The notes under the pieces are model-generated. The model searched no databases, was not told the origin of the DNA, and saw only the letters and a list, made by a program, of their open reading frames with translations. From the NCBI GenBank assembly GCA_030539395.1, contig JAUNSC010000024.1, forward strand, positions 1 through 54,632: 54,632 nucleotides of DNA, given 5' to 3'. Source of the DNA: Eubacteriales bacterium (GTDB taxonomy: Bacteria > Bacillota > Clostridia > Lachnospirales > Lachnospiraceae). The translations under genes were made by a program, and so were the position numbers. Shown piece after piece: positions 1-54,632 of the stretch; within the stretch, counting starts at the first letter, position 1; the number at the start of each line of letters is the position of its first letter.

Positions 1-1
1 A

Positions 2-304
2 TCAGCTATGTGTCATGGCTATTCTTCCACCTTTCAATTATTCATGGATATGCTGGATATAGAATGTATGACTGTCTTTGGTATTCCCAGCAGCAATGGA
101 GTGGAACACTCATGGAACATGGTAAAACTGGACGGAGAATGGTATTGCGTGGACTGTGCGTGGGATGATCCAATCGGCGGAAGTCCCTGCCACACTTACT
201 TCAACGTAACCAGCGATTATTTGCGGAGAGGCAGCATTCACCGATGGGATGAAACTTCTGTGCCGGAGGCAACTGGTACAGCTTACTCTTATGGCAGTCA
301 TTAA
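2..304 (+). CDS. Transglutaminase-like protein, C-terminal part (5' end outside window)
   Basis: The reading frame is open from the first bases of the window and has no start that fits, so the gene begins upstream. The visible 100 residues contain the three pieces of a papain/transglutaminase-like catalytic core: Cys in the motif SAMCHGYS at the very start, His in VEHSWN and Asp in WYCVDCAWDDP. This pattern is typical of bacterial transglutaminase-like domain proteins, many of them secreted peptidase-like enzymes of unknown substrate. The tail after the Asp motif is short and contains YFNVTSDYL, a wording common at the end of this domain in Clostridia. The substrate and the N-terminal domains cannot be seen. 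Confidence 0.75.
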   Translation, partial: SAMCHGYSSTFQLFMDMLDIECMTVFGIPSSNGVEHSWNMVKLDGEWYCVDCAWDDPIGGSPCHTYFNVTSDYLRRGSIHRWDETSVPEATGTAYSYGSH

Positions 305-339
305 CAACAAAAGACCCTTTGAGAAAGGAAAACAAAGCA

Positions 340-2103
340 ATGCGTAAAGTCTTGGATAAAATCAATACTCCGAAAGATCTGAAAGTCTTATCACGAAATG
401 AACTTATAGAGTTATGTGGGGAAATCCGGCAGCAGATGATTTGGCGTCTCAGTGCAACAGGCGGTCATGTGGGGTCTAATCTGGCGATTATAGAGACTAC
501 CGTTGCATTACATTATGTTTTCAATTCTCCGGTTGATAAAATTATTTTCGATGTGTCCCATCAATGCTATACTCATAAGCTATTAACCGGACGGAAAGCG
601 GCCTATACCGATCCTGCAAAGTTTTCCTCTGTCAGCGGATTTACCAATCCGGCAGAAAGCGAGCATGATATTTTCTCAATCGGTCATACTTCCACGGCGG
701 TCAGCTTGGCCTGCGGAATGGCAAAAGGGCGGGATGTAAAAGGCGAACGCCATAATGTGATTGCATTGGTAGGCGATGGCGCACTTAGCGGGGGCGAGGC
801 TTTTGAGGGGTTGAACAATGCGGCAGCCCTTGGGAGCAATATCATTCTCATAATAAATGATAATGATATGAGCATTGCAGAAAACCACGGTGGTCTATAC
901 CAAAATCTTCGGTTACTCCGGGAAACGGATGGAATGGCAGACTGTAATCTTTTCCGGGCATTGGGATTTGATTATTCCTTTGTCCGTGATGGTAACGATT
1001 TTAATGAAATTGTAGCCGCATTAGAAAAGGTAAAGGACGTGGATCATCCGGTTGTTATTCACATGTGCACTGTAAAGGGAAAAGGATACCGATTTGCGGA
1101 AGCCGACAAAGAAAACTGGCACTACATGGGGCCATTTGATATTGACACAGGAAATCCACGACAAGAGGCTGTACCTGTTGAAACATATGAGGCCCTGACT
1201 GCTGCATATCTGGCAGACAAAATGCGAATTGATCCTACGGTTACTGCAATTACTGCCGGAACACCTAAAGTCTTAGGATTTGAGGAAGAATTGAGAAATC
1301 AGTTTCCAAAACAGTTTGTGGATGTGGGGATTGCAGAAGGTCATGCCGTGGCTATGATTTCTGGTATTGCAAAGGCGGGCGGAACACCGGTGTTCGGTGT
1401 CAGCAGCTCTTTTTTGCAGCGAACCTATGACCAGCTTTCTTCCGATCTGGCGTTAAACCACAGCCCGGCAGTTATTCTCGTATTTTTTGCAGGAATTGGC
1501 GGAGGCAGCCAGACCCACATGGGTGTTTTCGATATTTCACTTGCTGCGAATATTCCCAACATCGTTTATCTGGCACCGACTTGCAAAGAAGAATATTTCA
1601 GTATGTTGGAATGGGGACTGAACCAGACAGAACATCCGGTAATCATCCGTGTGCCGGGCGTTGAAACGGTATCCAGAGACGCGGCCTTATTGTCTGAATA
1701 TAGCTATCCTGCAAAATATGAAATTGTGGAGCATGGAACAACAGTGGCTATTTTGGCGCTTGGAAAATTCTTTGAACTGGGCGAAAGCGTGAGACAAAAA
1801 CTCTTGGCAGAACATGGAATCAATGCAACCCTTATCAATCCACGATATGCGTCTGCCGTTGACAAAACAATGCTTGGCGCATTGCCAGAATACGGACATC
1901 GGCTGGTTGTTACGCTGGAGGATGGCGTAATTGACGGCGGCTTTGGCGAGAAGGTTACACGGTTCTATGGAGAATCATCTGTAAAGGTACTGAACTTTGG
2001 GGCTAAGAAGGAATTTGTGAACCATGTATCGGTAGAAGAACAATATTCCAGATACCACTTAATGCCAGAACAGATTGTATCGGATATTTTGAATGAACTC
2101 TAA
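340..2103 (+). CDS. 1-deoxy-D-xylulose-5-phosphate synthase family protein (DXS-like)
   Basis: Thiamine-diphosphate enzyme of the DXS/transketolase family; DXS condenses pyruvate and glyceraldehyde 3-phosphate to make DXP for isoprenoid, thiamine and pyridoxal synthesis. Seen: the N-terminal TPP half with HVGSNL, FDVSHQCY and the cofactor motif GDGALSGGEAFEGLNNAA near residue 145, then a transketolase-type pyrimidine domain with FVDVGIAEGHAVAMISG, and a C-terminal domain ending in VTLEDGVIDGGFGEKV. At 587 aa it is shorter than canonical DXS (about 620-640), and several Clostridia carry such a second, shorter paralogue, so strict DXS activity is not certain. The ATG at 340 is preceded by AGAAAGGA at 322-329; a TTG at 319 lies upstream of that site and is less likely. 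Confidence 0.85.
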   Translation: MRKVLDKINTPKDLKVLSRNELIELCGEIRQQMIWRLSATGGHVGSNLAIIETTVALHYVFNSPVDKIIFDVSHQCYTHKLLTGRKAAYTDPAKFSSVSGFTNPAESEHDIFSIGHTSTAVSLACGMAKGRDVKGERHNVIALVGDGALSGGEAFEGLNNAAALGSNIILIINDNDMSIAENHGGLYQNLRLLRETDGMADCNLFRALGFDYSFVRDGNDFNEIVAALEKVKDVDHPVVIHMCTVKGKGYRFAEADKENWHYMGPFDIDTGNPRQEAVPVETYEALTAAYLADKMRIDPTVTAITAGTPKVLGFEEELRNQFPKQFVDVGIAEGHAVAMISGIAKAGGTPVFGVSSSFLQRTYDQLSSDLALNHSPAVILVFFAGIGGGSQTHMGVFDISLAANIPNIVYLAPTCKEEYFSMLEWGLNQTEHPVIIRVPGVETVSRDAALLSEYSYPAKYEIVEHGTTVAILALGKFFELGESVRQKLLAEHGINATLINPRYASAVDKTMLGALPEYGHRLVVTLEDGVIDGGFGEKVTRFYGESSVKVLNFGAKKEFVNHVSVEEQYSRYHLMPEQIVSDILNEL

Positions 2104-2131
2104 GCTATATATTTTTGAGAAGAGAAAGGGT

Positions 2132-2239
2132 GTGAATCATTTAATCTCTTTCCGTCCTTCACTTCACGACTTGATGCAATTCGGCATTTTCTTAATCGCA
2201 CTGCTTACATTTATCGTTTATCTGATAAATCGGAAGTAG
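2132..2239 (+). CDS. Small hydrophobic ORF, holin-like type I toxin candidate (35 aa)
   Basis: A 35-residue frame ends in a single predicted membrane span with a charged tail (DLMQFGIFLIALLTFIVYLI then NRK). This layout matches the short 'putative holin-like toxin' peptides of Firmicutes, which are usually type I toxins controlled by an antisense RNA. Two compact hairpins follow within 100 nt, as at other such loci. The start is uncertain: GTG 2132 sits only 1 nt from AAAGGG, while TTG 2171 or ATG 2174 lack a good ribosome site. No antisense promoter was located with confidence. It could also be a remnant. Confidence 0.45.
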   Translation: MNHLISFRPSLHDLMQFGIFLIALLTFIVYLINRK

Positions 2240-2255
2240 CGAATACATAGAAAAA

Positions 2256-2337
2256 CCACCCCGAAACTTTGGCTAGCGAAAGGGTGGAATTTCTATCTAC
2301 AACACTGGTCAACCACTTTGAGGGCGGTTGTTCCTTT
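2256..2337 (+). terminator. Tandem hairpins after the small hydrophobic ORF
   Basis: Two hairpins lie in series. The first pairs CCACCC (2256-2261) with GGGTGG (2282-2287). The second pairs CAACC (2310-2314) with GGTTG (2326-2330) and runs into a T-rich stretch (TTCCTTTTGTGTTTT). The second looks like a plus-strand intrinsic terminator for the toxin-like transcript. The pair together resembles the 3' end and antitoxin region of type I toxin loci. Confidence 0.5.
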
Positions 2338-2349
2338 TGTGTTTTCAAT

Positions 2350-2383
2350 ATATCATATCTGAGTAGATAACGTAATATGATAT
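2350..2383. repeat. 9-bp inverted repeat, AT-rich
   Basis: ATATCATAT (2350-2358) and ATATGATAT (2375-2383) form a perfect inverted repeat around a 16-nt loop. It could be an operator or a simple hairpin; neither arm is followed by a clear T-run. It lies between the toxin-like ORF and the integrase remnant. Confidence 0.5.
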
Positions 2384-2487
2384 CAGGCTATTTTTGATGT
2401 GCAAATGTGAAGATAGTGCTTTCAAATCTGGATTTATGGCTTGCGTGAACATTTTACAGGCACTTACGGGGAATGGAGGTTGATATT

Positions 2488-2607
2488 GTGGCAACAGATA
2501 ATCGAGGGCGAAAACTTCCAAGAGGAATTTATTATCGTTCTGGTTCGTATGAATCACGCCCGGCGATAAACAATAAAAGGTATTATGTGCGAGGGGCGAC
2601 GACATAA
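2488..2607 (+). pseudogene. Truncated integrase N-terminal fragment (39 aa)
   Basis: A GTG start with an upstream GGAGG encodes 39 residues beginning MATDNRGRKLPRGIYYRSGS and including SYESRP. The RGRKLPxGI..R.GSYE pattern is the N-terminal arm-binding domain of tyrosine recombinases from conjugative transposons and phages of Firmicutes. The frame stops after 39 codons with no core-binding or catalytic domain, so this is a remnant of an integrative element. The surrounding 2240-2690 stretch holds no intact gene. Confidence 0.55.
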
Positions 2608-2623
2608 AATGCATGAGAAAAAA

Positions 2624-2652
2624 TCGACACTTAAAATATGATGCGGTATAAT
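2624..2652 (+). promoter_or_regulatory. Sigma-A-type promoter before the ADH remnant/KPR gene
   Basis: TCGACA (2624-2629), a 17-nt spacer and a perfect TATAAT (2647-2652). It would drive the decayed alcohol dehydrogenase and probably the ketopantoate reductase-like gene behind it. Confidence 0.55.
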
Positions 2653-2689
2653 ATTTTATATACTAAAATGTACAGGAGGCCGAGTGATT

Positions 2690-3010
2690 ATGCTTGCATA
2701 TACTTATGTTTCAAAGGGCGATTTTCAGTTGCGGGAGAAAGCGAAACCGGAGCTGTTAGATGAAAAGGATGCGTTTTTTCTGCAAACGGGGGTATGTGAA
2801 TAATTGTGTTGATGGAAATGAAGTATGTGCGTTGGGATGCAGGATTGACGGAGGACAGGCAGAGTATGTGCGTGTTCCTTATGCGGACCAGGGGCTGACG
2901 GTGATCCCGGATCATGTTTCGTTTGAGCAGGCGCTTTATGAAGAAAACCAGATACTGCCGCTTCCGGAAATGTATGGGGAAAAATCTTACGTTTAAGAAC
3001 GGAGGAAAAC
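2690..3010 (+). pseudogene. Zinc-dependent alcohol dehydrogenase, decayed
   Basis: Three pieces of one zinc ADH lie in different frames. The N-terminus starts at ATG 2690 behind a good AGGAGG (MLAYTYVSKGDFQLREKAKP, then stop at 2801). A central piece in the next frame reads ALGCRIDGGQAEYVRVPYAD, the segment that normally leads to the cofactor domain. The C-terminal catalytic piece reads ENQILPLPEMYG and, after another shift, GKNLTFKNGG. Intact relatives are about 340-350 aa; here the catalytic zinc Cys/His region and the whole NAD(P)-binding domain are missing. It is clearly non-functional. Promoter and RBS remain and may serve the next gene. Confidence 0.8.
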
Positions 3011-3013
3011 AGA

Positions 3014-3931
3014 ATGAAGTATTTAATTATTGGTGCCGGCGGCACCGGAGGATGTTTAGGTGCATATATGACAGAAGCGGGAAAAGATGTCACTATGATT
3101 GCCAGAGGTGCACATTTAAAGGCAATACAGGAAAATGGACTTCGGATGGAGACGACACGAAAGGGAAACTATACGGTTCCGTATGTAAAGCCAATGAAAA
3201 TGGAGGATTATCAGGAACATCCGGATGCAATTTTTGTATGTGTGAAAGGATATTCTCTGGAGGACACGATTCCGTTTATCAAAGATACGGCAAAAAAAGA
3301 TACGGTAGTGATTCCTGTTTTGAATATTTATGGAACAGGGGGACGGATGCAGGAAAAATTGCCGGATCTTCTGGTGACAGATGGATGCATTTACATAGCG
3401 GGTGAAATAAAAGAGCCGGGGTGTCTCTGGCAGAATGGAGATATCTTCCGCGTGGTTTTTGGCGTGCGAAATCCGGCGGAATACCGGCCTGTATTAAAGG
3501 AAATCCAGAAAGATCTTCTGGACAGTGGAATAGATGGAATTTTATCTGAGAATATCCGAAGAGATGCACTGAAGAAATTTGCATATGTTTCTCCGGCGGC
3601 TGCCTGCGGACAGTATTATGATGTTTCGGCGGGAGAGATGCAGAAACCGGGAGAAATCCGGGAAACATTTGCCGCTCTGATCGGTGAGATAGATAAACTT
3701 GCCCGGGCTATGGACATTGATTTTGAAGAAGACATTGTTAAAACAAATCTGGATATCCTGGATGCGCTTACACCAGAAGCATCTACTTCTATGCAGAGAG
3801 ACATCCGGCAGGGAAAAAATTCAGAAATAGACGGGTTAATTTACGAGGTTGTTCGTCTTGGTGAGAAACATGGAGTGGAATTGCCGGTATATCGTAAAAT
3901 TGCAGAGAAATTGAAGGAGAATTATTATTGA
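3014..3931 (+). CDS. Ketopantoate reductase family protein (ApbA/PanE-type)
   Basis: NAD(P)-dependent reductase of the 2-dehydropantoate reductase family (pantothenate branch of CoA synthesis), 305 aa, close to the family length. The Rossmann motif GAGGTGGCLGAYM lies at residues 7-19, and the dinucleotide domain continues with IFVCVKGYSLEDTI. The helical C-terminal ketopantoate domain includes TSMQRDIRQGKNSEIDGL, which carries the usual catalytic and substrate region (S/T-M-x-x-D...G..-E-I). GGAGG lies 9 nt before the ATG. Many Clostridia have several members of this family acting on unknown 2-oxo acids, so the pantoate assignment is not certain. It follows the decayed ADH and overlaps a small ORF by TTGA. 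Confidence 0.8.
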   Translation: MKYLIIGAGGTGGCLGAYMTEAGKDVTMIARGAHLKAIQENGLRMETTRKGNYTVPYVKPMKMEDYQEHPDAIFVCVKGYSLEDTIPFIKDTAKKDTVVIPVLNIYGTGGRMQEKLPDLLVTDGCIYIAGEIKEPGCLWQNGDIFRVVFGVRNPAEYRPVLKEIQKDLLDSGIDGILSENIRRDALKKFAYVSPAAACGQYYDVSAGEMQKPGEIRETFAALIGEIDKLARAMDIDFEEDIVKTNLDILDALTPEASTSMQRDIRQGKNSEIDGLIYEVVRLGEKHGVELPVYRKIAEKLKENYY

Positions 3932-4029
3932 TTCAAACCGGAATATTGATTGTTATCCTTGTGGGTCTTTGTTATAAGATTTTCCGGGAAAAGAAAGATA
4001 GCCGCCATTATGACGGCTATTTGTATTAA
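3928..4029 (+). CDS. Small membrane peptide ORF coupled to the upstream gene (33 aa)
   Basis: TTG 3928 overlaps the TGA of the reductase gene (TTGA) and has AAGGAG at 3914-3919, 8 nt upstream, an ideal ribosome site lying inside the reductase gene. The peptide has one membrane span (TGILIVILVGLCYKIF) and a charged tail REKKDSRHYDGYLY. Its size and shape resemble holin-like type I toxins of Firmicutes. The last codons run through the hairpin at 4000-4018. It could be a spurious frame, but the RBS and stop-start overlap argue for translation. Confidence 0.45.
   Translation: MIQTGILIVILVGLCYKIFREKKDSRHYDGYLY
4000..4018. terminator. Intrinsic terminator between convergent genes
   Basis: AGCCGCC and GACGGCT pair around a short loop with one mismatch. 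On the minus strand the stem is followed by ATCTTTCTTTT, so it best serves the minus-strand lipoprotein gene at 4032-4445. Confidence 0.6.
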
Positions 4030-4031
4030 AA

Positions 4032-4445
4032 CTAAATCGTAAACTGTATAAGATTCATATTTTCATCATAGGCGGCGGTATATTTGACATCGCCGCCTTT
4101 ATGTTTACAGATGATAACGGCAACGGCACAATTTTTGCCGTCTTTCTCCTGACCGATGACAGCGGCTTTGCCGAATTCCTGAAAAGCACCGTACCTGGCC
4201 AGAACTTCTTTGTAAGAGATATAGGCATCTTCGGTAACAACAGATTGATATTCCGGAGCGAATCGTGCCTGCCAGCCCTCAAAATTATCAGATTCAGCCA
4301 GGGTGATATCCTCCATGGCCTGAGTCTTTACGTCTTTTTCATTGAAGCAGTCGGCCAGTTTGTTTTTGCTGCTGCATCCGCCAAGTGCGCAGATTGTCAA
4401 AACCAGTACCAACAGAGAAGGGAAGCCTTTAAAAATTTTTTTCAT
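4032..4445 (-). CDS. Lipoprotein with DUF3887-like domain
   Basis: 137 aa with a lipoprotein signal: KK, hydrophobic core SLLVLVLTIC and lipobox ALGGC with Cys24. The mature part is a small alpha/beta domain (EGWQARFAPEYQ, YISYKEVLARYGAFQEFG, YTAAYDENMNLIQFTI) that fits the DUF3887 family: small cell-surface lipoproteins of unknown function. GAAAGGATGG lies upstream of the start at 4445. It is next to the sensor-kinase operon but separated from it by 45 nt. Confidence 0.7.
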   Translation of the reverse strand: MKKIFKGFPSLLVLVLTICALGGCSSKNKLADCFNEKDVKTQAMEDITLAESDNFEGWQARFAPEYQSVVTEDAYISYKEVLARYGAFQEFGKAAVIGQEKDGKNCAVAVIICKHKGGDVKYTAAYDENMNLIQFTI

Positions 4446-4490
4446 AGTTTTTCCATCCTTTCATAATTAAAATTTGATCCGGGAGCCGAA

Positions 4491-5141
4491 TTAAAAATTC
4501 TTTTTCCATTTTACTATTAAAAGCAAAGCCACGAGTCCTTCCAGTGTAATCAGCCCTTCTAAAATCCAGATATTTCCCAGAACAATTAAAAAGTCAATCA
4601 CGGTATGCAGAAGTATGGCGAGTATAAGCCACTGTATTTTATGTTTTTTGATGGCATATATCACAATGAGACTGAGCCCGATTTGTATCAGCATGGTGAA
4701 AATGCGTTCCCAGGCACCCAGAAGCACTCCAAAACCGGCATTGCCCTGCAGCGCCAGGGGAAGTACCTGAGTAAAAAACAGCCAGGCAGCTTCACATCCG
4801 CCGTGTCCCAGACCGCAGGCAATACCATCTGCCCAGGATGTGCGCCCTTTGCGAAACAGCTTTAATCCTATATAGCGGGCAGATTCTTCAAAGAATCCGG
4901 CAGTAAAACCCATAAACAGAAAATATAAAAAGATATTCGTATAAGGGAGAAATGCCATCCATTCAAATTTAAGGCCCATCAGATTTAAAAGCGGCATTCT
5001 GATAAGGGGCTGTGAGATATAAAAACACAAAACGCCTGTTAAAAATGTAAAAAATGTACCGTCGCGGCGGTGTAAAAAGTAAACGGCGCCTGTAAGCGGG
5101 ATTCCCACACAGACTGTGAAAGAAATAATTGCCGCAAACAT
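4491..5141 (-). CDS. YhfC-family intramembrane protease
   Basis: 216 aa, almost entirely transmembrane. FFEESARYIGLKLF and GLGHGGCEAAW supply the glutamate/arginine and histidine/glutamate motifs of the YhfC branch of CPBP-like intramembrane proteases. The substrate is unknown. AAAGGAGG lies inside the 3' end of the kinase gene and only 1 nt separates the two frames, so translation is probably coupled to the kinase. This makes a three-gene unit: regulator, kinase, membrane protease. A role in processing a signal peptide or membrane substrate of the system is an inference. Confidence 0.75.
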   Translation of the reverse strand: MFAAIISFTVCVGIPLTGAVYFLHRRDGTFFTFLTGVLCFYISQPLIRMPLLNLMGLKFEWMAFLPYTNIFLYFLFMGFTAGFFEESARYIGLKLFRKGRTSWADGIACGLGHGGCEAAWLFFTQVLPLALQGNAGFGVLLGAWERIFTMLIQIGLSLIVIYAIKKHKIQWLILAILLHTVIDFLIVLGNIWILEGLITLEGLVALLLIVKWKKNF

Positions 5142-5142
5142 G

Positions 5143-6429
5143 TCAGGCCTCCTTTCCAGGTATCATGATATTAATGCAATATTCTTTTTCTGAGCTGCTC
5201 GATTCAAGACTGCCGTGATATTTGTCCAGAGCAAGGCGGACATTGGTCAGACCGAGCCCCATGTGGTTACTTTTACTGGATGATGCGTCGGAGGAGAGGT
5301 GAATTCCGTTGCGTATTTTAATGACACGGAAGTCCTGTATATTGTCAATCTTTAACTCCAGCCACGATTGCGCTCCTGCGGCTTCAATGGCATTGTCCAG
5401 CAGATTTGCAAAAATGGTGGTGATATCGATATCTTTTATATCGTCAAAATTCACATCTCCGACCTCGGCCTTGACCTGGATTCCTGACTGGGAAGCCTGT
5501 AAAAGTTTTTCATTCAGGATGATATTCAGCATCTGGTTGGAGCTGTAATACTTTTCGCCCAGCACATGGATCATATGATACAGATCCTGAACATAGTTAT
5601 CTCCGGCGGTTTTATTTTCTCCTTCATAGAGCTGCTCAACAGCCTGCAGATGATTTTTCATATCATGCAGGATTTTTCTGGACTCCCGGTACTTTTTTTC
5701 CAGTTCCTCATAATAGCGGTATTGCAGCTCACTTTGGAGCTGTGCCATCTGCATTTCCTGTTCCAGCTTTGCGGCGCGGAACAGATAACGGAACAAATAC
5801 AGAAAATAAATGTTTAATAAAAGCAGTGCAATAATATTGGCAAGTACCAGCCAGAGTCCATAGAGCTGTGTATAAACTGTCATCATCTGTATGACCGAAT
5901 AGAGAAAAAATACGGAAAAAGCAGGGAGAATCAGGACAGTTATTGTCTGACGCAGTGAAAGCTGACCGCCGGAATGGACTTTTTTCCATTGAATCATGGC
6001 CGTGGCCAGAAGCAGCATTAATATAATTTTCAGTGACATTGCAATACAGCCAGTACAGGCAGGATTAGGAAAAATCTGGATATCCACATGTGCCAGAATA
6101 ATATTAAAAACGAAAATACCAAACTCCATTCCAAGGACTAATACCACCGAAAACAGGATATCTAATATAATAGCCAGCATATTGCGGTGGAAAAGCAGAA
6201 GCCCTGAAAGAAGGGTGACGATAAGCTGAAAAATCACGCCATTCCAGCTTCCCTGAAAAAGCAGGCTGATTGCGTAGTCCGCAGCGGCGGACAGGATAAA
6301 ACTGATGATATAAAGCGGTTTTGCTGCATAAACAGTGCGGTTGTTTACACGCATAAAACAGAAAACAGATCCCCAAAGGACTATCATTTCAATGATAGAA
6401 AGCAGAAGATTCAGTATGGCCCAAAACAT
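5143..6429 (-). CDS. Sensor histidine kinase with GHKL ATPase domain (AgrC/VirS-like class)
   Basis: 428 aa. About six membrane spans fill residues 1-215, then a coiled linker (KLEQEMQMAQLQSELQYRYY) leads to the phospho-acceptor motif ILHDMKNHLQ with His255. The ATPase domain shows the N-box NLLDNAIEAA and the G-box GLGLTNVRLALDKYHG. This is the peptide- or envelope-sensing kinase class that partners LytTR regulators; the partner is the adjacent upstream gene. AAGGAGGAT precedes the start. The signal is unknown. Confidence 0.85.
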   Translation of the reverse strand: MFWAILNLLLSIIEMIVLWGSVFCFMRVNNRTVYAAKPLYIISFILSAAADYAISLLFQGSWNGVIFQLIVTLLSGLLLFHRNMLAIILDILFSVVLVLGMEFGIFVFNIILAHVDIQIFPNPACTGCIAMSLKIILMLLLATAMIQWKKVHSGGQLSLRQTITVLILPAFSVFFLYSVIQMMTVYTQLYGLWLVLANIIALLLLNIYFLYLFRYLFRAAKLEQEMQMAQLQSELQYRYYEELEKKYRESRKILHDMKNHLQAVEQLYEGENKTAGDNYVQDLYHMIHVLGEKYYSSNQMLNIILNEKLLQASQSGIQVKAEVGDVNFDDIKDIDITTIFANLLDNAIEAAGAQSWLELKIDNIQDFRVIKIRNGIHLSSDASSSKSNHMGLGLTNVRLALDKYHGSLESSSSEKEYCINIMIPGKEA

Positions 6430-6441
6430 TTCGGATCCTCC

Positions 6442-7140
6442 TTAAATACGGGATGCCAGCCATGCCGCCAGTTTTTTCCGAAAATCTGCTGATTTTTTCT
6501 GGGAAAGCGGGACAATGCTGCCGTCCGTCATATAAATATCGTAGCCTTTCAGGTTACGGATGTGGTACAGATTTACGATGAAGCTTTTATGCGGCATAAG
6601 AAAGCCGTAGTCTGCCACACGCTTTGCCATATTATGAAGGCTGTCTGAGATCAGGTACTCACCGGATACTGTCACCATACGAAGTTTCCGGTTCTGGTAT
6701 TCGAAGTAACAGATATCTTTTGCTTTGATGTCCAGAAGACCGCTGTCCGTATGGAAACAGACGGCTGGCTCCGAGATTTCCGGTTCTGTATATTCAAGTG
6801 CTTCCCGCAGGACAGATTGGATTTTGTCTTTGTTTACAGGCTTTACCAGATAGGCAAAGGCATGAACAGCAAAGGCATGATCGCGGAAATCTTCATAAGC
6901 CGTGACATAGATAATCTTGGCCTTGCGGTCTCTCTGGCGGAGCATCCGGGCGGTATCAATGCCGGAGATGCCTTTCATATCAATATCGAGGAAGATAAAA
7001 TCGAAATTTTTTCCGCAGGATAGAAGTTCTTCTCCGCTGTTATAAAACTGTATCTGGAAAAGATTTTCAAAGTCCGTGAGATATTTTTTCATTTGAATGA
7101 GTACTTTTGGATTGTCATCACAAACCGCAATTTTCAGCAT
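6442..7140 (-). CDS. LytTR-family response regulator
   Basis: 232 aa from the ATG at 7140, which has AAAGGAG 9 nt upstream; longer in-frame starts lack a site and would precede the receiver domain MLKIAVCDDN. The receiver domain has acidic residues D8/D9, phospho-acceptor Asp near residue 52 (FIFLDIDM), the T in YVTAYED and the K in LVKPV. The C-terminal LytTR DNA-binding domain includes ICYFEYQNRKLRMV, FLMPHKSFIVNL and GYDIYMTDGSIVPLSQKK. It should control its own operon and perhaps the divergent uppP: tandem direct repeats lie between the two promoters. Confidence 0.9.
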   Translation of the reverse strand: MLKIAVCDDNPKVLIQMKKYLTDFENLFQIQFYNSGEELLSCGKNFDFIFLDIDMKGISGIDTARMLRQRDRKAKIIYVTAYEDFRDHAFAVHAFAYLVKPVNKDKIQSVLREALEYTEPEISEPAVCFHTDSGLLDIKAKDICYFEYQNRKLRMVTVSGEYLISDSLHNMAKRVADYGFLMPHKSFIVNLYHIRNLKGYDIYMTDGSIVPLSQKKSADFRKKLAAWLASRI

Positions 7141-7212
7141 GTCTGGTTGCTCCTTTGTGTCGGATAATAAGGAAAAACGGTAAAATGCCATTTGCTTTAT
7201 TGACATGGTCAA

Positions 7213-7241
7213 AGTATAAATCAGGACAAATCAAGATGCAA
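7213..7241 (-). promoter_or_regulatory. Promoter of the response regulator operon
   Basis: Read on the minus strand: TTGCAT (7241-7236), 17-nt spacer, TATACT (7218-7213). Transcription runs into the regulator gene, whose start is at 7140. Confidence 0.6.
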
Positions 7242-7254
7242 GATGCATGGTATG

Positions 7255-7287
7255 AAAGACAGAAAATCTGCTTAAAAGACAGAAAAT
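7255..7287. repeat. Tandem direct repeat, likely LytTR binding site
   Basis: The 13-mer AAAGACAGAAAAT occurs at 7255-7267 and again at 7275-7287, a period of 20 bp (about two helical turns). LytTR regulators such as AgrA bind two ACAG-starting 9-mers with about 12 bp between them. The repeats sit just upstream of the -35 of the regulator operon and upstream of the divergent uppP promoter. Confidence 0.55.
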
Positions 7288-7317
7288 GAAATGAGTAACC
7301 CAAAGCTTTTTTATGAC

Positions 7318-7346
7318 TTGTATTTTGCCTCCTTACACAATATAAT
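7318..7346 (+). promoter_or_regulatory. Promoter of uppP
   Basis: TTGTAT (7318-7323), a 17-nt spacer and TATAAT (7341-7346), 28 nt before the uppP start codon. Confidence 0.7.
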
Positions 7347-7374
7347 AAAGAAATAGAGAAGTTAGGAGGCTGTT

Positions 7375-8202
7375 ATGGACATTATTGAGATTTTAAAAGC
7401 GGTTTTGTTCGGTATAGTAGAAGGAATTACAGAGTGGCTGCCGGTCAGCAGCACCGGACATATGATCCTCCTGGATGAGTTTGTGAAACTGAACGTTTCC
7501 GATGAATTTCTGGAGATGTTTCTCGTAGTTATCCAGTTGGGGGCGATACTTGCAGTTGTAGTACTGTTTTGGAGTCAGTTGTGGCCGTTTTCAACAAAGG
7601 AAAGGTTCTTTATAAAAAAAGATACATTTTCCATGTGGTTTAAAATCCTTGTGGCGTGTGTACCGGCGGCAATTGTGGGCATACTGTTTGATGATAAGCT
7701 GAATGAGCTGTTTTACAATTATCAGACGGTGGCCATGGCGCTTATTGTATTTGGCATACTGTTTATTGTAGTTGAAGTTCAGAATAAGGATATGAGGATT
7801 AAAGTGAATTCTATTGCTGAGATCACTTATCCGGCAGCCATATGGATCGGTGTATTTCAGCTGATTGCCGCAGTATTTCCGGGTACTTCACGTTCAGGTG
7901 CAACGATACTGGGGGCTCTTATGATCGGTGTTTCAAGGACAGTGGCAGCAGAATTTACTTTTTTCCTGGCTGTTCCGGTCATGCTTGGTGCAAGTCTTTT
8001 GAAAATTGTTAAATTTGGTATGGTATTTACGTCTGCAGAACTGGTCCTTCTCATAGTAGGAATGGTCGTTGCGTTTGTTGTTTCTGTTGCAGTGATCAAG
8101 TTCCTGTTGGGCTATATCCGCAGGCACAGCTTTGTAATATTTGGATGGTATCGTATCGCGCTTGGAATTGCAGTACTGGCATACTTCTGGACAAGAGGAT
8201 AA
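7375..8202 (+). CDS. uppP: Undecaprenyl-diphosphatase
   Basis: Membrane enzyme that dephosphorylates undecaprenyl diphosphate to recycle the cell-wall lipid carrier; it gives bacitracin tolerance. At 275 aa it matches the family length. Both signature motifs are present: EGITEWLPVSSTGHM near residues 16-30 and the catalytic PGTSRSGATI near residues 164-173, amid about eight membrane spans. AGGAGG precedes the ATG. The gene is 3 nt from cca, so the two are probably co-transcribed. Confidence 0.93.
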   Translation: MDIIEILKAVLFGIVEGITEWLPVSSTGHMILLDEFVKLNVSDEFLEMFLVVIQLGAILAVVVLFWSQLWPFSTKERFFIKKDTFSMWFKILVACVPAAIVGILFDDKLNELFYNYQTVAMALIVFGILFIVVEVQNKDMRIKVNSIAEITYPAAIWIGVFQLIAAVFPGTSRSGATILGALMIGVSRTVAAEFTFFLAVPVMLGASLLKIVKFGMVFTSAELVLLIVGMVVAFVVSVAVIKFLLGYIRRHSFVIFGWYRIALGIAVLAYFWTRG

Positions 8203-8205
8203 AGA

Positions 8206-9570
8206 ATGATGCAGATTTTATTACCCAAACAAGTGAAAATAATTATAGAGACTCTGGAGACAGCCGGCTACGAAGCATATGCAGTAGGCGGCTGTGTTCG
8301 TGATTCCATTTTAAAAAGGAAACCGGATGACTGGGATATCACAACTTCGGCCAAACCGGAACAGGTGAAGTCGCTGTTCCGCAGGACGATCGATACCGGG
8401 ATACAGCACGGGACAGTGACGGTTCTGATGGATGGACAGGGATTTGAAGTGACCACATATCGTATTGACGGGGAATATACAGACAGCCGTCATCCTAAAG
8501 ATGTCAGTTTTACAGATAATCTGACAGAGGACTTAAAGCGCCGTGATTTTACGATTAATGCTATGGCATACAGTGAAAGCTGTGGGCTGGTGGATGTTTT
8601 TGGCGGCGTACAGGATTTGGAAAATGGTATAATCCGATGTGTCGGAAAGGCTGCGGAGAGGTTTGATGAAGATGCACTCCGCATTTTGAGGGCGGTCCGT
8701 TTTGCGGCACAGCTGGGTTTTGAGATTGAAGAAGACACGCAAAAAGCGGCGTCACTTATGGCGGAAAATCTGAGAAATATCAGCGCGGAGAGAATACAGA
8801 CGGAGCTGGTAAAATTACTGGTGTCATCGCATCCGGAGGTGTTAAAAAAGGCATATGAACTGGGACTGACAAGGATCATTCTTCCGGAATTCGATATTAT
8901 GATGGAGACGGAACAGAATAACCCTCACCACATGTATAGTGTGGGAGAGCATACACTGAAGGCTCTGGAATATGTGGAGTCAGATAAAGTGATGCGTCTG
9001 GCGGTTCTGTGTCATGACTTTGGAAAGCCGGCATCAAAGACGACGAAAGACGGGACAGATCATTTTTACGGGCATCCGCTGATCAGTGAGCAGATCGCGT
9101 CACAGGTTCTGCATAGATTGAAGTTTGATAATGATACTATTTATAAAGTAAAAAAACTGGTCTTGTATCATGATACACGGCCATCTATAAATAAAGAAGA
9201 AATTGAGCAGCTTCGTAAGGGGAAGAGAGTTGTTCCGGAAAAATTTGTACGCCGCCTGATTTTTAAGGTGGGAAAGGAATTGTTTCCTCAGCTGCTGCAG
9301 GTTCGTGGGGCAGACACCCTTGCCCAGAGCGATTACGGAAAGACAGAAAAGCTGATCCTTCTGGAACAGATGACAGAAATCTATGAGGAGATCGTCGAAA
9401 AAGATCAGTGCCTTTCATTAAAAGAACTGGCGGTAAATGGCAAAGATCTGCTGGCTGCCGGCCTGAAACCGGGAAAACAGATGGGAGAAATACTGAACCG
9501 TATGCTCGAAGACGTTCTGGAGGAACCGGAACATAATACAAAAGAATATCTGATGAGCCGGTATCTTTAA
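8206..9570 (+). CDS. cca: CCA tRNA nucleotidyltransferase (class II, with HD domain)
   Basis: Adds or repairs the 3' CCA end of tRNAs. Needed here because the tRNA-Met gene in this window does not encode CCA. Seen: VGGCVRDSIL (residues about 27-36), DDWDITT with the metal-binding acidic pair, RRDFTINAMAY, DEDALRILRAVRFA and an HD domain with LCHDFGKPASK and the later LVLYHDT. At 454 aa the length fits the Gram-positive enzyme with an HD tail. GAGG lies before the start; a second ATG follows at once at 8209. Confidence 0.93.
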   Translation: MMQILLPKQVKIIIETLETAGYEAYAVGGCVRDSILKRKPDDWDITTSAKPEQVKSLFRRTIDTGIQHGTVTVLMDGQGFEVTTYRIDGEYTDSRHPKDVSFTDNLTEDLKRRDFTINAMAYSESCGLVDVFGGVQDLENGIIRCVGKAAERFDEDALRILRAVRFAAQLGFEIEEDTQKAASLMAENLRNISAERIQTELVKLLVSSHPEVLKKAYELGLTRIILPEFDIMMETEQNNPHHMYSVGEHTLKALEYVESDKVMRLAVLCHDFGKPASKTTKDGTDHFYGHPLISEQIASQVLHRLKFDNDTIYKVKKLVLYHDTRPSINKEEIEQLRKGKRVVPEKFVRRLIFKVGKELFPQLLQVRGADTLAQSDYGKTEKLILLEQMTEIYEEIVEKDQCLSLKELAVNGKDLLAAGLKPGKQMGEILNRMLEDVLEEPEHNTKEYLMSRYL

Positions 9571-9678
9571 AATTGTTGCCACTCGCAAATTATGGCAGTC
9601 GTTAATGGCAGCTAAAAATTACATAATCGTTCCCTGTACCGCATAGGATAAAAGGAGTGATATAGGGGAGGGTTATGT

Positions 9679-10662
9679 GTGAACGAAAAAAGTCTGAAAG
9701 TATTAGAACAATACGAATTGGAAGTCATTAGTACAAGGAGAGGACGAGGCTCCTATATCTGTGAAACCAGTCAGGGCAAAAAATTGTTGACGAATTGCGG
9801 CAGTTCAGAAAAGAAGATGATATTTGTCAATAGGGTACTGGAGAGCATGCGGGAAAGCGGGTATGCTTTTGCAGATATTGCAGCGGTGAATAAGGAAGGA
9901 AATCTGCTGACTCCGGACAGGGATGATATTCCCTGCATTCTGAAAGATTGGTATGAGGGGCGGGAGTGCGATACAAAAAACATGTCTGATATAGAGCAGG
10001 CGGTAAAGAATCTCGCACAGCTGCATAAGTGGATGTATCTTGTACCTGATGAAGGGGATACGCGGTATGTGGGAGAAAATATGCTGGAAGAACTGGAACG
10101 GCATAACAGAGAACTTCGAAAAGTATATTCATTTGTCAGAAAAAGAAAGCAAAAAAACGAATTTGAGATATTGTTTTTAAAATGTTATAATATGTTTTAT
10201 GAACAGGCATTGGAGGCCTTTCAAATGCTTGGCAGTACCGGGTATACACAGCTTCGGGAAAAAGCGATCAAAGAGGGAAGTCTGTGCCACGGAAATTTCA
10301 ATCAGCACAATATCTGGTTTTTAGGAAAAGGTCAGGTGTTTGTGGGAAATTTTGACAAGTGCATTTATGGCGTTCAGCTTTCCGACTTATATCAGTTTAT
10401 GAGAAAAATCATGGAAAAGCAGGATTGGTCTGAACAGACAGGCCGGCGTATTTTGGAGGTTTATGAAAAAGAAAACCGGATGGGAGAAAGTGAGCGCATT
10501 TATCTTTATGTGCGTTTACTTTACCCTGAAAAGTTCTGGAAGCTGGTAAACCAGTATTATAATCACAACAAAGCATGGACACCTGAAAAAAGTACGGAGA
10601 AATTAAAAATATTGATAAAGCAGCAGGAAAAAAGGAACACTTTTTTGAGGGGGCTGATATAG
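9679..10662 (+). CDS. CotS-family spore coat protein (kinase-like fold)
   Basis: 327 aa. The sequence follows the CotS pattern, a degenerate aminoglycoside-phosphotransferase fold found in spore coats: NCGSSEKKMIFVNRVLE, LKDWYEGREC, AVKNLAQLHKW, then SLCHGNFNQHNIWF at the catalytic loop and VGNFDKCIYGVQLSDLYQFM at the metal loop. The catalytic Asp of a kinase (HGDxxxxN) is Asn here (HGNFNQHN), and the second loop has NFDK, so kinase activity is doubtful. The GTG start has GGGGAGGG 6 nt upstream. It lies before the sporulation genes yabP and yabQ, which fits a coat role. Confidence 0.75.
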   Translation: MNEKSLKVLEQYELEVISTRRGRGSYICETSQGKKLLTNCGSSEKKMIFVNRVLESMRESGYAFADIAAVNKEGNLLTPDRDDIPCILKDWYEGRECDTKNMSDIEQAVKNLAQLHKWMYLVPDEGDTRYVGENMLEELERHNRELRKVYSFVRKRKQKNEFEILFLKCYNMFYEQALEAFQMLGSTGYTQLREKAIKEGSLCHGNFNQHNIWFLGKGQVFVGNFDKCIYGVQLSDLYQFMRKIMEKQDWSEQTGRRILEVYEKENRMGESERIYLYVRLLYPEKFWKLVNQYYNHNKAWTPEKSTEKLKILIKQQEKRNTFLRGLI

Positions 10663-10707
10663 TTAAATCAGAGAATCCAAGGTCGGAGCGCCATTTAGTG
10701 AAAGCCC

Positions 10708-10736
10708 TTGACAAAAAGGGCTTCTCGGTATATAAA
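10708..10736 (+). promoter_or_regulatory. Strong promoter for hup
   Basis: Perfect TTGACA (10708-10713), a 17-nt spacer and TATAAA (10731-10736). About 100 nt of leader precede the HU gene. Confidence 0.75.
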
Positions 10737-10845
10737 CTATTGTAGGAGCGTAAGCGTGACACGTTCAGAACTGACAAGAACTGGTAAGCTTCGGCTGGGA
10801 GCGTGGTCAAAAAGAGATTAACTAGACTAGAGGAGGAATTGTTCC

Positions 10846-11124
10846 ATGAACAGAACAGAATTAGTTGCAGCAATCGCAAACAAAACAGAATTATCCAGGA
10901 AAGATGCTGAAAAAGCATTGAAAGCTTTTACAGAAATTGTAGCAGAAGAACTGAAAAATGGTGAGAAGATTCAGTTGGTAGGCTTTGGTACATTTGAAGT
11001 ATCTGAGAGAGCAGCAAGAACAGGAAGAAATCCGCAGACAGGTGAAGCAATGGAGATTGAAGCATCTAAAACACCGAAATTCAAAGCAGGAAAAGCTCTG
11101 AAGGATACTGTTAATGAGAAATAA
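10846..11124 (+). CDS. hup: HU-family DNA-binding protein
   Basis: Nucleoid protein that bends DNA as a dimer. The 92-aa length and wording are canonical: MNRTELVAAIA at the start, the arm motif GFGTFEVSERAARTGRNPQTG with the intercalating Pro region, and TPKFKAGKALKDTVN at the end. AGAGGAGGAATTG gives a strong ribosome site. It has its own promoter and terminator, so it is expressed apart from the downstream genes. Confidence 0.95.
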   Translation: MNRTELVAAIANKTELSRKDAEKALKAFTEIVAEELKNGEKIQLVGFGTFEVSERAARTGRNPQTGEAMEIEASKTPKFKAGKALKDTVNEK

Positions 11125-11142
11125 TTCTTTTTATACAAAGGA

Positions 11143-11172
11143 AAAACGGGGGCGGAGATGCCCCCTGTTTTA
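11143..11172 (+). terminator. Intrinsic terminator of hup
   Basis: GGGGGC (11148-11153) and GCCCCC (11160-11165) with a 6-nt loop, flanked by AAAAC and GTTTT that extend the stem; TGTTTTAAT follows. Confidence 0.85.
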
Positions 11173-11219
11173 ATGTTATGGGAAATTTAGGAAGTTTCCC
11201 ATATCTTAGGAGGAAATTC

Positions 11220-11459
11220 ATGAGACTTGATAAATTTTTAAAAGTTTCCCGCCTGATTAAACGCAGAACTGTGGCAAACGAGGCTTGTGATGCAGGAAGA
11301 GTTCTTGTAAATGACAAAGTGGCAAAAGCATCCGTCAATGTGAAGACGGGAGATGTGATTGAGATACAGTTTGGAACAAAAAGCGTTAAAGTGGAAGTGG
11401 TAAATGTTCAGGAAACTGTGCGCAAAGAAGAGGCACAGGAGATGTATCGTTATTTATAG
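11220..11459 (+). CDS. rqcP: S4-domain RNA-binding protein RqcP (YabO)
   Basis: 79 aa from the ATG at 11220, which has TAGGAGG 7 nt upstream. The S4 fold shows MRLDKFLKVSRLIKRRTVANEA and AGRVLVNDKVAKASVNVKTGD. RqcP works with RqcH on stalled 50S subunits to add alanine tails in ribosome quality control. The order hup-rqcP-yabP-yabQ-divIC is conserved in spore-forming Firmicutes. Confidence 0.9.
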   Translation: MRLDKFLKVSRLIKRRTVANEACDAGRVLVNDKVAKASVNVKTGDVIEIQFGTKSVKVEVVNVQETVRKEEAQEMYRYL

Positions 11460-11516
11460 TTCTTTTTTTCGGGTTTGTGCATATGTATAAATTGAGGACG
11501 CAGACCGGGTGGATAT

Positions 11517-11801
11517 ATGGAAGAAAAGCAAATGCAAAGAGCACATAAGGTGGTCGTTGTTGGAAGAAAATCGGGAACCATCAGCGGCATATCGGATGTG
11601 CTCTCTTTTGATGAAAATGAAATTGTGCTGGATACAGACCTGGGATTATTGACAATAAAAGGAAAGGAGCTGCACATCAGCCGTCTTAGCCTGGAACTGG
11701 GAGAAGCGGATATGGAAGGCAAAGTAGACAGTCTTGTCTACTCTCAGCGAGGCCGCCGCAAAAAACAGGAAGGCTCATTGATGAGCAGGCTTTTGAAATA
11801 A
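11517..11801 (+). CDS. yabP: Sporulation protein YabP
   Basis: 94 aa. The sequence LSFDENEIVLDTDLGLLTIKGKELHISRLSLELGE matches the YabP/YqfC sporulation domain, and MEGKVDSLVYS is the usual C-terminal wording. It is thought to act with YabQ in the spore envelope, expressed in the mother cell. The basic tail (QRGRRKKQEGSLMSRLLK) is normal for the family. The next gene starts 1 nt after its stop. Confidence 0.9.
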   Translation: MEEKQMQRAHKVVVVGRKSGTISGISDVLSFDENEIVLDTDLGLLTIKGKELHISRLSLELGEADMEGKVDSLVYSQRGRRKKQEGSLMSRLLK

Positions 11802-11802
11802 A

Positions 11803-12147
11803 TTGAGCGAAGTTGTCAGACAGGAAACCATTTTTTTCTTTTCCAGTATAATTACCGGAGTCATTCTGGTGTGGTCCTATGATTTGTTCCGCATCTTCCG
11901 CAAAATGGTGAAACATCATACCATTGCCGTCAGTGTGGAAGACCTGCTTTATTGGTTTGCGGTTGCTTTTATTATTTTTGGCATGATTTTTGAAAAAAAT
12001 AACGGCGCAATACGTGGCTATGCTTTTGTGGGGATTTTGATCGGAGTATGGGCAGAATGCTTTTTGGAGTCGATTTTTCGAAAGTTATGGATAAAATTGT
12101 TGAAAAAAGTCGGAAAAAGGAGTAAGATGAAACAAGGCAAAAGATAA
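11803..12147 (+). CDS. yabQ: Spore cortex biosynthesis protein YabQ
   Basis: 114 aa with a TTG start right after yabP. Membrane spans lie at FFFSSIITGVILVWSYDLF, LLYWFAVAFIIFGMIF and YAFVGILIGVWAECFL; DLFRIFRK and ED.L(Y/F)W are family signatures. YabQ is a mother-cell membrane protein needed for cortex formation. The short basic tail KRSKMKQGKR is typical. No strong Shine-Dalgarno is seen, so it is probably coupled to yabP. Confidence 0.88.
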   Translation: MSEVVRQETIFFFSSIITGVILVWSYDLFRIFRKMVKHHTIAVSVEDLLYWFAVAFIIFGMIFEKNNGAIRGYAFVGILIGVWAECFLESIFRKLWIKLLKKVGKRSKMKQGKR

Positions 12148-12171
12148 CATGTTCTGACGGGGGAATGAAAT

Positions 12172-12471
12172 ATGGCAAAGAAGCGACGGCAAAAGGGAAG
12201 TAATCGCCGTGAAATGATATGCATCTCGTTGGTTGTGCTGGTATTGTTGGGAGTTGTAGCTGTACAGAGCAGCCGTCTGAAAGATAAAAATGCCGGCTAT
12301 GAAGCAAGATTGCAGCTTTTGAACGAACAGCTTGAAAAAGAGAGCGAACGTGCATTAGAGATAGCCGAATTAAAAGATTATGTAAATACAAAAGAATATG
12401 CAGCCCAGGCAGCGAAAGAAAAGCTTGGTATGGTAGGAGAAAACGAGATTCTTTTCAAAGCGGAAAATTAA
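12172..12471 (+). CDS. divIC: Septum formation initiator protein DivIC
   Basis: 99 aa. A basic cytoplasmic start (MAKKRRQKGSNRRE) is followed by one membrane span (ICISLVVLVLLGVVAV) and an extracellular coiled coil (LQLLNEQLEKESERALEIAEL), then YAAQAAKEKLGMVGENEILF, the conserved end of the DivIC/FtsB family. It acts with FtsL and DivIB in the divisome. It is the last gene of the hup-yab cluster and ends at a strong terminator. Confidence 0.9.
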   Translation: MAKKRRQKGSNRREMICISLVVLVLLGVVAVQSSRLKDKNAGYEARLQLLNEQLEKESERALEIAELKDYVNTKEYAAQAAKEKLGMVGENEILFKAEN

Positions 12472-12476
12472 TTAGA

Positions 12477-12523
12477 AGCTATTCAGAAAGTGGCATGCAG
12501 GCCACGATCTGGATGGCTTTTTT
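12477..12523 (+). terminator. Long intrinsic terminator after divIC
   Basis: The 11-nt arm at 12477-12487 (AGCTATTCAGA) pairs fully, with two G-T pairs, with TCTGGATGGCT at 12508-12518. An inner stem (GTGGC/GCCAC) sits on top, and a run of T follows. Confidence 0.85.
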
Positions 12524-12544
12524 AAATAATATAAAAAGAAATAG

Positions 12545-12573
12545 TTGACAATAGAAAAAAAATCTTATATAAT
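12545..12573 (+). promoter_or_regulatory. Consensus promoter of tRNA-Met
   Basis: TTGACA (12545-12550), exactly 17 nt, TATAAT (12568-12573): a perfect sigma-A promoter 12 nt before the tRNA. Confidence 0.9.
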
Positions 12574-12585
12574 ATTTTTTGCTGT

Positions 12586-12659
12586 GGCGGAATAGCTCAG
12601 TTGGCTAGAGCACACGGTTCATACCCGTGGTGTCGAGAGTTCAAATCTCCCTTCCGCTA
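12586..12659 (+). tRNA. Elongator tRNA-Met (anticodon CAU), prophage attachment target
   Basis: Acceptor GGCGGAA pairs with TTCCGCT (G1-U72 wobble), D-arm GCTC/GAGC with TTGG in the loop, anticodon stem CACGG/CCGTG with loop TTCATAC (CAU), and T-loop TTCAAAT. The T-stem GAGAG/CTCCC has an A50-C64 mismatch, which is odd for a host tRNA. Discriminator A73 is at 12659; CCA is not encoded. The integrase of the prophage starts its terminator 4 nt downstream, so the 3' half of the tRNA is the attachment core, and the mismatch may have come with the phage. Confidence 0.93.
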
Positions 12660-12660
12660 C
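12620..12660. other. Probable attL core (3' end of tRNA-Met)
   Basis: The integrase gene lies immediately next to the tRNA 3' end and points toward it, the usual layout of tRNA-targeting tyrosine recombinases. The core should span the anticodon loop to the discriminator base. The exact limits need attR, which is beyond the window. Confidence 0.45.
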
Positions 12661-12663
12661 TAA

Positions 12664-12693
12664 AAAGGTCTAGTATTTACTAGGCCTTTTTTT
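12664..12693. terminator. Bidirectional terminator between tRNA-Met and integrase
   Basis: AAAGGTCTAGTA (12664-12675) pairs completely (one G-T) with TACTAGGCCTTT (12678-12689). A T-run follows on the plus strand, and on the minus strand the stem runs into TTTTTA. The last integrase codons and its stop (12680-12682) lie inside the stem. Confidence 0.85.
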
Positions 12694-13768
12694 GTTCGTG
12701 TTGTATTTTGTGTTGCATCATATCTTCAAAGTGGTTAATTGCAATGGAATTTAACTCTGCTTCAAACTCTTTCATCGTGTGACGATACACGTCTTTCAAT
12801 ACGCTGTCGTTTCCCCAACCTCCAGAACGCATAATGTACGCGTCCGGAACGCCCAGAGCGTGAAGAATAGATGCATTGTAATGACGAAGATCGTGAAAAC
12901 GAAAATGCGGCAATCCTGCGCTTTCTAGAACGCGTATAAAGCGCTGGCTGATCATGTTCGGGCGAAGTTTGGTAATGCGTTCACCGCTTTTGGGCAATTT
13001 ATCAATGACAAACCCGGGCATTGTAACAAATCTGTCTCCGGCATAACTCTTAGGGGCCTTTGTAACCCATCTTTTATCATTGGTCATAACCATTGTTCTG
13101 TGTATGTGAATTACGTTTCCGGAAATATCGCTGATTTCCAGTGCAGATATTTCCCCACGGCGCATGGCTCCAAAAGCGGCGAGATAAACAGGTATTTCCA
13201 TGTCGGTTTCTTTCACGCATTCTACCAGACGCTGTATATCGGCATCAGATGGAACATAAATATCCGGACGTATTTTCTTTGGCAGAGCGGTACGAAAAAC
13301 CATCTCAGGGCAAAATCGCGCCATTACAGCCGAAAACAGCCCGTGCATATCGCGTACAGATTTTGGTGATAAATCAGCGGAAGCGCGGTTGACTTCATTT
13401 TGTATAATATCCTGTGTAATGTCTTTTAGTTTGAACCGGCAGAGGGGGTTCAAACAATTGCGCTCCATGTTCCGGTATTTTCGGATACTGGCTGGAGACA
13501 GGACGGAAGAACGCTCATTTATGTATATGTTAAGCGCTTCACCGAATGTCATAGAATAATTTGTAAGTTGCCGCTTTTCTTTGTTGACTGCCCATTCCGC
13601 CGCCATCTGTTCGCATTTGCGTTTCCCCTTTGGGCTTGGATCATCACATGTAAATGATTCGTAAATACGTTTTTTCTTAATTGTGCCATCTGGCTGAGGA
13701 AGTTCCTCGGTATGAGAGTATACCTGACATCTCCATGAGCCTGACGGAAGCTTTTTTGCTGTTGCCAT
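12680..13768 (-). CDS. int: Phage integrase, tyrosine recombinase
   Basis: 362 aa from ATG 13768 (GAGGATG upstream), beginning MATAKKLPSGSWRCQVYSH, the arm-binding domain of Firmicutes phage integrases. The core-binding domain follows, then the catalytic domain with Arg in GAMRRGEISALE, His-x-x-Arg in FRFHDLRHYNASILHALG, a Trp in the second His position (SGGWGND) and the nucleophile Tyr in VYRHTMKEF. It recombines attP with the tRNA-Met gene. The frame is open further upstream, but those starts lack ribosome sites. It is transcribed toward the tRNA, opposite to the lytic genes. Confidence 0.93.
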   Translation of the reverse strand: MATAKKLPSGSWRCQVYSHTEELPQPDGTIKKKRIYESFTCDDPSPKGKRKCEQMAAEWAVNKEKRQLTNYSMTFGEALNIYINERSSVLSPASIRKYRNMERNCLNPLCRFKLKDITQDIIQNEVNRASADLSPKSVRDMHGLFSAVMARFCPEMVFRTALPKKIRPDIYVPSDADIQRLVECVKETDMEIPVYLAAFGAMRRGEISALEISDISGNVIHIHRTMVMTNDKRWVTKAPKSYAGDRFVTMPGFVIDKLPKSGERITKLRPNMISQRFIRVLESAGLPHFRFHDLRHYNASILHALGVPDAYIMRSGGWGNDSVLKDVYRHTMKEFEAELNSIAINHFEDMMQHKIQHEQKKA

Positions 13769-13900
13769 AATATCATCCTCTTTCTTAGATTTAGGGTATA
13801 AAAAATACACCCTGTTCATTTTGAAGGATGTATGGTAAAATACTATTGTTCGGATAGTGACCATGCATCCTCTGGGTTGGCAGGTTACATCTATGTGAAG

Positions 13901-13931
13901 CCGTTCGGTGTTGGTAGCGCCGGGCGGTTTT
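13901..13931 (+). terminator. Strong hairpin with T-run, plus strand, small RNA end?
   Basis: CCGTTCGGTG (13901-13910) pairs with CGCCGGGCGG (13918-13927), 10 bp with two G-T pairs and a 7-nt loop, followed by TTTT. It faces plus-strand transcription although all genes nearby run minus, so it may end an unannotated small RNA antisense to the integrase leader. No clear promoter was found. Apart from this hairpin, the 195 nt between the integrase and the next gene show nothing recognisable. Confidence 0.5.
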
Positions 13932-13963
13932 GCTGTTATGAGTAAATTATTATTTCACAATTT

Positions 13964-14122
13964 TCAGTTTATAAGTTTCTCTTTGAGTGCGTCATCTTGC
14001 ATAAGCGTATCAATGAGAGATTGTACTTCTTCATCTGTCAGTTTATCTATCATTTGGAACAGAAGGTTGAGCTGTTCGTCTCGAGATAATTTTGAAAATT
14101 CATCTGGGGTCAATAAATTCAT
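13964..14122 (-). CDS. Small acidic phage protein (52 aa), unknown
   Basis: ATG 14122 has AAGGAAGGATCG upstream. The 52-aa product (MNLLTPDEFSKLSRDEQ, FQMIDKLTDEEVQSLIDTLM) is predicted all-helical with no membrane part. It lies in the lysogeny cluster between the integrase and the ImmA-like gene and reads in the same direction. No known family was recognised. Confidence 0.6.
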   Translation of the reverse strand: MNLLTPDEFSKLSRDEQLNLLFQMIDKLTDEEVQSLIDTLMQDDALKEKLIN

Positions 14123-14179
14123 TTGACGATCCTTCCTTTTGATGGTGGTCGTGATACTTGATAAGCACTAAAAATTTAA

Positions 14180-14584
14180 TCACAAATCATTGCTATACAG
14201 GTAATTGTGCTCGGCACGAGCAAACATATCGCAGTTTTCACGCAGAAATTCAATTCTCTCTTTGTCGACTTCGATTTGTCGCTGAATTTTTCGGCGTTGC
14301 CTTTGAAGGCGCTTGATTCTTCGCTCGATTTCATCAATAGACATTACTTTTGCGTCTGGCTGATTGGCAAGACCGTGAGCAATAGCTTCTATTTGTTGTG
14401 CGTCAGTTTTTTCAAAGTCATTTTCTTTAATGTGCTTCATTGCATGCTCATATGCTTGGAGCTGTGCTTCGGATGATAGTCTTGCATTAATGAATATAGT
14501 ATAACTGTCATCCTCATTATGGGTGACGGCTTCACGTTCTGGTCCGGGAAAATTAACTAAAATTACATTAACATCCGGTGTCAT
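14180..14584 (-). CDS. Phage protein of the ImmA/IrrE-neighbour type, no protease motif
   Basis: 134 aa from ATG 14584 (AAAGGAACG upstream); the start overlaps the repressor stop by 17 nt. The N-terminal half (VILVNFPGPEREAVTHNEDD, YTIFINARLSSEAQLQAYEHAMKHI) resembles proteins found beside CI-like repressors in Clostridium phages. It has YEHAMKHI where an ImmA protease would have HExxH, so it is not expected to cut the repressor. The C-terminal half is a charged coiled coil (ERRIKRLQRQRRKIQRQIEV). Role unknown; a partner of the repressor is likely from position. Confidence 0.65.
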   Translation of the reverse strand: MTPDVNVILVNFPGPEREAVTHNEDDSYTIFINARLSSEAQLQAYEHAMKHIKENDFEKTDAQQIEAIAHGLANQPDAKVMSIDEIERRIKRLQRQRRKIQRQIEVDKERIEFLRENCDMFARAEHNYLYSNDL

Positions 14585-14978
14585 CGTTACCACGTTCCTT
14601 TCTTTTAAGCGCCAAAAGTATGCTGTGCGCGGTCTGGATATCTTCAGGTTTGGCATCTCTGGCGGTGTCGAATAGCAGGCGAAGTTCTTTATTTTCAAAT
14701 ATCTCCTGAGCAGCTTTGGCAGTTTCTTCGTTGAGATAGTAGTCTGCGGATTCTGTCTCTAATTTATCTTCTATCAAATCTGAGCGTTTACAATTAAACA
14801 ATTTGCACATAGCGTCAACTTTATCCATTCTGGGTGTTTTTATGCCATTGCACCAATTATAAACAGAGGTAGAGCCGACACCTATTTTTTTTGCAAGCTC
14901 AACTTGAGTCATATCATTTTTGTTTAAATAATATCGCAATCGTTTGGAAAATATAGCATTAAACTCTTGTTCTGACAT
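14568..14978 (-). CDS. CI-like lysogeny repressor (XRE family)
   Basis: 136 aa from ATG 14978 (GGAGGGAG upstream). The helix-turn-helix is MTQVELAKKIGVGSTSVYNW with CNGIKTPRMDKVDAM behind it. The C-terminal part (YYLNEETAKAAQEIFENKEL, DAKPEDIQTAHSILLALKRK) is the short helical domain of Clostridial phage repressors, not a LexA-type peptidase. So RecA-driven self-cleavage is not expected. It is transcribed divergently from the Cro-like gene, with palindromes CACTTAAAGTG and relatives in the shared promoter region. Confidence 0.85.
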   Translation of the reverse strand: MSEQEFNAIFSKRLRYYLNKNDMTQVELAKKIGVGSTSVYNWCNGIKTPRMDKVDAMCKLFNCKRSDLIEDKLETESADYYLNEETAKAAQEIFENKELRLLFDTARDAKPEDIQTAHSILLALKRKERGNDDTGC

Positions 14979-15010
14979 TTTCGATTTCTCCCTCCTATTC
15001 TTATAAATCA

Positions 15011-15039
15011 ATATTACACCAAAAGTGAAAGAATTGCAA
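15011..15039 (-). promoter_or_regulatory. Repressor (lysogenic) promoter
   Basis: Minus strand: TTGCAA (15039-15034), 17-nt spacer, TAATAT (15016-15011). The operator-like CACCAAAAGTG (15017-15027) lies inside the spacer. Confidence 0.7.
15017..15027. promoter_or_regulatory. Operator-like site OL (CACCAAAAGTG)
   Basis: Imperfect copy (2 differences) of the palindrome CACTTAAAGTG, within the spacer of the repressor promoter. Binding by CI or Cro would block it. Confidence 0.55.
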
Positions 15040-15058
15040 TTAGAAAATGAAAAACTTT

Positions 15059-15069
15059 CACAAAAAGTG
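15059..15069. promoter_or_regulatory. Operator-like site (CACAAAAAGTG)
   Basis: Imperfect copy of the same palindrome. It abuts the -35 (15070) of the lytic promoter. Confidence 0.5.
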
Positions 15070-15098
15070 TTGACACACACTTAAAGTGATGATATACT
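15070..15098 (+). promoter_or_regulatory. Lytic (Cro-side) promoter
   Basis: TTGACA (15070-15075), 17-nt spacer, TATACT (15093-15098). The perfect palindrome CACTTAAAGTG fills the spacer at 15078-15088, so bound repressor would exclude RNA polymerase. Confidence 0.85.
15078..15088. promoter_or_regulatory. Operator palindrome CACTTAAAGTG in the lytic promoter
   Basis: Exact 11-bp palindrome (5-bp arms around A) between -35 and -10. An identical copy lies at 15331-15341, which supports its being the true operator. Confidence 0.7.
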
Positions 15099-15127
15099 GT
15101 CATCAAATTCAGAAAGGAGTGAGAACA

Positions 15128-15337
15128 ATGGAGCAAATCAAAATAAGCCTTGCGGCGGCGCGAGTCAATGCAAAATTGACACAGGAAGACGTTGCAATGC
15201 GGATGAAAATAGGGAAAAGAACAATAATTAATTGGGAAAAAGGGGTAGTTAAGCCTTCATTTGCTGATTTAAATATGCTTTCACAAATTTATGGAATCCC
15301 AATTGATTATATTTTTTTGCCTAACGAATCCACTTAA
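15128..15337 (+). CDS. Cro-like HTH protein (XRE family)
   Basis: 69 aa from ATG 15128 (AGAAAGGAGTG upstream). A single HTH domain: AARVNAKLTQEDVAMRMKIG, then KRTIINWEKGVVKPSF and LSQIYGIPIDYIFLP. It is the first gene of the lytic transcript and should compete with CI at the palindromic operators. A second exact operator overlaps its stop codon. Confidence 0.8.
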   Translation: MEQIKISLAAARVNAKLTQEDVAMRMKIGKRTIINWEKGVVKPSFADLNMLSQIYGIPIDYIFLPNEST

Positions 15338-15341
15338 AGTG
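15331..15341. promoter_or_regulatory. Second exact operator palindrome CACTTAAAGTG
   Basis: Identical to the site at 15078-15088, overlapping the stop of the Cro-like gene. A TATAAAAT follows at 15343, but no good -35 at the right distance, so it may act as a roadblock or looping site. Confidence 0.6.
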
Positions 15342-15366
15342 ATATAAAATAAGTGAGGTGAGAAAG

Positions 15367-15711
15367 ATGGAAAATACAAAAACTGTCCGACCAAGAGGAA
15401 CGGACAGCGCGAAAGTAATTCAGGTTATTGTTACAGAAGCAGTAAAAGGCCTGGGTACAGATGAGGATTTATGTCGGATAGTAACACAGTATTGGGATTT
15501 TGATGGAAGCCTTTTGGCAGAAGACGATCCTTGTATCACGGAGTCTGTAGAGCAGGGAATTGGTTTCACATACGCAGAATTGACACGTCTTAACACTATG
15601 ATCGGTGCTGCGTTGGCATTTGGAAAAGTTGAGTTCGATGAAATTTCAGAGTCAGTGTATAGAAAAATAGCAGAAGAAATATGCAAGCAAAATGATAAGG
15701 AGGGCACATGA
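15367..15711 (+). CDS. Phage early protein, unknown (114 aa)
   Basis: ATG 15367 with GAGGTGAG upstream. Acidic, predicted helical; DSAKVIQVIVTEAVKGLGTD and TYAELTRLNTMIGAALAFGK are prominent helices. No known domain recognised. Similar proteins occur right after the Cro-like gene in Clostridial phages. Its stop overlaps the next start (ATGA). Confidence 0.65.
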   Translation: MENTKTVRPRGTDSAKVIQVIVTEAVKGLGTDEDLCRIVTQYWDFDGSLLAEDDPCITESVEQGIGFTYAELTRLNTMIGAALAFGKVEFDEISESVYRKIAEEICKQNDKEGT

Positions 15712-15797
15712 ACGATAAGCACTTTATACAAGGATATATGTTTGGAATTATTGTCGGGCTGATTTTTCTTTTGATGCTGATTAGAAGTATTGAATAA
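15708..15797 (+). CDS. Tiny single-span membrane protein (29 aa)
   Basis: ATG overlaps the previous TGA, with AAGGAGGG 4 nt upstream, a strong site. The product has one membrane span (FGIIVGLIFLLMLI) and a short tail RSIE. It converges with and overlaps the minus-strand gene ending at 15781 by 17 nt. Function unknown; small early phage membrane proteins often affect the host envelope. Confidence 0.6.
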   Translation: MNDKHFIQGYMFGIIVGLIFLLMLIRSIE

Positions 15798-16095
15798 GAG
15801 CATTTAGCAATAATCCGGATAGAACAGTAGAGACAATGCCAAATACAAATCCAATAATGCGGTCTTTCCATTTTTCAGTATTAATGATTTGAGCGCTTGC
15901 AGCTTCAATTTGACCACGATCGGTAATCGTGACTATTTTGTTCTTCGTTCGAATGTAGTCATTTGATTCGAGAAGAAAAAGTACACCGTCAATAAGTGTT
16001 TTGTCGTATTTGAGAAAATGAGAGTAGATTTCTGACACGGGAAGTTTTGTTTCCTTATAGATGTATCTTAAGACTTTTATTTCAATAGGCTTCAT
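15781..16095 (-). CDS. Winged-helix protein with C-terminal membrane anchor (104 aa)
   Basis: Residues 1-62 form a small winged-helix domain (VLRYIYKETKLPVSEIYSHF, VLFLLESNDYIRTKN, VTITDRGQIEA). After a linker with WKDRIIGF, a hydrophobic C-terminal span follows (VFGIVSTVLSGLLLNALI). AGAGGGAA lies before the ATG. It is the only minus-strand gene inside the early lytic region, so it may be expressed in the lysogen. A membrane-bound DNA-binding regulator is an inference. Confidence 0.65.
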   Translation of the reverse strand: MKPIEIKVLRYIYKETKLPVSEIYSHFLKYDKTLIDGVLFLLESNDYIRTKNKIVTITDRGQIEAASAQIINTEKWKDRIIGFVFGIVSTVLSGLLLNALIQYF

Positions 16096-16152
16096 AATTA
16101 TTCCCTCTGTAATTTTTAAGAGAATTATATCACAAAGAAAGGATGATGTGAA

Positions 16153-16899
16153 TTGAATGATTTAATTGCAGTAAATTATGAAACTGAGCAACCAACGGTG
16201 TCAGCTAGGGATTTACATGACAGGCTGGACATCAAGAGCAATTTCACAACGTGGTTTGACAGGATGAGCGAATATGGTTTTGAATCCGGAAAAGACTTTT
16301 TTCCAAAAGTGGAAGAAAGTACGGGAGGGCGTCCAGCAACTGATTTTGACGTTTCAGTTGACATGGCCAAACAGATTTGTATGATTCAGCGTACCGATAA
16401 GGGTCGCCAGTATCGCCAGTATTTTCTTGATTTGGAGAAAGCATGGAACACGCCGGAACAGATTATGGCGCGTGCTTTAAAAATGGCGAATAAAGCAGTA
16501 GAGAGTTTAAAAGAGAGGTGTAATTTCCTTGGTTCACAAGTTTCAGAACAACAGAAAGTTATTGCTGAACTCCAGCCAAAAGCAAATTACGTTGACACAA
16601 TCCTGCAGTCTAAATCTCTGGTGCTTACAACGCAGATTGCGAAAGACTATGGAATGGGCGCAAAGGCTTTCAATAAGAAACTTAAAGAACTCGGCATTCA
16701 GTATAAGGTCGGCGGACAGTGGGTGTTGTATTCCAAATATCAAGGATGCGGATATGTCCACAGCAGAACTATCAACATTGTCCGTTCTGATGGCAGACCG
16801 GATGTGGTAATGCAGACGGAATGGACGCAGAAGGGAAGGCTGTTCTTGTACGAGTTATTGAAAAGTAATGGGATTGTGCCAGTGATTGAAAGAGGGTGA
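16153..16899 (+). CDS. Phage antirepressor (AntA/AntB N-terminus, KilAC C-terminus)
   Basis: 248 aa with TTG start; AAAGGATG lies 9 nt upstream. Residues 12-90 match the AntA/AntB domain (VSARDLHDRLDIKSNFTTWF, GFESGKDFFP, VSVDMAKQICMIQRTDKGRQ, YFLDLEKAW). Residues 135-240 match KilAC (LVLTTQIAKDYGMGAKAFNK, TEWTQKGRLFLYELL). Such proteins bind and inactivate CI-type repressors or act in early regulation. Confidence 0.85.
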   Translation: MNDLIAVNYETEQPTVSARDLHDRLDIKSNFTTWFDRMSEYGFESGKDFFPKVEESTGGRPATDFDVSVDMAKQICMIQRTDKGRQYRQYFLDLEKAWNTPEQIMARALKMANKAVESLKERCNFLGSQVSEQQKVIAELQPKANYVDTILQSKSLVLTTQIAKDYGMGAKAFNKKLKELGIQYKVGGQWVLYSKYQGCGYVHSRTINIVRSDGRPDVVMQTEWTQKGRLFLYELLKSNGIVPVIERG

Positions 16900-16903
16900 G
16901 TAC

Positions 16904-17143
16904 ATGCCATTAATTAAAAAAACAGATGAAGAAAGAAGACATGCGCTTCTTGGAGGAAGCATCCGGAAACATATGAACGCAGATCAGGTTACAAAAAAAC
17001 AGATGGGCGCTATAACCGGTATGGCGCCGGAAACTTTTGCACAAAAGACGAATCATCCGGAACGCTTTACATACCCCCAGTTAGTAGCGATGTTTCACAA
17101 ATTAAAATTTACTGATGAAGAAATATTGGAAGTGATGAGATGA
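16904..17143 (+). CDS. Small HTH-like phage protein (79 aa)
   Basis: ATG 16904 with GAGGGTGAG upstream. LLGGSIRKHMNADQVTKKQM and GMAPETFAQKTNHPERFTYP followed by LVAMFHKLKFTDEEILEVM resembles a lambda-repressor-like fold reduced to its DNA-binding core. Likely a DNA-binding accessory factor of the early region. Stop overlaps the next start (ATGA). Confidence 0.65.
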   Translation: MPLIKKTDEERRHALLGGSIRKHMNADQVTKKQMGAITGMAPETFAQKTNHPERFTYPQLVAMFHKLKFTDEEILEVMR

Positions 17144-17469
17144 GAAAATGGCAATATTTACGAACCTATGCTGCAGTCATGACCGGGCTGTTTCTGGGCG
17201 TATCCACAGCAGCAATGATTGGACGGCAGACAGAAATCATAGAAGTTGTCTTCACAGGCATCATGATGTTTGCACTGGGAGCATCCGGATTCATGGCAAT
17301 GACGGAAGGAAGGTTCGGAAGGGTGCAGCTGTACCGGAAAAGAAAGAAGAGAGCATCACAGCCGGTCCGCAGGTTCCAGACATACACTCTGGAGGGAGAG
17401 ATTGTCAGGATACCGGTCAAGGGAGCGCCGGATCTGGTAGAGATCAGGAATGTGGTGGCAAGGAAATAG
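17140..17469 (+). CDS. Two-span membrane protein (109 aa), unknown
   Basis: Two predicted spans (AAVMTGLFLGVSTAAMI and VVFTGIMMFALGASGFMAM) followed by a basic stretch RKRKKRASQPVRR and a short soluble tail. Start overlaps the preceding stop. No family recognised. Confidence 0.6.
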   Translation: MRKWQYLRTYAAVMTGLFLGVSTAAMIGRQTEIIEVVFTGIMMFALGASGFMAMTEGRFGRVQLYRKRKKRASQPVRRFQTYTLEGEIVRIPVKGAPDLVEIRNVVARK

Positions 17470-17490
17470 GCAGAAAGGAGGCAGCAAGCA

Positions 17491-17682
17491 TTGAAGCAAC
17501 CAAAAAAGCCAACGCTGGCGCAGAAGAAAATGATATCAGCGTGTAAACTGGATCCGGATAACTGGAGTGTGATGCTGGAAGATGAATTGTATCTGCATAT
17601 CATCAACAAGGCAACCGGTACTCGGAAGATTCTGGACAGGCAGTTGAAAAAGTGTATTAACACGCAAAGAAAAAAGCCCTGA
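17491..17682 (+). CDS. DUF6906-type small phage protein (63 aa)
   Basis: TTG start with AAGGAGG upstream. MKQPKKPTLAQKKMISACKL, then DPDNWSVMLEDE and an ending with HIINKATGTRKILDR, fits the DUF6906 pattern (K.PT..QK..I...GL.P.NW.V). Function unknown; common in phages and plasmids of Clostridia. Its stop lies inside the hairpin at 17676-17703. Confidence 0.7.
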   Translation: MKQPKKPTLAQKKMISACKLDPDNWSVMLEDELYLHIINKATGTRKILDRQLKKCINTQRKKP

Positions 17683-17703
17683 GCCAACCAAAGCAATCAG
17701 GGC
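17676..17703 (-). terminator. Minus-strand intrinsic terminator
   Basis: GCCCTGA (17676-17682) pairs perfectly with TCAGGGC (17697-17703). A-run precedes on the plus strand, so U-run follows only for minus-strand transcription. It would stop antisense transcripts entering the early genes. Confidence 0.55.
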
Positions 17704-17753
17704 ATAGAAAATATCTACGAGGTCATTATAGACCAGAAATGGAGGAAACGCAA

Positions 17754-18398
17754 ATGAATTTACAGGAAAATGAAATTATTCAAAACAATCAGGTATCTAT
17801 TATCGGGGAGATCGTATCCGAATTTGTATTCAGCCACGAGGTTTTCGGAGAGGGCTTCTATCTGGTGGAGGTAATGGTAAAACGCCTTTCCGAGTCCTCA
17901 GACTGTATTCCGATCATGATTTCGGAGCGCCTTATCGATGTGACACAGGACTACCGGGGACAATTTATCCGTGTTACAGGGCAGTTCCGTTCCTATAACC
18001 GTCACGAGGAGAAGAAAAATCGTCTGGTCCTTTCGGTATTTGCCAGGGAGGTGGCGTTTACCGAGGAGGAGAATGACAAGGTGAAGACAAACCAGATCTT
18101 TCTGGACGGTTATATCTGCAAGAGCCCGGTATACCGCAAGACACCGCTGGGCAGGGAGATCTCCGATATGCTGGTGGCAGTGAACCGGCCCTACGGGAAA
18201 TCGGACTATATTCCATGTATCTGCTGGGGCAGAAACGCACGGTTTACTTCAACCTTTGAGGTTGGCGGACGCGTTCAGATCTGGGGAAGGATCCAGAGCA
18301 GGGAGTATGTAAAGAAGATCGACGATGATATCACACAGAAACGGGTCACCTATGAGGTTTCAGTCAGTAAGTTGGAGGTATTAGACAATGAGGATTAA
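17754..18398 (+). CDS. Single-stranded DNA-binding protein with two OB folds
   Basis: 214 aa from ATG 17754 (GGAGG upstream). Two SSB-like halves: residues about 10-105 (NQVSIIGEIVSEFVFSHEVF, DVTQDYRGQFIRVTGQFRSY) and 110-214 (FLDGYICKSPVYRKTPLGRE, DYIPCICWGRNARFTSTFEV, RVQIWGRIQSREY). This tandem OB form looks like the second SSB found on Lachnospiraceae chromosomes, so the phage may have captured a host gene. It heads the recombination block, and its end overlaps the ATPase gene by 11 nt. Confidence 0.75.
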   Translation: MNLQENEIIQNNQVSIIGEIVSEFVFSHEVFGEGFYLVEVMVKRLSESSDCIPIMISERLIDVTQDYRGQFIRVTGQFRSYNRHEEKKNRLVLSVFAREVAFTEEENDKVKTNQIFLDGYICKSPVYRKTPLGREISDMLVAVNRPYGKSDYIPCICWGRNARFTSTFEVGGRVQIWGRIQSREYVKKIDDDITQKRVTYEVSVSKLEVLDNED

Positions 18399-20316
18399 AT
18401 TAAACAAGTTAAAAATTGAGAATTTCAAGGGTTGCCGGGAACGCAGTATTGATTTCGGAAATACAACAGATATTTTCGGTGCAAATGCCTCCGGCAAGAC
18501 CACTATCATGGATGCTTTTATGTGGTTGCTGTTTGATAAGGATAGTACCGGGGCTACCAAGTTTAATATCCGCCCATTGGATGAAGATGGCAAGACCATT
18601 GATAACGTAGAGATTTTGGTGGAGGCAGTTCTGGACATTGATGGGACCGAACTCACTCTCCAGAAAGTCCAGAAACAGAATTGGGTAAAGAAGCGCGGGA
18701 CTGATACGGTTGCGCTGCAGGGCAATGTCAATACATATGAGATTGATTCCTTCCCGGCATCAGAAAAGGAATTTAAGGAGAAGATCGCCAACATTATCCC
18801 GGAGGACTTATTCAAGCTTCTTTCAGATCCGCGGGCATTCGCAGTGTTGCCATGGAAAAAGCAGAGAGAGATCCTGATGAAATTCATTTCCGAGATTACG
18901 GATGCGGATGTGTTGGCAGCGGATGTTGATACATATGCACCAATCGCTGATGAAGTACAGGCCGCCGGGGTCGAGAAAGCTATTGAAAAAGCCAAGAAAG
19001 CTATGGCGAAACTGAAAGATCGTCAAAAGGAGCTTCCCGCCAGAATAGATGAAGCAAGTAAATCCCTCGTTCAGATTCCCGAGCTGGCTGACTTGGAATT
19101 ACAGCGTAATGCCCTTAATGAGCAACTGGAAGAAACAAAGAAGCAGCGTGATGATATGTCGGAGGCTTACAAGGCAGTTGAGGATATCCGCGGTGAAATC
19201 CTCCAGATAAAACTGGATATGAGTGGCATTGCACAGACCGCTGATAATAAACTGCGGCAGGAGCAGCGCGAGGCCAGAGCTGCCTATGATGCGGCAAATG
19301 ACGAATCTGACAGATTGTATAGGGCGCGCAAACAAAAAGAAACGAAACTCGATTCTATGAAAGCTGAGCTGGAAGAAAAGGGAGCAAAACTGCTGGAGGT
19401 TAAGCAGGAATATACAGAGGTTTGCGCTTGGGCTATGTCAGCAGAAGACACTTTATGTCCAAGATGTGGACAGGAGATGCCGGCGGACAAGCTGCCGGAG
19501 ATTAGGGCTGGATTTGAAAGCCGCAAAAAAGCCCGCTTGGATAAGATTGCCGTTACCGGTAATGCGCTGGCTGCGGAAATTAAGGAGCTAAAGGCCCAAA
19601 TCCCCGAAGCTGAATCAGAATTGGCAGAACTGAAAGCGGCATGGACAGCCAAAGCAGGCGAATCCAGTAAGGCGTATGAGTATATGAACGGCTTGCTAAC
19701 AGAAGTTGATTTGTCTACCAATCAGGAATACCAGGCATTGCAGGGAAAACTCTCTGCGTTGGAGCTGCAGCTTGGCAATATGGACACTGGCGAAAGTGTC
19801 AAGCAGCAGTTGTCTATTCGGGAAAGAGGTATCCAGGAGGAACTGGATGCGGTTAATGAACAGTTTGGAATGATGAAAGTGAACGAGCGGACGCAGGAAA
19901 AGATTGAGATACTAAAAGCCGAGCAGAAAGAAATCGGGCAGCAGGTTGCGGATCAGGAGAAAAAGATTTTCCTTCTGGAGCAGTTCTCTCGGGCAAAGAT
20001 GGAGATGCTGTCGAGCAAGATTAATGGGCAGTTCCAGATGGTTAACTTCAAATTGTTTGAAAAGCAAATCAACGGTGGCATGAAAGATACCTGTGAAATG
20101 ACGGTTGATGGTGTGCCCTACAGTTCGTTGAACAGCGCCGCCAAGATGCAGGCCGGGCTTGATGTGATTTGCGCGCTTTCGGGGCTCTATGGCGTGAGTG
20201 TCCCGGTATGGCTGGATAATAGAGAGAGCGTGAGCGAGATTCCTGTGGTTGATGGGCAGATTATTAACCTGTTTGTGAGTCCGGCAGATAAAGAATTGAG
20301 AGTGGAGGTGGCGTGA
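18388..20316 (+). CDS. SbcC/RecF-like ATPase with coiled coil (642 aa)
   Basis: SMC-like recombination ATPase. Walker A GANASGKTT at residues 31-39 after KLKIENFKGCRERSIDFG. Long coiled coils run from about 190 to 350 and 370 to 540, joined by a single CPRCGQEMP zinc-hook-like motif near residue 357. The C-terminal head has SLNSAAKMQAGLDVICALSG (signature-like) and VPVWLDNRES at the Walker B position, with Asp-Asn-Arg-Glu where SbcC has Asp-Glu. It sits with RecT-like, nuclease and SSB genes and probably processes DNA ends for annealing. Confidence 0.8.
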   Translation: MRIKLNKLKIENFKGCRERSIDFGNTTDIFGANASGKTTIMDAFMWLLFDKDSTGATKFNIRPLDEDGKTIDNVEILVEAVLDIDGTELTLQKVQKQNWVKKRGTDTVALQGNVNTYEIDSFPASEKEFKEKIANIIPEDLFKLLSDPRAFAVLPWKKQREILMKFISEITDADVLAADVDTYAPIADEVQAAGVEKAIEKAKKAMAKLKDRQKELPARIDEASKSLVQIPELADLELQRNALNEQLEETKKQRDDMSEAYKAVEDIRGEILQIKLDMSGIAQTADNKLRQEQREARAAYDAANDESDRLYRARKQKETKLDSMKAELEEKGAKLLEVKQEYTEVCAWAMSAEDTLCPRCGQEMPADKLPEIRAGFESRKKARLDKIAVTGNALAAEIKELKAQIPEAESELAELKAAWTAKAGESSKAYEYMNGLLTEVDLSTNQEYQALQGKLSALELQLGNMDTGESVKQQLSIRERGIQEELDAVNEQFGMMKVNERTQEKIEILKAEQKEIGQQVADQEKKIFLLEQFSRAKMEMLSSKINGQFQMVNFKLFEKQINGGMKDTCEMTVDGVPYSSLNSAAKMQAGLDVICALSGLYGVSVPVWLDNRESVSEIPVVDGQIINLFVSPADKELRVEVA

Positions 20317-21023
20317 TGAAACAGGTAATTACAGAAGAAATGAAAATTCATGAGGAATGGTATAAAGAAGCGGCTGATATGACAATGGAAAAGTTACCTG
20401 AATTCCTGCGGCATCTGACTGAAGATTATCAGCATGACTATGGTACAATCTGTCATGCGCTGTCTGCTGGCGCAGTAGCAACAGCATGGGCGATGGATAA
20501 GACTCCGTGTGCTGGAATTACAGGGTTTCAGGCTGGTTTCGTGATGTGGGGTTTTATTCAACATTGGCAGTATCCTCATAATTGCTGTGGCTTGAGATTG
20601 CTGGATATGGATAATCTGCTATATCCGCAATATGAGGATAAATTTCATACGATTTCAAGGGATACATGGGAAAAGGTTCAGAAAGAAGCGGCAGAGCGAA
20701 TTGCTGAAAGCAGAAGACAGCATGAAAATTATTTACTCAAAATGGAGCAATACAAAAAAGAAATGGAACAATTCCTGGTTAACGTGAAGCAATTTGAATT
20801 ACAACACCCGGAATATCCCAAATATGAAGATAATCCTGAATTTTATCAGCATCTTGGTGCAGGGACAGTTGAACAACACGAGGAGTATCAGAAAAAGGTT
20901 GAAAGCGGATTTTTGTTTGAACCCCGTAAACCATATGATACTTCCGCTCATGCCGCAGTAATGCAGCATTGGAAAGACATTGTAGATGGAAAGATTCCTT
21001 TTGGATTGAGATTGGAGGATTAA
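20316..21023 (+). CDS. Phage protein, unknown (235 aa), recombination block
   Basis: ATG 20316 overlaps the TGA of the ATPase gene; GGAGGTGG lies upstream. The N-terminal half contains MTMEKLPEFLRHLTEDYQHD, GTICHALSAGAVATAWAMDK and GFQAGFVMWGFIQHW, a motif set seen in phage and plasmid proteins of Clostridia with no assigned role. A middle coiled coil (AAERIAESRRQHENYLLKME) follows. No catalytic motif recognised. Confidence 0.65.
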   Translation: MKQVITEEMKIHEEWYKEAADMTMEKLPEFLRHLTEDYQHDYGTICHALSAGAVATAWAMDKTPCAGITGFQAGFVMWGFIQHWQYPHNCCGLRLLDMDNLLYPQYEDKFHTISRDTWEKVQKEAAERIAESRRQHENYLLKMEQYKKEMEQFLVNVKQFELQHPEYPKYEDNPEFYQHLGAGTVEQHEEYQKKVESGFLFEPRKPYDTSAHAAVMQHWKDIVDGKIPFGLRLED

Positions 21024-21025
21024 TC

Positions 21026-21625
21026 ATGCAGATTATCAAAGTGAGATTTTTAAAAGAGGACAAGCCTACTGGCAAGGAATATACCTATTATTCCCTGGTG
21101 GCAGTAACTCCCGGCGATGCCGTCCAGATTAACAGCAGTGCAAAGGGTATTGTCACGGAAGTTGATGTGCCGGAGGAGGAGATTGCGGCGTACCGGGATA
21201 AGGTCAAGACCATTGTGGGGCTGGTAGAAAACAAGTATGGGGTGATTGAAAGGACAATCACTCTTGACGATTTCATTGGAAAAACTTTTGTAAAAGTCGA
21301 AAACATCAATGATGAAGAATTGATTTTTACTCTGACAGATGGAACGCAATACGTTTTTTATCACGAACAGGATTGCTGTGAAAGCGTAACCATCGAAGAT
21401 ATTTGCGGTAATCTTTCCGATTTGGAAAACAGTCCGATTACGCTTGCAGAAGAATATTGTCATGAGCGGGTAGATGAAAGTGGCTGGGGAGACGGCGCAA
21501 CTTACACATTTTATAAATTTGCGACAGTCAAAGGTTATGTCACTGTTCGCTGGTATGGATGTTCCAATGGGTATTACAGCGAAAGCGTAGATTTTAAAAT
21601 TAAGGAGGTATCGCCCCGTGAATGA
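21026..21625 (+). CDS. Phage protein with C-terminal DUF7448-like domain (199 aa)
   Basis: ATG 21026 with TTGGAGGAT upstream. Residues 1-70 form a small phage domain (MQIIKVRFLKEDKPTGKEYT, SLVAVTPGDAVQ, KGIVTEVDVPEEEI). Residues about 80-199 match DUF7448: DDFIGKTFVKVENIND, YVFYHEQDCCESVTIEDICG and VTVRWYGCSNGYYSESVDF. DUF7448 proteins are usually stand-alone, so this is a fusion. Function unknown. Confidence 0.65.
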   Translation: MQIIKVRFLKEDKPTGKEYTYYSLVAVTPGDAVQINSSAKGIVTEVDVPEEEIAAYRDKVKTIVGLVENKYGVIERTITLDDFIGKTFVKVENINDEELIFTLTDGTQYVFYHEQDCCESVTIEDICGNLSDLENSPITLAEEYCHERVDESGWGDGATYTFYKFATVKGYVTVRWYGCSNGYYSESVDFKIKEVSPRE

Positions 21626-21767
21626 GAATCAGTGTTGCGGTACCTGCGCTTACCACAAGCCATTTGCCGGAGAGTTTGGTTGTGACAACGAGGATTCCGA
21701 GGCTTACGGACTGGAGACACAGTGGGATGATTATTGTGAGGAATACGAAGAAAGGGAGGATAAGTAA
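21618..21767 (+). CDS. Cysteine-rich small protein (49 aa)
   Basis: GTG start with AAGGAGG 9 nt upstream, overlapping the previous gene by 8 nt. The product NENQCCGTCAYHKPFAGEFG then CDN and DDYCEEYEE has five Cys and one His that could bind zinc. Small zinc proteins of this wording are common in Clostridial phages. Function unknown. Confidence 0.65.
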   Translation: MNENQCCGTCAYHKPFAGEFGCDNEDSEAYGLETQWDDYCEEYEEREDK

Positions 21768-21907
21768 TGGTAGAAGAAATTATGGAAATTTGCCATGAAG
21801 CATTAAAAGAGGCGGGGTATGAAACCTATGGATATTCCGAGACATATCAGCATTTTACTGTGAGGACAGATGAGGAAGACATTGTGGTTGATTTTAGAGA
21901 AGATTAG
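21767..21907 (+). CDS. Small acidic phage protein (46 aa)
   Basis: ATG overlaps the preceding stop (TAATG) with GGGAGG upstream. Sequence starts MVEEIMEICHEALKEAGYET and ends in an acidic strand (DIVVDFRED). No family recognised. Confidence 0.6.
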   Translation: MVEEIMEICHEALKEAGYETYGYSETYQHFTVRTDEEDIVVDFRED

Positions 21908-21925
21908 AAAGAGAGGGCAAATAAT

Positions 21926-22699
21926 ATGGCAGCAAATACAGCAGTAGTAACAACAAATAATAACGCATTAAGCATTTTCAGTAACGGTGAATCCTGGGAA
22001 TTGGCAACGAAAATGGCGGCCAGTCTGGCAAAATCCACGATTGTTCCGAAGGACTTCCAGAACAACGCCAACAACGCCCTAATCGCAATTGAATTATCCA
22101 ACCGTCTTCAGACAAGCCCGCTGATGGTTATGCAGAATCTCTATGTGGTATATGGCAGGCCTTCATGGTCGGCACAGTACATGATCGCTATGATCAACGG
22201 TTCTGGCAAGTACGATATGGAGCTGCAGTTTGAAGAGAAGACCGATAAGGACGGTAAGCCTTTTTCCTGCCAGTGTTGGACGGAAAGAGCGGGCCGGAAG
22301 GTTACTGGTCCGGTAATTGATATGGATATGGCAAAGGCCGAGGGATGGGTTGATAAGAACGGAAGTAAGTGGAAAACGATGCCGCAGATCATGCTTCGGT
22401 ATCGCGCAGCGTCATTCTTTGGTCGGATGAATTGCCCGGAACTGACAATGGGAATCTATACCAGGGAAGAGGTTGTAGAGCTGGGACCGGATGAATATTC
22501 AATTCATGATGTTGAAACACAGGTGCAGCAGGATATCGCCCGGAACGCAAATTCCGTTCCATTCCCGGGGACGGTGCAGAATCCGACAGAATCTAAGCCA
22601 GAGCCGTCAACACAGAAAGGACCTTCCGCTACTCCCGAGAGAGCAAACGGTGATGAGGTTGTGGAAGACGATGAAGTGCCGGATTTTATGAAAGGATAA
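21926..22699 (+). CDS. RecT-like single-strand annealing protein
   Basis: 257 aa. FQNNANNALIAIELSNRLQT then SPLMVMQNLYVVYGRPSWSA and AQYMIAMINGSGKYD form the fold and substrate region seen in RecT-type annealing proteins, with MLRYRAASFFGRMNCPELTM further on. The C-terminal 60 residues are acidic and disordered (ends EDDEVPDFMKG), like many annealing proteins that contact SSB or nuclease. Partner genes here are the SbcC-like ATPase, a metallo-beta-lactamase nuclease and SSB, a standard phage recombination set. Exact subfamily not settled. Confidence 0.7.
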   Translation: MAANTAVVTTNNNALSIFSNGESWELATKMAASLAKSTIVPKDFQNNANNALIAIELSNRLQTSPLMVMQNLYVVYGRPSWSAQYMIAMINGSGKYDMELQFEEKTDKDGKPFSCQCWTERAGRKVTGPVIDMDMAKAEGWVDKNGSKWKTMPQIMLRYRAASFFGRMNCPELTMGIYTREEVVELGPDEYSIHDVETQVQQDIARNANSVPFPGTVQNPTESKPEPSTQKGPSATPERANGDEVVEDDEVPDFMKG

Positions 22700-22703
22700 T
22701 GCC

Positions 22704-22805
22704 ATGTTCAGAGGGATAATAGACGGAGTTACATATTATTCATGGAGAGCCTACAAACAGGCTTTCCGTGAGAAAAAGGAGCGCGAGAGGAATGAGAGTA
22801 ATTAG
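22704..22805 (+). CDS. Very small basic protein (33 aa)
   Basis: ATG 22704 with AAAGGA 8 nt upstream. MFRGIIDGVTYYSWRAYKQA followed by a charged helix FREKKERERNESN. It overlaps the next start. Could be a real micro-protein or just the leader of the next gene. Confidence 0.5.
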   Translation: MFRGIIDGVTYYSWRAYKQAFREKKERERNESN

Positions 22806-23064
22806 TCAGGACGGGCTTGTTGATGTGCCATATGAAATGACAGTATTTCGTGTTGTTGGAGAAGATGTGCGGATGAATATGGCGGGAGATACTGGAAAGG
22901 GTAGCGTTATGGCTCAGTATTCTACGCAGGAGAAAGCATCATGTGTTATGGAAAAATTAAGGGAACATTTTGACATTCTAATGGAGGAACGAGTAACTTC
23001 CGAAAAATGCACAACTGTCTTTTCATATTTTCAATTTCCGGAAGATGATGAGGTGGAAGTATGA
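22792..23064 (+). CDS. Conserved phage protein (90 aa), unknown
   Basis: ATG 22792 with GAGAGGA upstream. MRVISQDGLVDVPYEMTVFR and the ending YFQFPEDDEVEV are the fixed ends of a family often seen in Lachnospiraceae phages; AQYSTQEKASCVMEKLREHF lies in the middle. Function unknown. Confidence 0.7.
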   Translation: MRVISQDGLVDVPYEMTVFRVVGEDVRMNMAGDTGKGSVMAQYSTQEKASCVMEKLREHFDILMEERVTSEKCTTVFSYFQFPEDDEVEV

Positions 23065-23264
23065 AGAGCGTAAGAGAAATAATTGACAGTTTAGACGGAG
23101 ACGAACTTTGCAGGTATTGTCAGCATAGCCCCTACTGCGATAGAGATGTACGCCCGTCTGGTAGTGGAGAACCTATATTTCCGCCGTGTGCAGATGGGTT
23201 GGATGAAAGAGACTTCGATTTGGACGCCTATCTGGCAGATTTGGAGAATGAAGATGAAACTTAA
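23061..23264 (+). CDS. Cysteine-rich small phage protein (67 aa)
   Basis: Start overlaps the preceding stop (ATGA). Cys pattern ELCRYCQHSPYCDRD ... PPCADG suggests one zinc site; the tail is acidic (LDAYLADLENEDET). Overlaps the nuclease gene by 11 nt. Function unknown. Confidence 0.65.
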   Translation: MKSVREIIDSLDGDELCRYCQHSPYCDRDVRPSGSGEPIFPPCADGLDERDFDLDAYLADLENEDET

Positions 23265-23928
23265 ATGTTTGGGTTCCGGCTCGTCCGGTAACTGTTATCT
23301 GCTGGAAAACGACACAGAATGCCTTGTAATCGAAGCGGGCGTGCCATTTAAGGAAGTCAAGAAAGCACTGGATTTCAACATCAGCAAGATTGTGGGTGTT
23401 GTATGCACCCATAGTCACGCTGACCATTCTGGCAGGGCTTATGAATATGAAGCGGTTGGCATCCCGGTATTTAAGCCGTATGAGAGTGACGAACTCCGGC
23501 AGGTACGGACATATGGAAATTTTGTAGTCAAGAGTTTTGATGTCGTGCATGATGTGCCGTGTTGCGGTTTTCTGATTATGCACCCCGATATGGGACGGCT
23601 CCTATATGCAAGTGATACGGAGTATATAAAATATCGGTTTGACAGGCTCAATCACATCTTGGTGGAAGCCAATTACTCCGCTGACCTGATAGACCCGAAC
23701 GCAGTCAACCGAAATCATGTGCTGACAGGGCATATGGAGCTTCAGACCACTTTGGATTTCCTGCGGGCCAACAGTAACCCGGAGCTGCGGAATGTGACCC
23801 TGTGCCATTTGTCTGACAGGAATGCCGAACCTAAGATGTTTGCAATGGAAGCCAGGAAGGCTGTGAGCTGCCCGGTGCATGTGGCAGAGAAGGGGCTTGT
23901 GGTGAATGTAGGGCTGGTGCCGTTTTGA
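23254..23928 (+). CDS. Metallo-beta-lactamase-fold nuclease (WalJ/YycJ-like)
   Basis: 224 aa from ATG 23254 (GGAG 7 nt upstream). The metal motif is THSHADHSGR near residue 53; LGSGSSGNCYLLEND at the start and LLYASDTEYI, ILVEANYS and CHLSDRNAEP later complete the fold. WalJ/YycJ is a 5' exonuclease; phages pair such enzymes with RecT-like annealing proteins to make 3' overhangs. It lies between the annealing protein and SSB. Confidence 0.8.
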   Translation: MKLKCLGSGSSGNCYLLENDTECLVIEAGVPFKEVKKALDFNISKIVGVVCTHSHADHSGRAYEYEAVGIPVFKPYESDELRQVRTYGNFVVKSFDVVHDVPCCGFLIMHPDMGRLLYASDTEYIKYRFDRLNHILVEANYSADLIDPNAVNRNHVLTGHMELQTTLDFLRANSNPELRNVTLCHLSDRNAEPKMFAMEARKAVSCPVHVAEKGLVVNVGLVPF

Positions 23929-23938
23929 GGAAGGAAAA

Positions 23939-24142
23939 ATGTTTAAAAGAATAAGAAAAATATGCTTATACAAAGGATGCAATAAGAAATCGACGCATTT
24001 TGGAATATGCGGAAGAAGGAGCAATGGTCTTTGTGATGAACACTATGAGGAGTGGCAGAGGACCATTGACAGGCTTGAAGAGCTTACAAATGAACTTATA
24101 AACTCACTCAATGATTCCAGTAAAAGTGAAATCAAAGGGTAA
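23939..24142 (+). CDS. Small zinc-binding phage protein (67 aa)
   Basis: GAGGAAGGA precedes the ATG. Cys/His pattern ICLYKGCNKKSTHFGICGRR ... LCDEHYEEW suggests a treble-clef-like zinc site, followed by a helix. Function unknown. Confidence 0.6.
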   Translation: MFKRIRKICLYKGCNKKSTHFGICGRRSNGLCDEHYEEWQRTIDRLEELTNELINSLNDSSKSEIKG

Positions 24143-24208
24143 TGCAACAACAACTTTGACCGGTCAAATTCATATAGAAACTATCAGCCAAGTACAGAAA
24201 GGATTGCT

Positions 24209-24421
24209 ATGAACGTTTGGACAAAATGCCCATGCTGTGGCAAATCGCGTGTTACACATCTGACGCAGGAACAGTATGAGCGCTACATGGATTACAAAAA
24301 TGGTGGAGGTCATATTCAGGATTTATTACCGGATTTATCTGCAGATGATATGGAGTGTTTGATTACGGGGATTTGCCCGGAATGTTGGAAGAACATGATG
24401 GAGGAAGACGAAGATGAATAA
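24209..24421 (+). CDS. Zinc-ribbon-like phage protein (70 aa)
   Basis: AGAAAGGATTG precedes the ATG. Two Cys pairs, KCPCCGKSRV and ICPECWKN, frame a helical middle (DLLPDLSADDMECL). The acidic end overlaps ssb by 8 nt. Function unknown. Confidence 0.65.
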   Translation: MNVWTKCPCCGKSRVTHLTQEQYERYMDYKNGGGHIQDLLPDLSADDMECLITGICPECWKNMMEEDEDE

Positions 24422-24854
24422 GGTGATTTTAATGGGCCGCCTCACTAGAAATCCTGAGGTGCGCTATTCCGCAGGAGAAAACGCAACTGCAGTTGCAAGA
24501 TACACACTGGCAGTTGACCGCCGCTTTAAACGTGACGGCGAACAAACTGCAGATTTCATCAACTGCGTATGCTTCGGTAAATCAGCTGAGTTCGCCGAGA
24601 AGTATTTCCGGCAGGGATTAAAGATTGCAATAATCGGTCATATCCAGACCGGCAGTTACACAAACAAAGATGGACAGAAAGTCTATACCACCGATGTATT
24701 CGTGGAGGAGCAGGAATTTGCTGAGAGCAAGAAATCCAGTGATGGTTCTGGCAGCGGGCAGGCTGGTGAACAGCAGGAGAACAAGCCAAAGCCGGGTGAT
24801 GCCGGATTTATGAATATTCCGGACGGTATTGACGAAGAACTACCGTTCAACTAA
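24414..24854 (+). CDS. ssb: Single-stranded DNA-binding protein
   Basis: 146 aa, canonical bacterial SSB: MNKVILMGRLTRNPEVRYS, VARYTLAVDRRF, DFINCVCFGKSAEFAEKYF and LKIAIIGHIQTGSYTNKDGQ. A Gly/Gln-rich linker leads to the acidic partner-binding tip DEELPFN. It would coat phage ssDNA and recruit replication and recombination enzymes. The window has a second, tandem-OB SSB at 17754. Confidence 0.92.
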   Translation: MNKVILMGRLTRNPEVRYSAGENATAVARYTLAVDRRFKRDGEQTADFINCVCFGKSAEFAEKYFRQGLKIAIIGHIQTGSYTNKDGQKVYTTDVFVEEQEFAESKKSSDGSGSGQAGEQQENKPKPGDAGFMNIPDGIDEELPFN

Positions 24855-24868
24855 GGGGAGTGATTGTA

Positions 24869-25243
24869 TTGGACAACAGCAGAAAACCCGCAGAGGTTAT
24901 TTCCGACTTTCTTACTTATCTGGATTATGCCAAAACCGAGTATTCCTCCAGCAAAGGTGCCTACGAGCACATCGACGGTCAGACCTATGATTGGTGCCAC
25001 AAGTTTGAAAATGCCAAGAATAAGCAGGAACGCAACCGGCTGGCTACAGCATTTCATAATCTGCGTATTGAGCGCCGGCAGCATAAGGACAAGGCAAAGC
25101 TGTTTGAGAAGCTGGCGCACTTCGCACAAGATAAGTCAAATGAGTTGTTTTTGAAGCGGTTGCGAAAGATGTTGGCAGACCAGATTAAGACTGAGGAATG
25201 GCTGGAGAGTGATAGAGCGGGAGAAGGTGATACCCATGATTAG
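24869..25243 (+). CDS. Phage protein, unknown (124 aa)
   Basis: TTG 24869 is chosen because AAGGGGAG lies 8 nt upstream; GTG 24860 would overlap that site. Helical protein: KPAEVISDFLTYLDYAKTEY, FHNLRIERRQHKDKAKLFEK, FLKRLRKMLADQIKTEEWLE. Similar small proteins lie beside ERCC4 nucleases in Clostridial phages. Overlaps the next gene by 8 nt. Confidence 0.65.
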   Translation: MDNSRKPAEVISDFLTYLDYAKTEYSSSKGAYEHIDGQTYDWCHKFENAKNKQERNRLATAFHNLRIERRQHKDKAKLFEKLAHFAQDKSNELFLKRLRKMLADQIKTEEWLESDRAGEGDTHD

Positions 25244-25865
25244 AATTGCCGAGGATAAAGGACAGCACCAGAAAAAGCATCAAATCAAGCAGCAATGGTT
25301 TGCTGACAACGGCATTGACCTGGTGCAGCTTCCTCTCCCAGTGGGAGACTACATATTGCTTGATGAGCGGGTACAGGAAGTTGTGAAGCGCCGCGGCGAT
25401 AAATTGAAGAAGATGGATTTGCTTGGTGTGACCAGAATCAGCGTAGATACAAAGAAAGACCTTGGGGAAGTGGCAAGTAATATTTGCGGGAAATCGCACC
25501 CGCGTTTCCGGGATGAGTGCATTCTGGCGCAACAGAACGGTATTAAATTGATTGTTCTGGTAGAACACAGCCGCTTTATCAAATCGCTAGAGGATGTAGA
25601 AAAATGGACGAATCCACGGTGGTATGGCTATTGCAAAAAGTACGGCATATCCATCCGGGGAGATGTGGAAGCTAATATTGCCGAGTTTGTCAGTCATGGC
25701 GGGACAAAGCCGCCTGTGCGGGGAGAGCAGCTTGCAAAGGCTATGAGGACCATGTCAGAGAAGTATGGCATAATATGGCGGTTCTGCGACAAAAAAGATA
25801 CAGGGCGTGTAATTCTGGATATTTTGACAGGCGGTGATGCAAATGTCACAGAAAAGACCGCCTAA
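25236..25865 (+). CDS. ERCC4-domain nuclease
   Basis: 209 aa from ATG 25236 (GAAGGTG upstream). ERCC4-type nuclease core: LPVGDYILLDER, ISVDTKKDLGEVASNICGKS, PRFRDECILAQQNGIKLIVL and VEHS, matching the GDY...E.K...D...RF..E.....  order of the XPF/Mus81-like nucleases. Probably a structure-specific DNA nuclease for phage recombination or replication forks. Confidence 0.75.
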   Translation: MIRIAEDKGQHQKKHQIKQQWFADNGIDLVQLPLPVGDYILLDERVQEVVKRRGDKLKKMDLLGVTRISVDTKKDLGEVASNICGKSHPRFRDECILAQQNGIKLIVLVEHSRFIKSLEDVEKWTNPRWYGYCKKYGISIRGDVEANIAEFVSHGGTKPPVRGEQLAKAMRTMSEKYGIIWRFCDKKDTGRVILDILTGGDANVTEKTA

Positions 25866-26241
25866 GTGCTGCCATCCCGATTGTGAACATTGTCCATATG
25901 ATGATTGTCAGTGGGACGGCATGGAAATTTCGGATTACAAAGACACCACGATTGATGCATTGAATTTTCCGATTTCACATGAACGCAAATTGGCAAGGGC
26001 GAGAGCAAACCGCTATGCGCAAAGCCATCGTGAGAAAATCCGGGAATATGGTTTGCGCCACTACTGTGAACACCGGGAAGAGTATAATGCTCGCAGTCGT
26101 AAGTGGCAGGCTGAGAATAAAGACAGGGTTGCTGCCAATAAGCGTAAACGCTGGGCTGAAAATCCAGAATATTATCGGCAGAAGCAACGCGACTATAGAG
26201 CAAGAAAGAAAGCTGAGGCGATGCGTAATGCTCAAAGATGA
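25843..26241 (+). CDS. Phage protein with Cys cluster and basic helix (132 aa)
   Basis: N-terminus has a dense Cys/His group (PPKCCHPDCEHCPYDDCQWD) likely to bind zinc; the rest is basic and helical (YNARSRKWQAENKDRVAANK, YYRQKQRDYRARKKAEAM), resembling the spacer helices of phage HNH-type or DNA-binding proteins. It overlaps the nuclease gene before it and the primase after it. Function unknown; DNA binding is an inference. Confidence 0.6.
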   Translation: MSQKRPPKCCHPDCEHCPYDDCQWDGMEISDYKDTTIDALNFPISHERKLARARANRYAQSHREKIREYGLRHYCEHREEYNARSRKWQAENKDRVAANKRKRWAENPEYYRQKQRDYRARKKAEAMRNAQR

Positions 26242-26755
26242 TGAAATAATGCTGGTTCGGGAATCCGTCAGCATGAAGCGCCTCGCCGAATATTATGGAT
26301 TCAAAGTCAACCGCAACGGCTTTATGCGCTGTCCATTCCACCAAGAAAAAACTGCCAGCATGAAAGTGTATGACGGCACCAAAGGCTATTATTGCTTTGG
26401 CTGCGGAGCTGGCGGCAGTATTTTCAACTTTGTGATGGATTACGAAAATTTGGGCTTCGAGGAAGCTGTGCGGTATATAGCAGGGGCGTTTTCGCTTTCA
26501 ATCACGGACGGAGAAACAGAGCTATCCACGGAAGATAAGCGGAAGATAGCCGAACAACGAAAACAGCGGGAGAAAGAGCATCGACAAGCCGAAGCAAATC
26601 GCCAGAGTATGATTGGGCTGACAGAGAAGATTCGGCTGTATCAAACTCTGATGCAGGGGGTTAGGCCGTTTGGAGGGCTGTTCTGTTATCTTGCCAACCG
26701 ATTGCCGATGCTGATTGGCGAGTGGGAACACAGATTTGAAGCAATGAAGAAATGA
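26228..26755 (+). CDS. CHC2 zinc-finger primase N-terminal domain protein (175 aa)
   Basis: ATG 26228 with GAGG 9 nt upstream. Zinc motif CPFHQEKTASMKVY...YYCFGCGAGG gives the Cys-His-Cys-Cys set of DnaG-type primases, followed by FNFVMDYENLGFEEAVRYIA. There is no TOPRIM catalytic domain; the protein ends after a helical tail. It likely recognises template ssDNA and works with the P-loop helicase downstream or host primase. Confidence 0.8.
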   Translation: MLKDDEIMLVRESVSMKRLAEYYGFKVNRNGFMRCPFHQEKTASMKVYDGTKGYYCFGCGAGGSIFNFVMDYENLGFEEAVRYIAGAFSLSITDGETELSTEDKRKIAEQRKQREKEHRQAEANRQSMIGLTEKIRLYQTLMQGVRPFGGLFCYLANRLPMLIGEWEHRFEAMKK

Positions 26756-26771
26756 ACAAGGAGTTGACCGT

Positions 26772-27329
26772 ATGGACGAGAAAGCTATTTACCAAATATA
26801 TGTGGGGTTGATGAAGCTGCATAAGAAATATGCAGCATGGAACGATAAGCGACAGTGCTTGTCTGTTCTCATTGCTGAGATCAACCAGATGAATGTCGCG
26901 TTCAATTCCAACTTCTGCAACGCCATGACGGACGTTTTGCGGCGGTGGGGTATAAATGGCTTTCATAGCCTTGATGTGAACGTTGTGGCGCAGTTTTATA
27001 CGGATCTGTGGCGATTTCATAAAAAGTATATTGATCCGCCAAGAAATGACGCTTACTGGAGAGCGGTTACGGAAGAAGTTGAACAGCTGGATAAAAAGTA
27101 CGGCCTGCGACCATTGCAGGAGTATATGCTGGCAATAATGGACGAGCTGGAGAATGGCGGCGAAGTGGCAGGAGACGACGGCAAAACGGCAGAAAACGGT
27201 GGCGAAGAGGTAGGAAACGGCGAAAAGACTGGAAACAGCGGTAAAGAGGCGGGCAACAAAAACAATGACACAGAATTGAGACAGGGCGACTATGAGCAAA
27301 AAGAACAGGAACAATCAAAATCAGAATAG
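26772..27329 (+). CDS. Phage protein with low-complexity tail (185 aa)
   Basis: AAGGAG precedes the ATG. Residues 1-125 are helical (IYQIYVGLMKLHKKYAAWND, VLRRWGINGFHSLDVN, VEQLDKKYGLRPLQEYMLAI). Residues 128-185 are repetitive Gly/Glu/Asn/Lys (NGGEVAGDDGKTAENGGEEV and on). No family recognised. Its 3' end overlaps the helicase by 38 nt. Confidence 0.6.
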   Translation: MDEKAIYQIYVGLMKLHKKYAAWNDKRQCLSVLIAEINQMNVAFNSNFCNAMTDVLRRWGINGFHSLDVNVVAQFYTDLWRFHKKYIDPPRNDAYWRAVTEEVEQLDKKYGLRPLQEYMLAIMDELENGGEVAGDDGKTAENGGEEVGNGEKTGNSGKEAGNKNNDTELRQGDYEQKEQEQSKSE

Positions 27330-29184
27330 AGGGGCGGCTGGTGGTCATGCGGAGCCGCAAAACAGCAGCCAGAACGATACCCAGCATGACTCTGCTGGCA
27401 GAGCGATAGAAGCCCGTGGTAATCCCATCTTTGAAGCAGGGAATTGCTATATGCTTTCAAGTGGTGACAGCAAGCCAAAGCGTATCACGAACTTTGTCAT
27501 GCGCCCGGTCAATGCCATACAGAGTGATTATTCCTATCTGCTGGATATTGAGTTTACGCTGGCAAACGGTATGCAGTTTGTGAAGCAGCTAAACAGCGCT
27601 GCTTTTGCCAGTACGCAGAAATTTAAAGCAGAGATAAAGAAGATTGCCGGTATTGATATGACCTTCGATGGTACGGAGTCTAATCTGGTGGATATTCAAA
27701 ACTTCATGAATAACAAATACCGCCGGTATAATCGCTGCAAGGGTGTGACATATGTGGGGCTGCACAAGGTTGATGGAGATTGGGTATTTGTCGGCACAGA
27801 TGGTGCAGTAGATAAGAAAGGCAAACCCATAACCAACATAATGTCCATTCTGGGGGATAATGAGGCGCTGAAATCCGGGATAATAGATGCTGATATGATT
27901 ATCGGCAAAGAGCTCCGGGAACTATCGGCGGATTTGTTCCATTTCAATACTTTTGAGAGGACAATCCCTATTATTGGCTGGGTGTGCGTGTGCTTTTTGA
28001 AAGAACGCCTACGGCAGCGCCGGATAAAGTTATCGCATCTGGTTATGGCTGGCGGCGCCGGGTCCGGTAAATCGGAGACATTGGAAAAAATCATTCAGCC
28101 AATATTTTCATTAATTGGAAGCGGTATCGGGTGTAAGGGTCTGACAAATTTCAGCACCCTAAAAAGCACCAGCAGCACCAACCTTTTGCCGGTTATATTT
28201 GAGGAATATAAGCCACATCGGTTAAATCCGGCGGAGTTGAATACCATATCCGGACTGATGAGAAGTACATACGATTATCAAACCAGCCAGAGAGGGCGTG
28301 CGGATCAGTCCGTTGTAAATTATATGCGCCGCAGCCCGATTGTGCTGGTGGGAGAATCTTCTTTTGATGAGACGGCTATCAAGGAACGTATTATCGATGT
28401 GCAGTTTGCGAAAAGTGACAGGACGGCAGAGCATACGAGAAGTTATAAAGCGCTTGCACGAAGGGAAAAGTCGCTGAACGGACTGGGGAAAGCTCTGTTA
28501 TTGCTGGCAATGAATATTCCGGATGAAGCACTGGATAAGCTCATTGAGCGCAGTAAGATATTTGAAAAACTGGACTTTGAGAGCAGGGTGATTCTTGGAA
28601 TCTCAAATGTCTATCTTGGTATTTTGCTCCTGCAAGAGCTTTACGAATCCTATCATCTGGATTTTGAAGCATTGACGGGGATAAGCAAGCAGCTTGTGTA
28701 TGATTCGCTGGTTGGCGGTACTTTAAGCGCCATGGACGGCAACAGTAAGGCCAGCAGTGCGGTGGATTTGATATTACAGGTTATGGATAACATGGCGCTG
28801 AAAGGAAGAATTCGTAAAGATTATGAATATACAATCAGCCAGAAAACAGGGGAGCTGTGTCTGCGTATCAATCTGATTTACGATGAATTTACCAAGTATG
28901 TCCGGGAGTTTAATATATCCGATGTGGAGGTATTGGCAACGCGGCAGTTTACAAAGCAGTTACGCAAAGAAAATTACTTTCTAAGTTATTCATACCGAAA
29001 TTTTAAAGATAAAGATAAAGACAATGAAACTGTCAAATGCAAGTGCTATGTGCTGGATTTGGAGAAACTCAATCAGGTGTGCAGTCTGGAAGCTTTTAGA
29101 TATGAGAATCCCGGATACGAGGAAGATGAGAAAGGGTTTATGAAGTTGAAGGACGGTGATTTGGAAGAGTTACCGTTTGAATAG
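27292..29184 (+). CDS. Phage replication helicase, DUF927/D5-like P-loop ATPase (630 aa)
   Basis: The Walker A is MAGGAGSGKSETLEK near residues 252-266, with LLPVIFEEYKPHRL as probable Walker B and later arginine-rich motifs (SYKALARREKSLNGLGKALL). N-terminal 40 residues are disordered and Asn/Gln rich. This arrangement matches DUF927-type helicases that follow CHC2 primase pieces in phages and plasmids. The C-terminal region contains a winged-helix-like segment (EFTKYVREFNISDVEVLATR). Strong ribosome site not seen; translation is probably coupled to the gene before. Confidence 0.75.
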   Translation: MSKKNRNNQNQNRGAAGGHAEPQNSSQNDTQHDSAGRAIEARGNPIFEAGNCYMLSSGDSKPKRITNFVMRPVNAIQSDYSYLLDIEFTLANGMQFVKQLNSAAFASTQKFKAEIKKIAGIDMTFDGTESNLVDIQNFMNNKYRRYNRCKGVTYVGLHKVDGDWVFVGTDGAVDKKGKPITNIMSILGDNEALKSGIIDADMIIGKELRELSADLFHFNTFERTIPIIGWVCVCFLKERLRQRRIKLSHLVMAGGAGSGKSETLEKIIQPIFSLIGSGIGCKGLTNFSTLKSTSSTNLLPVIFEEYKPHRLNPAELNTISGLMRSTYDYQTSQRGRADQSVVNYMRRSPIVLVGESSFDETAIKERIIDVQFAKSDRTAEHTRSYKALARREKSLNGLGKALLLLAMNIPDEALDKLIERSKIFEKLDFESRVILGISNVYLGILLLQELYESYHLDFEALTGISKQLVYDSLVGGTLSAMDGNSKASSAVDLILQVMDNMALKGRIRKDYEYTISQKTGELCLRINLIYDEFTKYVREFNISDVEVLATRQFTKQLRKENYFLSYSYRNFKDKDKDNETVKCKCYVLDLEKLNQVCSLEAFRYENPGYEEDEKGFMKLKDGDLEELPFE

Positions 29185-29194
29185 GAGGGCATAG

Positions 29195-29449
29195 ATGAAT
29201 GACACAAGTACAAAATGCGGCGCAGAAAAGCGCGAACAAATCCTGCAGTACATTATTGCTTACATCAGTCAGCATGGATATCCGCCTACACTCCGCGAGA
29301 TCGGTAAGGGTGTTGGCCTGAAATCAACATCCAGCGTACAAAGTCACTTAAACTGGATGTTTGCCTGCGGAACGCTGGAAACAGATGCCGCAGGAAGTCC
29401 GCGGGCGATACGGGTGCCGGGATATGGATTTATAAGGGAAGAAGAATGA
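29195..29449 (+). CDS. LexA-like DNA-binding domain protein (84 aa)
   Basis: TAGGAGGGC precedes the ATG. KREQILQYIIAYISQHGYPP, TLREIGKGVGLKSTSSVQSH and LNWMFACGTLETD are the LexA winged helix. The autopeptidase domain is absent, so it cannot self-cleave. It may compete for LexA sites or regulate phage genes. Confidence 0.8.
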   Translation: MNDTSTKCGAEKREQILQYIIAYISQHGYPPTLREIGKGVGLKSTSSVQSHLNWMFACGTLETDAAGSPRAIRVPGYGFIREEE

Positions 29450-29463
29450 AAGAAGGAAAACGT

Positions 29464-29799
29464 ATGGGAAAGAAAAATCTGCTGACACCGGCAGAAATGG
29501 AGATCATGGAAATCTTATGGACGGCAAAGCAGCCGATGTCCAGTAATGACATGCTTTTAAGCGGAAAGATAGAGAAATGGAGTTCGGGATATCTCCACAA
29601 TGTACTGCGCTCCATGCTGAAAAAGGATGCAATCCGGGTAAATGGGATAGTTCAGAGTAATACACAGTATGCAAGAATGTTTGAACCGGTTCTGACCAGA
29701 CCGGAATATGCAGCACGTATGGCGTTGTCGGTGGGGATCACAGAGAAGGAGCTGGAGGAAGTGGCTGAGGCGTTGAAGAGACAGATGGAGGAAAGGTAA
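29464..29799 (+). CDS. BlaI/MecI-like winged-helix regulator (111 aa)
   Basis: ATG 29464 has AGAAGGA upstream; an ATG at 29446 overlapping the LexA-like stop is also possible. LTPAEMEIMEILWTAKQPMS, SGYLHNVLRSMLKKDAIRVN and TQYARMFEPVLTRPEYAA match the BlaI/MecI/CopY repressor fold. The usual partner (BlaR1-type sensor protease) is absent. Probably a phage transcription factor. Confidence 0.75.
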   Translation: MGKKNLLTPAEMEIMEILWTAKQPMSSNDMLLSGKIEKWSSGYLHNVLRSMLKKDAIRVNGIVQSNTQYARMFEPVLTRPEYAARMALSVGITEKELEEVAEALKRQMEER

Positions 29800-29821
29800 A
29801 AGAAGAAATTATACGGAAAGA

Positions 29822-30100
29822 TCAGTCACAGCCCCACCGTAATTTAGGTATTGTCCAGAAAGATTCCCTTGGATGATAGGTCAGATCCACATGGCGGATA
29901 ACATTATGATCCTGTACACGGCAGTGGAATTTCTGGAACTGGAAGTCATTCTTCTGTACGCTGGACAGTACTTTAAAGGACTCACCATGTACACCAATAT
30001 ACAGGGGCAGCATATTTCCGCATTTGTCAAATGATACGATCACCGGAACAACTGTCATGGAATCCGGCAAGTAGGATGGATCAGATATATGTGTACGCAC
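29822..30100 (-). CDS. Conserved small protein on the opposite strand (92 aa)
   Basis: GTG 30100 with AAAGGAG 8 nt upstream on the minus strand. MRTHISDPSYLPDSMTVVPV, IVSFDKCGNMLPLYIGV and FWTIPKLRWGCD recall a widespread Lachnospiraceae mobile-element protein of unknown function. It is inserted against the direction of the early operon, so it probably has its own promoter and may be a cargo gene. Confidence 0.65.
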   Translation of the reverse strand: MRTHISDPSYLPDSMTVVPVIVSFDKCGNMLPLYIGVHGESFKVLSSVQKNDFQFQKFHCRVQDHNVIRHVDLTYHPRESFWTIPKLRWGCD

Positions 30101-30187
30101 AGGGAATCTCCTTTCTGGTTTTATTGATATTATACAAACAGATGTTCGAGAAGTAAACAGGAAAATGTTGAGAAGGAGAGATGACTG

Positions 30188-30565
30188 ATGGACGATATTC
30201 AGAGAACAAAACTGATCGAGAGCCACATCGAAGAATGCAAACACAGAATAAGCGTTATAAATGGCTTTATGGAAATAAGCAGTGATGCGGATGAAGATAG
30301 TTGCTGTGAAAACATTCTGCGGTTGAAAAACACTATCTCTGCACTGGAGGAACTGCAGCAGTACCGCCAGATTGGCACACCGGAGCAATGCCGGGAAGCG
30401 GTGGAGAAGCAGCAGGCGCTGAGACCAATAAAGGAAAAAGAAAGTCGCATTAGATACACAGATGGATATATTTGCCCTAAGTGCGGCGGAGGTTTTGCTG
30501 GAACTGGTATAGCTGATTATTGCTATCACTGTGGACAAGCCATTGATTGGAGCGATACAGAATAA
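30188..30565 (+). CDS. Phage zinc-ribbon protein (125 aa)
   Basis: AAGGAGAG precedes the ATG. N-terminal helices (QRTKLIESHIEECKHRISVI, LRLKNTISALEELQQYRQIG) followed by a zinc ribbon GYICPKCGGGFAGTGIADYC...HCGQAIDW. The phrase GTPEQCREAVEKQ is usual in this family of phage proteins. Function unknown. Confidence 0.7.
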   Translation: MDDIQRTKLIESHIEECKHRISVINGFMEISSDADEDSCCENILRLKNTISALEELQQYRQIGTPEQCREAVEKQQALRPIKEKESRIRYTDGYICPKCGGGFAGTGIADYCYHCGQAIDWSDTE

Positions 30566-30570
30566 AAAAG

Positions 30571-30663
30571 TCAATCACCAAAATAATCCTTCAAAAAGTG
30601 CATCAAAACCACAGCATATTTAACAACGATAATCGTAATAACAGAGCAGACAATAAGATTCAT
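30571..30663 (-). CDS. Single-span membrane peptide, antisense strand (30 aa)
   Basis: ATG 30663 with AAAGGATGG upstream on the minus strand. Peptide NLIVCSVITIIVVKYAVVLM then HFLKDYFGD: one span with a short charged end. It converges with the gene ending at 30565. Shape and placement suggest a small toxin-like or regulatory membrane peptide; not proven. Confidence 0.5.
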   Translation of the reverse strand: MNLIVCSVITIIVVKYAVVLMHFLKDYFGD

Positions 30664-30725
30664 ACCAGCACCATCCTTTGATTCAGTGTATGCGGGAGAT
30701 GGTGATTGGTGAAAGGAGTGGGGGA

Positions 30726-30938
30726 ATGAAAGGACATAACTGTCATCTCTGCAAAAAGGAGTGGATTGGGAGATGTTTTGACAGGAAGCATTACGGGAAG
30801 GATGTGTCAGTAGACGATACACCGATATGTAGTGAATATGAATTTGGTGGTACCGAGGAGCGATTAAGAGAAATTAAGAGTCAAACTGAAACAATACTGG
30901 AGAAAATGAAAGGCAGCACAAACGGTGGTGTGGAATGA
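30726..30938 (+). CDS. Small Cys-containing phage protein (70 aa)
   Basis: ATG 30726 with AAAGGAGTGG upstream. NCHLCKKEWIGRCFDRKHYG and TPICSEYEFGG give four Cys likely to bind zinc; the second half is a charged helix. Function unknown. Stop overlaps the next start. Confidence 0.65.
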   Translation: MKGHNCHLCKKEWIGRCFDRKHYGKDVSVDDTPICSEYEFGGTEERLREIKSQTETILEKMKGSTNGGVE

Positions 30939-31108
30939 GTAAGAAGGAGCCAGCCAAAATGATAGAGGATCTCCTGAAAGCTATCGATGCTGATTTGGAC
31001 ATTGCGGAGAAAGATCTATCTAATGATTACAAAAACAGGGCCAGGAATAATATCGCTAAAGCACGAGGAAGAATAGGGAATTTCCTGATGATTATGGAAT
31101 ATCTGTAG
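30935..31108 (+). CDS. Small helical phage protein (57 aa)
   Basis: ATG overlaps the previous TGA (ATGA). MSKKEPAKMIEDLLKAIDAD and FLMIMEYL; predicted helical hairpin. No family recognised. Confidence 0.6.
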   Translation: MSKKEPAKMIEDLLKAIDADLDIAEKDLSNDYKNRARNNIAKARGRIGNFLMIMEYL

Positions 31109-31121
31109 GAGGTAGCACAGT

Positions 31122-31367
31122 ATGAAGAATAGATGCGCCGCAGAATATTTTATGATAACTATTGGGTTTGCTGCAGCATTTATGATAATCGTCTTAATGC
31201 TTCTGGAGGTTTCTGGCAAACCAGACCGGCAGCAGGACTATGTTGTAATAGAGCGGGACTATGGTGGAGATATCCTTCTGGATCAGGAGAGCGGGATACG
31301 GTATCTGAGGACGGATGATGGGATGTATGAGATAGAGGAGGAAATAAGATGCACAAAACAAAAATAG
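31122..31367 (+). CDS. Membrane-anchored small protein, DUF6440-like tail (81 aa)
   Basis: TAGGAGG precedes the ATG. One membrane span (MITIGFAAAFMIIVLMLL), then a soluble part VVIERDYGGDILLDQESGIR with YLRTDDGMYEIEEE that recalls the DUF6440 pattern (a strand, LxD..tG..Y). Overlaps the next gene by 19 nt. Confidence 0.6.
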   Translation: MKNRCAAEYFMITIGFAAAFMIIVLMLLEVSGKPDRQQDYVVIERDYGGDILLDQESGIRYLRTDDGMYEIEEEIRCTKQK

Positions 31368-32158
31368 ACTGGTGCGACAGCACATGGAATCCGATTACTG
31401 GATGTTTGCATGGGTGTGAATACTGTTATGCTAGGAGTATAGCAAAGAGGTTCGGCGGAGCGAATGATGGAGAAGTGGACTATGAAGGTGAGGCAATCTG
31501 GACTTTCGAGGGCAAAGAAACTGGAGGCTGCCATGTGATTGATGAACCGGCTAAATGGTATTCTGATGATGGACGGACATTTAGAAAAGCTCCATATCCA
31601 TTTTATTTTGACCCGACATTCCACAGATACCGTCTTGACGAATATCAGAACAAGAAAGGCAGAAACATTTTTGTATGCTCTATGGCTGATTTGTTCGGGG
31701 ACTGGGTGCCGGATGAATGGATAGAGGAAGTATTTGCGGCTTGCGATAAAGCTCCGCAGCATAATTATATGTTTCTTACGAAGAATGTGAAGCGCTATGT
31801 GAAACAAGGTGTTCCGATGCTTGAAAACATGTGGTACGAAACAAGCATAACCAGAGAATCGGATATGCATCTGTTCAATTCTCTTCCGGCATGCCGTAAT
31901 ACGTTTGTGAGTATTGAGCCGATCTTGCAAGATTTAGAAGTTGAGAAACATAATACTATGTTTCGCTTGGTTGACTGGTTCATTATCGGAGCAGAAACCG
32001 GTCGTAGAAAGAACAAGGTGGTTCCTGAGAGAAAATGGATTGAGGATATTGTGAGCGAATGTAGGAAACATAATAAGCCGGTATTTATGAAATCCAGTCT
32101 GGCAGACATTTGGGGAGAACAGCTGATACAGGAGTTTCCGGAAACGTTGAGGAGGTAG
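31349..32158 (+). CDS. DUF5131 (phage Gp37/Gp68) family protein
   Basis: 269 aa. Begins with the family signature KTKIDWCDSTWNPITGC followed by LHGCEYCYAR. The Cys spacing C-x3-C-x2-C equals that of radical SAM enzymes. NIFVCSMADLFGDWVPDEWI, MFLTKNVKRY and ISIEPILQDL-type segments follow, all usual for DUF5131. The reaction is not known; a radical-SAM modification of nucleic acid or nucleotide is an inference. Confidence 0.85.
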   Translation: MHKTKIDWCDSTWNPITGCLHGCEYCYARSIAKRFGGANDGEVDYEGEAIWTFEGKETGGCHVIDEPAKWYSDDGRTFRKAPYPFYFDPTFHRYRLDEYQNKKGRNIFVCSMADLFGDWVPDEWIEEVFAACDKAPQHNYMFLTKNVKRYVKQGVPMLENMWYETSITRESDMHLFNSLPACRNTFVSIEPILQDLEVEKHNTMFRLVDWFIIGAETGRRKNKVVPERKWIEDIVSECRKHNKPVFMKSSLADIWGEQLIQEFPETLRR

Positions 32159-32162
32159 GCTG

Positions 32163-32576
32163 ATGCAGGTATTAGAGAAGATATTGCAGAAGCTAGAAGG
32201 GGAGTTTGATAAAAGAATTGAGACGCAGTTAAAGATAATGGCTGGTCTTGGCGATGAAATATATAGATATGGGTTTGGGAAAAGTCTTGAAGCATATCAG
32301 CAAAGTAAATTACTTGTAGGAGAAATCATCCGCTCCCACATGGCAGACAATGATTGGATTCCGGTGGAGGAGAAGGGAAACCCCTTGGAAGATGGGACGT
32401 ATCTCTGCACTCTCATTGGAGAATTATGCGGGATTGATGAACCATTTACCGGAATGTGTGGGTACGAAGATGGAGACTGGGACGAACCGGACTGTGTGCT
32501 TGCATGGCAGCCATTACCATCACCATATCAGCCGAAGACCACAAAAAGAAGTAGCCAGAACACTCCGGCTACCTGA
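32163..32576 (+). CDS. DUF551-containing phage protein (137 aa)
   Basis: GAGGAGG precedes the ATG. The DUF551 core is DNDWIPVEEKGNPLEDGTYL with WDEPDCVLAWQPLPSPYQPK at the end. The N-terminal half is helical. Function unknown; one of the most common small domains in phages. Confidence 0.75.
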   Translation: MQVLEKILQKLEGEFDKRIETQLKIMAGLGDEIYRYGFGKSLEAYQQSKLLVGEIIRSHMADNDWIPVEEKGNPLEDGTYLCTLIGELCGIDEPFTGMCGYEDGDWDEPDCVLAWQPLPSPYQPKTTKRSSQNTPAT

Positions 32577-32686
32577 AAAAAGAGGATCTATATAAAAAGC
32601 ATAACAGCTTGTCTGATTATGATAATACTGCGGACCTGTGACGGGTTTGTGGAAGAAATTTGAAGAATATGTGAAAGGGGAAGCAC

Positions 32687-32998
32687 ATGATTAAGGGAAA
32701 AGCCAAAATGGAGTTTGGTAGGGGAGACATACGTATGACGGGTTGTCTCAGCCATGAAATTGGAGCATTGTGCTGTATAACGCAGGAACCGCATGAGATA
32801 GGTGAGAAAGCATTGGTATCCGATACATGGAGCGTTTATGAAGCAGAAGTAATTATGACATTCACTGCAACGCAGAGCATAGATGCACTAATTGCAGAGC
32901 TGCAGGAAGTGAAAAAGATGATGCAGGGAAATTTTCCGAAAGGTGGAATGATGACACATGGAGAAAAGTTTAACTTTGATGCATTTTTAGAATCATAA
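32687..32998 (+). CDS. Phage protein, unknown (103 aa)
   Basis: AAAGGGGAAG precedes the ATG. A beta-rich first half (GRGDIRMTGCLSHEIGALCC, VYEAEVIMTFTA) and helical second half (LIAELQEVKKMMQ). No family recognised. The 110 nt before it hold no gene. Confidence 0.6.
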   Translation: MIKGKAKMEFGRGDIRMTGCLSHEIGALCCITQEPHEIGEKALVSDTWSVYEAEVIMTFTATQSIDALIAELQEVKKMMQGNFPKGGMMTHGEKFNFDAFLES

Positions 32999-33007
32999 GA
33001 ATATGTG

Positions 33008-33060
33008 AAAGGAGCCGAGCCTCCGGCCGGGGCAACGTGTACACAGGCTCTTTTCAAAAA
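33008..33060 (+). promoter_or_regulatory. Hairpin-bridged ribosome binding site (helicase-methyltransferase)
   Basis: AAAGGAG is at 33008-33014, 45 nt before the ATG at 33060, and no other site is near the start. GAGCCT (33017-33022) pairs with AGGCTC (33045-33050). Folded, the spacing falls to about 11 nt. The same plan is seen at 35722-35766. Confidence 0.5.
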
Positions 33061-35567
33061 TGAATTATACAGAATTTTTAAAATCAAAAATCGAAGTTGC
33101 AAAGGAGAGCGGGTTTGAAGTCAATAAAAACGAGATAAACCCGGCTCTAAAGCCACACCAGAAAGATGCGGTGGCATGGGCGCTAAAAGGTGGCCGCCGC
33201 GCACTGTTTGAATCGTTTGGGCTCGGAAAGACGGTACAGGAAATAGAGTTCTGTTATCAGGCGATTCGGTATGCCGGCGGGAAATCGCTGATTGTTCTGC
33301 CGCTTGGGGTAAAACAGGAATTCACACAGGATGCTGTGAACCTGCTCGGGTACGAAGCACCTGAATATGTCCGAACAATGGAAGAGGTATATGGCAGCAG
33401 GGCGGACATCCTGCTTACGAATTATGAACGCGTCCGGGATGGTGATATAGATCCGCAGTATTTTACGGCAACCTCACTGGATGAAGCCAGTGTGCTGCGA
33501 AGCTTTGGAAGCAAAACTTACCAGACATTTCTGGACAAGTTCAAGGGAGTGCCATATAAGCTGGTTGCAACAGCCACACCTTCGCCAAATCGGTATAAGG
33601 AATTAATACATTATGCGGGATATCTTGAGGTGATGGACACGGGGCAGGCGTTGACCAGATTCTTTCAGCGGGATTCCACAAAGGCAAATAATCTGACGCT
33701 TTATTCAAACATGGAAGATGAATTCTGGCTGTGGGTGTCCAGCTGGGCGTTGTTCATCACAAAACCCTCAGACTTAAATCCTGAATATTCAGATGAGGGA
33801 TATGTATTGTCGCAGCTTACGGTGCAGTGGCACGAATTGTCGATCAGCTATGGGGACGCTGCAGATAAAGATGGCCAGATGAGTTTATTTAACGAAGCGG
33901 CAGCAGGGCTGAAGGAGGCGGCGCAGGTCAAGCGTGAGAGTATAGAACAGCGGGTAGCAAAAATGAAAGAGATCGTGAATGCCTCGCCGGATGATCATTT
34001 TGTCCTGTGGCATGATCTGGAGAATGAGCGGCATGCCATCAGAAAAGCACTGCCGGAAACGGTGGATATACATGGATCTATGGATTATGAACTGCGTGAG
34101 AAACGTGTCATAGATTTTTCACAGGGAAATATCCGGCTTTTTGCCACGAAGAAATCTTTGTCAGGCTCCGGATGCAATTTCCAAAAGCACTGCCACAGGG
34201 AGATCTTTCTGGGCATTGATTATGAATTCAATGATTTTATCCAGGCGGTGCACCGGTGCTATCGGTTCCTGCAGAATGAGCCGGTGATTATAGACATCAT
34301 TTACATGGAGAACGAGCGCCAGATCAAAGAAGCACTGCTGGAAAAATGGAAGAATCACGATTACATGGTAGCCAGGATGATAGAAATTGTGAAGAAATAC
34401 GGCCTGTCATCAGAAAACTATGTGAAGCAGCTGAAACGGAAGATGGGAGTTGAGACAGTGAAAGTAGAGGGAAAGAGGTACATAGCGGTACATGATGATT
34501 GTGTGGAAGAGACAAAACGCATGGAGAGCAACAGCATCGGACTGATCCACACATCCATACCGTTCGGGAACCATTATGAGTATTCTGCTAATTACAATGA
34601 CTTTGGGCACAACCAGAACACGGAGAGGTTCTTTGAACAGATGGATTTCCTGACGCCGGAACTGTTACGGGTGCTGAAACCCGGTCGGGTGGCGGCGATT
34701 CATGTGAAAGACCGGGTATTGTTTGGAAATGCTACGGGAACCGGGATGCCCACCGTGGAGCCGTTTCATGCGCTCTGCATCAGCCACTATATGAAACATG
34801 GTTTCCAGTATTTTGGAATGATCACTGTTGTAACAGATGTTGTCCGGGAGAATAACCAGACTTACCGCCTTGGCTGGACAGAGCAGTGCAAGGATGGTTC
34901 AAAGATGGGCGTAGGCTGCCCGGAATATATCCTGCTTTTCAGGAAACTTCCTACGGACCGGTCAACAGCCTATGCAGACGAACCGGTCAAAAAGACCAAG
35001 GAAGAATACACGCGCGCTCAATGGCAGATCGATGCTCATGGTTTCTGGAGGAGCAGCGGAGATCGGCTGATATCAAAAGAGGAACTGCAGCAGGTATCCG
35101 TAGATAATCTGCAGGCGGTCTACCGGAAATACAGCCGTGATACAGTTTACAACTATCAGGATCATGTAGATCTGGCAAAGAAACTGGATGAGAACGGGAA
35201 ACTTCCGGCAACATTTATGGTGGTGGCGCCGGGCAGCTGGACATGGGAGGTATGGGACGATATCAACCGTATGCGCACACTGAACACCACCCAGAGCCGG
35301 AGACGCGCTCAGATGCACGTCTGCCCGTTACAGCTTGATATTGTGGAGCGGATCATAGGCAGATATTCCAATGAAGATGATATGGTTTATGACCCGTTTG
35401 GCGGGTTAATGACTGTACCCATGACAGCAGTGAAAATGAAGCGCCGCGGATATGGCTGCGAACTGAATCCGGATTATTTTCGGGACGGCGTAGGATATTT
35501 ACAGGCAGCAGAAGAAGAAGCAGGAACACCGACATTGTTTGATTTTTTGGAGGCGGGAAATGAGTAA
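33060..35567 (+). CDS. SNF2-like helicase fused to a DNA methyltransferase (835 aa)
   Basis: Residues 25-440 form a superfamily 2 helicase/translocase: LKPHQKDAVAWALKGG, Walker A GLGKT (about 54-58), DExx as LDEA (about 141), motif III VATATPSPNRY and a C-terminal lobe with LVWHDLENE-like and FIQAVHRCYRF segments. Residues 480-835 form a beta-class N4/N6 amino methyltransferase: HTSIPFGNHYEYSANYNDFG at the catalytic loop and VYDPFGGLMTVPMTAVKMKR at the AdoMet loop. The usual (D/S)PP(Y/W) is SIPF here. No separate restriction gene is next to it. Likely protects phage DNA or marks it during replication. Confidence 0.85.
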   Translation: MNYTEFLKSKIEVAKESGFEVNKNEINPALKPHQKDAVAWALKGGRRALFESFGLGKTVQEIEFCYQAIRYAGGKSLIVLPLGVKQEFTQDAVNLLGYEAPEYVRTMEEVYGSRADILLTNYERVRDGDIDPQYFTATSLDEASVLRSFGSKTYQTFLDKFKGVPYKLVATATPSPNRYKELIHYAGYLEVMDTGQALTRFFQRDSTKANNLTLYSNMEDEFWLWVSSWALFITKPSDLNPEYSDEGYVLSQLTVQWHELSISYGDAADKDGQMSLFNEAAAGLKEAAQVKRESIEQRVAKMKEIVNASPDDHFVLWHDLENERHAIRKALPETVDIHGSMDYELREKRVIDFSQGNIRLFATKKSLSGSGCNFQKHCHREIFLGIDYEFNDFIQAVHRCYRFLQNEPVIIDIIYMENERQIKEALLEKWKNHDYMVARMIEIVKKYGLSSENYVKQLKRKMGVETVKVEGKRYIAVHDDCVEETKRMESNSIGLIHTSIPFGNHYEYSANYNDFGHNQNTERFFEQMDFLTPELLRVLKPGRVAAIHVKDRVLFGNATGTGMPTVEPFHALCISHYMKHGFQYFGMITVVTDVVRENNQTYRLGWTEQCKDGSKMGVGCPEYILLFRKLPTDRSTAYADEPVKKTKEEYTRAQWQIDAHGFWRSSGDRLISKEELQQVSVDNLQAVYRKYSRDTVYNYQDHVDLAKKLDENGKLPATFMVVAPGSWTWEVWDDINRMRTLNTTQSRRRAQMHVCPLQLDIVERIIGRYSNEDDMVYDPFGGLMTVPMTAVKMKRRGYGCELNPDYFRDGVGYLQAAEEEAGTPTLFDFLEAGNE

Positions 35568-35709
35568 ATCAAAACATTCAAAAACAAAAGCAGCAGGATT
35601 GCTCTGCGGTGTGTCAAGATGCAGGGATTATAAATTTGCCCAGGCCGGAGCGGCGCCGATATCGAATGTACAGAACAGACAGATGCGGAGACTGAGCAGG
35701 AAGAAATAA
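35560..35709 (+). CDS. Small basic phage protein (49 aa)
   Basis: ATG overlaps the end of the helicase-methyltransferase by 8 nt; TTGGAGGCGG upstream. SKSKHSKTKAAGLLCGVSRC, RDYKF and a basic end RQMRRLSRKK; two Cys. Function unknown; nucleic acid binding possible from charge. Confidence 0.6.
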   Translation: MSKSKHSKTKAAGLLCGVSRCRDYKFAQAGAAPISNVQNRQMRRLSRKK

Positions 35710-35721
35710 CAAAAATCAATG

Positions 35722-35766
35722 AAAGGAGCCGAAGCTATCCGGATAAAAGCTGCAGCGGCTTCCTGA
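35722..35766 (+). promoter_or_regulatory. Hairpin-bridged ribosome binding site (second case)
   Basis: AAAGGAG is at 35722-35728 and the ATG at 35767, 38 nt apart. GAAGC (35731-35735) pairs with GCTTC (35758-35762), leaving an effective spacing of about 6 nt. The first 13 nt (TGAAAGGAGCCGA) are identical to the case at 33008. Confidence 0.5.
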
Positions 35767-36474
35767 ATGAAAATGATTAGTGTAGAAGAAACAAAACGAC
35801 AGAAAGCAAGTCAATTAAGATACAAAAAGCCAATTGCAAAGAATCTGAATTTAGAATTTATTGAACAGGATTTATGGGACATACAGGAAGAATGCGAAAA
35901 CGTTCGGTGGTATACCGACTCTGAGGATGGAACGGATTCGTTGATTAACGCACTGGACGGAGATGAGGACGAAGCTTATGAGTTTAAAATGGCGTTTGCT
36001 GATTTATGTGCTGAATGTGACAGAATGGGAGAAGACCTGAAAGAAGAATGGGTTCCGGAATGTTTTGATATTTTCTTCGTGGCAGCAGGAGCCGGAGACA
36101 CATATGGAGGGCTTCTGGGATGGGATTCCTACGAGGGAGATTACTTCGGAATTGGCTGTAGTGACAGCTTTGCTGAAGATGAAGCCAAAAAGAAATTAAA
36201 GCAGATGACGAAAGATGAGCTGATAGTGGCGGCAAGACAGTGCTTTAAGGTTTATCAGGCATATATCGGTCTGCGAACCCGTTATGACAGCCTCAAAGCA
36301 GCGATTGACATATTGCGCGACCAGAATACCGGTTACTTACAGGCAGTGAAAGAAATTGAAAGGCTGTACGAAGAAGCCAGCAAAGACCATTGGAGCAGAG
36401 AGAAGTGGAGCAAGGAATCCAGAGAGTGGGAACAATACACAGATGCGCTTCCACCAGAAGCGTGGATACAATGA
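35767..36474 (+). CDS. Phage protein, unknown (235 aa)
   Basis: Acidic protein with IEQDLWDIQEECENVRWYTD, CFDIFFVAAGAGDTYGGLLG, WDSYEGDYFGIGCSDSFAED and a helical C-terminal half. The middle is conserved among Clostridial phage proteins next to methyltransferases. No catalytic motif seen. Translation start is served by the hairpin-bridged site. Confidence 0.65.
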   Translation: MKMISVEETKRQKASQLRYKKPIAKNLNLEFIEQDLWDIQEECENVRWYTDSEDGTDSLINALDGDEDEAYEFKMAFADLCAECDRMGEDLKEEWVPECFDIFFVAAGAGDTYGGLLGWDSYEGDYFGIGCSDSFAEDEAKKKLKQMTKDELIVAARQCFKVYQAYIGLRTRYDSLKAAIDILRDQNTGYLQAVKEIERLYEEASKDHWSREKWSKESREWEQYTDALPPEAWIQ

Positions 36475-36493
36475 TTTTCCCGGAGGTGATGCC

Positions 36494-37837
36494 ATGAATG
36501 AACTAACACACCTCAGCCTGTTTAGCGGCATAGGCGGCCTCGATTTTGCCGCAGAATGGGCCGGATTTACCACAACAGGTCAATGTGAATGGGCTGATTA
36601 TCCCACAAAGGTATTGGAAAAACACTGGCCAGATGTACCACGATGGAGAGATATACGGACACTGACAAAGGAGAGTTTTTATGAGCGAACAGGTTTACAA
36701 ACAGTTGACGTTATTTCCGGAGGATTTCCATGCCAGCCATTCTCCGTTGCCGGGAAGCAGAGAGGCAAGGAAGATGACCGCTACCCCTGGCCGGAAATGG
36801 TCAGGATTATCAAAGAACTGCGGCCCACTTGGGTTGTTGGAGAAAATGTTGCTGGAATCGTCAAGATGGCACTCCCCGATATTCTATCTGAGCTGGAAGC
36901 CTGTGGATATCGGACAAGGACATTTCTTATACCAGCTTGCGCTGTCGGAGCCAGACACAGGAGATACCGGGTCGCAATTGTGGGCTGGAACACCAACAGC
37001 AGGAACAGGGACAAAGGGCAGAAGTGCGGAATGGAGGAAAGGAAAAACACCAAATCCGCAGGAATTTGTCCGGGAATATCCGGAGAAAAAAGTACAGATG
37101 TGGCCTACGCCGAAAGCCAGCACGAGGGGCGATTGCCCTTCAGAACGGAACAGGAGAAGTCCGGATTTGTCGGCAGCAGTCAAGATGTGGCCAACTCCCA
37201 GAGCGAAAGAGAGCGGAGATTATCAGTACAGCCAGAGAAACCGCGAAAAGAAGGTGCTGACATTGAGCGGAGCAGTAAAGATGTACAATACACCAACTGC
37301 ACAGGATGCGAAGAACTGCACGCTTCCGAAAAGCCAGATCAACAGGGATTCTCTGGTGGGAGATGTGTTGAGAGAACAATTTGCAACACCACAGGCAAGA
37401 GACTACCGGACAGGTCAGGCCAGCAGATGGAAAGACCCGAGCAGGAGCAGAAACCTGAACGATCAGGTGGCAATGTACCCGACACCAACAACAGGTGCAA
37501 GCCTATGTGGCGGAACCCATGCGAGGGAACGTCTGGAGAAGATGGAGGCAGCAGATCAGATATCAGCCGAGGAAAAGAAAAGCATGGAGCAGGGCAACGG
37601 CGACCAGCTCAACCCAGACTGGGTGGAGTGGCTGATGGGATTTCCGGTGGGATGGACGGGGATTTAGATTTTATTCTTAACCACTACTGGGACATTGAAC
37701 CTGATATTCCGAGAGTGGCAGCAGGTATTCCAGACAGAGTAGGGCGCCTGAAAGCGTTGGGAAACGCAGTAGTACCACAGCAGTTTTATCCGGTATTTAA
37801 AGCGATAGCAGAAATAGAAAGGAGCGCAAACCAATGA
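36494..37837 (+). CDS. DNA cytosine-C5 methyltransferase
   Basis: 447 aa from ATG 36494 (GGAGGTGATG upstream). Motif I LSLFSGIGGLDFAAEWAG, motif IV SGGFPCQPFSVAGKQRG with catalytic Cys near residue 79, motif VI WVVGENVAGI, motif VIII ARHRRYRVAIVG, and motifs IX-X VGRLKALGNAVVPQQFYPV at the end. Between VIII and IX lies a 230-residue hydrophilic target-recognition region with repeated D-V-A-N/Y elements. The stretch 36681-37667 is also open in the +1 frame and encodes a second recognisable phage protein. Probably protects phage DNA from restriction. Confidence 0.9.
   Translation: MNELTHLSLFSGIGGLDFAAEWAGFTTTGQCEWADYPTKVLEKHWPDVPRWRDIRTLTKESFYERTGLQTVDVISGGFPCQPFSVAGKQRGKEDDRYPWPEMVRIIKELRPTWVVGENVAGIVKMALPDILSELEACGYRTRTFLIPACAVGARHRRYRVAIVGWNTNSRNRDKGQKCGMEERKNTKSAGICPGISGEKSTDVAYAESQHEGRLPFRTEQEKSGFVGSSQDVANSQSERERRLSVQPEKPRKEGADIERSSKDVQYTNCTGCEELHASEKPDQQGFSGGRCVERTICNTTGKRLPDRSGQQMERPEQEQKPERSGGNVPDTNNRCKPMWRNPCEGTSGEDGGSRSDISRGKEKHGAGQRRPAQPRLGGVADGISGGMDGDLDFILNHYWDIEPDIPRVAAGIPDRVGRLKALGNAVVPQQFYPVFKAIAEIERSANQ
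36681..37667 (+). CDS. Overprinted phage protein with WPTP repeats inside the C5 methyltransferase gene (328 aa)
   Basis: ATG 36681 has a full AAAGGAG at 36667-36673, 7 nt upstream. The product starts MSEQVYKQLTLFPEDFHASH, has GLLEKMLLESSRWHSPIFYL and five repeats of the type MWPTPKA, MWPTPRA, MYNTPTA, FATPQA, MYPTPTT, and ends LNPDWVEWLMGFPVGWTGI. The same ends and WPTP elements occur in phage proteins that I recognise as a family often beside or inside C5 methyltransferases. So both frames look like real, conserved genes over 987 nt. Function unknown. Confidence 0.65.
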   Translation: MSEQVYKQLTLFPEDFHASHSPLPGSREARKMTATPGRKWSGLSKNCGPLGLLEKMLLESSRWHSPIFYLSWKPVDIGQGHFLYQLALSEPDTGDTGSQLWAGTPTAGTGTKGRSAEWRKGKTPNPQEFVREYPEKKVQMWPTPKASTRGDCPSERNRRSPDLSAAVKMWPTPRAKESGDYQYSQRNREKKVLTLSGAVKMYNTPTAQDAKNCTLPKSQINRDSLVGDVLREQFATPQARDYRTGQASRWKDPSRSRNLNDQVAMYPTPTTGASLCGGTHARERLEKMEAADQISAEEKKSMEQGNGDQLNPDWVEWLMGFPVGWTGI

Positions 37838-38016
37838 ATTTCAACGAGATATATTACAGAACAAAAATGTATAAAGGAAAGACACTCTTAGAATGGGCTG
37901 TTGAATGGTTCAAAATGAGTAATGACGTTTTTTGCAGTTTATACGGGTTTAATTTTAACCCACATGACTACCCGGGATTATATGAGATTGCAAGAAGAGA
38001 AGTGTATGGGGTATAA
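37834..38016 (+). CDS. Small phage protein (60 aa)
   Basis: Start overlaps the methyltransferase stop (ATGA). NEIYYRTKMYKGKTLLEWAV, EWFKMSNDVF and NPHDYPGLYE are typical of a small family in Lachnospiraceae phages. Function unknown. Confidence 0.7.
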   Translation: MNFNEIYYRTKMYKGKTLLEWAVEWFKMSNDVFCSLYGFNFNPHDYPGLYEIARREVYGV

Positions 38017-38020
38017 GCAT

Positions 38021-38161
38021 ATGATACATAACGACTACCAATTCAACAAACCCTTCCGTGACTACGTAGACAGATATGCCGCAGATCACAATATCACACC
38101 GGAGGAAGCACTGAAACGTACAGAGGTGCAGCAGGCGGCAAGGTATTATACGGAGGTATAG
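38021..38161 (+). CDS. Small phage protein (46 aa)
   Basis: MIHNDYQFNKPFRDYVDRYA then ADHNITPEEALKRTEVQQAA. ATG 38021 has GGGG upstream; ATG 38006 is the alternative. Helical. Last gene before a strong terminator, so it ends the early transcript. Confidence 0.6.
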   Translation: MIHNDYQFNKPFRDYVDRYAADHNITPEEALKRTEVQQAARYYTEV

Positions 38162-38188
38162 GGAGAGAATAGAATACACGGTAAATTT

Positions 38189-38213
38189 GAGGCAGGGGAA
38201 CCTGCCTCTTTTT
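38189..38213 (+). terminator. Intrinsic terminator of the early operon
   Basis: GAGGCAGG (38189-38196), loop GGAA, CCTGCCTC (38201-38208), then five T. Confidence 0.92.
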
Positions 38214-38248
38214 GAATGGTTCATATGGATTACTGCTGTAAATTTATG

Positions 38249-38277
38249 TTGAGAAATGTGGTAATTTGGGATAAAAT
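38249..38277 (+). promoter_or_regulatory. Promoter of the moron gene at 38307
   Basis: TTGAGA (38249-38254), 17-nt spacer, TAAAAT (38272-38277). Placed between the early terminator and the gene, so the gene can be transcribed in the lysogen. Confidence 0.65.
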
Positions 38278-38306
38278 GGAAAAAACTATATTGGGAGGAT
38301 GTTGTG

Positions 38307-39203
38307 ATGCCTGAGAAGCAAAAAGCTACTATTGAAAAGGATAGGGAAGATGAAAAAAGATGTTTTGTAATGATGCCAATAAGTGACCAAGGAGATTATC
38401 CTCAGGGGCATTTTACCAAGGTATATGAGCACATATTTAAGCCTGCAATTGAGGAAGCAGGTTTTGAACCATACAGGGTCGATGAGAACAAAATATGCGA
38501 TTCAATTATAAATAAGATTTTTGATGCAATTCAAAATTGTCCAATGGCATTATGTGATTTGAGTAACAGGAATCCCAATGTTTTGTATGAATTAGGGCTT
38601 CGTCAGGCATACGATAAGCCAGTTGTATTAGTTCAAGACGAAAAAACAGAAAGAATATTTGATGTATCAGGTATTAACACAGTAAGGTATAGTAGTAGCA
38701 GATTATATGAAAATGTTATAGAGGCAAGAAAAAGAATAGCAGAAGCTATTATATCCACGAGAGATGGCAAAGAATATTCTATGGTAAAAATTATGAAAGC
38801 AGGAGTTGCTAATGTTTCATCTGTAAGTATATCAAGAGACGATAAATTGGAAATTATGTTGAATGGCATAATGCGGGATATACAAGATTTGAAAGATAGT
38901 GATTCGAAAAAATCTACTATTCAAAATGAACTTGAACGCCGATATGCGTATACGGAACCCATATCTCGATATGTAGGCGCGGATCATATATGTCGATTTA
39001 AAATTCCACTAAAGAATGGGATTACAAATAAGCAGATTACGGAAACTATAAGAGCATTAAAAGACGCTATGTTTCCAAGTGCCGTCATTAATTATCGAAG
39101 AGAAGATGGTCATTTATTAGTAAATGCGATAATGAAGGACGATGGCATTCCAATTAAGGCAAGAATAAGCGCAGAAGAATATTTGAGAAGCCGTTTATCA
39201 TAA
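38307..39203 (+). CDS. Nucleoside deoxyribosyltransferase-like protein (moron)
   Basis: 298 aa from ATG 38307 (GGGAGG upstream). Residues 15-150 form a Rossmann-like domain: KRCFVMMPISDQGDYPQGHF, VYEHIFKPAIEEAGFEPYRV, ICDSIINKIFDAIQNCPMAL and DLSNRNPNVLYELGLRQAYD, KPVVLVQDE. This is the pattern of deoxyribosyltransferase-like (DRHyd) domains, where the Glu in YELGLR is the expected nucleophile. Such domains occur as nucleotide- or NAD-degrading effectors in immune systems. The C-terminal half is unrecognised. It is AT-rich compared with its neighbours and has its own promoter, so it is a likely lysogenic-conversion gene, perhaps for phage exclusion. Confidence 0.75.
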   Translation: MPEKQKATIEKDREDEKRCFVMMPISDQGDYPQGHFTKVYEHIFKPAIEEAGFEPYRVDENKICDSIINKIFDAIQNCPMALCDLSNRNPNVLYELGLRQAYDKPVVLVQDEKTERIFDVSGINTVRYSSSRLYENVIEARKRIAEAIISTRDGKEYSMVKIMKAGVANVSSVSISRDDKLEIMLNGIMRDIQDLKDSDSKKSTIQNELERRYAYTEPISRYVGADHICRFKIPLKNGITNKQITETIRALKDAMFPSAVINYRREDGHLLVNAIMKDDGIPIKARISAEEYLRSRLS

Positions 39204-39355
39204 ATAGATTTAATAAATTGTTTGGGAAAAGTGTTTCATTTTTGTGCCACTGCAAAAGCTAGAATCAATATTTTGTGAGCTACCAGACAATGGGGATGGA
39301 TATTGAATAATAATAGTATGGTCAAGAATAAATAGTAATGAACTTTCAAAAGAGC

Positions 39356-39391
39356 GCAGCTGTCGGAGTAACCCGGCGGCTGCTTCTGTCT
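39356..39391 (+). terminator. Strong hairpin after the moron
   Basis: GCAGCTGTCGG (39356-39366) pairs fully, with two G-T pairs, with CCGGCGGCTGC (39373-39383) over a 6-nt loop. TTCTGTCT follows, a weak T-tract. Most likely ends the moron transcript. Confidence 0.55.
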
Positions 39392-39408
39392 GTGCGGCAT
39401 AAAATCTG

Positions 39409-39758
39409 TACCCTAAACCGCAATCAAAAATAGGGCACTTGCTCAAAATTTGAGGGTATTTTATGCCTGAATTTTAGGGTACTGGCGAGAATTACAAATT
39501 TTTAGCAGGAGCACAAATAAAATCCGCAACCGAAATTTTAGTGTATTTTTAGGGTATTTTACCCCAGAAATACCCTATTTTTTTGCCGAATACCCTATTT
39601 TTAAAAATTTTAGGGTACCAAGAAAATCCAGTATTTATGCGGGGCTCAGCTATATTTTTTATTAAAATACCCTCAAAACCTCAAAATTTTATTATAGGTA
39701 TACGTATGCGCGCGCGTGCGCGCACGCGTGTATGGTATATCAAAAAAATTTGAGGGTA
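39409..39758. repeat. Cluster of nine AGGGTA/TACCCT elements
   Basis: AGGGTA occurs at 39453, 39476, 39551, 39612 and 39753; TACCCT at 39409, 39571, 39591 and 39668. Several share the longer context AATTTTAGGGTA or AATTTGAGGGTAT. No gene lies in 39204-40192. The AT-rich repeat field just upstream of terS could be a replication origin, packaging site or regulator binding array. Confidence 0.7.
39698..39734. other. 37-nt alternating purine-pyrimidine tract (Z-DNA/cruciform-prone)
   Basis: Strict purine-pyrimidine alternation runs from 39698 to 39734, with a GC-rich core (GCGCGCGCGTGCGCGCACGC, 39708-39727) in AT-rich surroundings. It sits inside the AGGGTA repeat field. Confidence 0.7.
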
Positions 39759-40004
39759 TCGGAGGTACTGGCGGTATGAAATGCGGAAAGTAGTCGGATA
39801 ATGGTTATACTGGTTCGTATTGAATCACCTATCTGGATTAGTGGTTCTGGCGCACCATAATAATCGGCTGGCAGGTAGCGTATGGAAATATATAGTTGTG
39901 AGTAGTCAGAAGTGCCTCCCGTAAATCGTTTATTCCAAGGTTCTTTTGAGTGCCTGCCCGGACGAGTGGTTCTGCTATGTTGCAATATCCTCATAAATTA
40001 CTGC

Positions 40005-40033
40005 TTGCACAGAATCCCGGAATGTTATATAAT
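40005..40033 (+). promoter_or_regulatory. Promoter upstream of terS
   Basis: TTGCAC (40005-40010), 17-nt spacer, TATAAT (40028-40033). Transcription would start near 40040. Confidence 0.7.
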
Positions 40034-40039
40034 AGTCAC

Positions 40040-40139
40040 AACAACCAGTGCGGTATATCTGGCCGTGCGCGTGAATTACAATCAGATAGCTCGGTGAGCG
40101 TCATTGGAGTAGTAATACTCTGGTGGCGCTTTTGTTTTT
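40040..40139 (+). ncRNA. Short leader RNA or sRNA between promoter and terminator
   Basis: The promoter at 40005-40033 and the terminator at 40097-40139 bracket about 100 nt with no reading frame. This is the layout of a lambda-type late leader, where an antiterminator lets polymerase read into terS, or of a small RNA. Confidence 0.5.
40097..40139 (+). terminator. Branched intrinsic terminator before terS
   Basis: AGCGTCA (40097-40103) pairs with TGGCGCT (40124-40130), with an inner GAGTA/TACTC stem (40107-40120). TTTGTTTTT follows. Confidence 0.8.
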
Positions 40140-40192
40140 GGGTGGATTTGGTATGCATAAGGTTTATGAAGCGAGACGAAAGGGAGAGACAC

Positions 40193-40774
40193 ATGGACAA
40201 AGAAGTAAAAGAGGCAGCAGAGCAGGTGGCAAAGGGACGTGGAAACCGCAAAGGAAACACCAGTAAAAGTCCGATCATACCGACAGGCAATATCAATATA
40301 ACAGATAAAGAAAACGCCGCAATGTGTGAGTATGCTCTTGATATATTTCACAGTCCAGCGGTTGATCTGCGTGATCCGGAAGCAGTAGCAGCGGCTATTG
40401 ATGGATATTTTAAGAACTGCATAGCGCGGGGCCTCAGACCGGGGAACCTTGGATTGTATGCAACGCTGGGATTGTCTAAGCAGGAAGTGAGCAACGAATT
40501 GCGTGGAGTTACGCATAAACTAAGTACATCGACAATTGACCTCTTAAAAAAAGCCAAGGTCGCCCTGAGCACCTATCGCGAGATGCTGGGCAGCACCGGA
40601 AAGATTAATCCTGTTACCCTGATCTTCTGGCAGAAGAACTATGACGGGCTGGAAGATAGGCAGACAATGGAGATCGCGCCAGCCAAGGACATGGAGCCGG
40701 GGCAAACGCCGGAAGAGATTGCGGCTCAGCTGGAGCAGGATATACCGGTTGATGCGGATTTTGAGGAGATTTGA
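40193..40774 (+). CDS. terS: Terminase small subunit
   Basis: 193 aa from ATG 40193 (AGGGAGAG upstream). The N-terminal 35 residues are basic (AKGRGNRKGNTSKSPI). A middle HTH-like region (AAAIDGYFKNCIARGLRPGN, LGLYATLGLSKQEVSNELRG) should bind the packaging site. The end, GSTGKINPVTLIFWQKNYDG then LEDRQTMEI, is typical of Clostridial TerS. It is 3.4 kb upstream of terL, separated by small genes and an RNA region, an unusual distance. Confidence 0.75.
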   Translation: MDKEVKEAAEQVAKGRGNRKGNTSKSPIIPTGNINITDKENAAMCEYALDIFHSPAVDLRDPEAVAAAIDGYFKNCIARGLRPGNLGLYATLGLSKQEVSNELRGVTHKLSTSTIDLLKKAKVALSTYREMLGSTGKINPVTLIFWQKNYDGLEDRQTMEIAPAKDMEPGQTPEEIAAQLEQDIPVDADFEEI

Positions 40775-41076
40775 GGGGATTCTGACCGTGTATGACGTAC
40801 AAAAAGGCTGAAATGTGTGGAATTATGCAAAGTATATAATTTTGAATGCGTGAAATTGTGTATATTGTTGTTTGATCTATAGAAAGAACTTGAGTTTGTC
40901 GTATAGATGGAAAATATATGAGAAAAAAGATCCGGGAGCATGAACAGACCGGGAGGGGGTCTGGCAGGAAGCGCAGAAGTGCCTACTAAGCCTAGTTCGC
41001 TCCGAAAAAGTAAAAAAGGCAGCTTGATTCCCTTCTTCAAAATTTCCCAAGAAACAAAAAGGAGCTTAGATAAGGC
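40775..41076. other. Gap of 302 nt without a recognisable gene
   Basis: AT-rich, no frame with a ribosome site longer than 25 codons, no convincing promoter or terminator seen. Confidence 0.5.
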
Positions 41077-41454
41077 ATGAGCAATTTACCAAGAGTAAAG
41101 GTAGTAAATCCGGGCGATGATTGGCTCGGAACAGAATATTACATAAACGACCAGAAAATAGAGCGCGTCAGGGCCGTTGATTTCCGTGTGGCGGTGGATG
41201 AAGTACCGATATTTGTGTTTGAAACTATGGGGCTGCCAGACATTGACATGCCGGGAGATATCCGGTTTACATTCACGCCCCAGACAGTCACAGAAGCGGT
41301 TAAAGTGCTGCGAAATGAACTTCTGAAGCATGGCGATTTGTACGATGGCTTTCTGGCAAGTATCAAATTAGCCTTGAATGAGGCCAAGTCATACACCAGT
41401 GAGCATAATCTGGCGGCGGCTGCTTTGGATAGGATAATAGGTGATGAACAATGA
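41077..41454 (+). CDS. Conserved phage protein (125 aa), unknown
   Basis: AAAAAGGAG precedes the ATG. VRAVDFRVAVDEVPIFVFET, GLPDIDMPGDIRFTFTPQTV and LYDGFLASIKLALNEAKSY are fixed features of a family found between terminase genes of Clostridial phages. Function unknown. Stop overlaps the next start. Confidence 0.7.
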   Translation: MSNLPRVKVVNPGDDWLGTEYYINDQKIERVRAVDFRVAVDEVPIFVFETMGLPDIDMPGDIRFTFTPQTVTEAVKVLRNELLKHGDLYDGFLASIKLALNEAKSYTSEHNLAAAALDRIIGDEQ

Positions 41455-41645
41455 AAGAAATAACTGTGTCTGACGTTCATAATGCGCTTGTGGCGCGTCC
41501 TGATTGCGAAAAGATTGCTTTTGCACTTAACTGCCAGGTATACGGTGTTAAACCGGAAGTAATTGAGGCAACTATAGCGAATATGGTCAATGGCGTGGCG
41601 AGATCCGTCGAGCCAATTCTGGATTATTATAGCAGGGGAATTTGA
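41451..41645 (+). CDS. Small phage protein (64 aa)
   Basis: ATGA overlap with the previous gene. ITVSDVHNALVARPDCEKIA and VNGVARSVEPILDYYSRG. Helical; no family recognised. Confidence 0.6.
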   Translation: MKEITVSDVHNALVARPDCEKIAFALNCQVYGVKPEVIEATIANMVNGVARSVEPILDYYSRGI

Positions 41646-41647
41646 GA

Positions 41648-41815
41648 ATGACAGCAATAAGAATTATCGCAACTGCCCTGGATATCCTTTTCGCCCTGAT
41701 CTTCCTGTATTTTCTGAATGGACTGACTTGGGAGAAGGATAAGGCTCCTGTGATCGGTTTCGGGAGCTTGGAAATTTGTCTTCTGCTTAATTTGGTGTGT
41801 ATCTGGTGGGGGTAG
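41648..41815 (+). CDS. Two-span membrane protein (55 aa)
   Basis: TGACAATAA-type spacing after the previous gene, with GGGGAATTTGAGA upstream. Spans IRIIATALDILFALIFLYFL and LEICLLLNLVCIWWG. Function unknown. Confidence 0.6.
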   Translation: MTAIRIIATALDILFALIFLYFLNGLTWEKDKAPVIGFGSLEICLLLNLVCIWWG

Positions 41816-41819
41816 GACA

Positions 41820-42089
41820 ATGACAGCACAAACCTGCATTAACTGCGGCGCTCCTTTGACCGGGAATAAGTGTGAATACTGTGGCACGGAATACGGCGAT
41901 CAGGGTTTCACTGGGGATATTAATGCCTATTCTGGCGAGATTACAGTGAATGGTCGGACTTTCAGATGTTACATAGGCCGGATTGAAACACTACCGGTAT
42001 ATTCTTCCGACTCTGGCCGAACTGCAGATGGAGTTTTAAGAAAAGGTCATACTGCGATGAAACGCAAATTAACATTGATTGAATATTGA
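41820..42089 (+). CDS. Zinc-ribbon phage protein (89 aa)
   Basis: GGTGGGGGTAGG precedes the ATG. TCINCGAPLTGNKCEYCGTE is a clear zinc ribbon, and GEITVNGRTFRCYIGRIETL follows, typical of small phage proteins in this location. Function unknown. Confidence 0.7.
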   Translation: MTAQTCINCGAPLTGNKCEYCGTEYGDQGFTGDINAYSGEITVNGRTFRCYIGRIETLPVYSSDSGRTADGVLRKGHTAMKRKLTLIEY

Positions 42090-42104
42090 GAGATGGGTGA
42101 TGAA

Positions 42105-42383
42105 ATGTCTGGAATAGAATACCGTCCAGTAAGAGTAACTGAGCGGCGAAGAACAAAATTGGGAACTGAGACCACGGTTTCAGAAGGACTGTTTCACTGT
42201 TGGGCATCCGAACAATGGACATATAGTCCGATGATGCGTGGACAGGTTGGAGGTCAGATGCAAAGTACTTACGGAATTATTGAAATGAAAGATGGAAGCG
42301 TCAAAAAGGTATCGCCAGAAGAAATTCAATTTCTTGATAACAAAGCATTTGAATATCCGTATCCTGAGGAAGAAAGGAAATAA
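42105..42383 (+). CDS. Phage protein, unknown (92 aa)
   Basis: ATG 42105 with GGGTGATGAA upstream; an ATG at 42093 is also in frame. SGIEYRPVRVTERRRTKLGT, TVSEGLFHCWASEQWTYSPM and YGIIEMKDGSVKKVSPEEIQ form a small beta-rich domain. Last coding gene before the RNA-rich region. Confidence 0.6.
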   Translation: MSGIEYRPVRVTERRRTKLGTETTVSEGLFHCWASEQWTYSPMMRGQVGGQMQSTYGIIEMKDGSVKKVSPEEIQFLDNKAFEYPYPEEERK

Positions 42384-42483
42384 GTACTACATGATTATTG
42401 CAACTTTCGGAATTCTCCATTTCGGCCTTTGTTGGCATATAATCAGTCAGCCTGCCGAGCTGATTCAATTCATAAAATCAAAA

Positions 42484-42721
42484 CCGCCGTCAGTATCTGG
42501 CGTGTTGTGCCGCCGGTACGTTGCTGACCGGTCGAGGCATGAAGTCCCTGATAAGCCTGAGCGGCGGAAGTTTTGGGGATTATATAATATCCCCCGATCA
42601 AAAGGGCACAACATTGGGAATGGAAGCTGCTCAGGCGAAACAATCAACAGGCTAAAAAACAATACAACAAATCGCAAAATCTTGTACAGTGCGCTGACTT
42701 GAGCGGTACGGCGCACTTTTT
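42484..42721 (+). ncRNA. Structured RNA segment with three-way junction and terminator
   Basis: P1 GCCG/CGGC (42509-42512/42562-42565) encloses P2 CCGGT/ACCGG (42513-42517/42527-42531) and P3 AGGC/GCCT (42535-42538/42555-42558). A hairpin GGGGAT/ATCCCC follows, then a terminator AGTGCGC/GCGCACT at 42688-42717 with five T. Base pairing on this scale fits an RNA better than the open frame across it. Confidence 0.5.
42688..42721 (+). terminator. Intrinsic terminator in the RNA region
   Basis: AGTGCGC (42688-42694) and GCGCACT (42711-42717), then TTTT. Confidence 0.8.
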
Positions 42722-42798
42722 GGGGATTTGAAATTCTGGAAGAAAGGGCAAATATACCGGTGGTATCTGCTCAGGTGGGTTCGATACCCGCAATCCCC
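42722..42798 (+). ncRNA. tRNA-like element 1 (acceptor + T-arm mimic)
   Basis: GGGGATT (42722-42728) pairs with AATCCCC (42792-42798). A canonical T-arm GTGGG-TTCGATA-CCCGC (42775-42791) is stacked directly on it. The 46 nt between have no canonical D- or anticodon arm, but GGGCA/TGCTC and ATACC/GGTAT can pair. No CCA follows. It resembles a tmRNA-type or tRNA-mimic module. Confidence 0.55.
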
Positions 42799-43345
42799 TT
42801 TCCATTCACACAAATTGAAGCGCGAGAAGCTGGGCGGCAGGCGCTATCTGCAAGCCGGTGAGAAGATTTGCGTGGGTGGATGTCCAGTGCCGTCTGGAGT
42901 TTTCTTCCAAATGCTGATTGCCTACCGTAAGGGCATCAGAAAAAACTGTCGGTTGTGACATGATTGCGAGGCTGCGAATCTGATACGGCAGGTTTGCAGT
43001 AGTAGTATCAGTGAACCGATAGCACCTCGGAGTATCATATGCGGCGCATGAGAGCGCGTCGGGGAGTTTTCAAGAGGTGCAAATATTGAGGTAATATCCC
43101 GGAACCCACATGATATTACTGTATGCGTGGTGCAGGCAAATAGGCCGATAGGAAGAACTGTAGAGTATTGACTAGAATGCTTATAGCTTTCCGGTAGTCA
43201 AGGCTTTGCACATTGAACCGGATAATCAATGTGTGGTGTGCGGTGTTGTAATTGGAAGCATGGTGCCCTATTGCGGTTCGATTCCGTCATATGACTGTTG
43301 GGAGCATGGATTACGGAGCAGGTTCAAATCCTGTCCGCACATTGG
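42799..43345 (+). ncRNA. Large structured RNA candidate (GOLLD/ROOL-like)
   Basis: About 550 nt with no gene and many perfect non-crossing stems: CTGATAC/GTATCAG (42980/43005), GCACCTC/GAGGTGC (43022/43074), GTAATATC/GATATTAC (43091/43112), TTGACTA/TAGTCAA (43168/43195) and CACATTG/CAATGTG (43209/43227), plus smaller ones (TCCAG/CTGGA at 42883, AGCGC/GCGCT at 42819). Loop TCCGG (43190-43194) can kiss loop CCGGA (43218-43222). Size, prophage setting and adjacency to tRNA-like parts recall GOLLD and ROOL RNAs. Class membership is not proven. Confidence 0.55.
43237..43341 (+). ncRNA. tRNA-like element 2 (105 nt, nested T-arms)
   Basis: TGTGCGG (43237-43243) pairs with CCGCACA (43335-43341). T-arm GCAGG-TTCAAAT-CCTGT (43318-43334) stacks on it. 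A second T-arm-like hairpin (GCGG-TTCGATT-CCGT) lies inside at about 43273-43287. TTGG in the D-loop position is present, but no anticodon arm is evident. Forms the 3' end of the large RNA candidate. Confidence 0.5.
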
Positions 43346-43383
43346 AATATGTTGCGAAATCCGGCATATGCGAACTTTGATAA

Positions 43384-43412
43384 TTGAATATTGATGGTTG
43401 GCGGGGTATAAT
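43384..43412 (+). promoter_or_regulatory. Promoter of the membrane-protein moron
   Basis: TTGAAT (43384-43389), 17-nt spacer, TATAAT (43407-43412), 33 nt before the gene at 43446. Confidence 0.75.
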
Positions 43413-43445
43413 TATGTCATATAATACACTAAAGAGGAATACAGA

Positions 43446-44102
43446 ATGAAAGATTGGATAAAAGAATTGGTGTTTTCATCATCGTTTAGTTCGATTTTAG
43501 GAATATTTGTAACAGCAGCGTTGACATTCTTTTTTACTAAAAAGGCTCAAAAGTCGAAGCAATCTACGGACATTTGTAACTTGCAATTGGAAAAAGTTTT
43601 TTATCCGTTATATTTAATGGTTTATTCTAAAAAGGCGGATGAGATTAACGGGAAGAATTTATGTGTCAATTTAGTGAATAAAAAAAAGAGATATTACTTA
43701 TATTTGCCAAGCGATTTTGTCAGAATTATAGAACGGATTGAGAAAGAGACGGAAAACAATTTAATTTCACAAGAAACCATAAAGACATGCAAAACTTACA
43801 TTGAGTACCAATATTTTAAATTGAGAAGAGAGCTGGGGTATTCAAGTTGGTTTAGTATAAATTTTGGAAATAAATATGGTTTGTATATATTTACGAAATG
43901 TGCTTTTTGTGTATTACTTTCAATATTAGTTGCATTGTTTTCTATTTTAGTTGTATTTGGTGGTGAGTTATATCAGTTTTCCCAAGATTTATTTAATTAC
44001 ATTTCATACGCCATTGGCATAATAGGGGTGGCTTATATAGTTATAATATTTTTTTACATAGCTTGGTGTATTTATTGGTTTATGCGTTTTAAGAATCGAT
44101 AA
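43446..44102 (+). CDS. Membrane protein, moron between RNA region and terL (218 aa)
   Basis: AAAGAGGAA precedes the ATG. One N-terminal span (SSILGIFVTAALTFFFT), a soluble middle (DICNLQLEKVFYPLYLMVYS, VRIIERIEKETENN) and two C-terminal spans (FCVLLSILVALFSILVVFGG and AIGIIGVAYIVIIFFYIAWC). Very AT-rich. It has its own promoter and terminator, so it is expressed apart from late genes. No family recognised. Superinfection exclusion is a possible role, by position only. Confidence 0.7.
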   Translation: MKDWIKELVFSSSFSSILGIFVTAALTFFFTKKAQKSKQSTDICNLQLEKVFYPLYLMVYSKKADEINGKNLCVNLVNKKKRYYLYLPSDFVRIIERIEKETENNLISQETIKTCKTYIEYQYFKLRRELGYSSWFSINFGNKYGLYIFTKCAFCVLLSILVALFSILVVFGGELYQFSQDLFNYISYAIGIIGVAYIVIIFFYIAWCIYWFMRFKNR

Positions 44103-44110
44103 TTTCAGAT

Positions 44111-44142
44111 ACCAACCATCAATATTCGGTGGTTGGTTTTTT
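44111..44142 (+). terminator. Intrinsic terminator of the membrane-protein moron
   Basis: CCAACCA (44112-44118) pairs with TGGTTGG (44130-44136), then six T. Confidence 0.85.
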
Positions 44143-44169
44143 ATTGCAGAAAATTGGGAGGTTTGGTAA

Positions 44170-45858
44170 ATGGAGTTGGAACAAAATAAGAAAATCATCC
44201 AAAAACTGCATAAAACAGATCTGCATCGGTACCGCAACCTCTCCATGCTTTTCGATATGGTTCTGGCAGTCAAAGATGATGACCTTGAACTGGCAAAATC
44301 CGAATGTCAGCACGTCAAAAATCTGGCGGCTATGGGTACCCGGAGTGATTTGCGTTTTAAAGATTTATACTGGAAAGCAGTGTTGTTTCTGGCTCCATAC
44401 TTCTTCGATGATTTTCTCATCTACATGGAAAAAGACAGACCAGCAGAAAAGCGTTTTTATTTACCAAGACGCAAAGTCTTAAAGATAATTGTAGATGATC
44501 TGCAGGATTTAGCAGATAGGAAGCTTTATTTCTTGGGAATATCGTTACCGCCGCGTGTAGGTAAATCAACTCTCTGTATTTTTTTTATGGCATGGCTGGC
44601 TGGGCGAAATCCAGAAAATACAAGCGCTATGGCCGGACACAGTGATACGCTTACAAAGGGCTTTTATACGGAACTGTTATCTGTAATCAATGATACCGAT
44701 ACATATAATTTTTACGAGATTTTCCCTAATTGCGCAAAAGTTACAACATCTGCAAAAGATGAAACGATAGATTTGACGGGAAAAACCAGAAGATATTGTA
44801 CTGTGACTTGTCGGGGTATCTTAGCAACATGGACAGGTGCTGTAGATATTTCAAATGGCGGTTGCCTCTATGCGGACGATTTGATTGAGGATCTCGAAGA
44901 AAGCTTGAATATATCTCGTTTGGATAAGAAGTTTGATGCCTATATGGGTCAGCTTCGTGACCGTATGAAGGATGATTCGTTTGAACTAATGGTCGGAACC
45001 CGTTGGTCAGTCCTCGATATTTTGGGACGCGTTAAAACAAAATACGAAGGGAATCCACGATACAGGTTCCGGGTTATACCGGCTTTGAATGAGAAAGACG
45101 AAAGTAATTTTCAATATGATTATGGTGTGGGATTTTCCACTGAATACTATCATCGGATGCGTGATGATCTGGATGATGGCACTTGGTGGGCAAAATATAT
45201 GGGCAGGCCATATGTGAGAGAAGGGCTATTGTTTCCGAAAGAAGAATTACAGTATTATAACGGGATTTTGCCTGCTGGTCCGGCAGATCAAATTCTTGGT
45301 TCCTGCGATGTGGCGTGGGGTGGCGGAGATTATGTTTCCGCTCCAGTGGGATATGTGTATGGAGATTCTGTCTATATACATGATGTTGCTTACAATAATG
45401 GGAATAAAGAAGTGACCAAACCCCTTGTAGCGGCAGTTTATGTGAGAAATGAAATCAATCAGGCGAAGTTCGAGGCGGATAATGGTGGAGATGAATATGC
45501 GGAAGATGTGGATGCTCTTATGCGAGAGAATGGATATCACGCCAACATCATTAGTAAAAAAACATCCAATAAGAGCAGTAAAATGGCAAAGATTATACAG
45601 TACGCGCCAGATATAAAGAAATTCTACTTTCTGGATGATGCAAGGCCTGGTAAAGTTGGAGAGCCTACAGACAGAAAATATCGGGACGAGGCATACACAA
45701 ACTTCATGAGTGATTTAACCATGATGGTTATTGAGCCGAAAGGAAACAAACATGATGATACAGCAGATTCGCTCCGGATATTGTGCGAGTTGATGGAAGA
45801 AAATGGGACTATCGTGTCGGTGATGTCTCGGCAAGAGAGAGCTGTTCTTGGATTATAG
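44170..45858 (+). CDS. terL: Terminase large subunit
   Basis: 562 aa packaging motor. ATPase: SLPPRVGKSTLCIFFMAWL (Walker A near 126-134), CLYADDLIEDLEES (Walker B near 233) and LMVGTRWSVLDILG. Nuclease: GSCDVAWGGGDYVSAPVGYV (first Asp near 380), KFEADNGGDEYAED and the last acidic motif KHDDTADSLRIL. Pumps DNA into the prohead and cuts it. GGGAGG precedes the ATG. Separated from terS by 3.4 kb. Confidence 0.92.
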   Translation: MELEQNKKIIQKLHKTDLHRYRNLSMLFDMVLAVKDDDLELAKSECQHVKNLAAMGTRSDLRFKDLYWKAVLFLAPYFFDDFLIYMEKDRPAEKRFYLPRRKVLKIIVDDLQDLADRKLYFLGISLPPRVGKSTLCIFFMAWLAGRNPENTSAMAGHSDTLTKGFYTELLSVINDTDTYNFYEIFPNCAKVTTSAKDETIDLTGKTRRYCTVTCRGILATWTGAVDISNGGCLYADDLIEDLEESLNISRLDKKFDAYMGQLRDRMKDDSFELMVGTRWSVLDILGRVKTKYEGNPRYRFRVIPALNEKDESNFQYDYGVGFSTEYYHRMRDDLDDGTWWAKYMGRPYVREGLLFPKEELQYYNGILPAGPADQILGSCDVAWGGGDYVSAPVGYVYGDSVYIHDVAYNNGNKEVTKPLVAAVYVRNEINQAKFEADNGGDEYAEDVDALMRENGYHANIISKKTSNKSSKMAKIIQYAPDIKKFYFLDDARPGKVGEPTDRKYRDEAYTNFMSDLTMMVIEPKGNKHDDTADSLRILCELMEENGTIVSVMSRQERAVLGL

Positions 45859-45874
45859 GAGAGAATAATTAATT

Positions 45875-46603
45875 ATGGCATTCAAATTTAGGAATCATGT
45901 TAAAGACAATAAAAGATTGTACAGTATTTACAATGGAATTAAGAAGCGCTGCTATAATCAGAATGAGCCCAGATACAAGGACTACGGTGGACGAGGCATC
46001 ATCATGTGTACCGAGTGGTTGAATGATTTTGATGTTTTTGCAGACTGGGCAAAAGAGAATGGGTATGAAGATAACTTAACTATTGAAAGAATTGACGTAA
46101 ATGGAAATTATGAACCGGACAATTGCTGTTGGATTACATTGCATAGACAGTGTTTCAATAAGCGCACTACAAAATTTGTCATATATAAGGGTCAAACCAA
46201 ATGCTTGATGGATTGGTGTATGGAATTAAATTTGCGGTACGATGCTATACATAATCGTTTAGAAAAAGGGTGGAGTGTTGAAGAAGCGTTTGAAACCCCG
46301 CTCTTATCAGAGGAAAAGTCATTATCAGAATTGGCAAGGGAGCATGGTCTTGATCCGCAAGTTTTCTTCGATCGAGTAAATAAACTTGGATGGGATTTAA
46401 ATAAGGCATTAAATACACCAATAGGTTCAGTGGATAGATCGACAAATGAATATAAGGAAGAGCATTTTGGATATATGAATTGTGTTATTTGTGGAAAAAG
46501 ATTTCTTAGAAATAGTGGCAGGCAGAAATATTGTTCCGAGAAATGCCATTCTGCGTCGAAAAAAGTGCAATATAGGCATGTTATACAGGGGAGAGTGATA
46601 TAG
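45875..46603 (+). CDS. HNH/homing-like endonuclease with C-terminal zinc finger (242 aa)
   Basis: The N-terminal part has LYSIYNGIKKRCYNQNEPRY, KDYGGRGIIMCTEWLNDFDV and LTIERIDVNGNYEPDNCCWI, a pattern found in phage HNH-type endonucleases. Two repeats of a DNA-binding kind follow (SLSELAREHGLDPQVFFDRV). The C-terminal MNCVICGKRFLRNSGRQKYC with SEKCHSASKK is a zinc finger. Placement between terL and the late regulator suggests a mobile insertion. Confidence 0.65.
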   Translation: MAFKFRNHVKDNKRLYSIYNGIKKRCYNQNEPRYKDYGGRGIIMCTEWLNDFDVFADWAKENGYEDNLTIERIDVNGNYEPDNCCWITLHRQCFNKRTTKFVIYKGQTKCLMDWCMELNLRYDAIHNRLEKGWSVEEAFETPLLSEEKSLSELAREHGLDPQVFFDRVNKLGWDLNKALNTPIGSVDRSTNEYKEEHFGYMNCVICGKRFLRNSGRQKYCSEKCHSASKKVQYRHVIQGRVI

Positions 46604-46604
46604 G

Positions 46605-47081
46605 GTGGTTTCAAAAAACATTTTAATTCAGTATGCAGACCTGCAGGAAGAAATTAAGGAAGTTCGTAAGAAAATTGCCGGATTGGAAGATAGGATTCCC
46701 AAAATCCAGAAACGCATTGATGAAATCGAAGCTGGGGAGATTGTTAAGGATAAGGTTCGTGGCGGCGAAGGTGGCTGGCAGAGTTTTAACATTGAAGGCA
46801 TTCCGATTATGGAATACGAGAAGAAAAAGACAGATCTGCTCACCCAGAAACTCATGCTTAACCAGAGAAAATCCACTCTCGAAATTCTGGAATTTGATCT
46901 GCTGCAGAAAACAAATGAGGTTGAAGAATTTATCGCCAGTGTTGAGGATAGCCGTATGAGGCGAATTATTAATTTACGGTGTATTGAGAATTTGTCTTGG
47001 TGCGATATTGCCAGGCGCATTGGTGGGGGCAACACGGAGGATAGCATTAGAATGGCATTTAATAGATTTATGGCAAAATAA
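46605..47081 (+). CDS. Sigma-like late transcription regulator (158 aa)
   Basis: GTG start with AGGGGAGAG upstream. Residues 1-115 are coiled coil (LQEEIKEVRKKIAGLEDRIP). The end has a region-4-like HTH: RRIINLRCIENLSWCDIARR with SIRMAFNRFM. It is of the ArpU/phage late-regulator type. A direct repeat TGTTCG-3-TGTTCG with an extended -10 lies directly downstream of the gene, a probable target. Confidence 0.7.
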   Translation: MVSKNILIQYADLQEEIKEVRKKIAGLEDRIPKIQKRIDEIEAGEIVKDKVRGGEGGWQSFNIEGIPIMEYEKKKTDLLTQKLMLNQRKSTLEILEFDLLQKTNEVEEFIASVEDSRMRRIINLRCIENLSWCDIARRIGGGNTEDSIRMAFNRFMAK

Positions 47082-47085
47082 AAGT

Positions 47086-47118
47086 TGTTCGATATGTTCG
47101 TTTGAATTCTGCTATAAT
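47086..47118 (+). promoter_or_regulatory. Late promoter with direct repeats in place of -35
   Basis: TGTTCG at 47086-47091 and 47095-47100 (period 9), then extended -10 TGC-TATAAT (47110-47118). No -35 consensus at the right distance, so an activator bound at the repeats, such as the preceding gene product, is likely needed. Confidence 0.6.
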
Positions 47119-47156
47119 TACATAATAGAGAAACTGAATTTTACATTGAACACATG

Positions 47157-47182
47157 AAGTCCGGCGAAATCCGGGCTTTTTT
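47157..47182 (+). terminator. Intrinsic terminator just after the late promoter
   Basis: AAGTCCGG (47157-47164), loop CGAAAT, CCGGGCTT (47171-47178) and T-run. Lies about 32 nt after the expected start site of the 47113 promoter. Confidence 0.8.
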
Positions 47183-47203
47183 GTTACACAAAAGGTGGTA
47201 TTT

Positions 47204-47392
47204 ATGGCAGGAAAAATAGAATTCCGATGCGAAGGCTGCGGTAAGATGCTTTGCAATACGAATGGCGATACTGATATTGTTTGTCCGCGTTGCGGCGGCA
47301 TGAACAAACTGCATATTGAAACGCAGCATATCGTTTTTATCCCGCGTAAGATGCGGCAACGCAAGAGTTCAGCGGGAGTGCGGTTTGAGTGA
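47204..47392 (+). CDS. Com-like zinc-finger protein (62 aa)
   Basis: ATG 47204 with AAAAGGTGG upstream. EFRCEGCGKMLCNTNGDTDI and VCPRCGGMNKL carry two Cys pairs as in the Com family of phage Mu and relatives. The tail is basic (PRKMRQRKSSAG). May regulate translation or bind nucleic acid. Confidence 0.65.
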   Translation: MAGKIEFRCEGCGKMLCNTNGDTDIVCPRCGGMNKLHIETQHIVFIPRKMRQRKSSAGVRFE

Positions 47393-47422
47393 GCGGCATG
47401 AATTGGTCGAGGTGGTGATACT

Positions 47423-48937
47423 ATGTTTTTGCATGGAAGACGGCAGATATTTACTGATGTAAAAAGAATAACGAAAGACAATCTGCTGCTGGTGCTGAAT
47501 GATGCCTTTATCATTCATGAGCGAAATGTTGCTGAGATGGATTATCTCATGCGATATGAACGCGGGGATCAGCCGTTGAATCGAGAAAAGGAGATTCGTC
47601 CGGAAATTGACATTCAAGCTCAGGAAAATCATGCGGCAGAAATCACTTCGTTCAAGATTGGCTATGAATTCGGTTCACCAGTGACTTTTGTGCAGAGGGC
47701 GAAGGTGGACGCCAAATCTCAGAATAAAGAACCGCCGGAGCAAGGAGAGAAAAAGGACGACATTCGTATTTCTCTCCTCAACGAGATGATGTTTGAGGAA
47801 AATAAGCCGGCGAAAGATGTGCAGCTTGCCCGCAATTTCAAAATTTGCGGTGTTGGGTACAGAATGTTCCGGGCAAAACGCGATATTGATGGGGTGGCCG
47901 TATTTGATATGGCGATTCCCAATCCACTGACAACCTTTGTGGTTTATGCGAATGACGCTTATAGAGAGCCGGTTTTGGGTGTTTCATATTCTGTGACGGC
48001 AGATGGACGAAAGATTATCGGAGCTTATACAAAAGACACATATTTTTCTCTTGATATTCCGACAATAGGGCCAGCAGGCGGCATTAAAGAGGAACCAAAC
48101 CTTATCGGAGAGATCCCAATCATTGAATATGTGAACGACTATGACCGCATGGGATGCTTCGAGAGAGTAATTCCCATTATGGACGCCCTGAATGTCACGA
48201 ATTCAGACAGAGTAAATGATATCGCTCAGTACGTTCAGAATATCCTTTGGATGCATAACTGTCAGCTTGATAAAGAGCAGAAAAAGGTTATCCAGGACGG
48301 CGGCGTGATTATTACGAAGTCTAATGGTGATGGTAAAGAGGCGAAAATTGCTTATGTATCCGCTCCACTGAATCAGCAGGAAACACAGACTTTGGTGGAT
48401 TATCAATATGAGCAGGTGCTGCAGATCAGCGGAACGCCGGGCAGAGAAAAGACCAGTGGCGGAAACACCGGATCTGCAATTCTTCTTTCAAATGGATGGC
48501 AGCTTGCAGAAACACAGGCCAAGGCCATGGAACTGGTATTCAGTGAGGCAGAAAAGCGGTCTCTGAGGGTTGTTCTGGCAATCATTAAGAAATGCAAGGA
48601 TGATGAGCTGCCGGATGTCTCCATGAGAGATTTGCGGGTGTCGGATATTCTGGTGAAATTTAGTCGGAATAAAACATATGACTTGGTATCAAGGGTAAAT
48701 GCTTTAGTGACATTGGTTGACCGAGGGTTTAATCTTGAGAAATCGGTGGAACTTGTGGACATTTCCGATGATCCACTTCAATTTGCCATTGATTCACAAG
48801 AGATGGTGGATAAAATCCGTTTATCAAAGAAACAGGAGTCAGAACAGAAGAGCAAAGCAAATGTTCCAGTGGATGGTATTGAGAATAAAACGAATGAATC
48901 TATGCAGCCGTCCAGTGTTCCAAATGTAGATAAGTAG
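47423..48937 (+). CDS. Portal protein, SPP1 Gp6-like
   Basis: 504 aa. AEMDYLMRYERGDQPLNREK and NHAAEITSFKIGYEFGSPVT at the start, ICGVGYRMFRAKRDIDGVAV, EIPIIEYVNDYDRMGCFERV and IPIMDALNVTNSDRVNDIAQ in the core, as in the SPP1-type portal family. Twelve copies form the DNA channel of the capsid. GAGGTGGTG precedes the ATG. It follows the Com-like gene and is followed by a terminator-like hairpin. Confidence 0.88.
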   Translation: MFLHGRRQIFTDVKRITKDNLLLVLNDAFIIHERNVAEMDYLMRYERGDQPLNREKEIRPEIDIQAQENHAAEITSFKIGYEFGSPVTFVQRAKVDAKSQNKEPPEQGEKKDDIRISLLNEMMFEENKPAKDVQLARNFKICGVGYRMFRAKRDIDGVAVFDMAIPNPLTTFVVYANDAYREPVLGVSYSVTADGRKIIGAYTKDTYFSLDIPTIGPAGGIKEEPNLIGEIPIIEYVNDYDRMGCFERVIPIMDALNVTNSDRVNDIAQYVQNILWMHNCQLDKEQKKVIQDGGVIITKSNGDGKEAKIAYVSAPLNQQETQTLVDYQYEQVLQISGTPGREKTSGGNTGSAILLSNGWQLAETQAKAMELVFSEAEKRSLRVVLAIIKKCKDDELPDVSMRDLRVSDILVKFSRNKTYDLVSRVNALVTLVDRGFNLEKSVELVDISDDPLQFAIDSQEMVDKIRLSKKQESEQKSKANVPVDGIENKTNESMQPSSVPNVDK

Positions 48938-48945
48938 TTAAAATT

Positions 48946-48964
48946 CAGCCTTAGGGCTGTTTTT
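48946..48964 (+). terminator. Hairpin with T-run after the portal gene
   Basis: CAGCC (48946-48950), loop TTAG, GGCTG (48955-48959), TTTTT. Short stem; may be a partial terminator. No MuF-type minor head gene lies between portal and scaffold. Confidence 0.6.
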
Positions 48965-49075
48965 ATTTTGCGGATTTTCCGCTGGCAGAGAAGCCACAAA
49001 TCGCGACATGGACAGGAAAAGTCTTAAAAACGGAACTAAAACTGAGAGAACAGTAAACGCAAGGAGGATTTTAAG

Positions 49076-49654
49076 ATGGCAGATTTACAGAGTTTATTAG
49101 GAGAATCATTCAAAGAGGGCATGACCCTTGATGAAATCAATGAGGCATTAGCAAGCCGGGAGTTCATGGACAAAAGCGAGCTGTCGGGATATGTGCCGAA
49201 GTCAATGTTCGACAAAGCGAGTACCGAGGCCGCCGACTACAAAAAGAAGTGGCGCGGTGCTTTATCTGAAGCTGATCAGAAAGCGCAGGACGAGTTGGAG
49301 AAGCAGACTGCAATGGAAAATGAACTGAAGAAACTTCGCCGGGAAAGCGCAATTTCGGGTTATGAGAAAAACTATATTTCTCTTGGCTATGACGAAAAGT
49401 CCGCGAAAGAGGTTGCTGAAGCTATGTATGACGGAGATATGGAGACAGTATTCCGGATTCAGAAGAAACAGCAGGACGATTTTGCGAAAGCTACAGAGTC
49501 CCGCCTAATGAAGAATATGTCAAATGCGCCATCTGGAAATCAGGTAGACGTGGATTACAGTAAACAGATTGCAGAAGCTCAGGCCTCCGGCAATATGGTG
49601 CTGGCTGCGGCACTGATCCGGCAGCAGGCCGATGCAAACAAGAACAAAAAATAG
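49076..49654 (+). CDS. Scaffold protein (DUF4355-like)
   Basis: 192 aa, strongly charged coiled coil: TEAADYKKKWRGALSEADQK, LEKQTAMENELKKLRRESAI, and a C-terminal tail QIAEAQASGNMVLAAALIRQ. Matches phage scaffold proteins that direct capsid assembly and sit before the major capsid gene. AAGGAGG precedes the ATG. Confidence 0.8.
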   Translation: MADLQSLLGESFKEGMTLDEINEALASREFMDKSELSGYVPKSMFDKASTEAADYKKKWRGALSEADQKAQDELEKQTAMENELKKLRRESAISGYEKNYISLGYDEKSAKEVAEAMYDGDMETVFRIQKKQQDDFAKATESRLMKNMSNAPSGNQVDVDYSKQIAEAQASGNMVLAAALIRQQADANKNKK

Positions 49655-49688
49655 GGACGATTCCCGAAAAGTAAAGGAGAGATAAGAA

Positions 49689-50723
49689 ATGGCAGATGTA
49701 TATGCTATGAGCTATGGCGTACCGAATTATTCGGGTATGCTCTTCAACAAAGGTAACACTAAGACCCCGTTTTCCACTTTGATTGGTGGACGCAGAAAAT
49801 ATACGGATCATGTAGAGTTCGTAACCGGTCAGGAATTTGAGACTGCACAGGGATCCCAGCCGGCAATCTCTGAGTCTGCGTCTCTGACTGCGCCGGAGGC
49901 GTCCGTAACGAAAAGAGCGCAGAAAACCAATGTTACACAGATCTTCCAGGAGAGCGTGGGCGTTTCCTACGCAAAGGAATCCAACATGGGAACTCTGTCC
50001 GGGCTGAATGTTGCGGGGCAGCAGGCAAACCCGATCAGGGAATTGGATTTTCAGGTTGCGGCGAAGATGGCCAAAATCGGACAGGACATTGAGTATACGT
50101 TTATCAATGGTGTGTACCAGAAAGCCGCAAATGATACGCAGGCAAATAAGAGCCGTGGCCTGTTGAATGCAATTACGAGCAATGTGATTGCAGCAGCGGG
50201 CAAGTCTTTAACATTCCTGCTTCTGTGTGAGCTGATCAAGCTGATTACAGATTCAAACGGATCTGTTGATAATCTGGTGCTTGGTCTGGATTCGACCAGT
50301 CGTATGCAGCTCAATGTGGACGCAGCCGTAAACGGTCTGACTATTGTGGGTGCAGCAAGAAATATTAACGGTATTGCTATTGATACGGTACTGACACCTC
50401 TCGGCATTATCGGTATTCGTGACCTGAAATACCTTCCGGCAGGAACCATTGCCCTGTTTGACCCGGATATGATGGCACCTGTTGAGCAGCCGGTACCGGG
50501 TAAAGGTAATTTCTTCATGGAAGAACTGGCAAAGGTCGGCGCAGGCGTGAAGAATCAGATTTTCGGTCAGATTGGTCTTGACCATGGGCCGGAGTGGTAC
50601 GCAGGAAAGATCACTGGATTGTCCACCGAGATGCCGAAAGATATGATGAGAACTGTGAGAACTATCGCGGAAACCACGACGTCCGGCGGTAATGCCTCTG
50701 GCGGCGGCGCATCGGGGGAATAA
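49689..50723 (+). CDS. Major capsid protein, SU10 family
   Basis: 344 aa. VPNYSGMLFNKGNTKTPFST, LIGGRRKYTDHVEFVTGQEF, AISESASLTAPEASVTKRAQ and NVTQIFQESVGVSYAKESNM, then GLLNAITSNVIAAAG and GIRDLKYLPAGTIALFDPDM match the SU10-type HK97-fold capsid family. Ends in a Gly/Ser-rich tail with GGGASGE. In the -1 frame over the stop, an HeH/LEM-like segment continues, so a longer minor form by frameshift is possible. Confidence 0.9.
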   Translation: MADVYAMSYGVPNYSGMLFNKGNTKTPFSTLIGGRRKYTDHVEFVTGQEFETAQGSQPAISESASLTAPEASVTKRAQKTNVTQIFQESVGVSYAKESNMGTLSGLNVAGQQANPIRELDFQVAAKMAKIGQDIEYTFINGVYQKAANDTQANKSRGLLNAITSNVIAAAGKSLTFLLLCELIKLITDSNGSVDNLVLGLDSTSRMQLNVDAAVNGLTIVGAARNINGIAIDTVLTPLGIIGIRDLKYLPAGTIALFDPDMMAPVEQPVPGKGNFFMEELAKVGAGVKNQIFGQIGLDHGPEWYAGKITGLSTEMPKDMMRTVRTIAETTTSGGNASGGGASGE

Positions 50724-50779
50724 CAGGCTATAGCCTGCAGAGCCAGTCAGCGAAATATACGGCCGAGGACTTAAACGCC

Positions 50780-50884
50780 ATGACAATAGCGCAGATTAAG
50801 TCCTTGGCTGCTGATTTGGGTTATAGCATTACGGCTACGAAGAAAGCGGATATTATTGAGGAATTTATGGAGCAGCAAGGATAA
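50780..50884 (+). CDS. HeH/LEM-like short segment (34 aa from ATG, or frameshift tail of the capsid)
   Basis: MTIAQIKSLAADLGYS and then ITATKKADIIEEFMEQQG is an HeH/LEM-type helix-extended-loop-helix, a small DNA- or protein-binding motif often at phage capsid ends. The -1 frame is open back to about 50692, past the capsid stop at 50721, with no start except ATG 50780 (GAGG 11 nt upstream). Either a tiny gene or the C-terminal extension of a frameshifted capsid protein. Confidence 0.5.
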   Translation: MTIAQIKSLAADLGYSITATKKADIIEEFMEQQG

Positions 50885-50898
50885 GAGAGGTGGAATAA

Positions 50899-51264
50899 GT
50901 GGGAGCAGTAAGTCAACAAATTGAAACACTCAAAGAAGAAATGCTGGAAAGCGTCAAGGTGTACTTTCAGCAAACAGGAGAGCAGATTGATGATGATTTT
51001 GTGCTCTTGCTTATTGAATCTTTGGTTGACGAATACAAGGCCAAGCGGAATTACCCGGATTATTTTACGGAGGAACAGATTGAGGCGGATGTTGCGGCTT
51101 ATTTCAAACGCAAGAAAACTTATTTTGCCATGAAGGTTATTCCAGCAATGGTTGGAAAAATCGGTGCGGAAGGGCAGGTAAACCATTCTGAGAATGGGAT
51201 TTCCCGAACATGGGAAACGGATGGGTGGTTTGATGATGTGATTCCGTATTGTGAAGTGTTATAA
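50899..51264 (+). CDS. Head-tail connector (121 aa)
   Basis: GTG start with GAGAGGTGG upstream. Small helical protein (EEMLESVKVYFQQTGEQIDD, LLLIESLVDEYKAKRNYPDY, IEADVAAYFKRKKTYFAMKV) of the type found after the capsid gene in siphophages. Ends DDVIPYCEVL. Confidence 0.7.
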   Translation: MGAVSQQIETLKEEMLESVKVYFQQTGEQIDDDFVLLLIESLVDEYKAKRNYPDYFTEEQIEADVAAYFKRKKTYFAMKVIPAMVGKIGAEGQVNHSENGISRTWETDGWFDDVIPYCEVL

Positions 51265-51286
51265 AAATCATGAAAGAGGTATGATT

Positions 51287-51769
51287 ATGAAATTTTCAGA
51301 AGCTTATGAAGCATTAAAACAGGGAGCAAAAATTAAATGTCCTGAATGGTCAGGATTTTGGGCGTGGGAAGATAACTCAATCAAAATGTATTGCAAGGAC
51401 GGCTGGGTTCTCGATATTCGTGAAACAGGGAATGTCGATTACACATTGGGATTTATTCTTCGTAATGATTGGGAGATTGCTGAAGGTAATGTAGAAGATT
51501 TGAATATCCAGACATTCACTTTTGGCGAAGCAATTCGCCGTCTAAAAGCTGGTCAGCGTGTTTCCAGAAAAGGCTGGAACGGTAAGAAACAGTACATTGA
51601 ATTAGCATCCGGTATCGGATATACGAACCCTGCGGGAGAGGTAGTCAATCCGAATCATGACGCAATCGGAAACAATGCCATTGCTTTTGTCGGTACATCT
51701 GGTGTGCAACTCGGATGGCTGGCATCCCAGGCGGACATGTTGGCAGAAGATTGGGTTATCGCTGAATAA
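51287..51769 (+). CDS. Double Tad2 (DUF2829) protein, Thoeris anti-defence
   Basis: 160 aa from ATG 51287 (AAAGAGG 7 nt upstream). Two DUF2829-like domains: MKFSEAYEALKQGAKIKCPE with GFILRNDWEIAEG (residues 1-72), and TFTFGEAIRRLKAGQRVSRK with GWNGKKQYIELAS, LGWLASQADMLAEDWVIAE (residues 80-160). Tad2 proteins bind the ADP-ribose-type signal of Thoeris and block it. Other Tad2 proteins have one domain per chain; here two are fused. It lies among head genes and would be made late, or its own control is unseen. Confidence 0.8.
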   Translation: MKFSEAYEALKQGAKIKCPEWSGFWAWEDNSIKMYCKDGWVLDIRETGNVDYTLGFILRNDWEIAEGNVEDLNIQTFTFGEAIRRLKAGQRVSRKGWNGKKQYIELASGIGYTNPAGEVVNPNHDAIGNNAIAFVGTSGVQLGWLASQADMLAEDWVIAE

Positions 51770-51774
51770 TTTGA

Positions 51775-51803
51775 TTGGAAAAGTTCTCCTTTTGTCGTAT
51801 AAT
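51775..51803 (+). promoter_or_regulatory. Promoter before the DUF2806-like gene
   Basis: TTGGAA (51775-51780), 17-nt spacer, TATAAT (51798-51803). Confidence 0.65.
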
Positions 51804-51825
51804 GGCGATGAGAGGAGCGATGCAT

Positions 51826-51918
51826 ATGGATATTAACGGCTTAGTAAATGCTGATTTTCAGCCTTTAGCAGATGTGGTAAATAATCTTATTGATAAAATT
51901 TCATCCGCAATTGGATGA
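51826..51918 (+). CDS. N-terminal piece of DUF2806-like gene, ends at in-frame TGA (30 aa)
   Basis: ATG 51826 has GAGGAG 8 nt upstream, the best ribosome site in the unit. DINGLVNADFQPLADVVNNL and IDKISSAIG are followed by TGA, then by the next frame without shift (IVMPKGTRAD). Family members read ...KISxAIGW.xxPKG..., so TGA probably replaces TGG (Trp). Either a nonsense mutation or a recoded stop. Confidence 0.55.
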   Translation: MDINGLVNADFQPLADVVNNLIDKISSAIG

Positions 51919-51924
51919 ATTGTC

Positions 51925-52698
51925 ATGCCAAAGGGAACGAGAGCAGATAGAATCGATGCAGAAAAGTATTTAATTGAACAAATTAAGAATGATAAAAATA
52001 TGCCACCCCTGGCGAAAGCGGCGGCAGTAAGTCAAATAAGGAAGATACTTAAAGAATATACTGTTCAAAACGATATTGTAAATTTGACGATTGAGCAACT
52101 TGGTAAAGATTCGAATCCATCGGGCATTAAAGATGAATGGATAATGGATTTTTTTGATAAATGCAAAGATTCAGAAGAAAGCGTAAAAAGTATCTGGGCC
52201 AGCATATTGCTCAAAGAGTGTAATGATAATGGGAGCGTTCCAAAACGATTACTGAATATGTTATCTTGCATTACTCAGAAGGAAGCAATGGCGTTTAATA
52301 ATTTATGCAGATTTTGTGTCACGATAAATAATGAAAAACTTCTTTGGGTAAAATTGAGGGATTTTGGCGGACAGGTTGATCATTTTTATGAAGATAACGG
52401 ATTGAATTTTATGGACGTTGATCTACTAAGGTCGATAGGTTTAATAATGGTTCGTAAAAGCGGTCAATATGGATTTAAAAATTCTGGAGATGTAACAATA
52501 AAAATTGTAGATTTTGAAATGAGAGTGCTTGGTACGAATGATGGCATACCCATTGGAAATCTTATTTTTACAGATGAAGGACAAATATTAGCGGATTTAT
52601 TACAGTTTGAAAGTGTTAAAGGATTTGCCGAATATGTGAAATGGTATTTGGAGAGTGCTTACTTTAAAGTAGAAATACTTAAAAACATAAAAATATAA
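51925..52698 (+). CDS. DUF2806-like protein (257 aa), possibly the main part of an interrupted gene
   Basis: MPKGTRADRIDAEKYLIEQI, MPPLAKAAAVSQIRKILKEY and TVQNDIVNLTIEQLG, then VKSIWASILLKECNDNGSVP and ITQKEAMAFNNLCRFC, match DUF2806. It begins in the same frame as the upstream 30-aa piece; its own ATG has only a weak GGA site. AT-rich compared with neighbours, with a dedicated promoter, so a moron. Function unknown; exclusion or defence is an inference. Confidence 0.6.
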   Translation: MPKGTRADRIDAEKYLIEQIKNDKNMPPLAKAAAVSQIRKILKEYTVQNDIVNLTIEQLGKDSNPSGIKDEWIMDFFDKCKDSEESVKSIWASILLKECNDNGSVPKRLLNMLSCITQKEAMAFNNLCRFCVTINNEKLLWVKLRDFGGQVDHFYEDNGLNFMDVDLLRSIGLIMVRKSGQYGFKNSGDVTIKIVDFEMRVLGTNDGIPIGNLIFTDEGQILADLLQFESVKGFAEYVKWYLESAYFKVEILKNIKI

Positions 52699-52725
52699 TT
52701 GCGAAAAAAACAGGAGAATGCGGAT

Positions 52726-53118
52726 ATGCGTTCACTAAAACGAAACCAACAGCGTTTATATTATGCAACCTACAACAACAAAATACCGATAACTGATGAA
52801 AATGGTGATTTCACGGGAGATTATGAGGCGGGCTATTCAGCACCCGTCTCTTTTTATGCGAATATTTCCCCGGCGAAAGGCAGTAGCCAAGAAGAGGTCT
52901 TTGGGAAAGCGCTGGATTATTCCCGGACGGTGGTCACCTGTGATATGACGCTGCCGATTGATGAGTTCAGTCGGATTTGGATAGAATCGGAACCTGTCTT
53001 GAACGCTGATGGTACCGCCAACGGCGATTCAGCCGATTATTCTGTGGTGCAGGTGGCAAGAAGCCTTAATTCGGTGGCGTATGCACTGAAGAAGCTGGCG
53101 AAGAGTGCGGAGGGTTAA
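52726..53118 (+). CDS. Head closure-type phage protein (130 aa)
   Basis: ATG 52726 with AGGAG 9 nt upstream. MRSLKRNQQRLYYATYNNKI, EAGYSAPVSFYANISPAKGS, LPIDEFSRIWIESEPV and NSVAYALKKLAKS resemble the head-tail joining proteins after connectors in SPP1-like phages. Beta-rich; function from position. Confidence 0.7.
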   Translation: MRSLKRNQQRLYYATYNNKIPITDENGDFTGDYEAGYSAPVSFYANISPAKGSSQEEVFGKALDYSRTVVTCDMTLPIDEFSRIWIESEPVLNADGTANGDSADYSVVQVARSLNSVAYALKKLAKSAEG

Positions 53119-53119
53119 A

Positions 53120-53428
53120 ATGTATTATTTGAGAAAAGAGCCGTATGAACAAACAATTCCGGAAATCCGCAAGACTGATGGGACAGTTATTCCGGAAAGA
53201 AAGTATATGACGGAGGACAGGGCAATTTTTAAACACCCTAAGTTTGCAAGATTTTACAGAGGAACCTATTCCGGGTTAAATGGAAAATATCAGGGAATGA
53301 AACTGTATACTTGTAAAACTTTGAAGAAAATCAAGGAATTACAGGAACGCACGGAAGAATATTGCGGAGAGTTATTCGATATTTACGATGAAAACGGGAG
53401 GGTTGAATTGGATGGAGAAATACGGTAA
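53120..53428 (+). CDS. Phage protein (102 aa), head-tail region
   Basis: AGGGTTAAA precedes ATG 53120. YYLRKEPYEQTIPEIRKTDG, YMTEDRAIFKHPKFARFYRG and TLKKIKELQERTEEYC; a family of small proteins in Clostridial phage head-tail clusters. Function unknown. Confidence 0.65.
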   Translation: MYYLRKEPYEQTIPEIRKTDGTVIPERKYMTEDRAIFKHPKFARFYRGTYSGLNGKYQGMKLYTCKTLKKIKELQERTEEYCGELFDIYDENGRVELDGEIR

Positions 53429-53942
53429 AGGTGGCTTTCCTGAATCCGGTGAATTATTCGCGGAACATGAATGCGGACAAGAGGTGGTTATGCCGCTAAA
53501 AGGTCAAGGTATGAAAGATAAAGTAAATATTCTCGGAAGTGAGTACAGCATTGAATTCAAAGAATTGAAAGATGATGGCATTGATGGCTATTGTGATTAC
53601 TCCTCTAAGCATATCGTAATTCGTTCCGACAATGCAAACAAAATTGAAGATTTTGAATGGTTGCAGAAGAAACAGTTGCGTCATGAAATTATTCATGCGT
53701 TTATGGCGGAAAGTGGGCTGCAGACGAACTGGCAGCATCTGGAGCGATTTGGGCATGAGGAGACTGTAGTTGACTGGTTCGCCATTCAGTCTCCGAAAAT
53801 ATTTGCGGTGTTTATGGAATGGGGACTGATTGAGATTAGAACATCAGAATTGCGTGTTGATGTGAAAATGAACGTAGAAGACATTCAAAAAGCAATGAAT
53901 AATGCCATGAAACGGGAGGGAAAATCGTGTCCAAGCGTATAA
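53412..53942 (+). CDS. Putative zinc metallopeptidase-like phage protein (176 aa)
   Basis: ATG 53412 with GGGAGGG 8 nt upstream, overlapping the previous gene by 17 nt. KKQLRHEIIHAFMAESGLQT carries HExxH, a zinc protease signature, with GHEETVVDWFAIQ downstream as possible third ligand. LDSEYSIEF-like and SKHIVIRSDN segments come before. Genes like this occur in Clostridial phages between connectors and tail genes; the substrate is unknown. Confidence 0.65.
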   Translation: MEKYGKGGFPESGELFAEHECGQEVVMPLKGQGMKDKVNILGSEYSIEFKELKDDGIDGYCDYSSKHIVIRSDNANKIEDFEWLQKKQLRHEIIHAFMAESGLQTNWQHLERFGHEETVVDWFAIQSPKIFAVFMEWGLIEIRTSELRVDVKMNVEDIQKAMNNAMKREGKSCPSV

Positions 53943-54472
53943 AAGCCACCTTCTCCCAATCCAGCCTACGTCAAGCACAGCAGGAAATTCAGCGGTATAA
54001 GCAGGAGATGCTTGCAAAGTGCCGGACGGTTGCTGAGAGGCTGTGCGAGGTGGGTATTAGGGTAGGTACAGAAAATTTAGGTAGCTATGGCAAGTACATT
54101 ACTTTCAGCACCGAAATAATGCCGCAGAAATCCGGCATTAAAGCCATTCTGGTGGCAACCAATACCGGATTGATTAAAAGTGAATGGAGAACGCAGGACG
54201 GGGAGAAATCAGCAGATGTCTCTCCTTTGCTTATGGCGGAATTTGGTTCCGGTCTGCGGGCAAATAATCCGAACGCTAGTAAATTCGGTATGGGTACCGG
54301 AACATTCCCGGGGCAGACACATGCAGATAATCCAGAAGGCTGGTGGTACATGGATTTGGAGGGCGAGTGGCATCATTCCTACGGTGTCACGCCAACTATG
54401 CCGATGTATAAGGCATCCAAGGAGATGACAGAGAATGTGGAGAAAGTTGTGAGGGAGGTGTTTGGTGCATGA
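53927..54472 (+). CDS. HK97 gp10-like tail completion protein (181 aa)
   Basis: GTG start with GGGAGGG upstream, overlap of 16 nt. LRQAQQEIQRYKQEMLAKCR at the start, VSPLLMAEFGSGLRANNPNA in the middle, MPMYKASKEMTENVEKVVRE at the end, typical of the gp10 family joining head and tail. Confidence 0.75.
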   Translation: MSKRIKATFSQSSLRQAQQEIQRYKQEMLAKCRTVAERLCEVGIRVGTENLGSYGKYITFSTEIMPQKSGIKAILVATNTGLIKSEWRTQDGEKSADVSPLLMAEFGSGLRANNPNASKFGMGTGTFPGQTHADNPEGWWYMDLEGEWHHSYGVTPTMPMYKASKEMTENVEKVVREVFGA

Positions 54473-54606
54473 TTGATTTTATCAAAAGGCTATTTTGCAA
54501 TCATGATTATGAGTATGTCTACCTTCACAAGATAAATGGTGGTATGCAAAAATTGTATCTCTGTAAATGTAAGAAATGTGGAAAAGAGAGGTATAAGACA
54601 CTATGA
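54469..54606 (+). CDS. Small zinc-binding phage protein (45 aa)
   Basis: Start overlaps the previous stop (ATGA); GAGGGAGG upstream. IKRLFCNHDYEYVYLHKING, LYLCKCKKCGKERYKTL carry four Cys. Function unknown. Confidence 0.6.
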   Translation: MIDFIKRLFCNHDYEYVYLHKINGGMQKLYLCKCKKCGKERYKTL

Positions 54607-54632
54607 AATTATTTTTTGATACTGAATTTACT
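54603..54632 (+). CDS. Start of an exonuclease-like gene (partial, 10 codons)
   Basis: ATG 54603 overlaps the preceding TGA; only MKLFFDTEFT is visible. This start is typical of the 3'-5' exoribonuclease-like DEDD proteins of phages, FDTEFT giving the first DxE acid pair. The rest is outside the window. Confidence 0.5.
   Translation, partial: MKLFFDTEFT

Follow-up and report, generated by a model that had tools for sequence, protein, structure and literature searches.

What is encoded in the stretch that separates the two terminase genes in a phage or prophage of the Lachnospiraceae, and why is it flanked by elements resembling tRNAs? The window, i.e., the whole stretch of DNA analysed (54,632 nucleotides), is a prophage or phage with PHROGs matches to the terminase small subunit (terS, 40229-40771), the terminase large subunit (terL, 44170-45855), the portal and the major head protein, and on this annotation the region of interest sits between terS and terL. 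The four small open reading frames within or across the region have shown no PHROG family at E ≤ 1, and the next gene downstream (43446-44102) is without family matches. The region has proved to encode a genuine structured RNA, which almost certainly represents a real RNA family. In the account towards which we lean, it is a phage-encoded, trans-acting RNA of a family not contained in Rfam 15, which would be released between the tRNA-like elements and serve late infection. The features on which the argument draws are the following:

42722-42798, plus strand: tRNA-like element 1 (descriptor match; fold z -2.31)
42799-43236, plus strand: predicted mature RNA of 438 nt between both tRNA-like elements, as their anatomy suggests
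42883-42898, plus strand: P1, a short hairpin (TCCAG/CTGGA) immediately 5' of the core motif (fold, scan)
42890-43083, plus strand: conserved RNA core of 194 nt, described by covariance models R1 and R2 (166 bits, E 4.2e-42 with R1, a match that holds by construction, as the window core is a founding member of R1)
42914-42939, plus strand: P2 hairpin, 42914-42918 with 42935-42939 (paired in 7/7 members)
42940-42947, plus strand: invariant AAAAAACU (7/7 members)
42947-43021, plus strand: P3 closing helix, 42947-42954 with 43014-43021 (8/8 pairs in the window)
42972-42999, plus strand: P3a hairpin CTGCGAATCTG/CAGGTTTGCAG with loop ATACGG, 42972-42982 with 42989-42999 (11/11 pairs in the window; fold)
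43022-43080, plus strand: P4 helix, 43022-43028 with 43074-43080, holding CGGAGTA and GGGGAGTTTTCAAGA (covariation)
43044-43057, plus strand: P4a, 43044-43047 with 43054-43057 (2/4 pairs with double changes)
43083-43236, plus strand: 3' extension with the third to fifth stems of the earlier note (stems exact)
43237-43342, plus strand: tRNA-like element 2 (Rfam tRNA match, descriptor match, relatives)
43372-43413, plus strand: conserved promoter-like box belonging to the following transcription unit, a separate one (TTGAAT-17-TATAAT at 43384-43412)
44111-44137, plus strand: terminator-like hairpin closing the unit of the 43446-44102 gene (scan)

Stems and Conserved Fold

The earlier note on this DNA had listed five stems, and all of them are perfect Watson-Crick helices, of 7, 7, 8, 7 and 7 bp, while the loop words TCCGG (43190-43194) and CCGGA (43218-43222), between which it had proposed a kissing contact, are both present and complementary. 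Within 42975-43236 (262 nt), five mutually disjoint stems measuring 7 bp or more, with loops of up to 60, have been counted, a number that 0 of 2000 dinucleotide shuffles have reached (maximum 3). The same stem test over the full 547 nt has been matched by 0 of 1000 dinucleotide shuffles (maximum 4), and four such stems occur in just 2 of the 1088 window segments of 262 nt, both of them in the RNA region (starts 42951 and 43001). As the region taken as a whole has a folding energy that is just moderately low (z = -2.18, with 3 of 100 shuffles equally good), relatives have been needed to make the case.

Such relatives have been found for the core, which occurs in seven distinct phage or prophage sequences (window, L051, L054, L060, L085, L129 and L150). 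From 5' to 3', the core consists of the P2 hairpin, the invariant AAAAAACU, the closing helix P3 enclosing P3a, and then P4 enclosing P4a, and this order P2-AAAAAACU-P3[P3a]-P4[P4a] is accompanied by the covariation expected of a new family. In all seven members, P2 abuts AAAAAACU, P3 directly abuts P4, and AGUUU is found inside P4; the P4 motifs CGGAGUA and GGGGAGUUUUCAAGA are less well kept in L129 and L150. Going by complementarity, AAAAAACU and AGUUUU (43065-43070) could form a pseudoknot, for which they yield no covariation evidence because both barely vary. A hairpin at the place of P3a has been assigned by hand in 7/7 members, and the model alignment recovers it poorly (60% of cells). 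The place of P1 holds, by sequence reading only, different hairpins in other members; in the window, P1 plus the T-rich stretch after it is terminator-like in the scan.

The covariation that the earlier note had proposed to look for in relatives is thus borne out for the core and not for all of its stems. Solely 43022/43074, which is helix P4, belongs to the conserved fold, and stem 42980/43005 has given way to another pairing, as it overlaps and excludes the hairpin 42972-42982/42989-42999, which has counterparts in other members. Neither stems 43091/43112, 43168/43195 and 43209/43227 nor the kissing loops have relatives among the fetched loci. The same holds for the whole 91-nt 5' part and 154-nt 3' part flanking the core, and the 438-nt unit consequently rests on one sequence.

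Covariation

The model alignment sets L051 and the window one base off in P3, where four window pairs consequently appear broken. Because this shift of two rows renders several P3 double changes in the model-fitted counts artefactual, P2, P3 and P4 have been recounted in a hand register anchored on AAAAAACT and on the P3-P4 junction. Across the seven members, 137 of 139 cells of the three helices are paired in this register, and 13 of the 20 pairs have changed on both sides. These comprise 5/5 pairs of P2, 3/8 of P3, with a single unpaired cell across members (L129, pair 8), and 5/7 of P4, again with a single unpaired cell (L054) and with the same count in the tool's helix 7. Of 5000 shuffles, which take the chosen register as given and ignore relatedness, one reaches 13 pairs, and none reaches the values of the other three measures.

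Two further counts have been obtained from the alignments themselves. The unfitted MAFFT alignment of five members (A1) has shown double-sided changes in 7 of 22 RNAalifold pairs, this structure having been predicted from A1 itself. The alignments A3-A5, which had been fitted to the model and are biased in its favour, have given tool counts of 13/35 pairs (5 sequences), 17/35 (6) and 18/32 (7); as many have been seen in 0 of 500 shuffles in each case, and slid versions have given 1-5. Redundant rows had been dropped before counting, namely L068 (core identical to L060), L161 (identical to L150), L025/L101/L126 (same stretch as L051) and L143 (same as L085). G-U pairs occur among the conserved pairs, as expected of an RNA rather than of a DNA element.

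Relatives and Rarity of the Core

The first lead has been a BLASTN match (79% over 54 nt, part of a longer similarity) in G105, a genome belonging to the same family, and patterns taken from this similarity have retrieved L054, L060 and L085 from IMG/VR. L129 (Dulem virus 39), which had been fetched on account of another shared motif and which the model had not seen, has been matched by R1 with 25 bits (E 4.5e-6 in 13,752 bases). L150 is missed by R1 and recovered by R2 (23.7 bits, E 6.5e-4 in 491,590 bases).

The core is rare. In the family sample, R1 has matched 4 of 397 genomes at E ≤ 0.01, and two of these have been accepted, the genome that is the source of the window (G000) and G105; G034 (24.7 bits), which looks like protein-coding DNA by sequence, and G288 (20.8 bits) have been dropped. 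The order sample has again returned these same two genomes (2/392), and the phylum sample, searched with R2, the source genome only (1/96). BLASTN of the region has found no match among phage and plasmid records, and L003, the nearest terL relative in IMG/VR (63%), has no RNA core. At E ≤ 1, loose BLASTN has given matches, mostly short, in 343 of 397 genomes; L026 from this set looked like coding sequence when read, and the other loci fetched from it have entered profile searches only. Pattern scans have yielded genuine loci, as matched by profile or covariance model, in 1/2, 3/15, 4/24, 3/10, 4/8 and 4/18 cases, a pattern scan of genomes in 1/12 (same contig as L051), and a scan with another motif in 5/19 (L060, L068, L085, L150 and L161). 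Loci with 12.8-14.6 bits and most helices missing (L073, L089, L086, L070 and L083) have been dropped as chance, as has L151 (14.4 bits, E 0.15).

No published description of the RNA has been found in the titles and abstract openings of the open-licence literature; one of the structured RNA candidates from human microbiomes (PMC8040213) may overlap with it.

The tRNA-Like Elements and a Possible Release of the RNA

The acceptor and T arms are the main features by which substrates are recognised by RNase P and by tRNA 3' nucleases. Both elements at the flanks of the RNA possess a 7-bp acceptor stem and a T arm with the TTCRA loop of tRNAs, and since these arms are kept, the anatomy fits an excision between tRNA-like elements. 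Element 1 combines the acceptor stem GGGGATT/AATCCCC with the T arm GTGGG-TTCGATA-CCCGC and is without a normal anticodon arm; it scores 16.3 bits with the Rfam model tRNA-Sec, below the gathering score of 47, and has no relative in the fetched loci. Element 2 has the acceptor stem TGTGCGG/CCGCACA and likewise no recognisable normal anticodon arm; read by eye, two segments like a D arm and two like a T arm can be made out in it, and its Rfam tRNA score of 28.4 bits (E 9e-4) lies just under the gathering score of 29. Its relatives are L154, L158 and L159 (E 1.2e-11 each; L154 = L158), and the acceptor stems of element 2 and L158 both pair at 7/7 positions with differing letters. Neither element has been called as a tRNA, with an anticodon, by ARAGORN, and going by ARAGORN and the descriptor, the window has tRNA-like elements only, and no tRNA island. 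The descriptor (7-bp acceptor stem plus T arm) matches both elements (42722-42798 and 43237-43341) and has given 0 matches in 20 plus-strand shuffles; its other matches in the window are one register variant and an AT-rich match (43386-43508) that is likely due to chance. Three of the seven members (L054, L129 and L150) have a tRNA or tRNA-like element whose start lies 1-3 positions beyond the end of the core match, that of L129 being a normal tRNA-Ile. A further tRNA-like element of 58 nt, with acceptor, D-arm and T-arm sequence and apparently without an anticodon arm, has been noticed in L152 (7885-7942, minus strand; Rfam tRNA 48.9 bits).

In the reading that we favour, the RNA would be transcribed along with the late genes; RNase P would cut directly 5' of 43237, the transcript would be processed after 42798 by a tRNA 3' nuclease, and a stable RNA of ~438 nt with the conserved multi-helix core would thereby be released and act in trans late in infection. 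That the RNA is a separate molecule rather than a leader appears likely to us, and the chances of a release at the tRNA-like elements we take to be about evenly balanced. The release is opposed by P1, since a terminator at this place would cut the transcript before the core, and by the absence of a promoter-like site shortly upstream, the scan having listed none on the plus strand of 42350-43384. In L051, the core is followed by a 15-bp terminator-like hairpin before the next gene, without a tRNA-like element by the core, and cuts at tRNA-like elements thus cannot be universal. The promoter-like site before the L051 core is no better than chance, and over whole sequences such sites are not enriched (7 vs 5.8 in shuffles for the window, 1 vs 1.1 for L051). 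A motif TGGTACAA recurs in L143-L145, L150 and L051, in many cases with a TATAAT-like box some 20-25 nt further on, and perhaps marks a class of promoters specific to phages; its single copy in the window (20441) has no such box by eye.

Gene Neighbours in Related Phages

The position of the core varies. In the window, L054 and L129, it lies upstream of terL. On the contig of L054, the core is followed in turn by a tRNA-like element, small genes, rtcB (2452-3648) and terL. In Dulem virus 39, tRNAs precede the core, after which come tRNA-Ile, small genes, rtcB and then terL, with which the circular record begins. In L060 and L085, the core looks to be placed in the structural region: in L060 it precedes by some 2.4 kb a gene that is presumably for a scaffold protein, which it resembles, and in L085 what we take to be the same neighbour gene as in L060 lies upstream of the core, with the scaffold-like gene at the opposite end of the contig. 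The L051 core is followed by a gene of 943 aa that looks like a tape-measure protein. Because the neighbour gene differs between phages, a role in cis for one gene is unlikely.

The gene rtcB, which encodes the RNA ligase RtcB, has been found in two of the five phage records holding the core, which include L060 and L068, fragments of less than 9 kb; the source genome of the window carries it only on another contig, and G105 has none. Its place between RNA and terL in two relatives hints at a role around tRNAs. Boxes 83-86% identical to the promoter-like box of the window occur in L002, L007 and L015/L017, and a similar one in L054. The box and the hairpin at 44111-44137 share sequence (CCAACC...GGTTGG) and bracket a gene that differs among the related phages L002, L007, L015/L017 and L054 and looks like an exchangeable cargo cassette.

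Relation to Known RNAs

GOLLD and ROOL are reported to be phage or prophage RNAs near tRNA islands with unknown function, of which ROOL has matched the abundance of 16S rRNA in one strain and the large GOLLD RNA rises in expression during lysis (PMC12286853). The earlier note had considered the region to fit these classes or a new one. Its proposal of a non-coding RNA that is large and structured has held up, as have the prophage location, the place upstream of terL and the tRNA-like parts alongside, and for the class the results favour the latter option, as the core family is absent from Rfam 15. Neither GOLLD nor ROOL has been found with Rfam 15 over the window at the gathering threshold or, at E ≤ 10, over 42300-43460 (1161 bases) and 42700-43360 (661 bases). 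All matches up to E 10 are tRNA-Sec and tRNA on the flanks and, far below their cut-offs, DLG2-AS1_2 (9.8 and 14.0 bits vs 70) and sR35 (10.6 vs 60), which overlap the core. The ROOL model at E ≤ 10 has found nothing in the source genome or in its 14 control genomes, and the same model finds ROOL in G032, G213 and L019; its detection in L019, L052 and L053 shows that the search works. In the opposite direction, R1 and R2 have given no match to the ROOL loci L019, L052 and L053.

A divergent ROOL or GOLLD member missed by the covariance models, a reading already disfavoured, is very unlikely, even though the setting is similar. Like ROOL, the RNA is found in a phage or prophage, adjoined by tRNA-like elements and not by normal tRNAs. 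In G276, whose terL is 36% identical to that of the window, ROOL (383 bits) lies between tRNA-Trp and tRNA-Asn, ~3.5 kb upstream of terL, a distance which makes the shared slot a loose one. No other ROOL has turned up in the Rfam scans of 16 terL-bearing loci (L003, L006, L007, L011, L017-L021 and L044-L050; L006 and L018 represent the same place, and several have little upstream DNA). Against such kinship stand the missing RF03087 match above 99.1 bits and the 574 model positions of ROOL vs the 194-nt core here. Oligomers are a property of ROOL and GOLLD, an oligomeric RNA cage being the form of ROOL.

Other comparisons are less close. YrlA and the bacterial Y RNAs share a tRNA-like module and an RNA-repair setting with RtcB (PMC7790460), but they give no Rfam match at E ≤ 10, and the Ro60 (TROVE) protein has been found in 0 of 7 genomes or records, the source genome included. 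Theta ribozymes are likewise structured RNAs beside phage tRNAs in gut phages; they cut at the tRNA 3' end (example of 56 nt; PMC10879173), whereas here a 194-nt core lies 5' of a tRNA-like element. Self-cleavage and an HDV-like double pseudoknot are features of these HDV-like ribozymes, and the Rfam matches of the region contain no ribozyme family. Two phages carry a RAGATH RNA close to their tRNA or terL region, L129 a RAGATH-27 (4033-4116) and L047 a RAGATH-18 (3204-3276).

Function and Alternative Explanations

If the RNA acts in trans as postulated, it would fill a slot like that of ROOL in the related prophage and would probably serve late infection through tRNAs or translation, e.g., by protection or repair in concert with RtcB and the tRNAs of the phage. 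Taken by itself, a role related to tRNAs or translation is a tentative proposal, derived from the neighbours only. Part of the same evidence can be read differently: the tRNA mimics may be decoys or spare parts against host defences that cut tRNAs, with the core as a stabiliser and RtcB repairing the cuts in some phages. The elements do retain acceptor and T arms without a normal anticodon arm, and rtcB is adjacent in two phages. We nevertheless regard this as doubtful, as it names no nuclease and leaves the conserved core unexplained; moreover, L129 has normal tRNAs at the place of the mimics, and the L051 core stands without an adjoining one.

A leader that regulates the downstream late genes in cis, or an antitermination element for them, would agree with the position of the RNA upstream of the 43446-44102 gene and terL on the coding strand, and with the terminator-like P1. 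It is nonetheless improbable, since the gene after the RNA has its own promoter-like box, the terminator-like hairpin of L051 parts the core from the next gene, and the neighbour gene changes from phage to phage. A DNA element, e.g., a packaging site near the terminase genes, is suggested by the window copy between terS and terL, but the changes in the conserved pairs are compensatory, as in a single strand that folds, and G-U pairs are used, and no terminase gene has been seen beside the core in L051, L060 and L085, which makes this alternative extremely unlikely.

Returning to the trans-acting RNA, one may speculate, though it is rather doubtful in this extended form, about a modular RNA system of gut phages. 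It would be composed of exchangeable structured blocks (core, a 23-nt hairpin block and 5' blocks) and of tRNA mimics devoid of the anticodon arm, one kind of which has two D-arm/T-arm sets under one acceptor stem, and would, with the phage RtcB, keep host tRNAs or ribosomes usable late in infection. An RNA without detectable kinship to GOLLD and ROOL, in a comparable slot, with a tRNA-like frame and with an RNA ligase gene after it in two phages, suggests that, for a single task late in infection, different RNAs have evolved in several lineages of phages. The question lends itself to testing, as the conserved core is small, the borders are predicted and relatives are available.

Recurring Elements in the Non-Coding Blocks

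A 23-nt element GTCCTTGCAGACANAAAATGGAC with a possible GTCC/GGAC hairpin has been observed in L060 (5876-5898), L085 (540-562, minus strand) and L129 (4951-4973), and in 16 further IMG/VR loci (L147-L162, several nearly alike). By eye, it often lies shortly 5' of tRNA-like elements, in non-coding stretches of seemingly exchangeable blocks. Inside the 5' block of L060 (5603) and L150 (2637), there is a tiny possible reading frame starting ATGAAGAAGCGATGTTAC with an apparent ribosome site. In the virus contig L162, a tmRNA match of 92.5 bits (8772-9078) is located ~650 nt after the 23-nt element.
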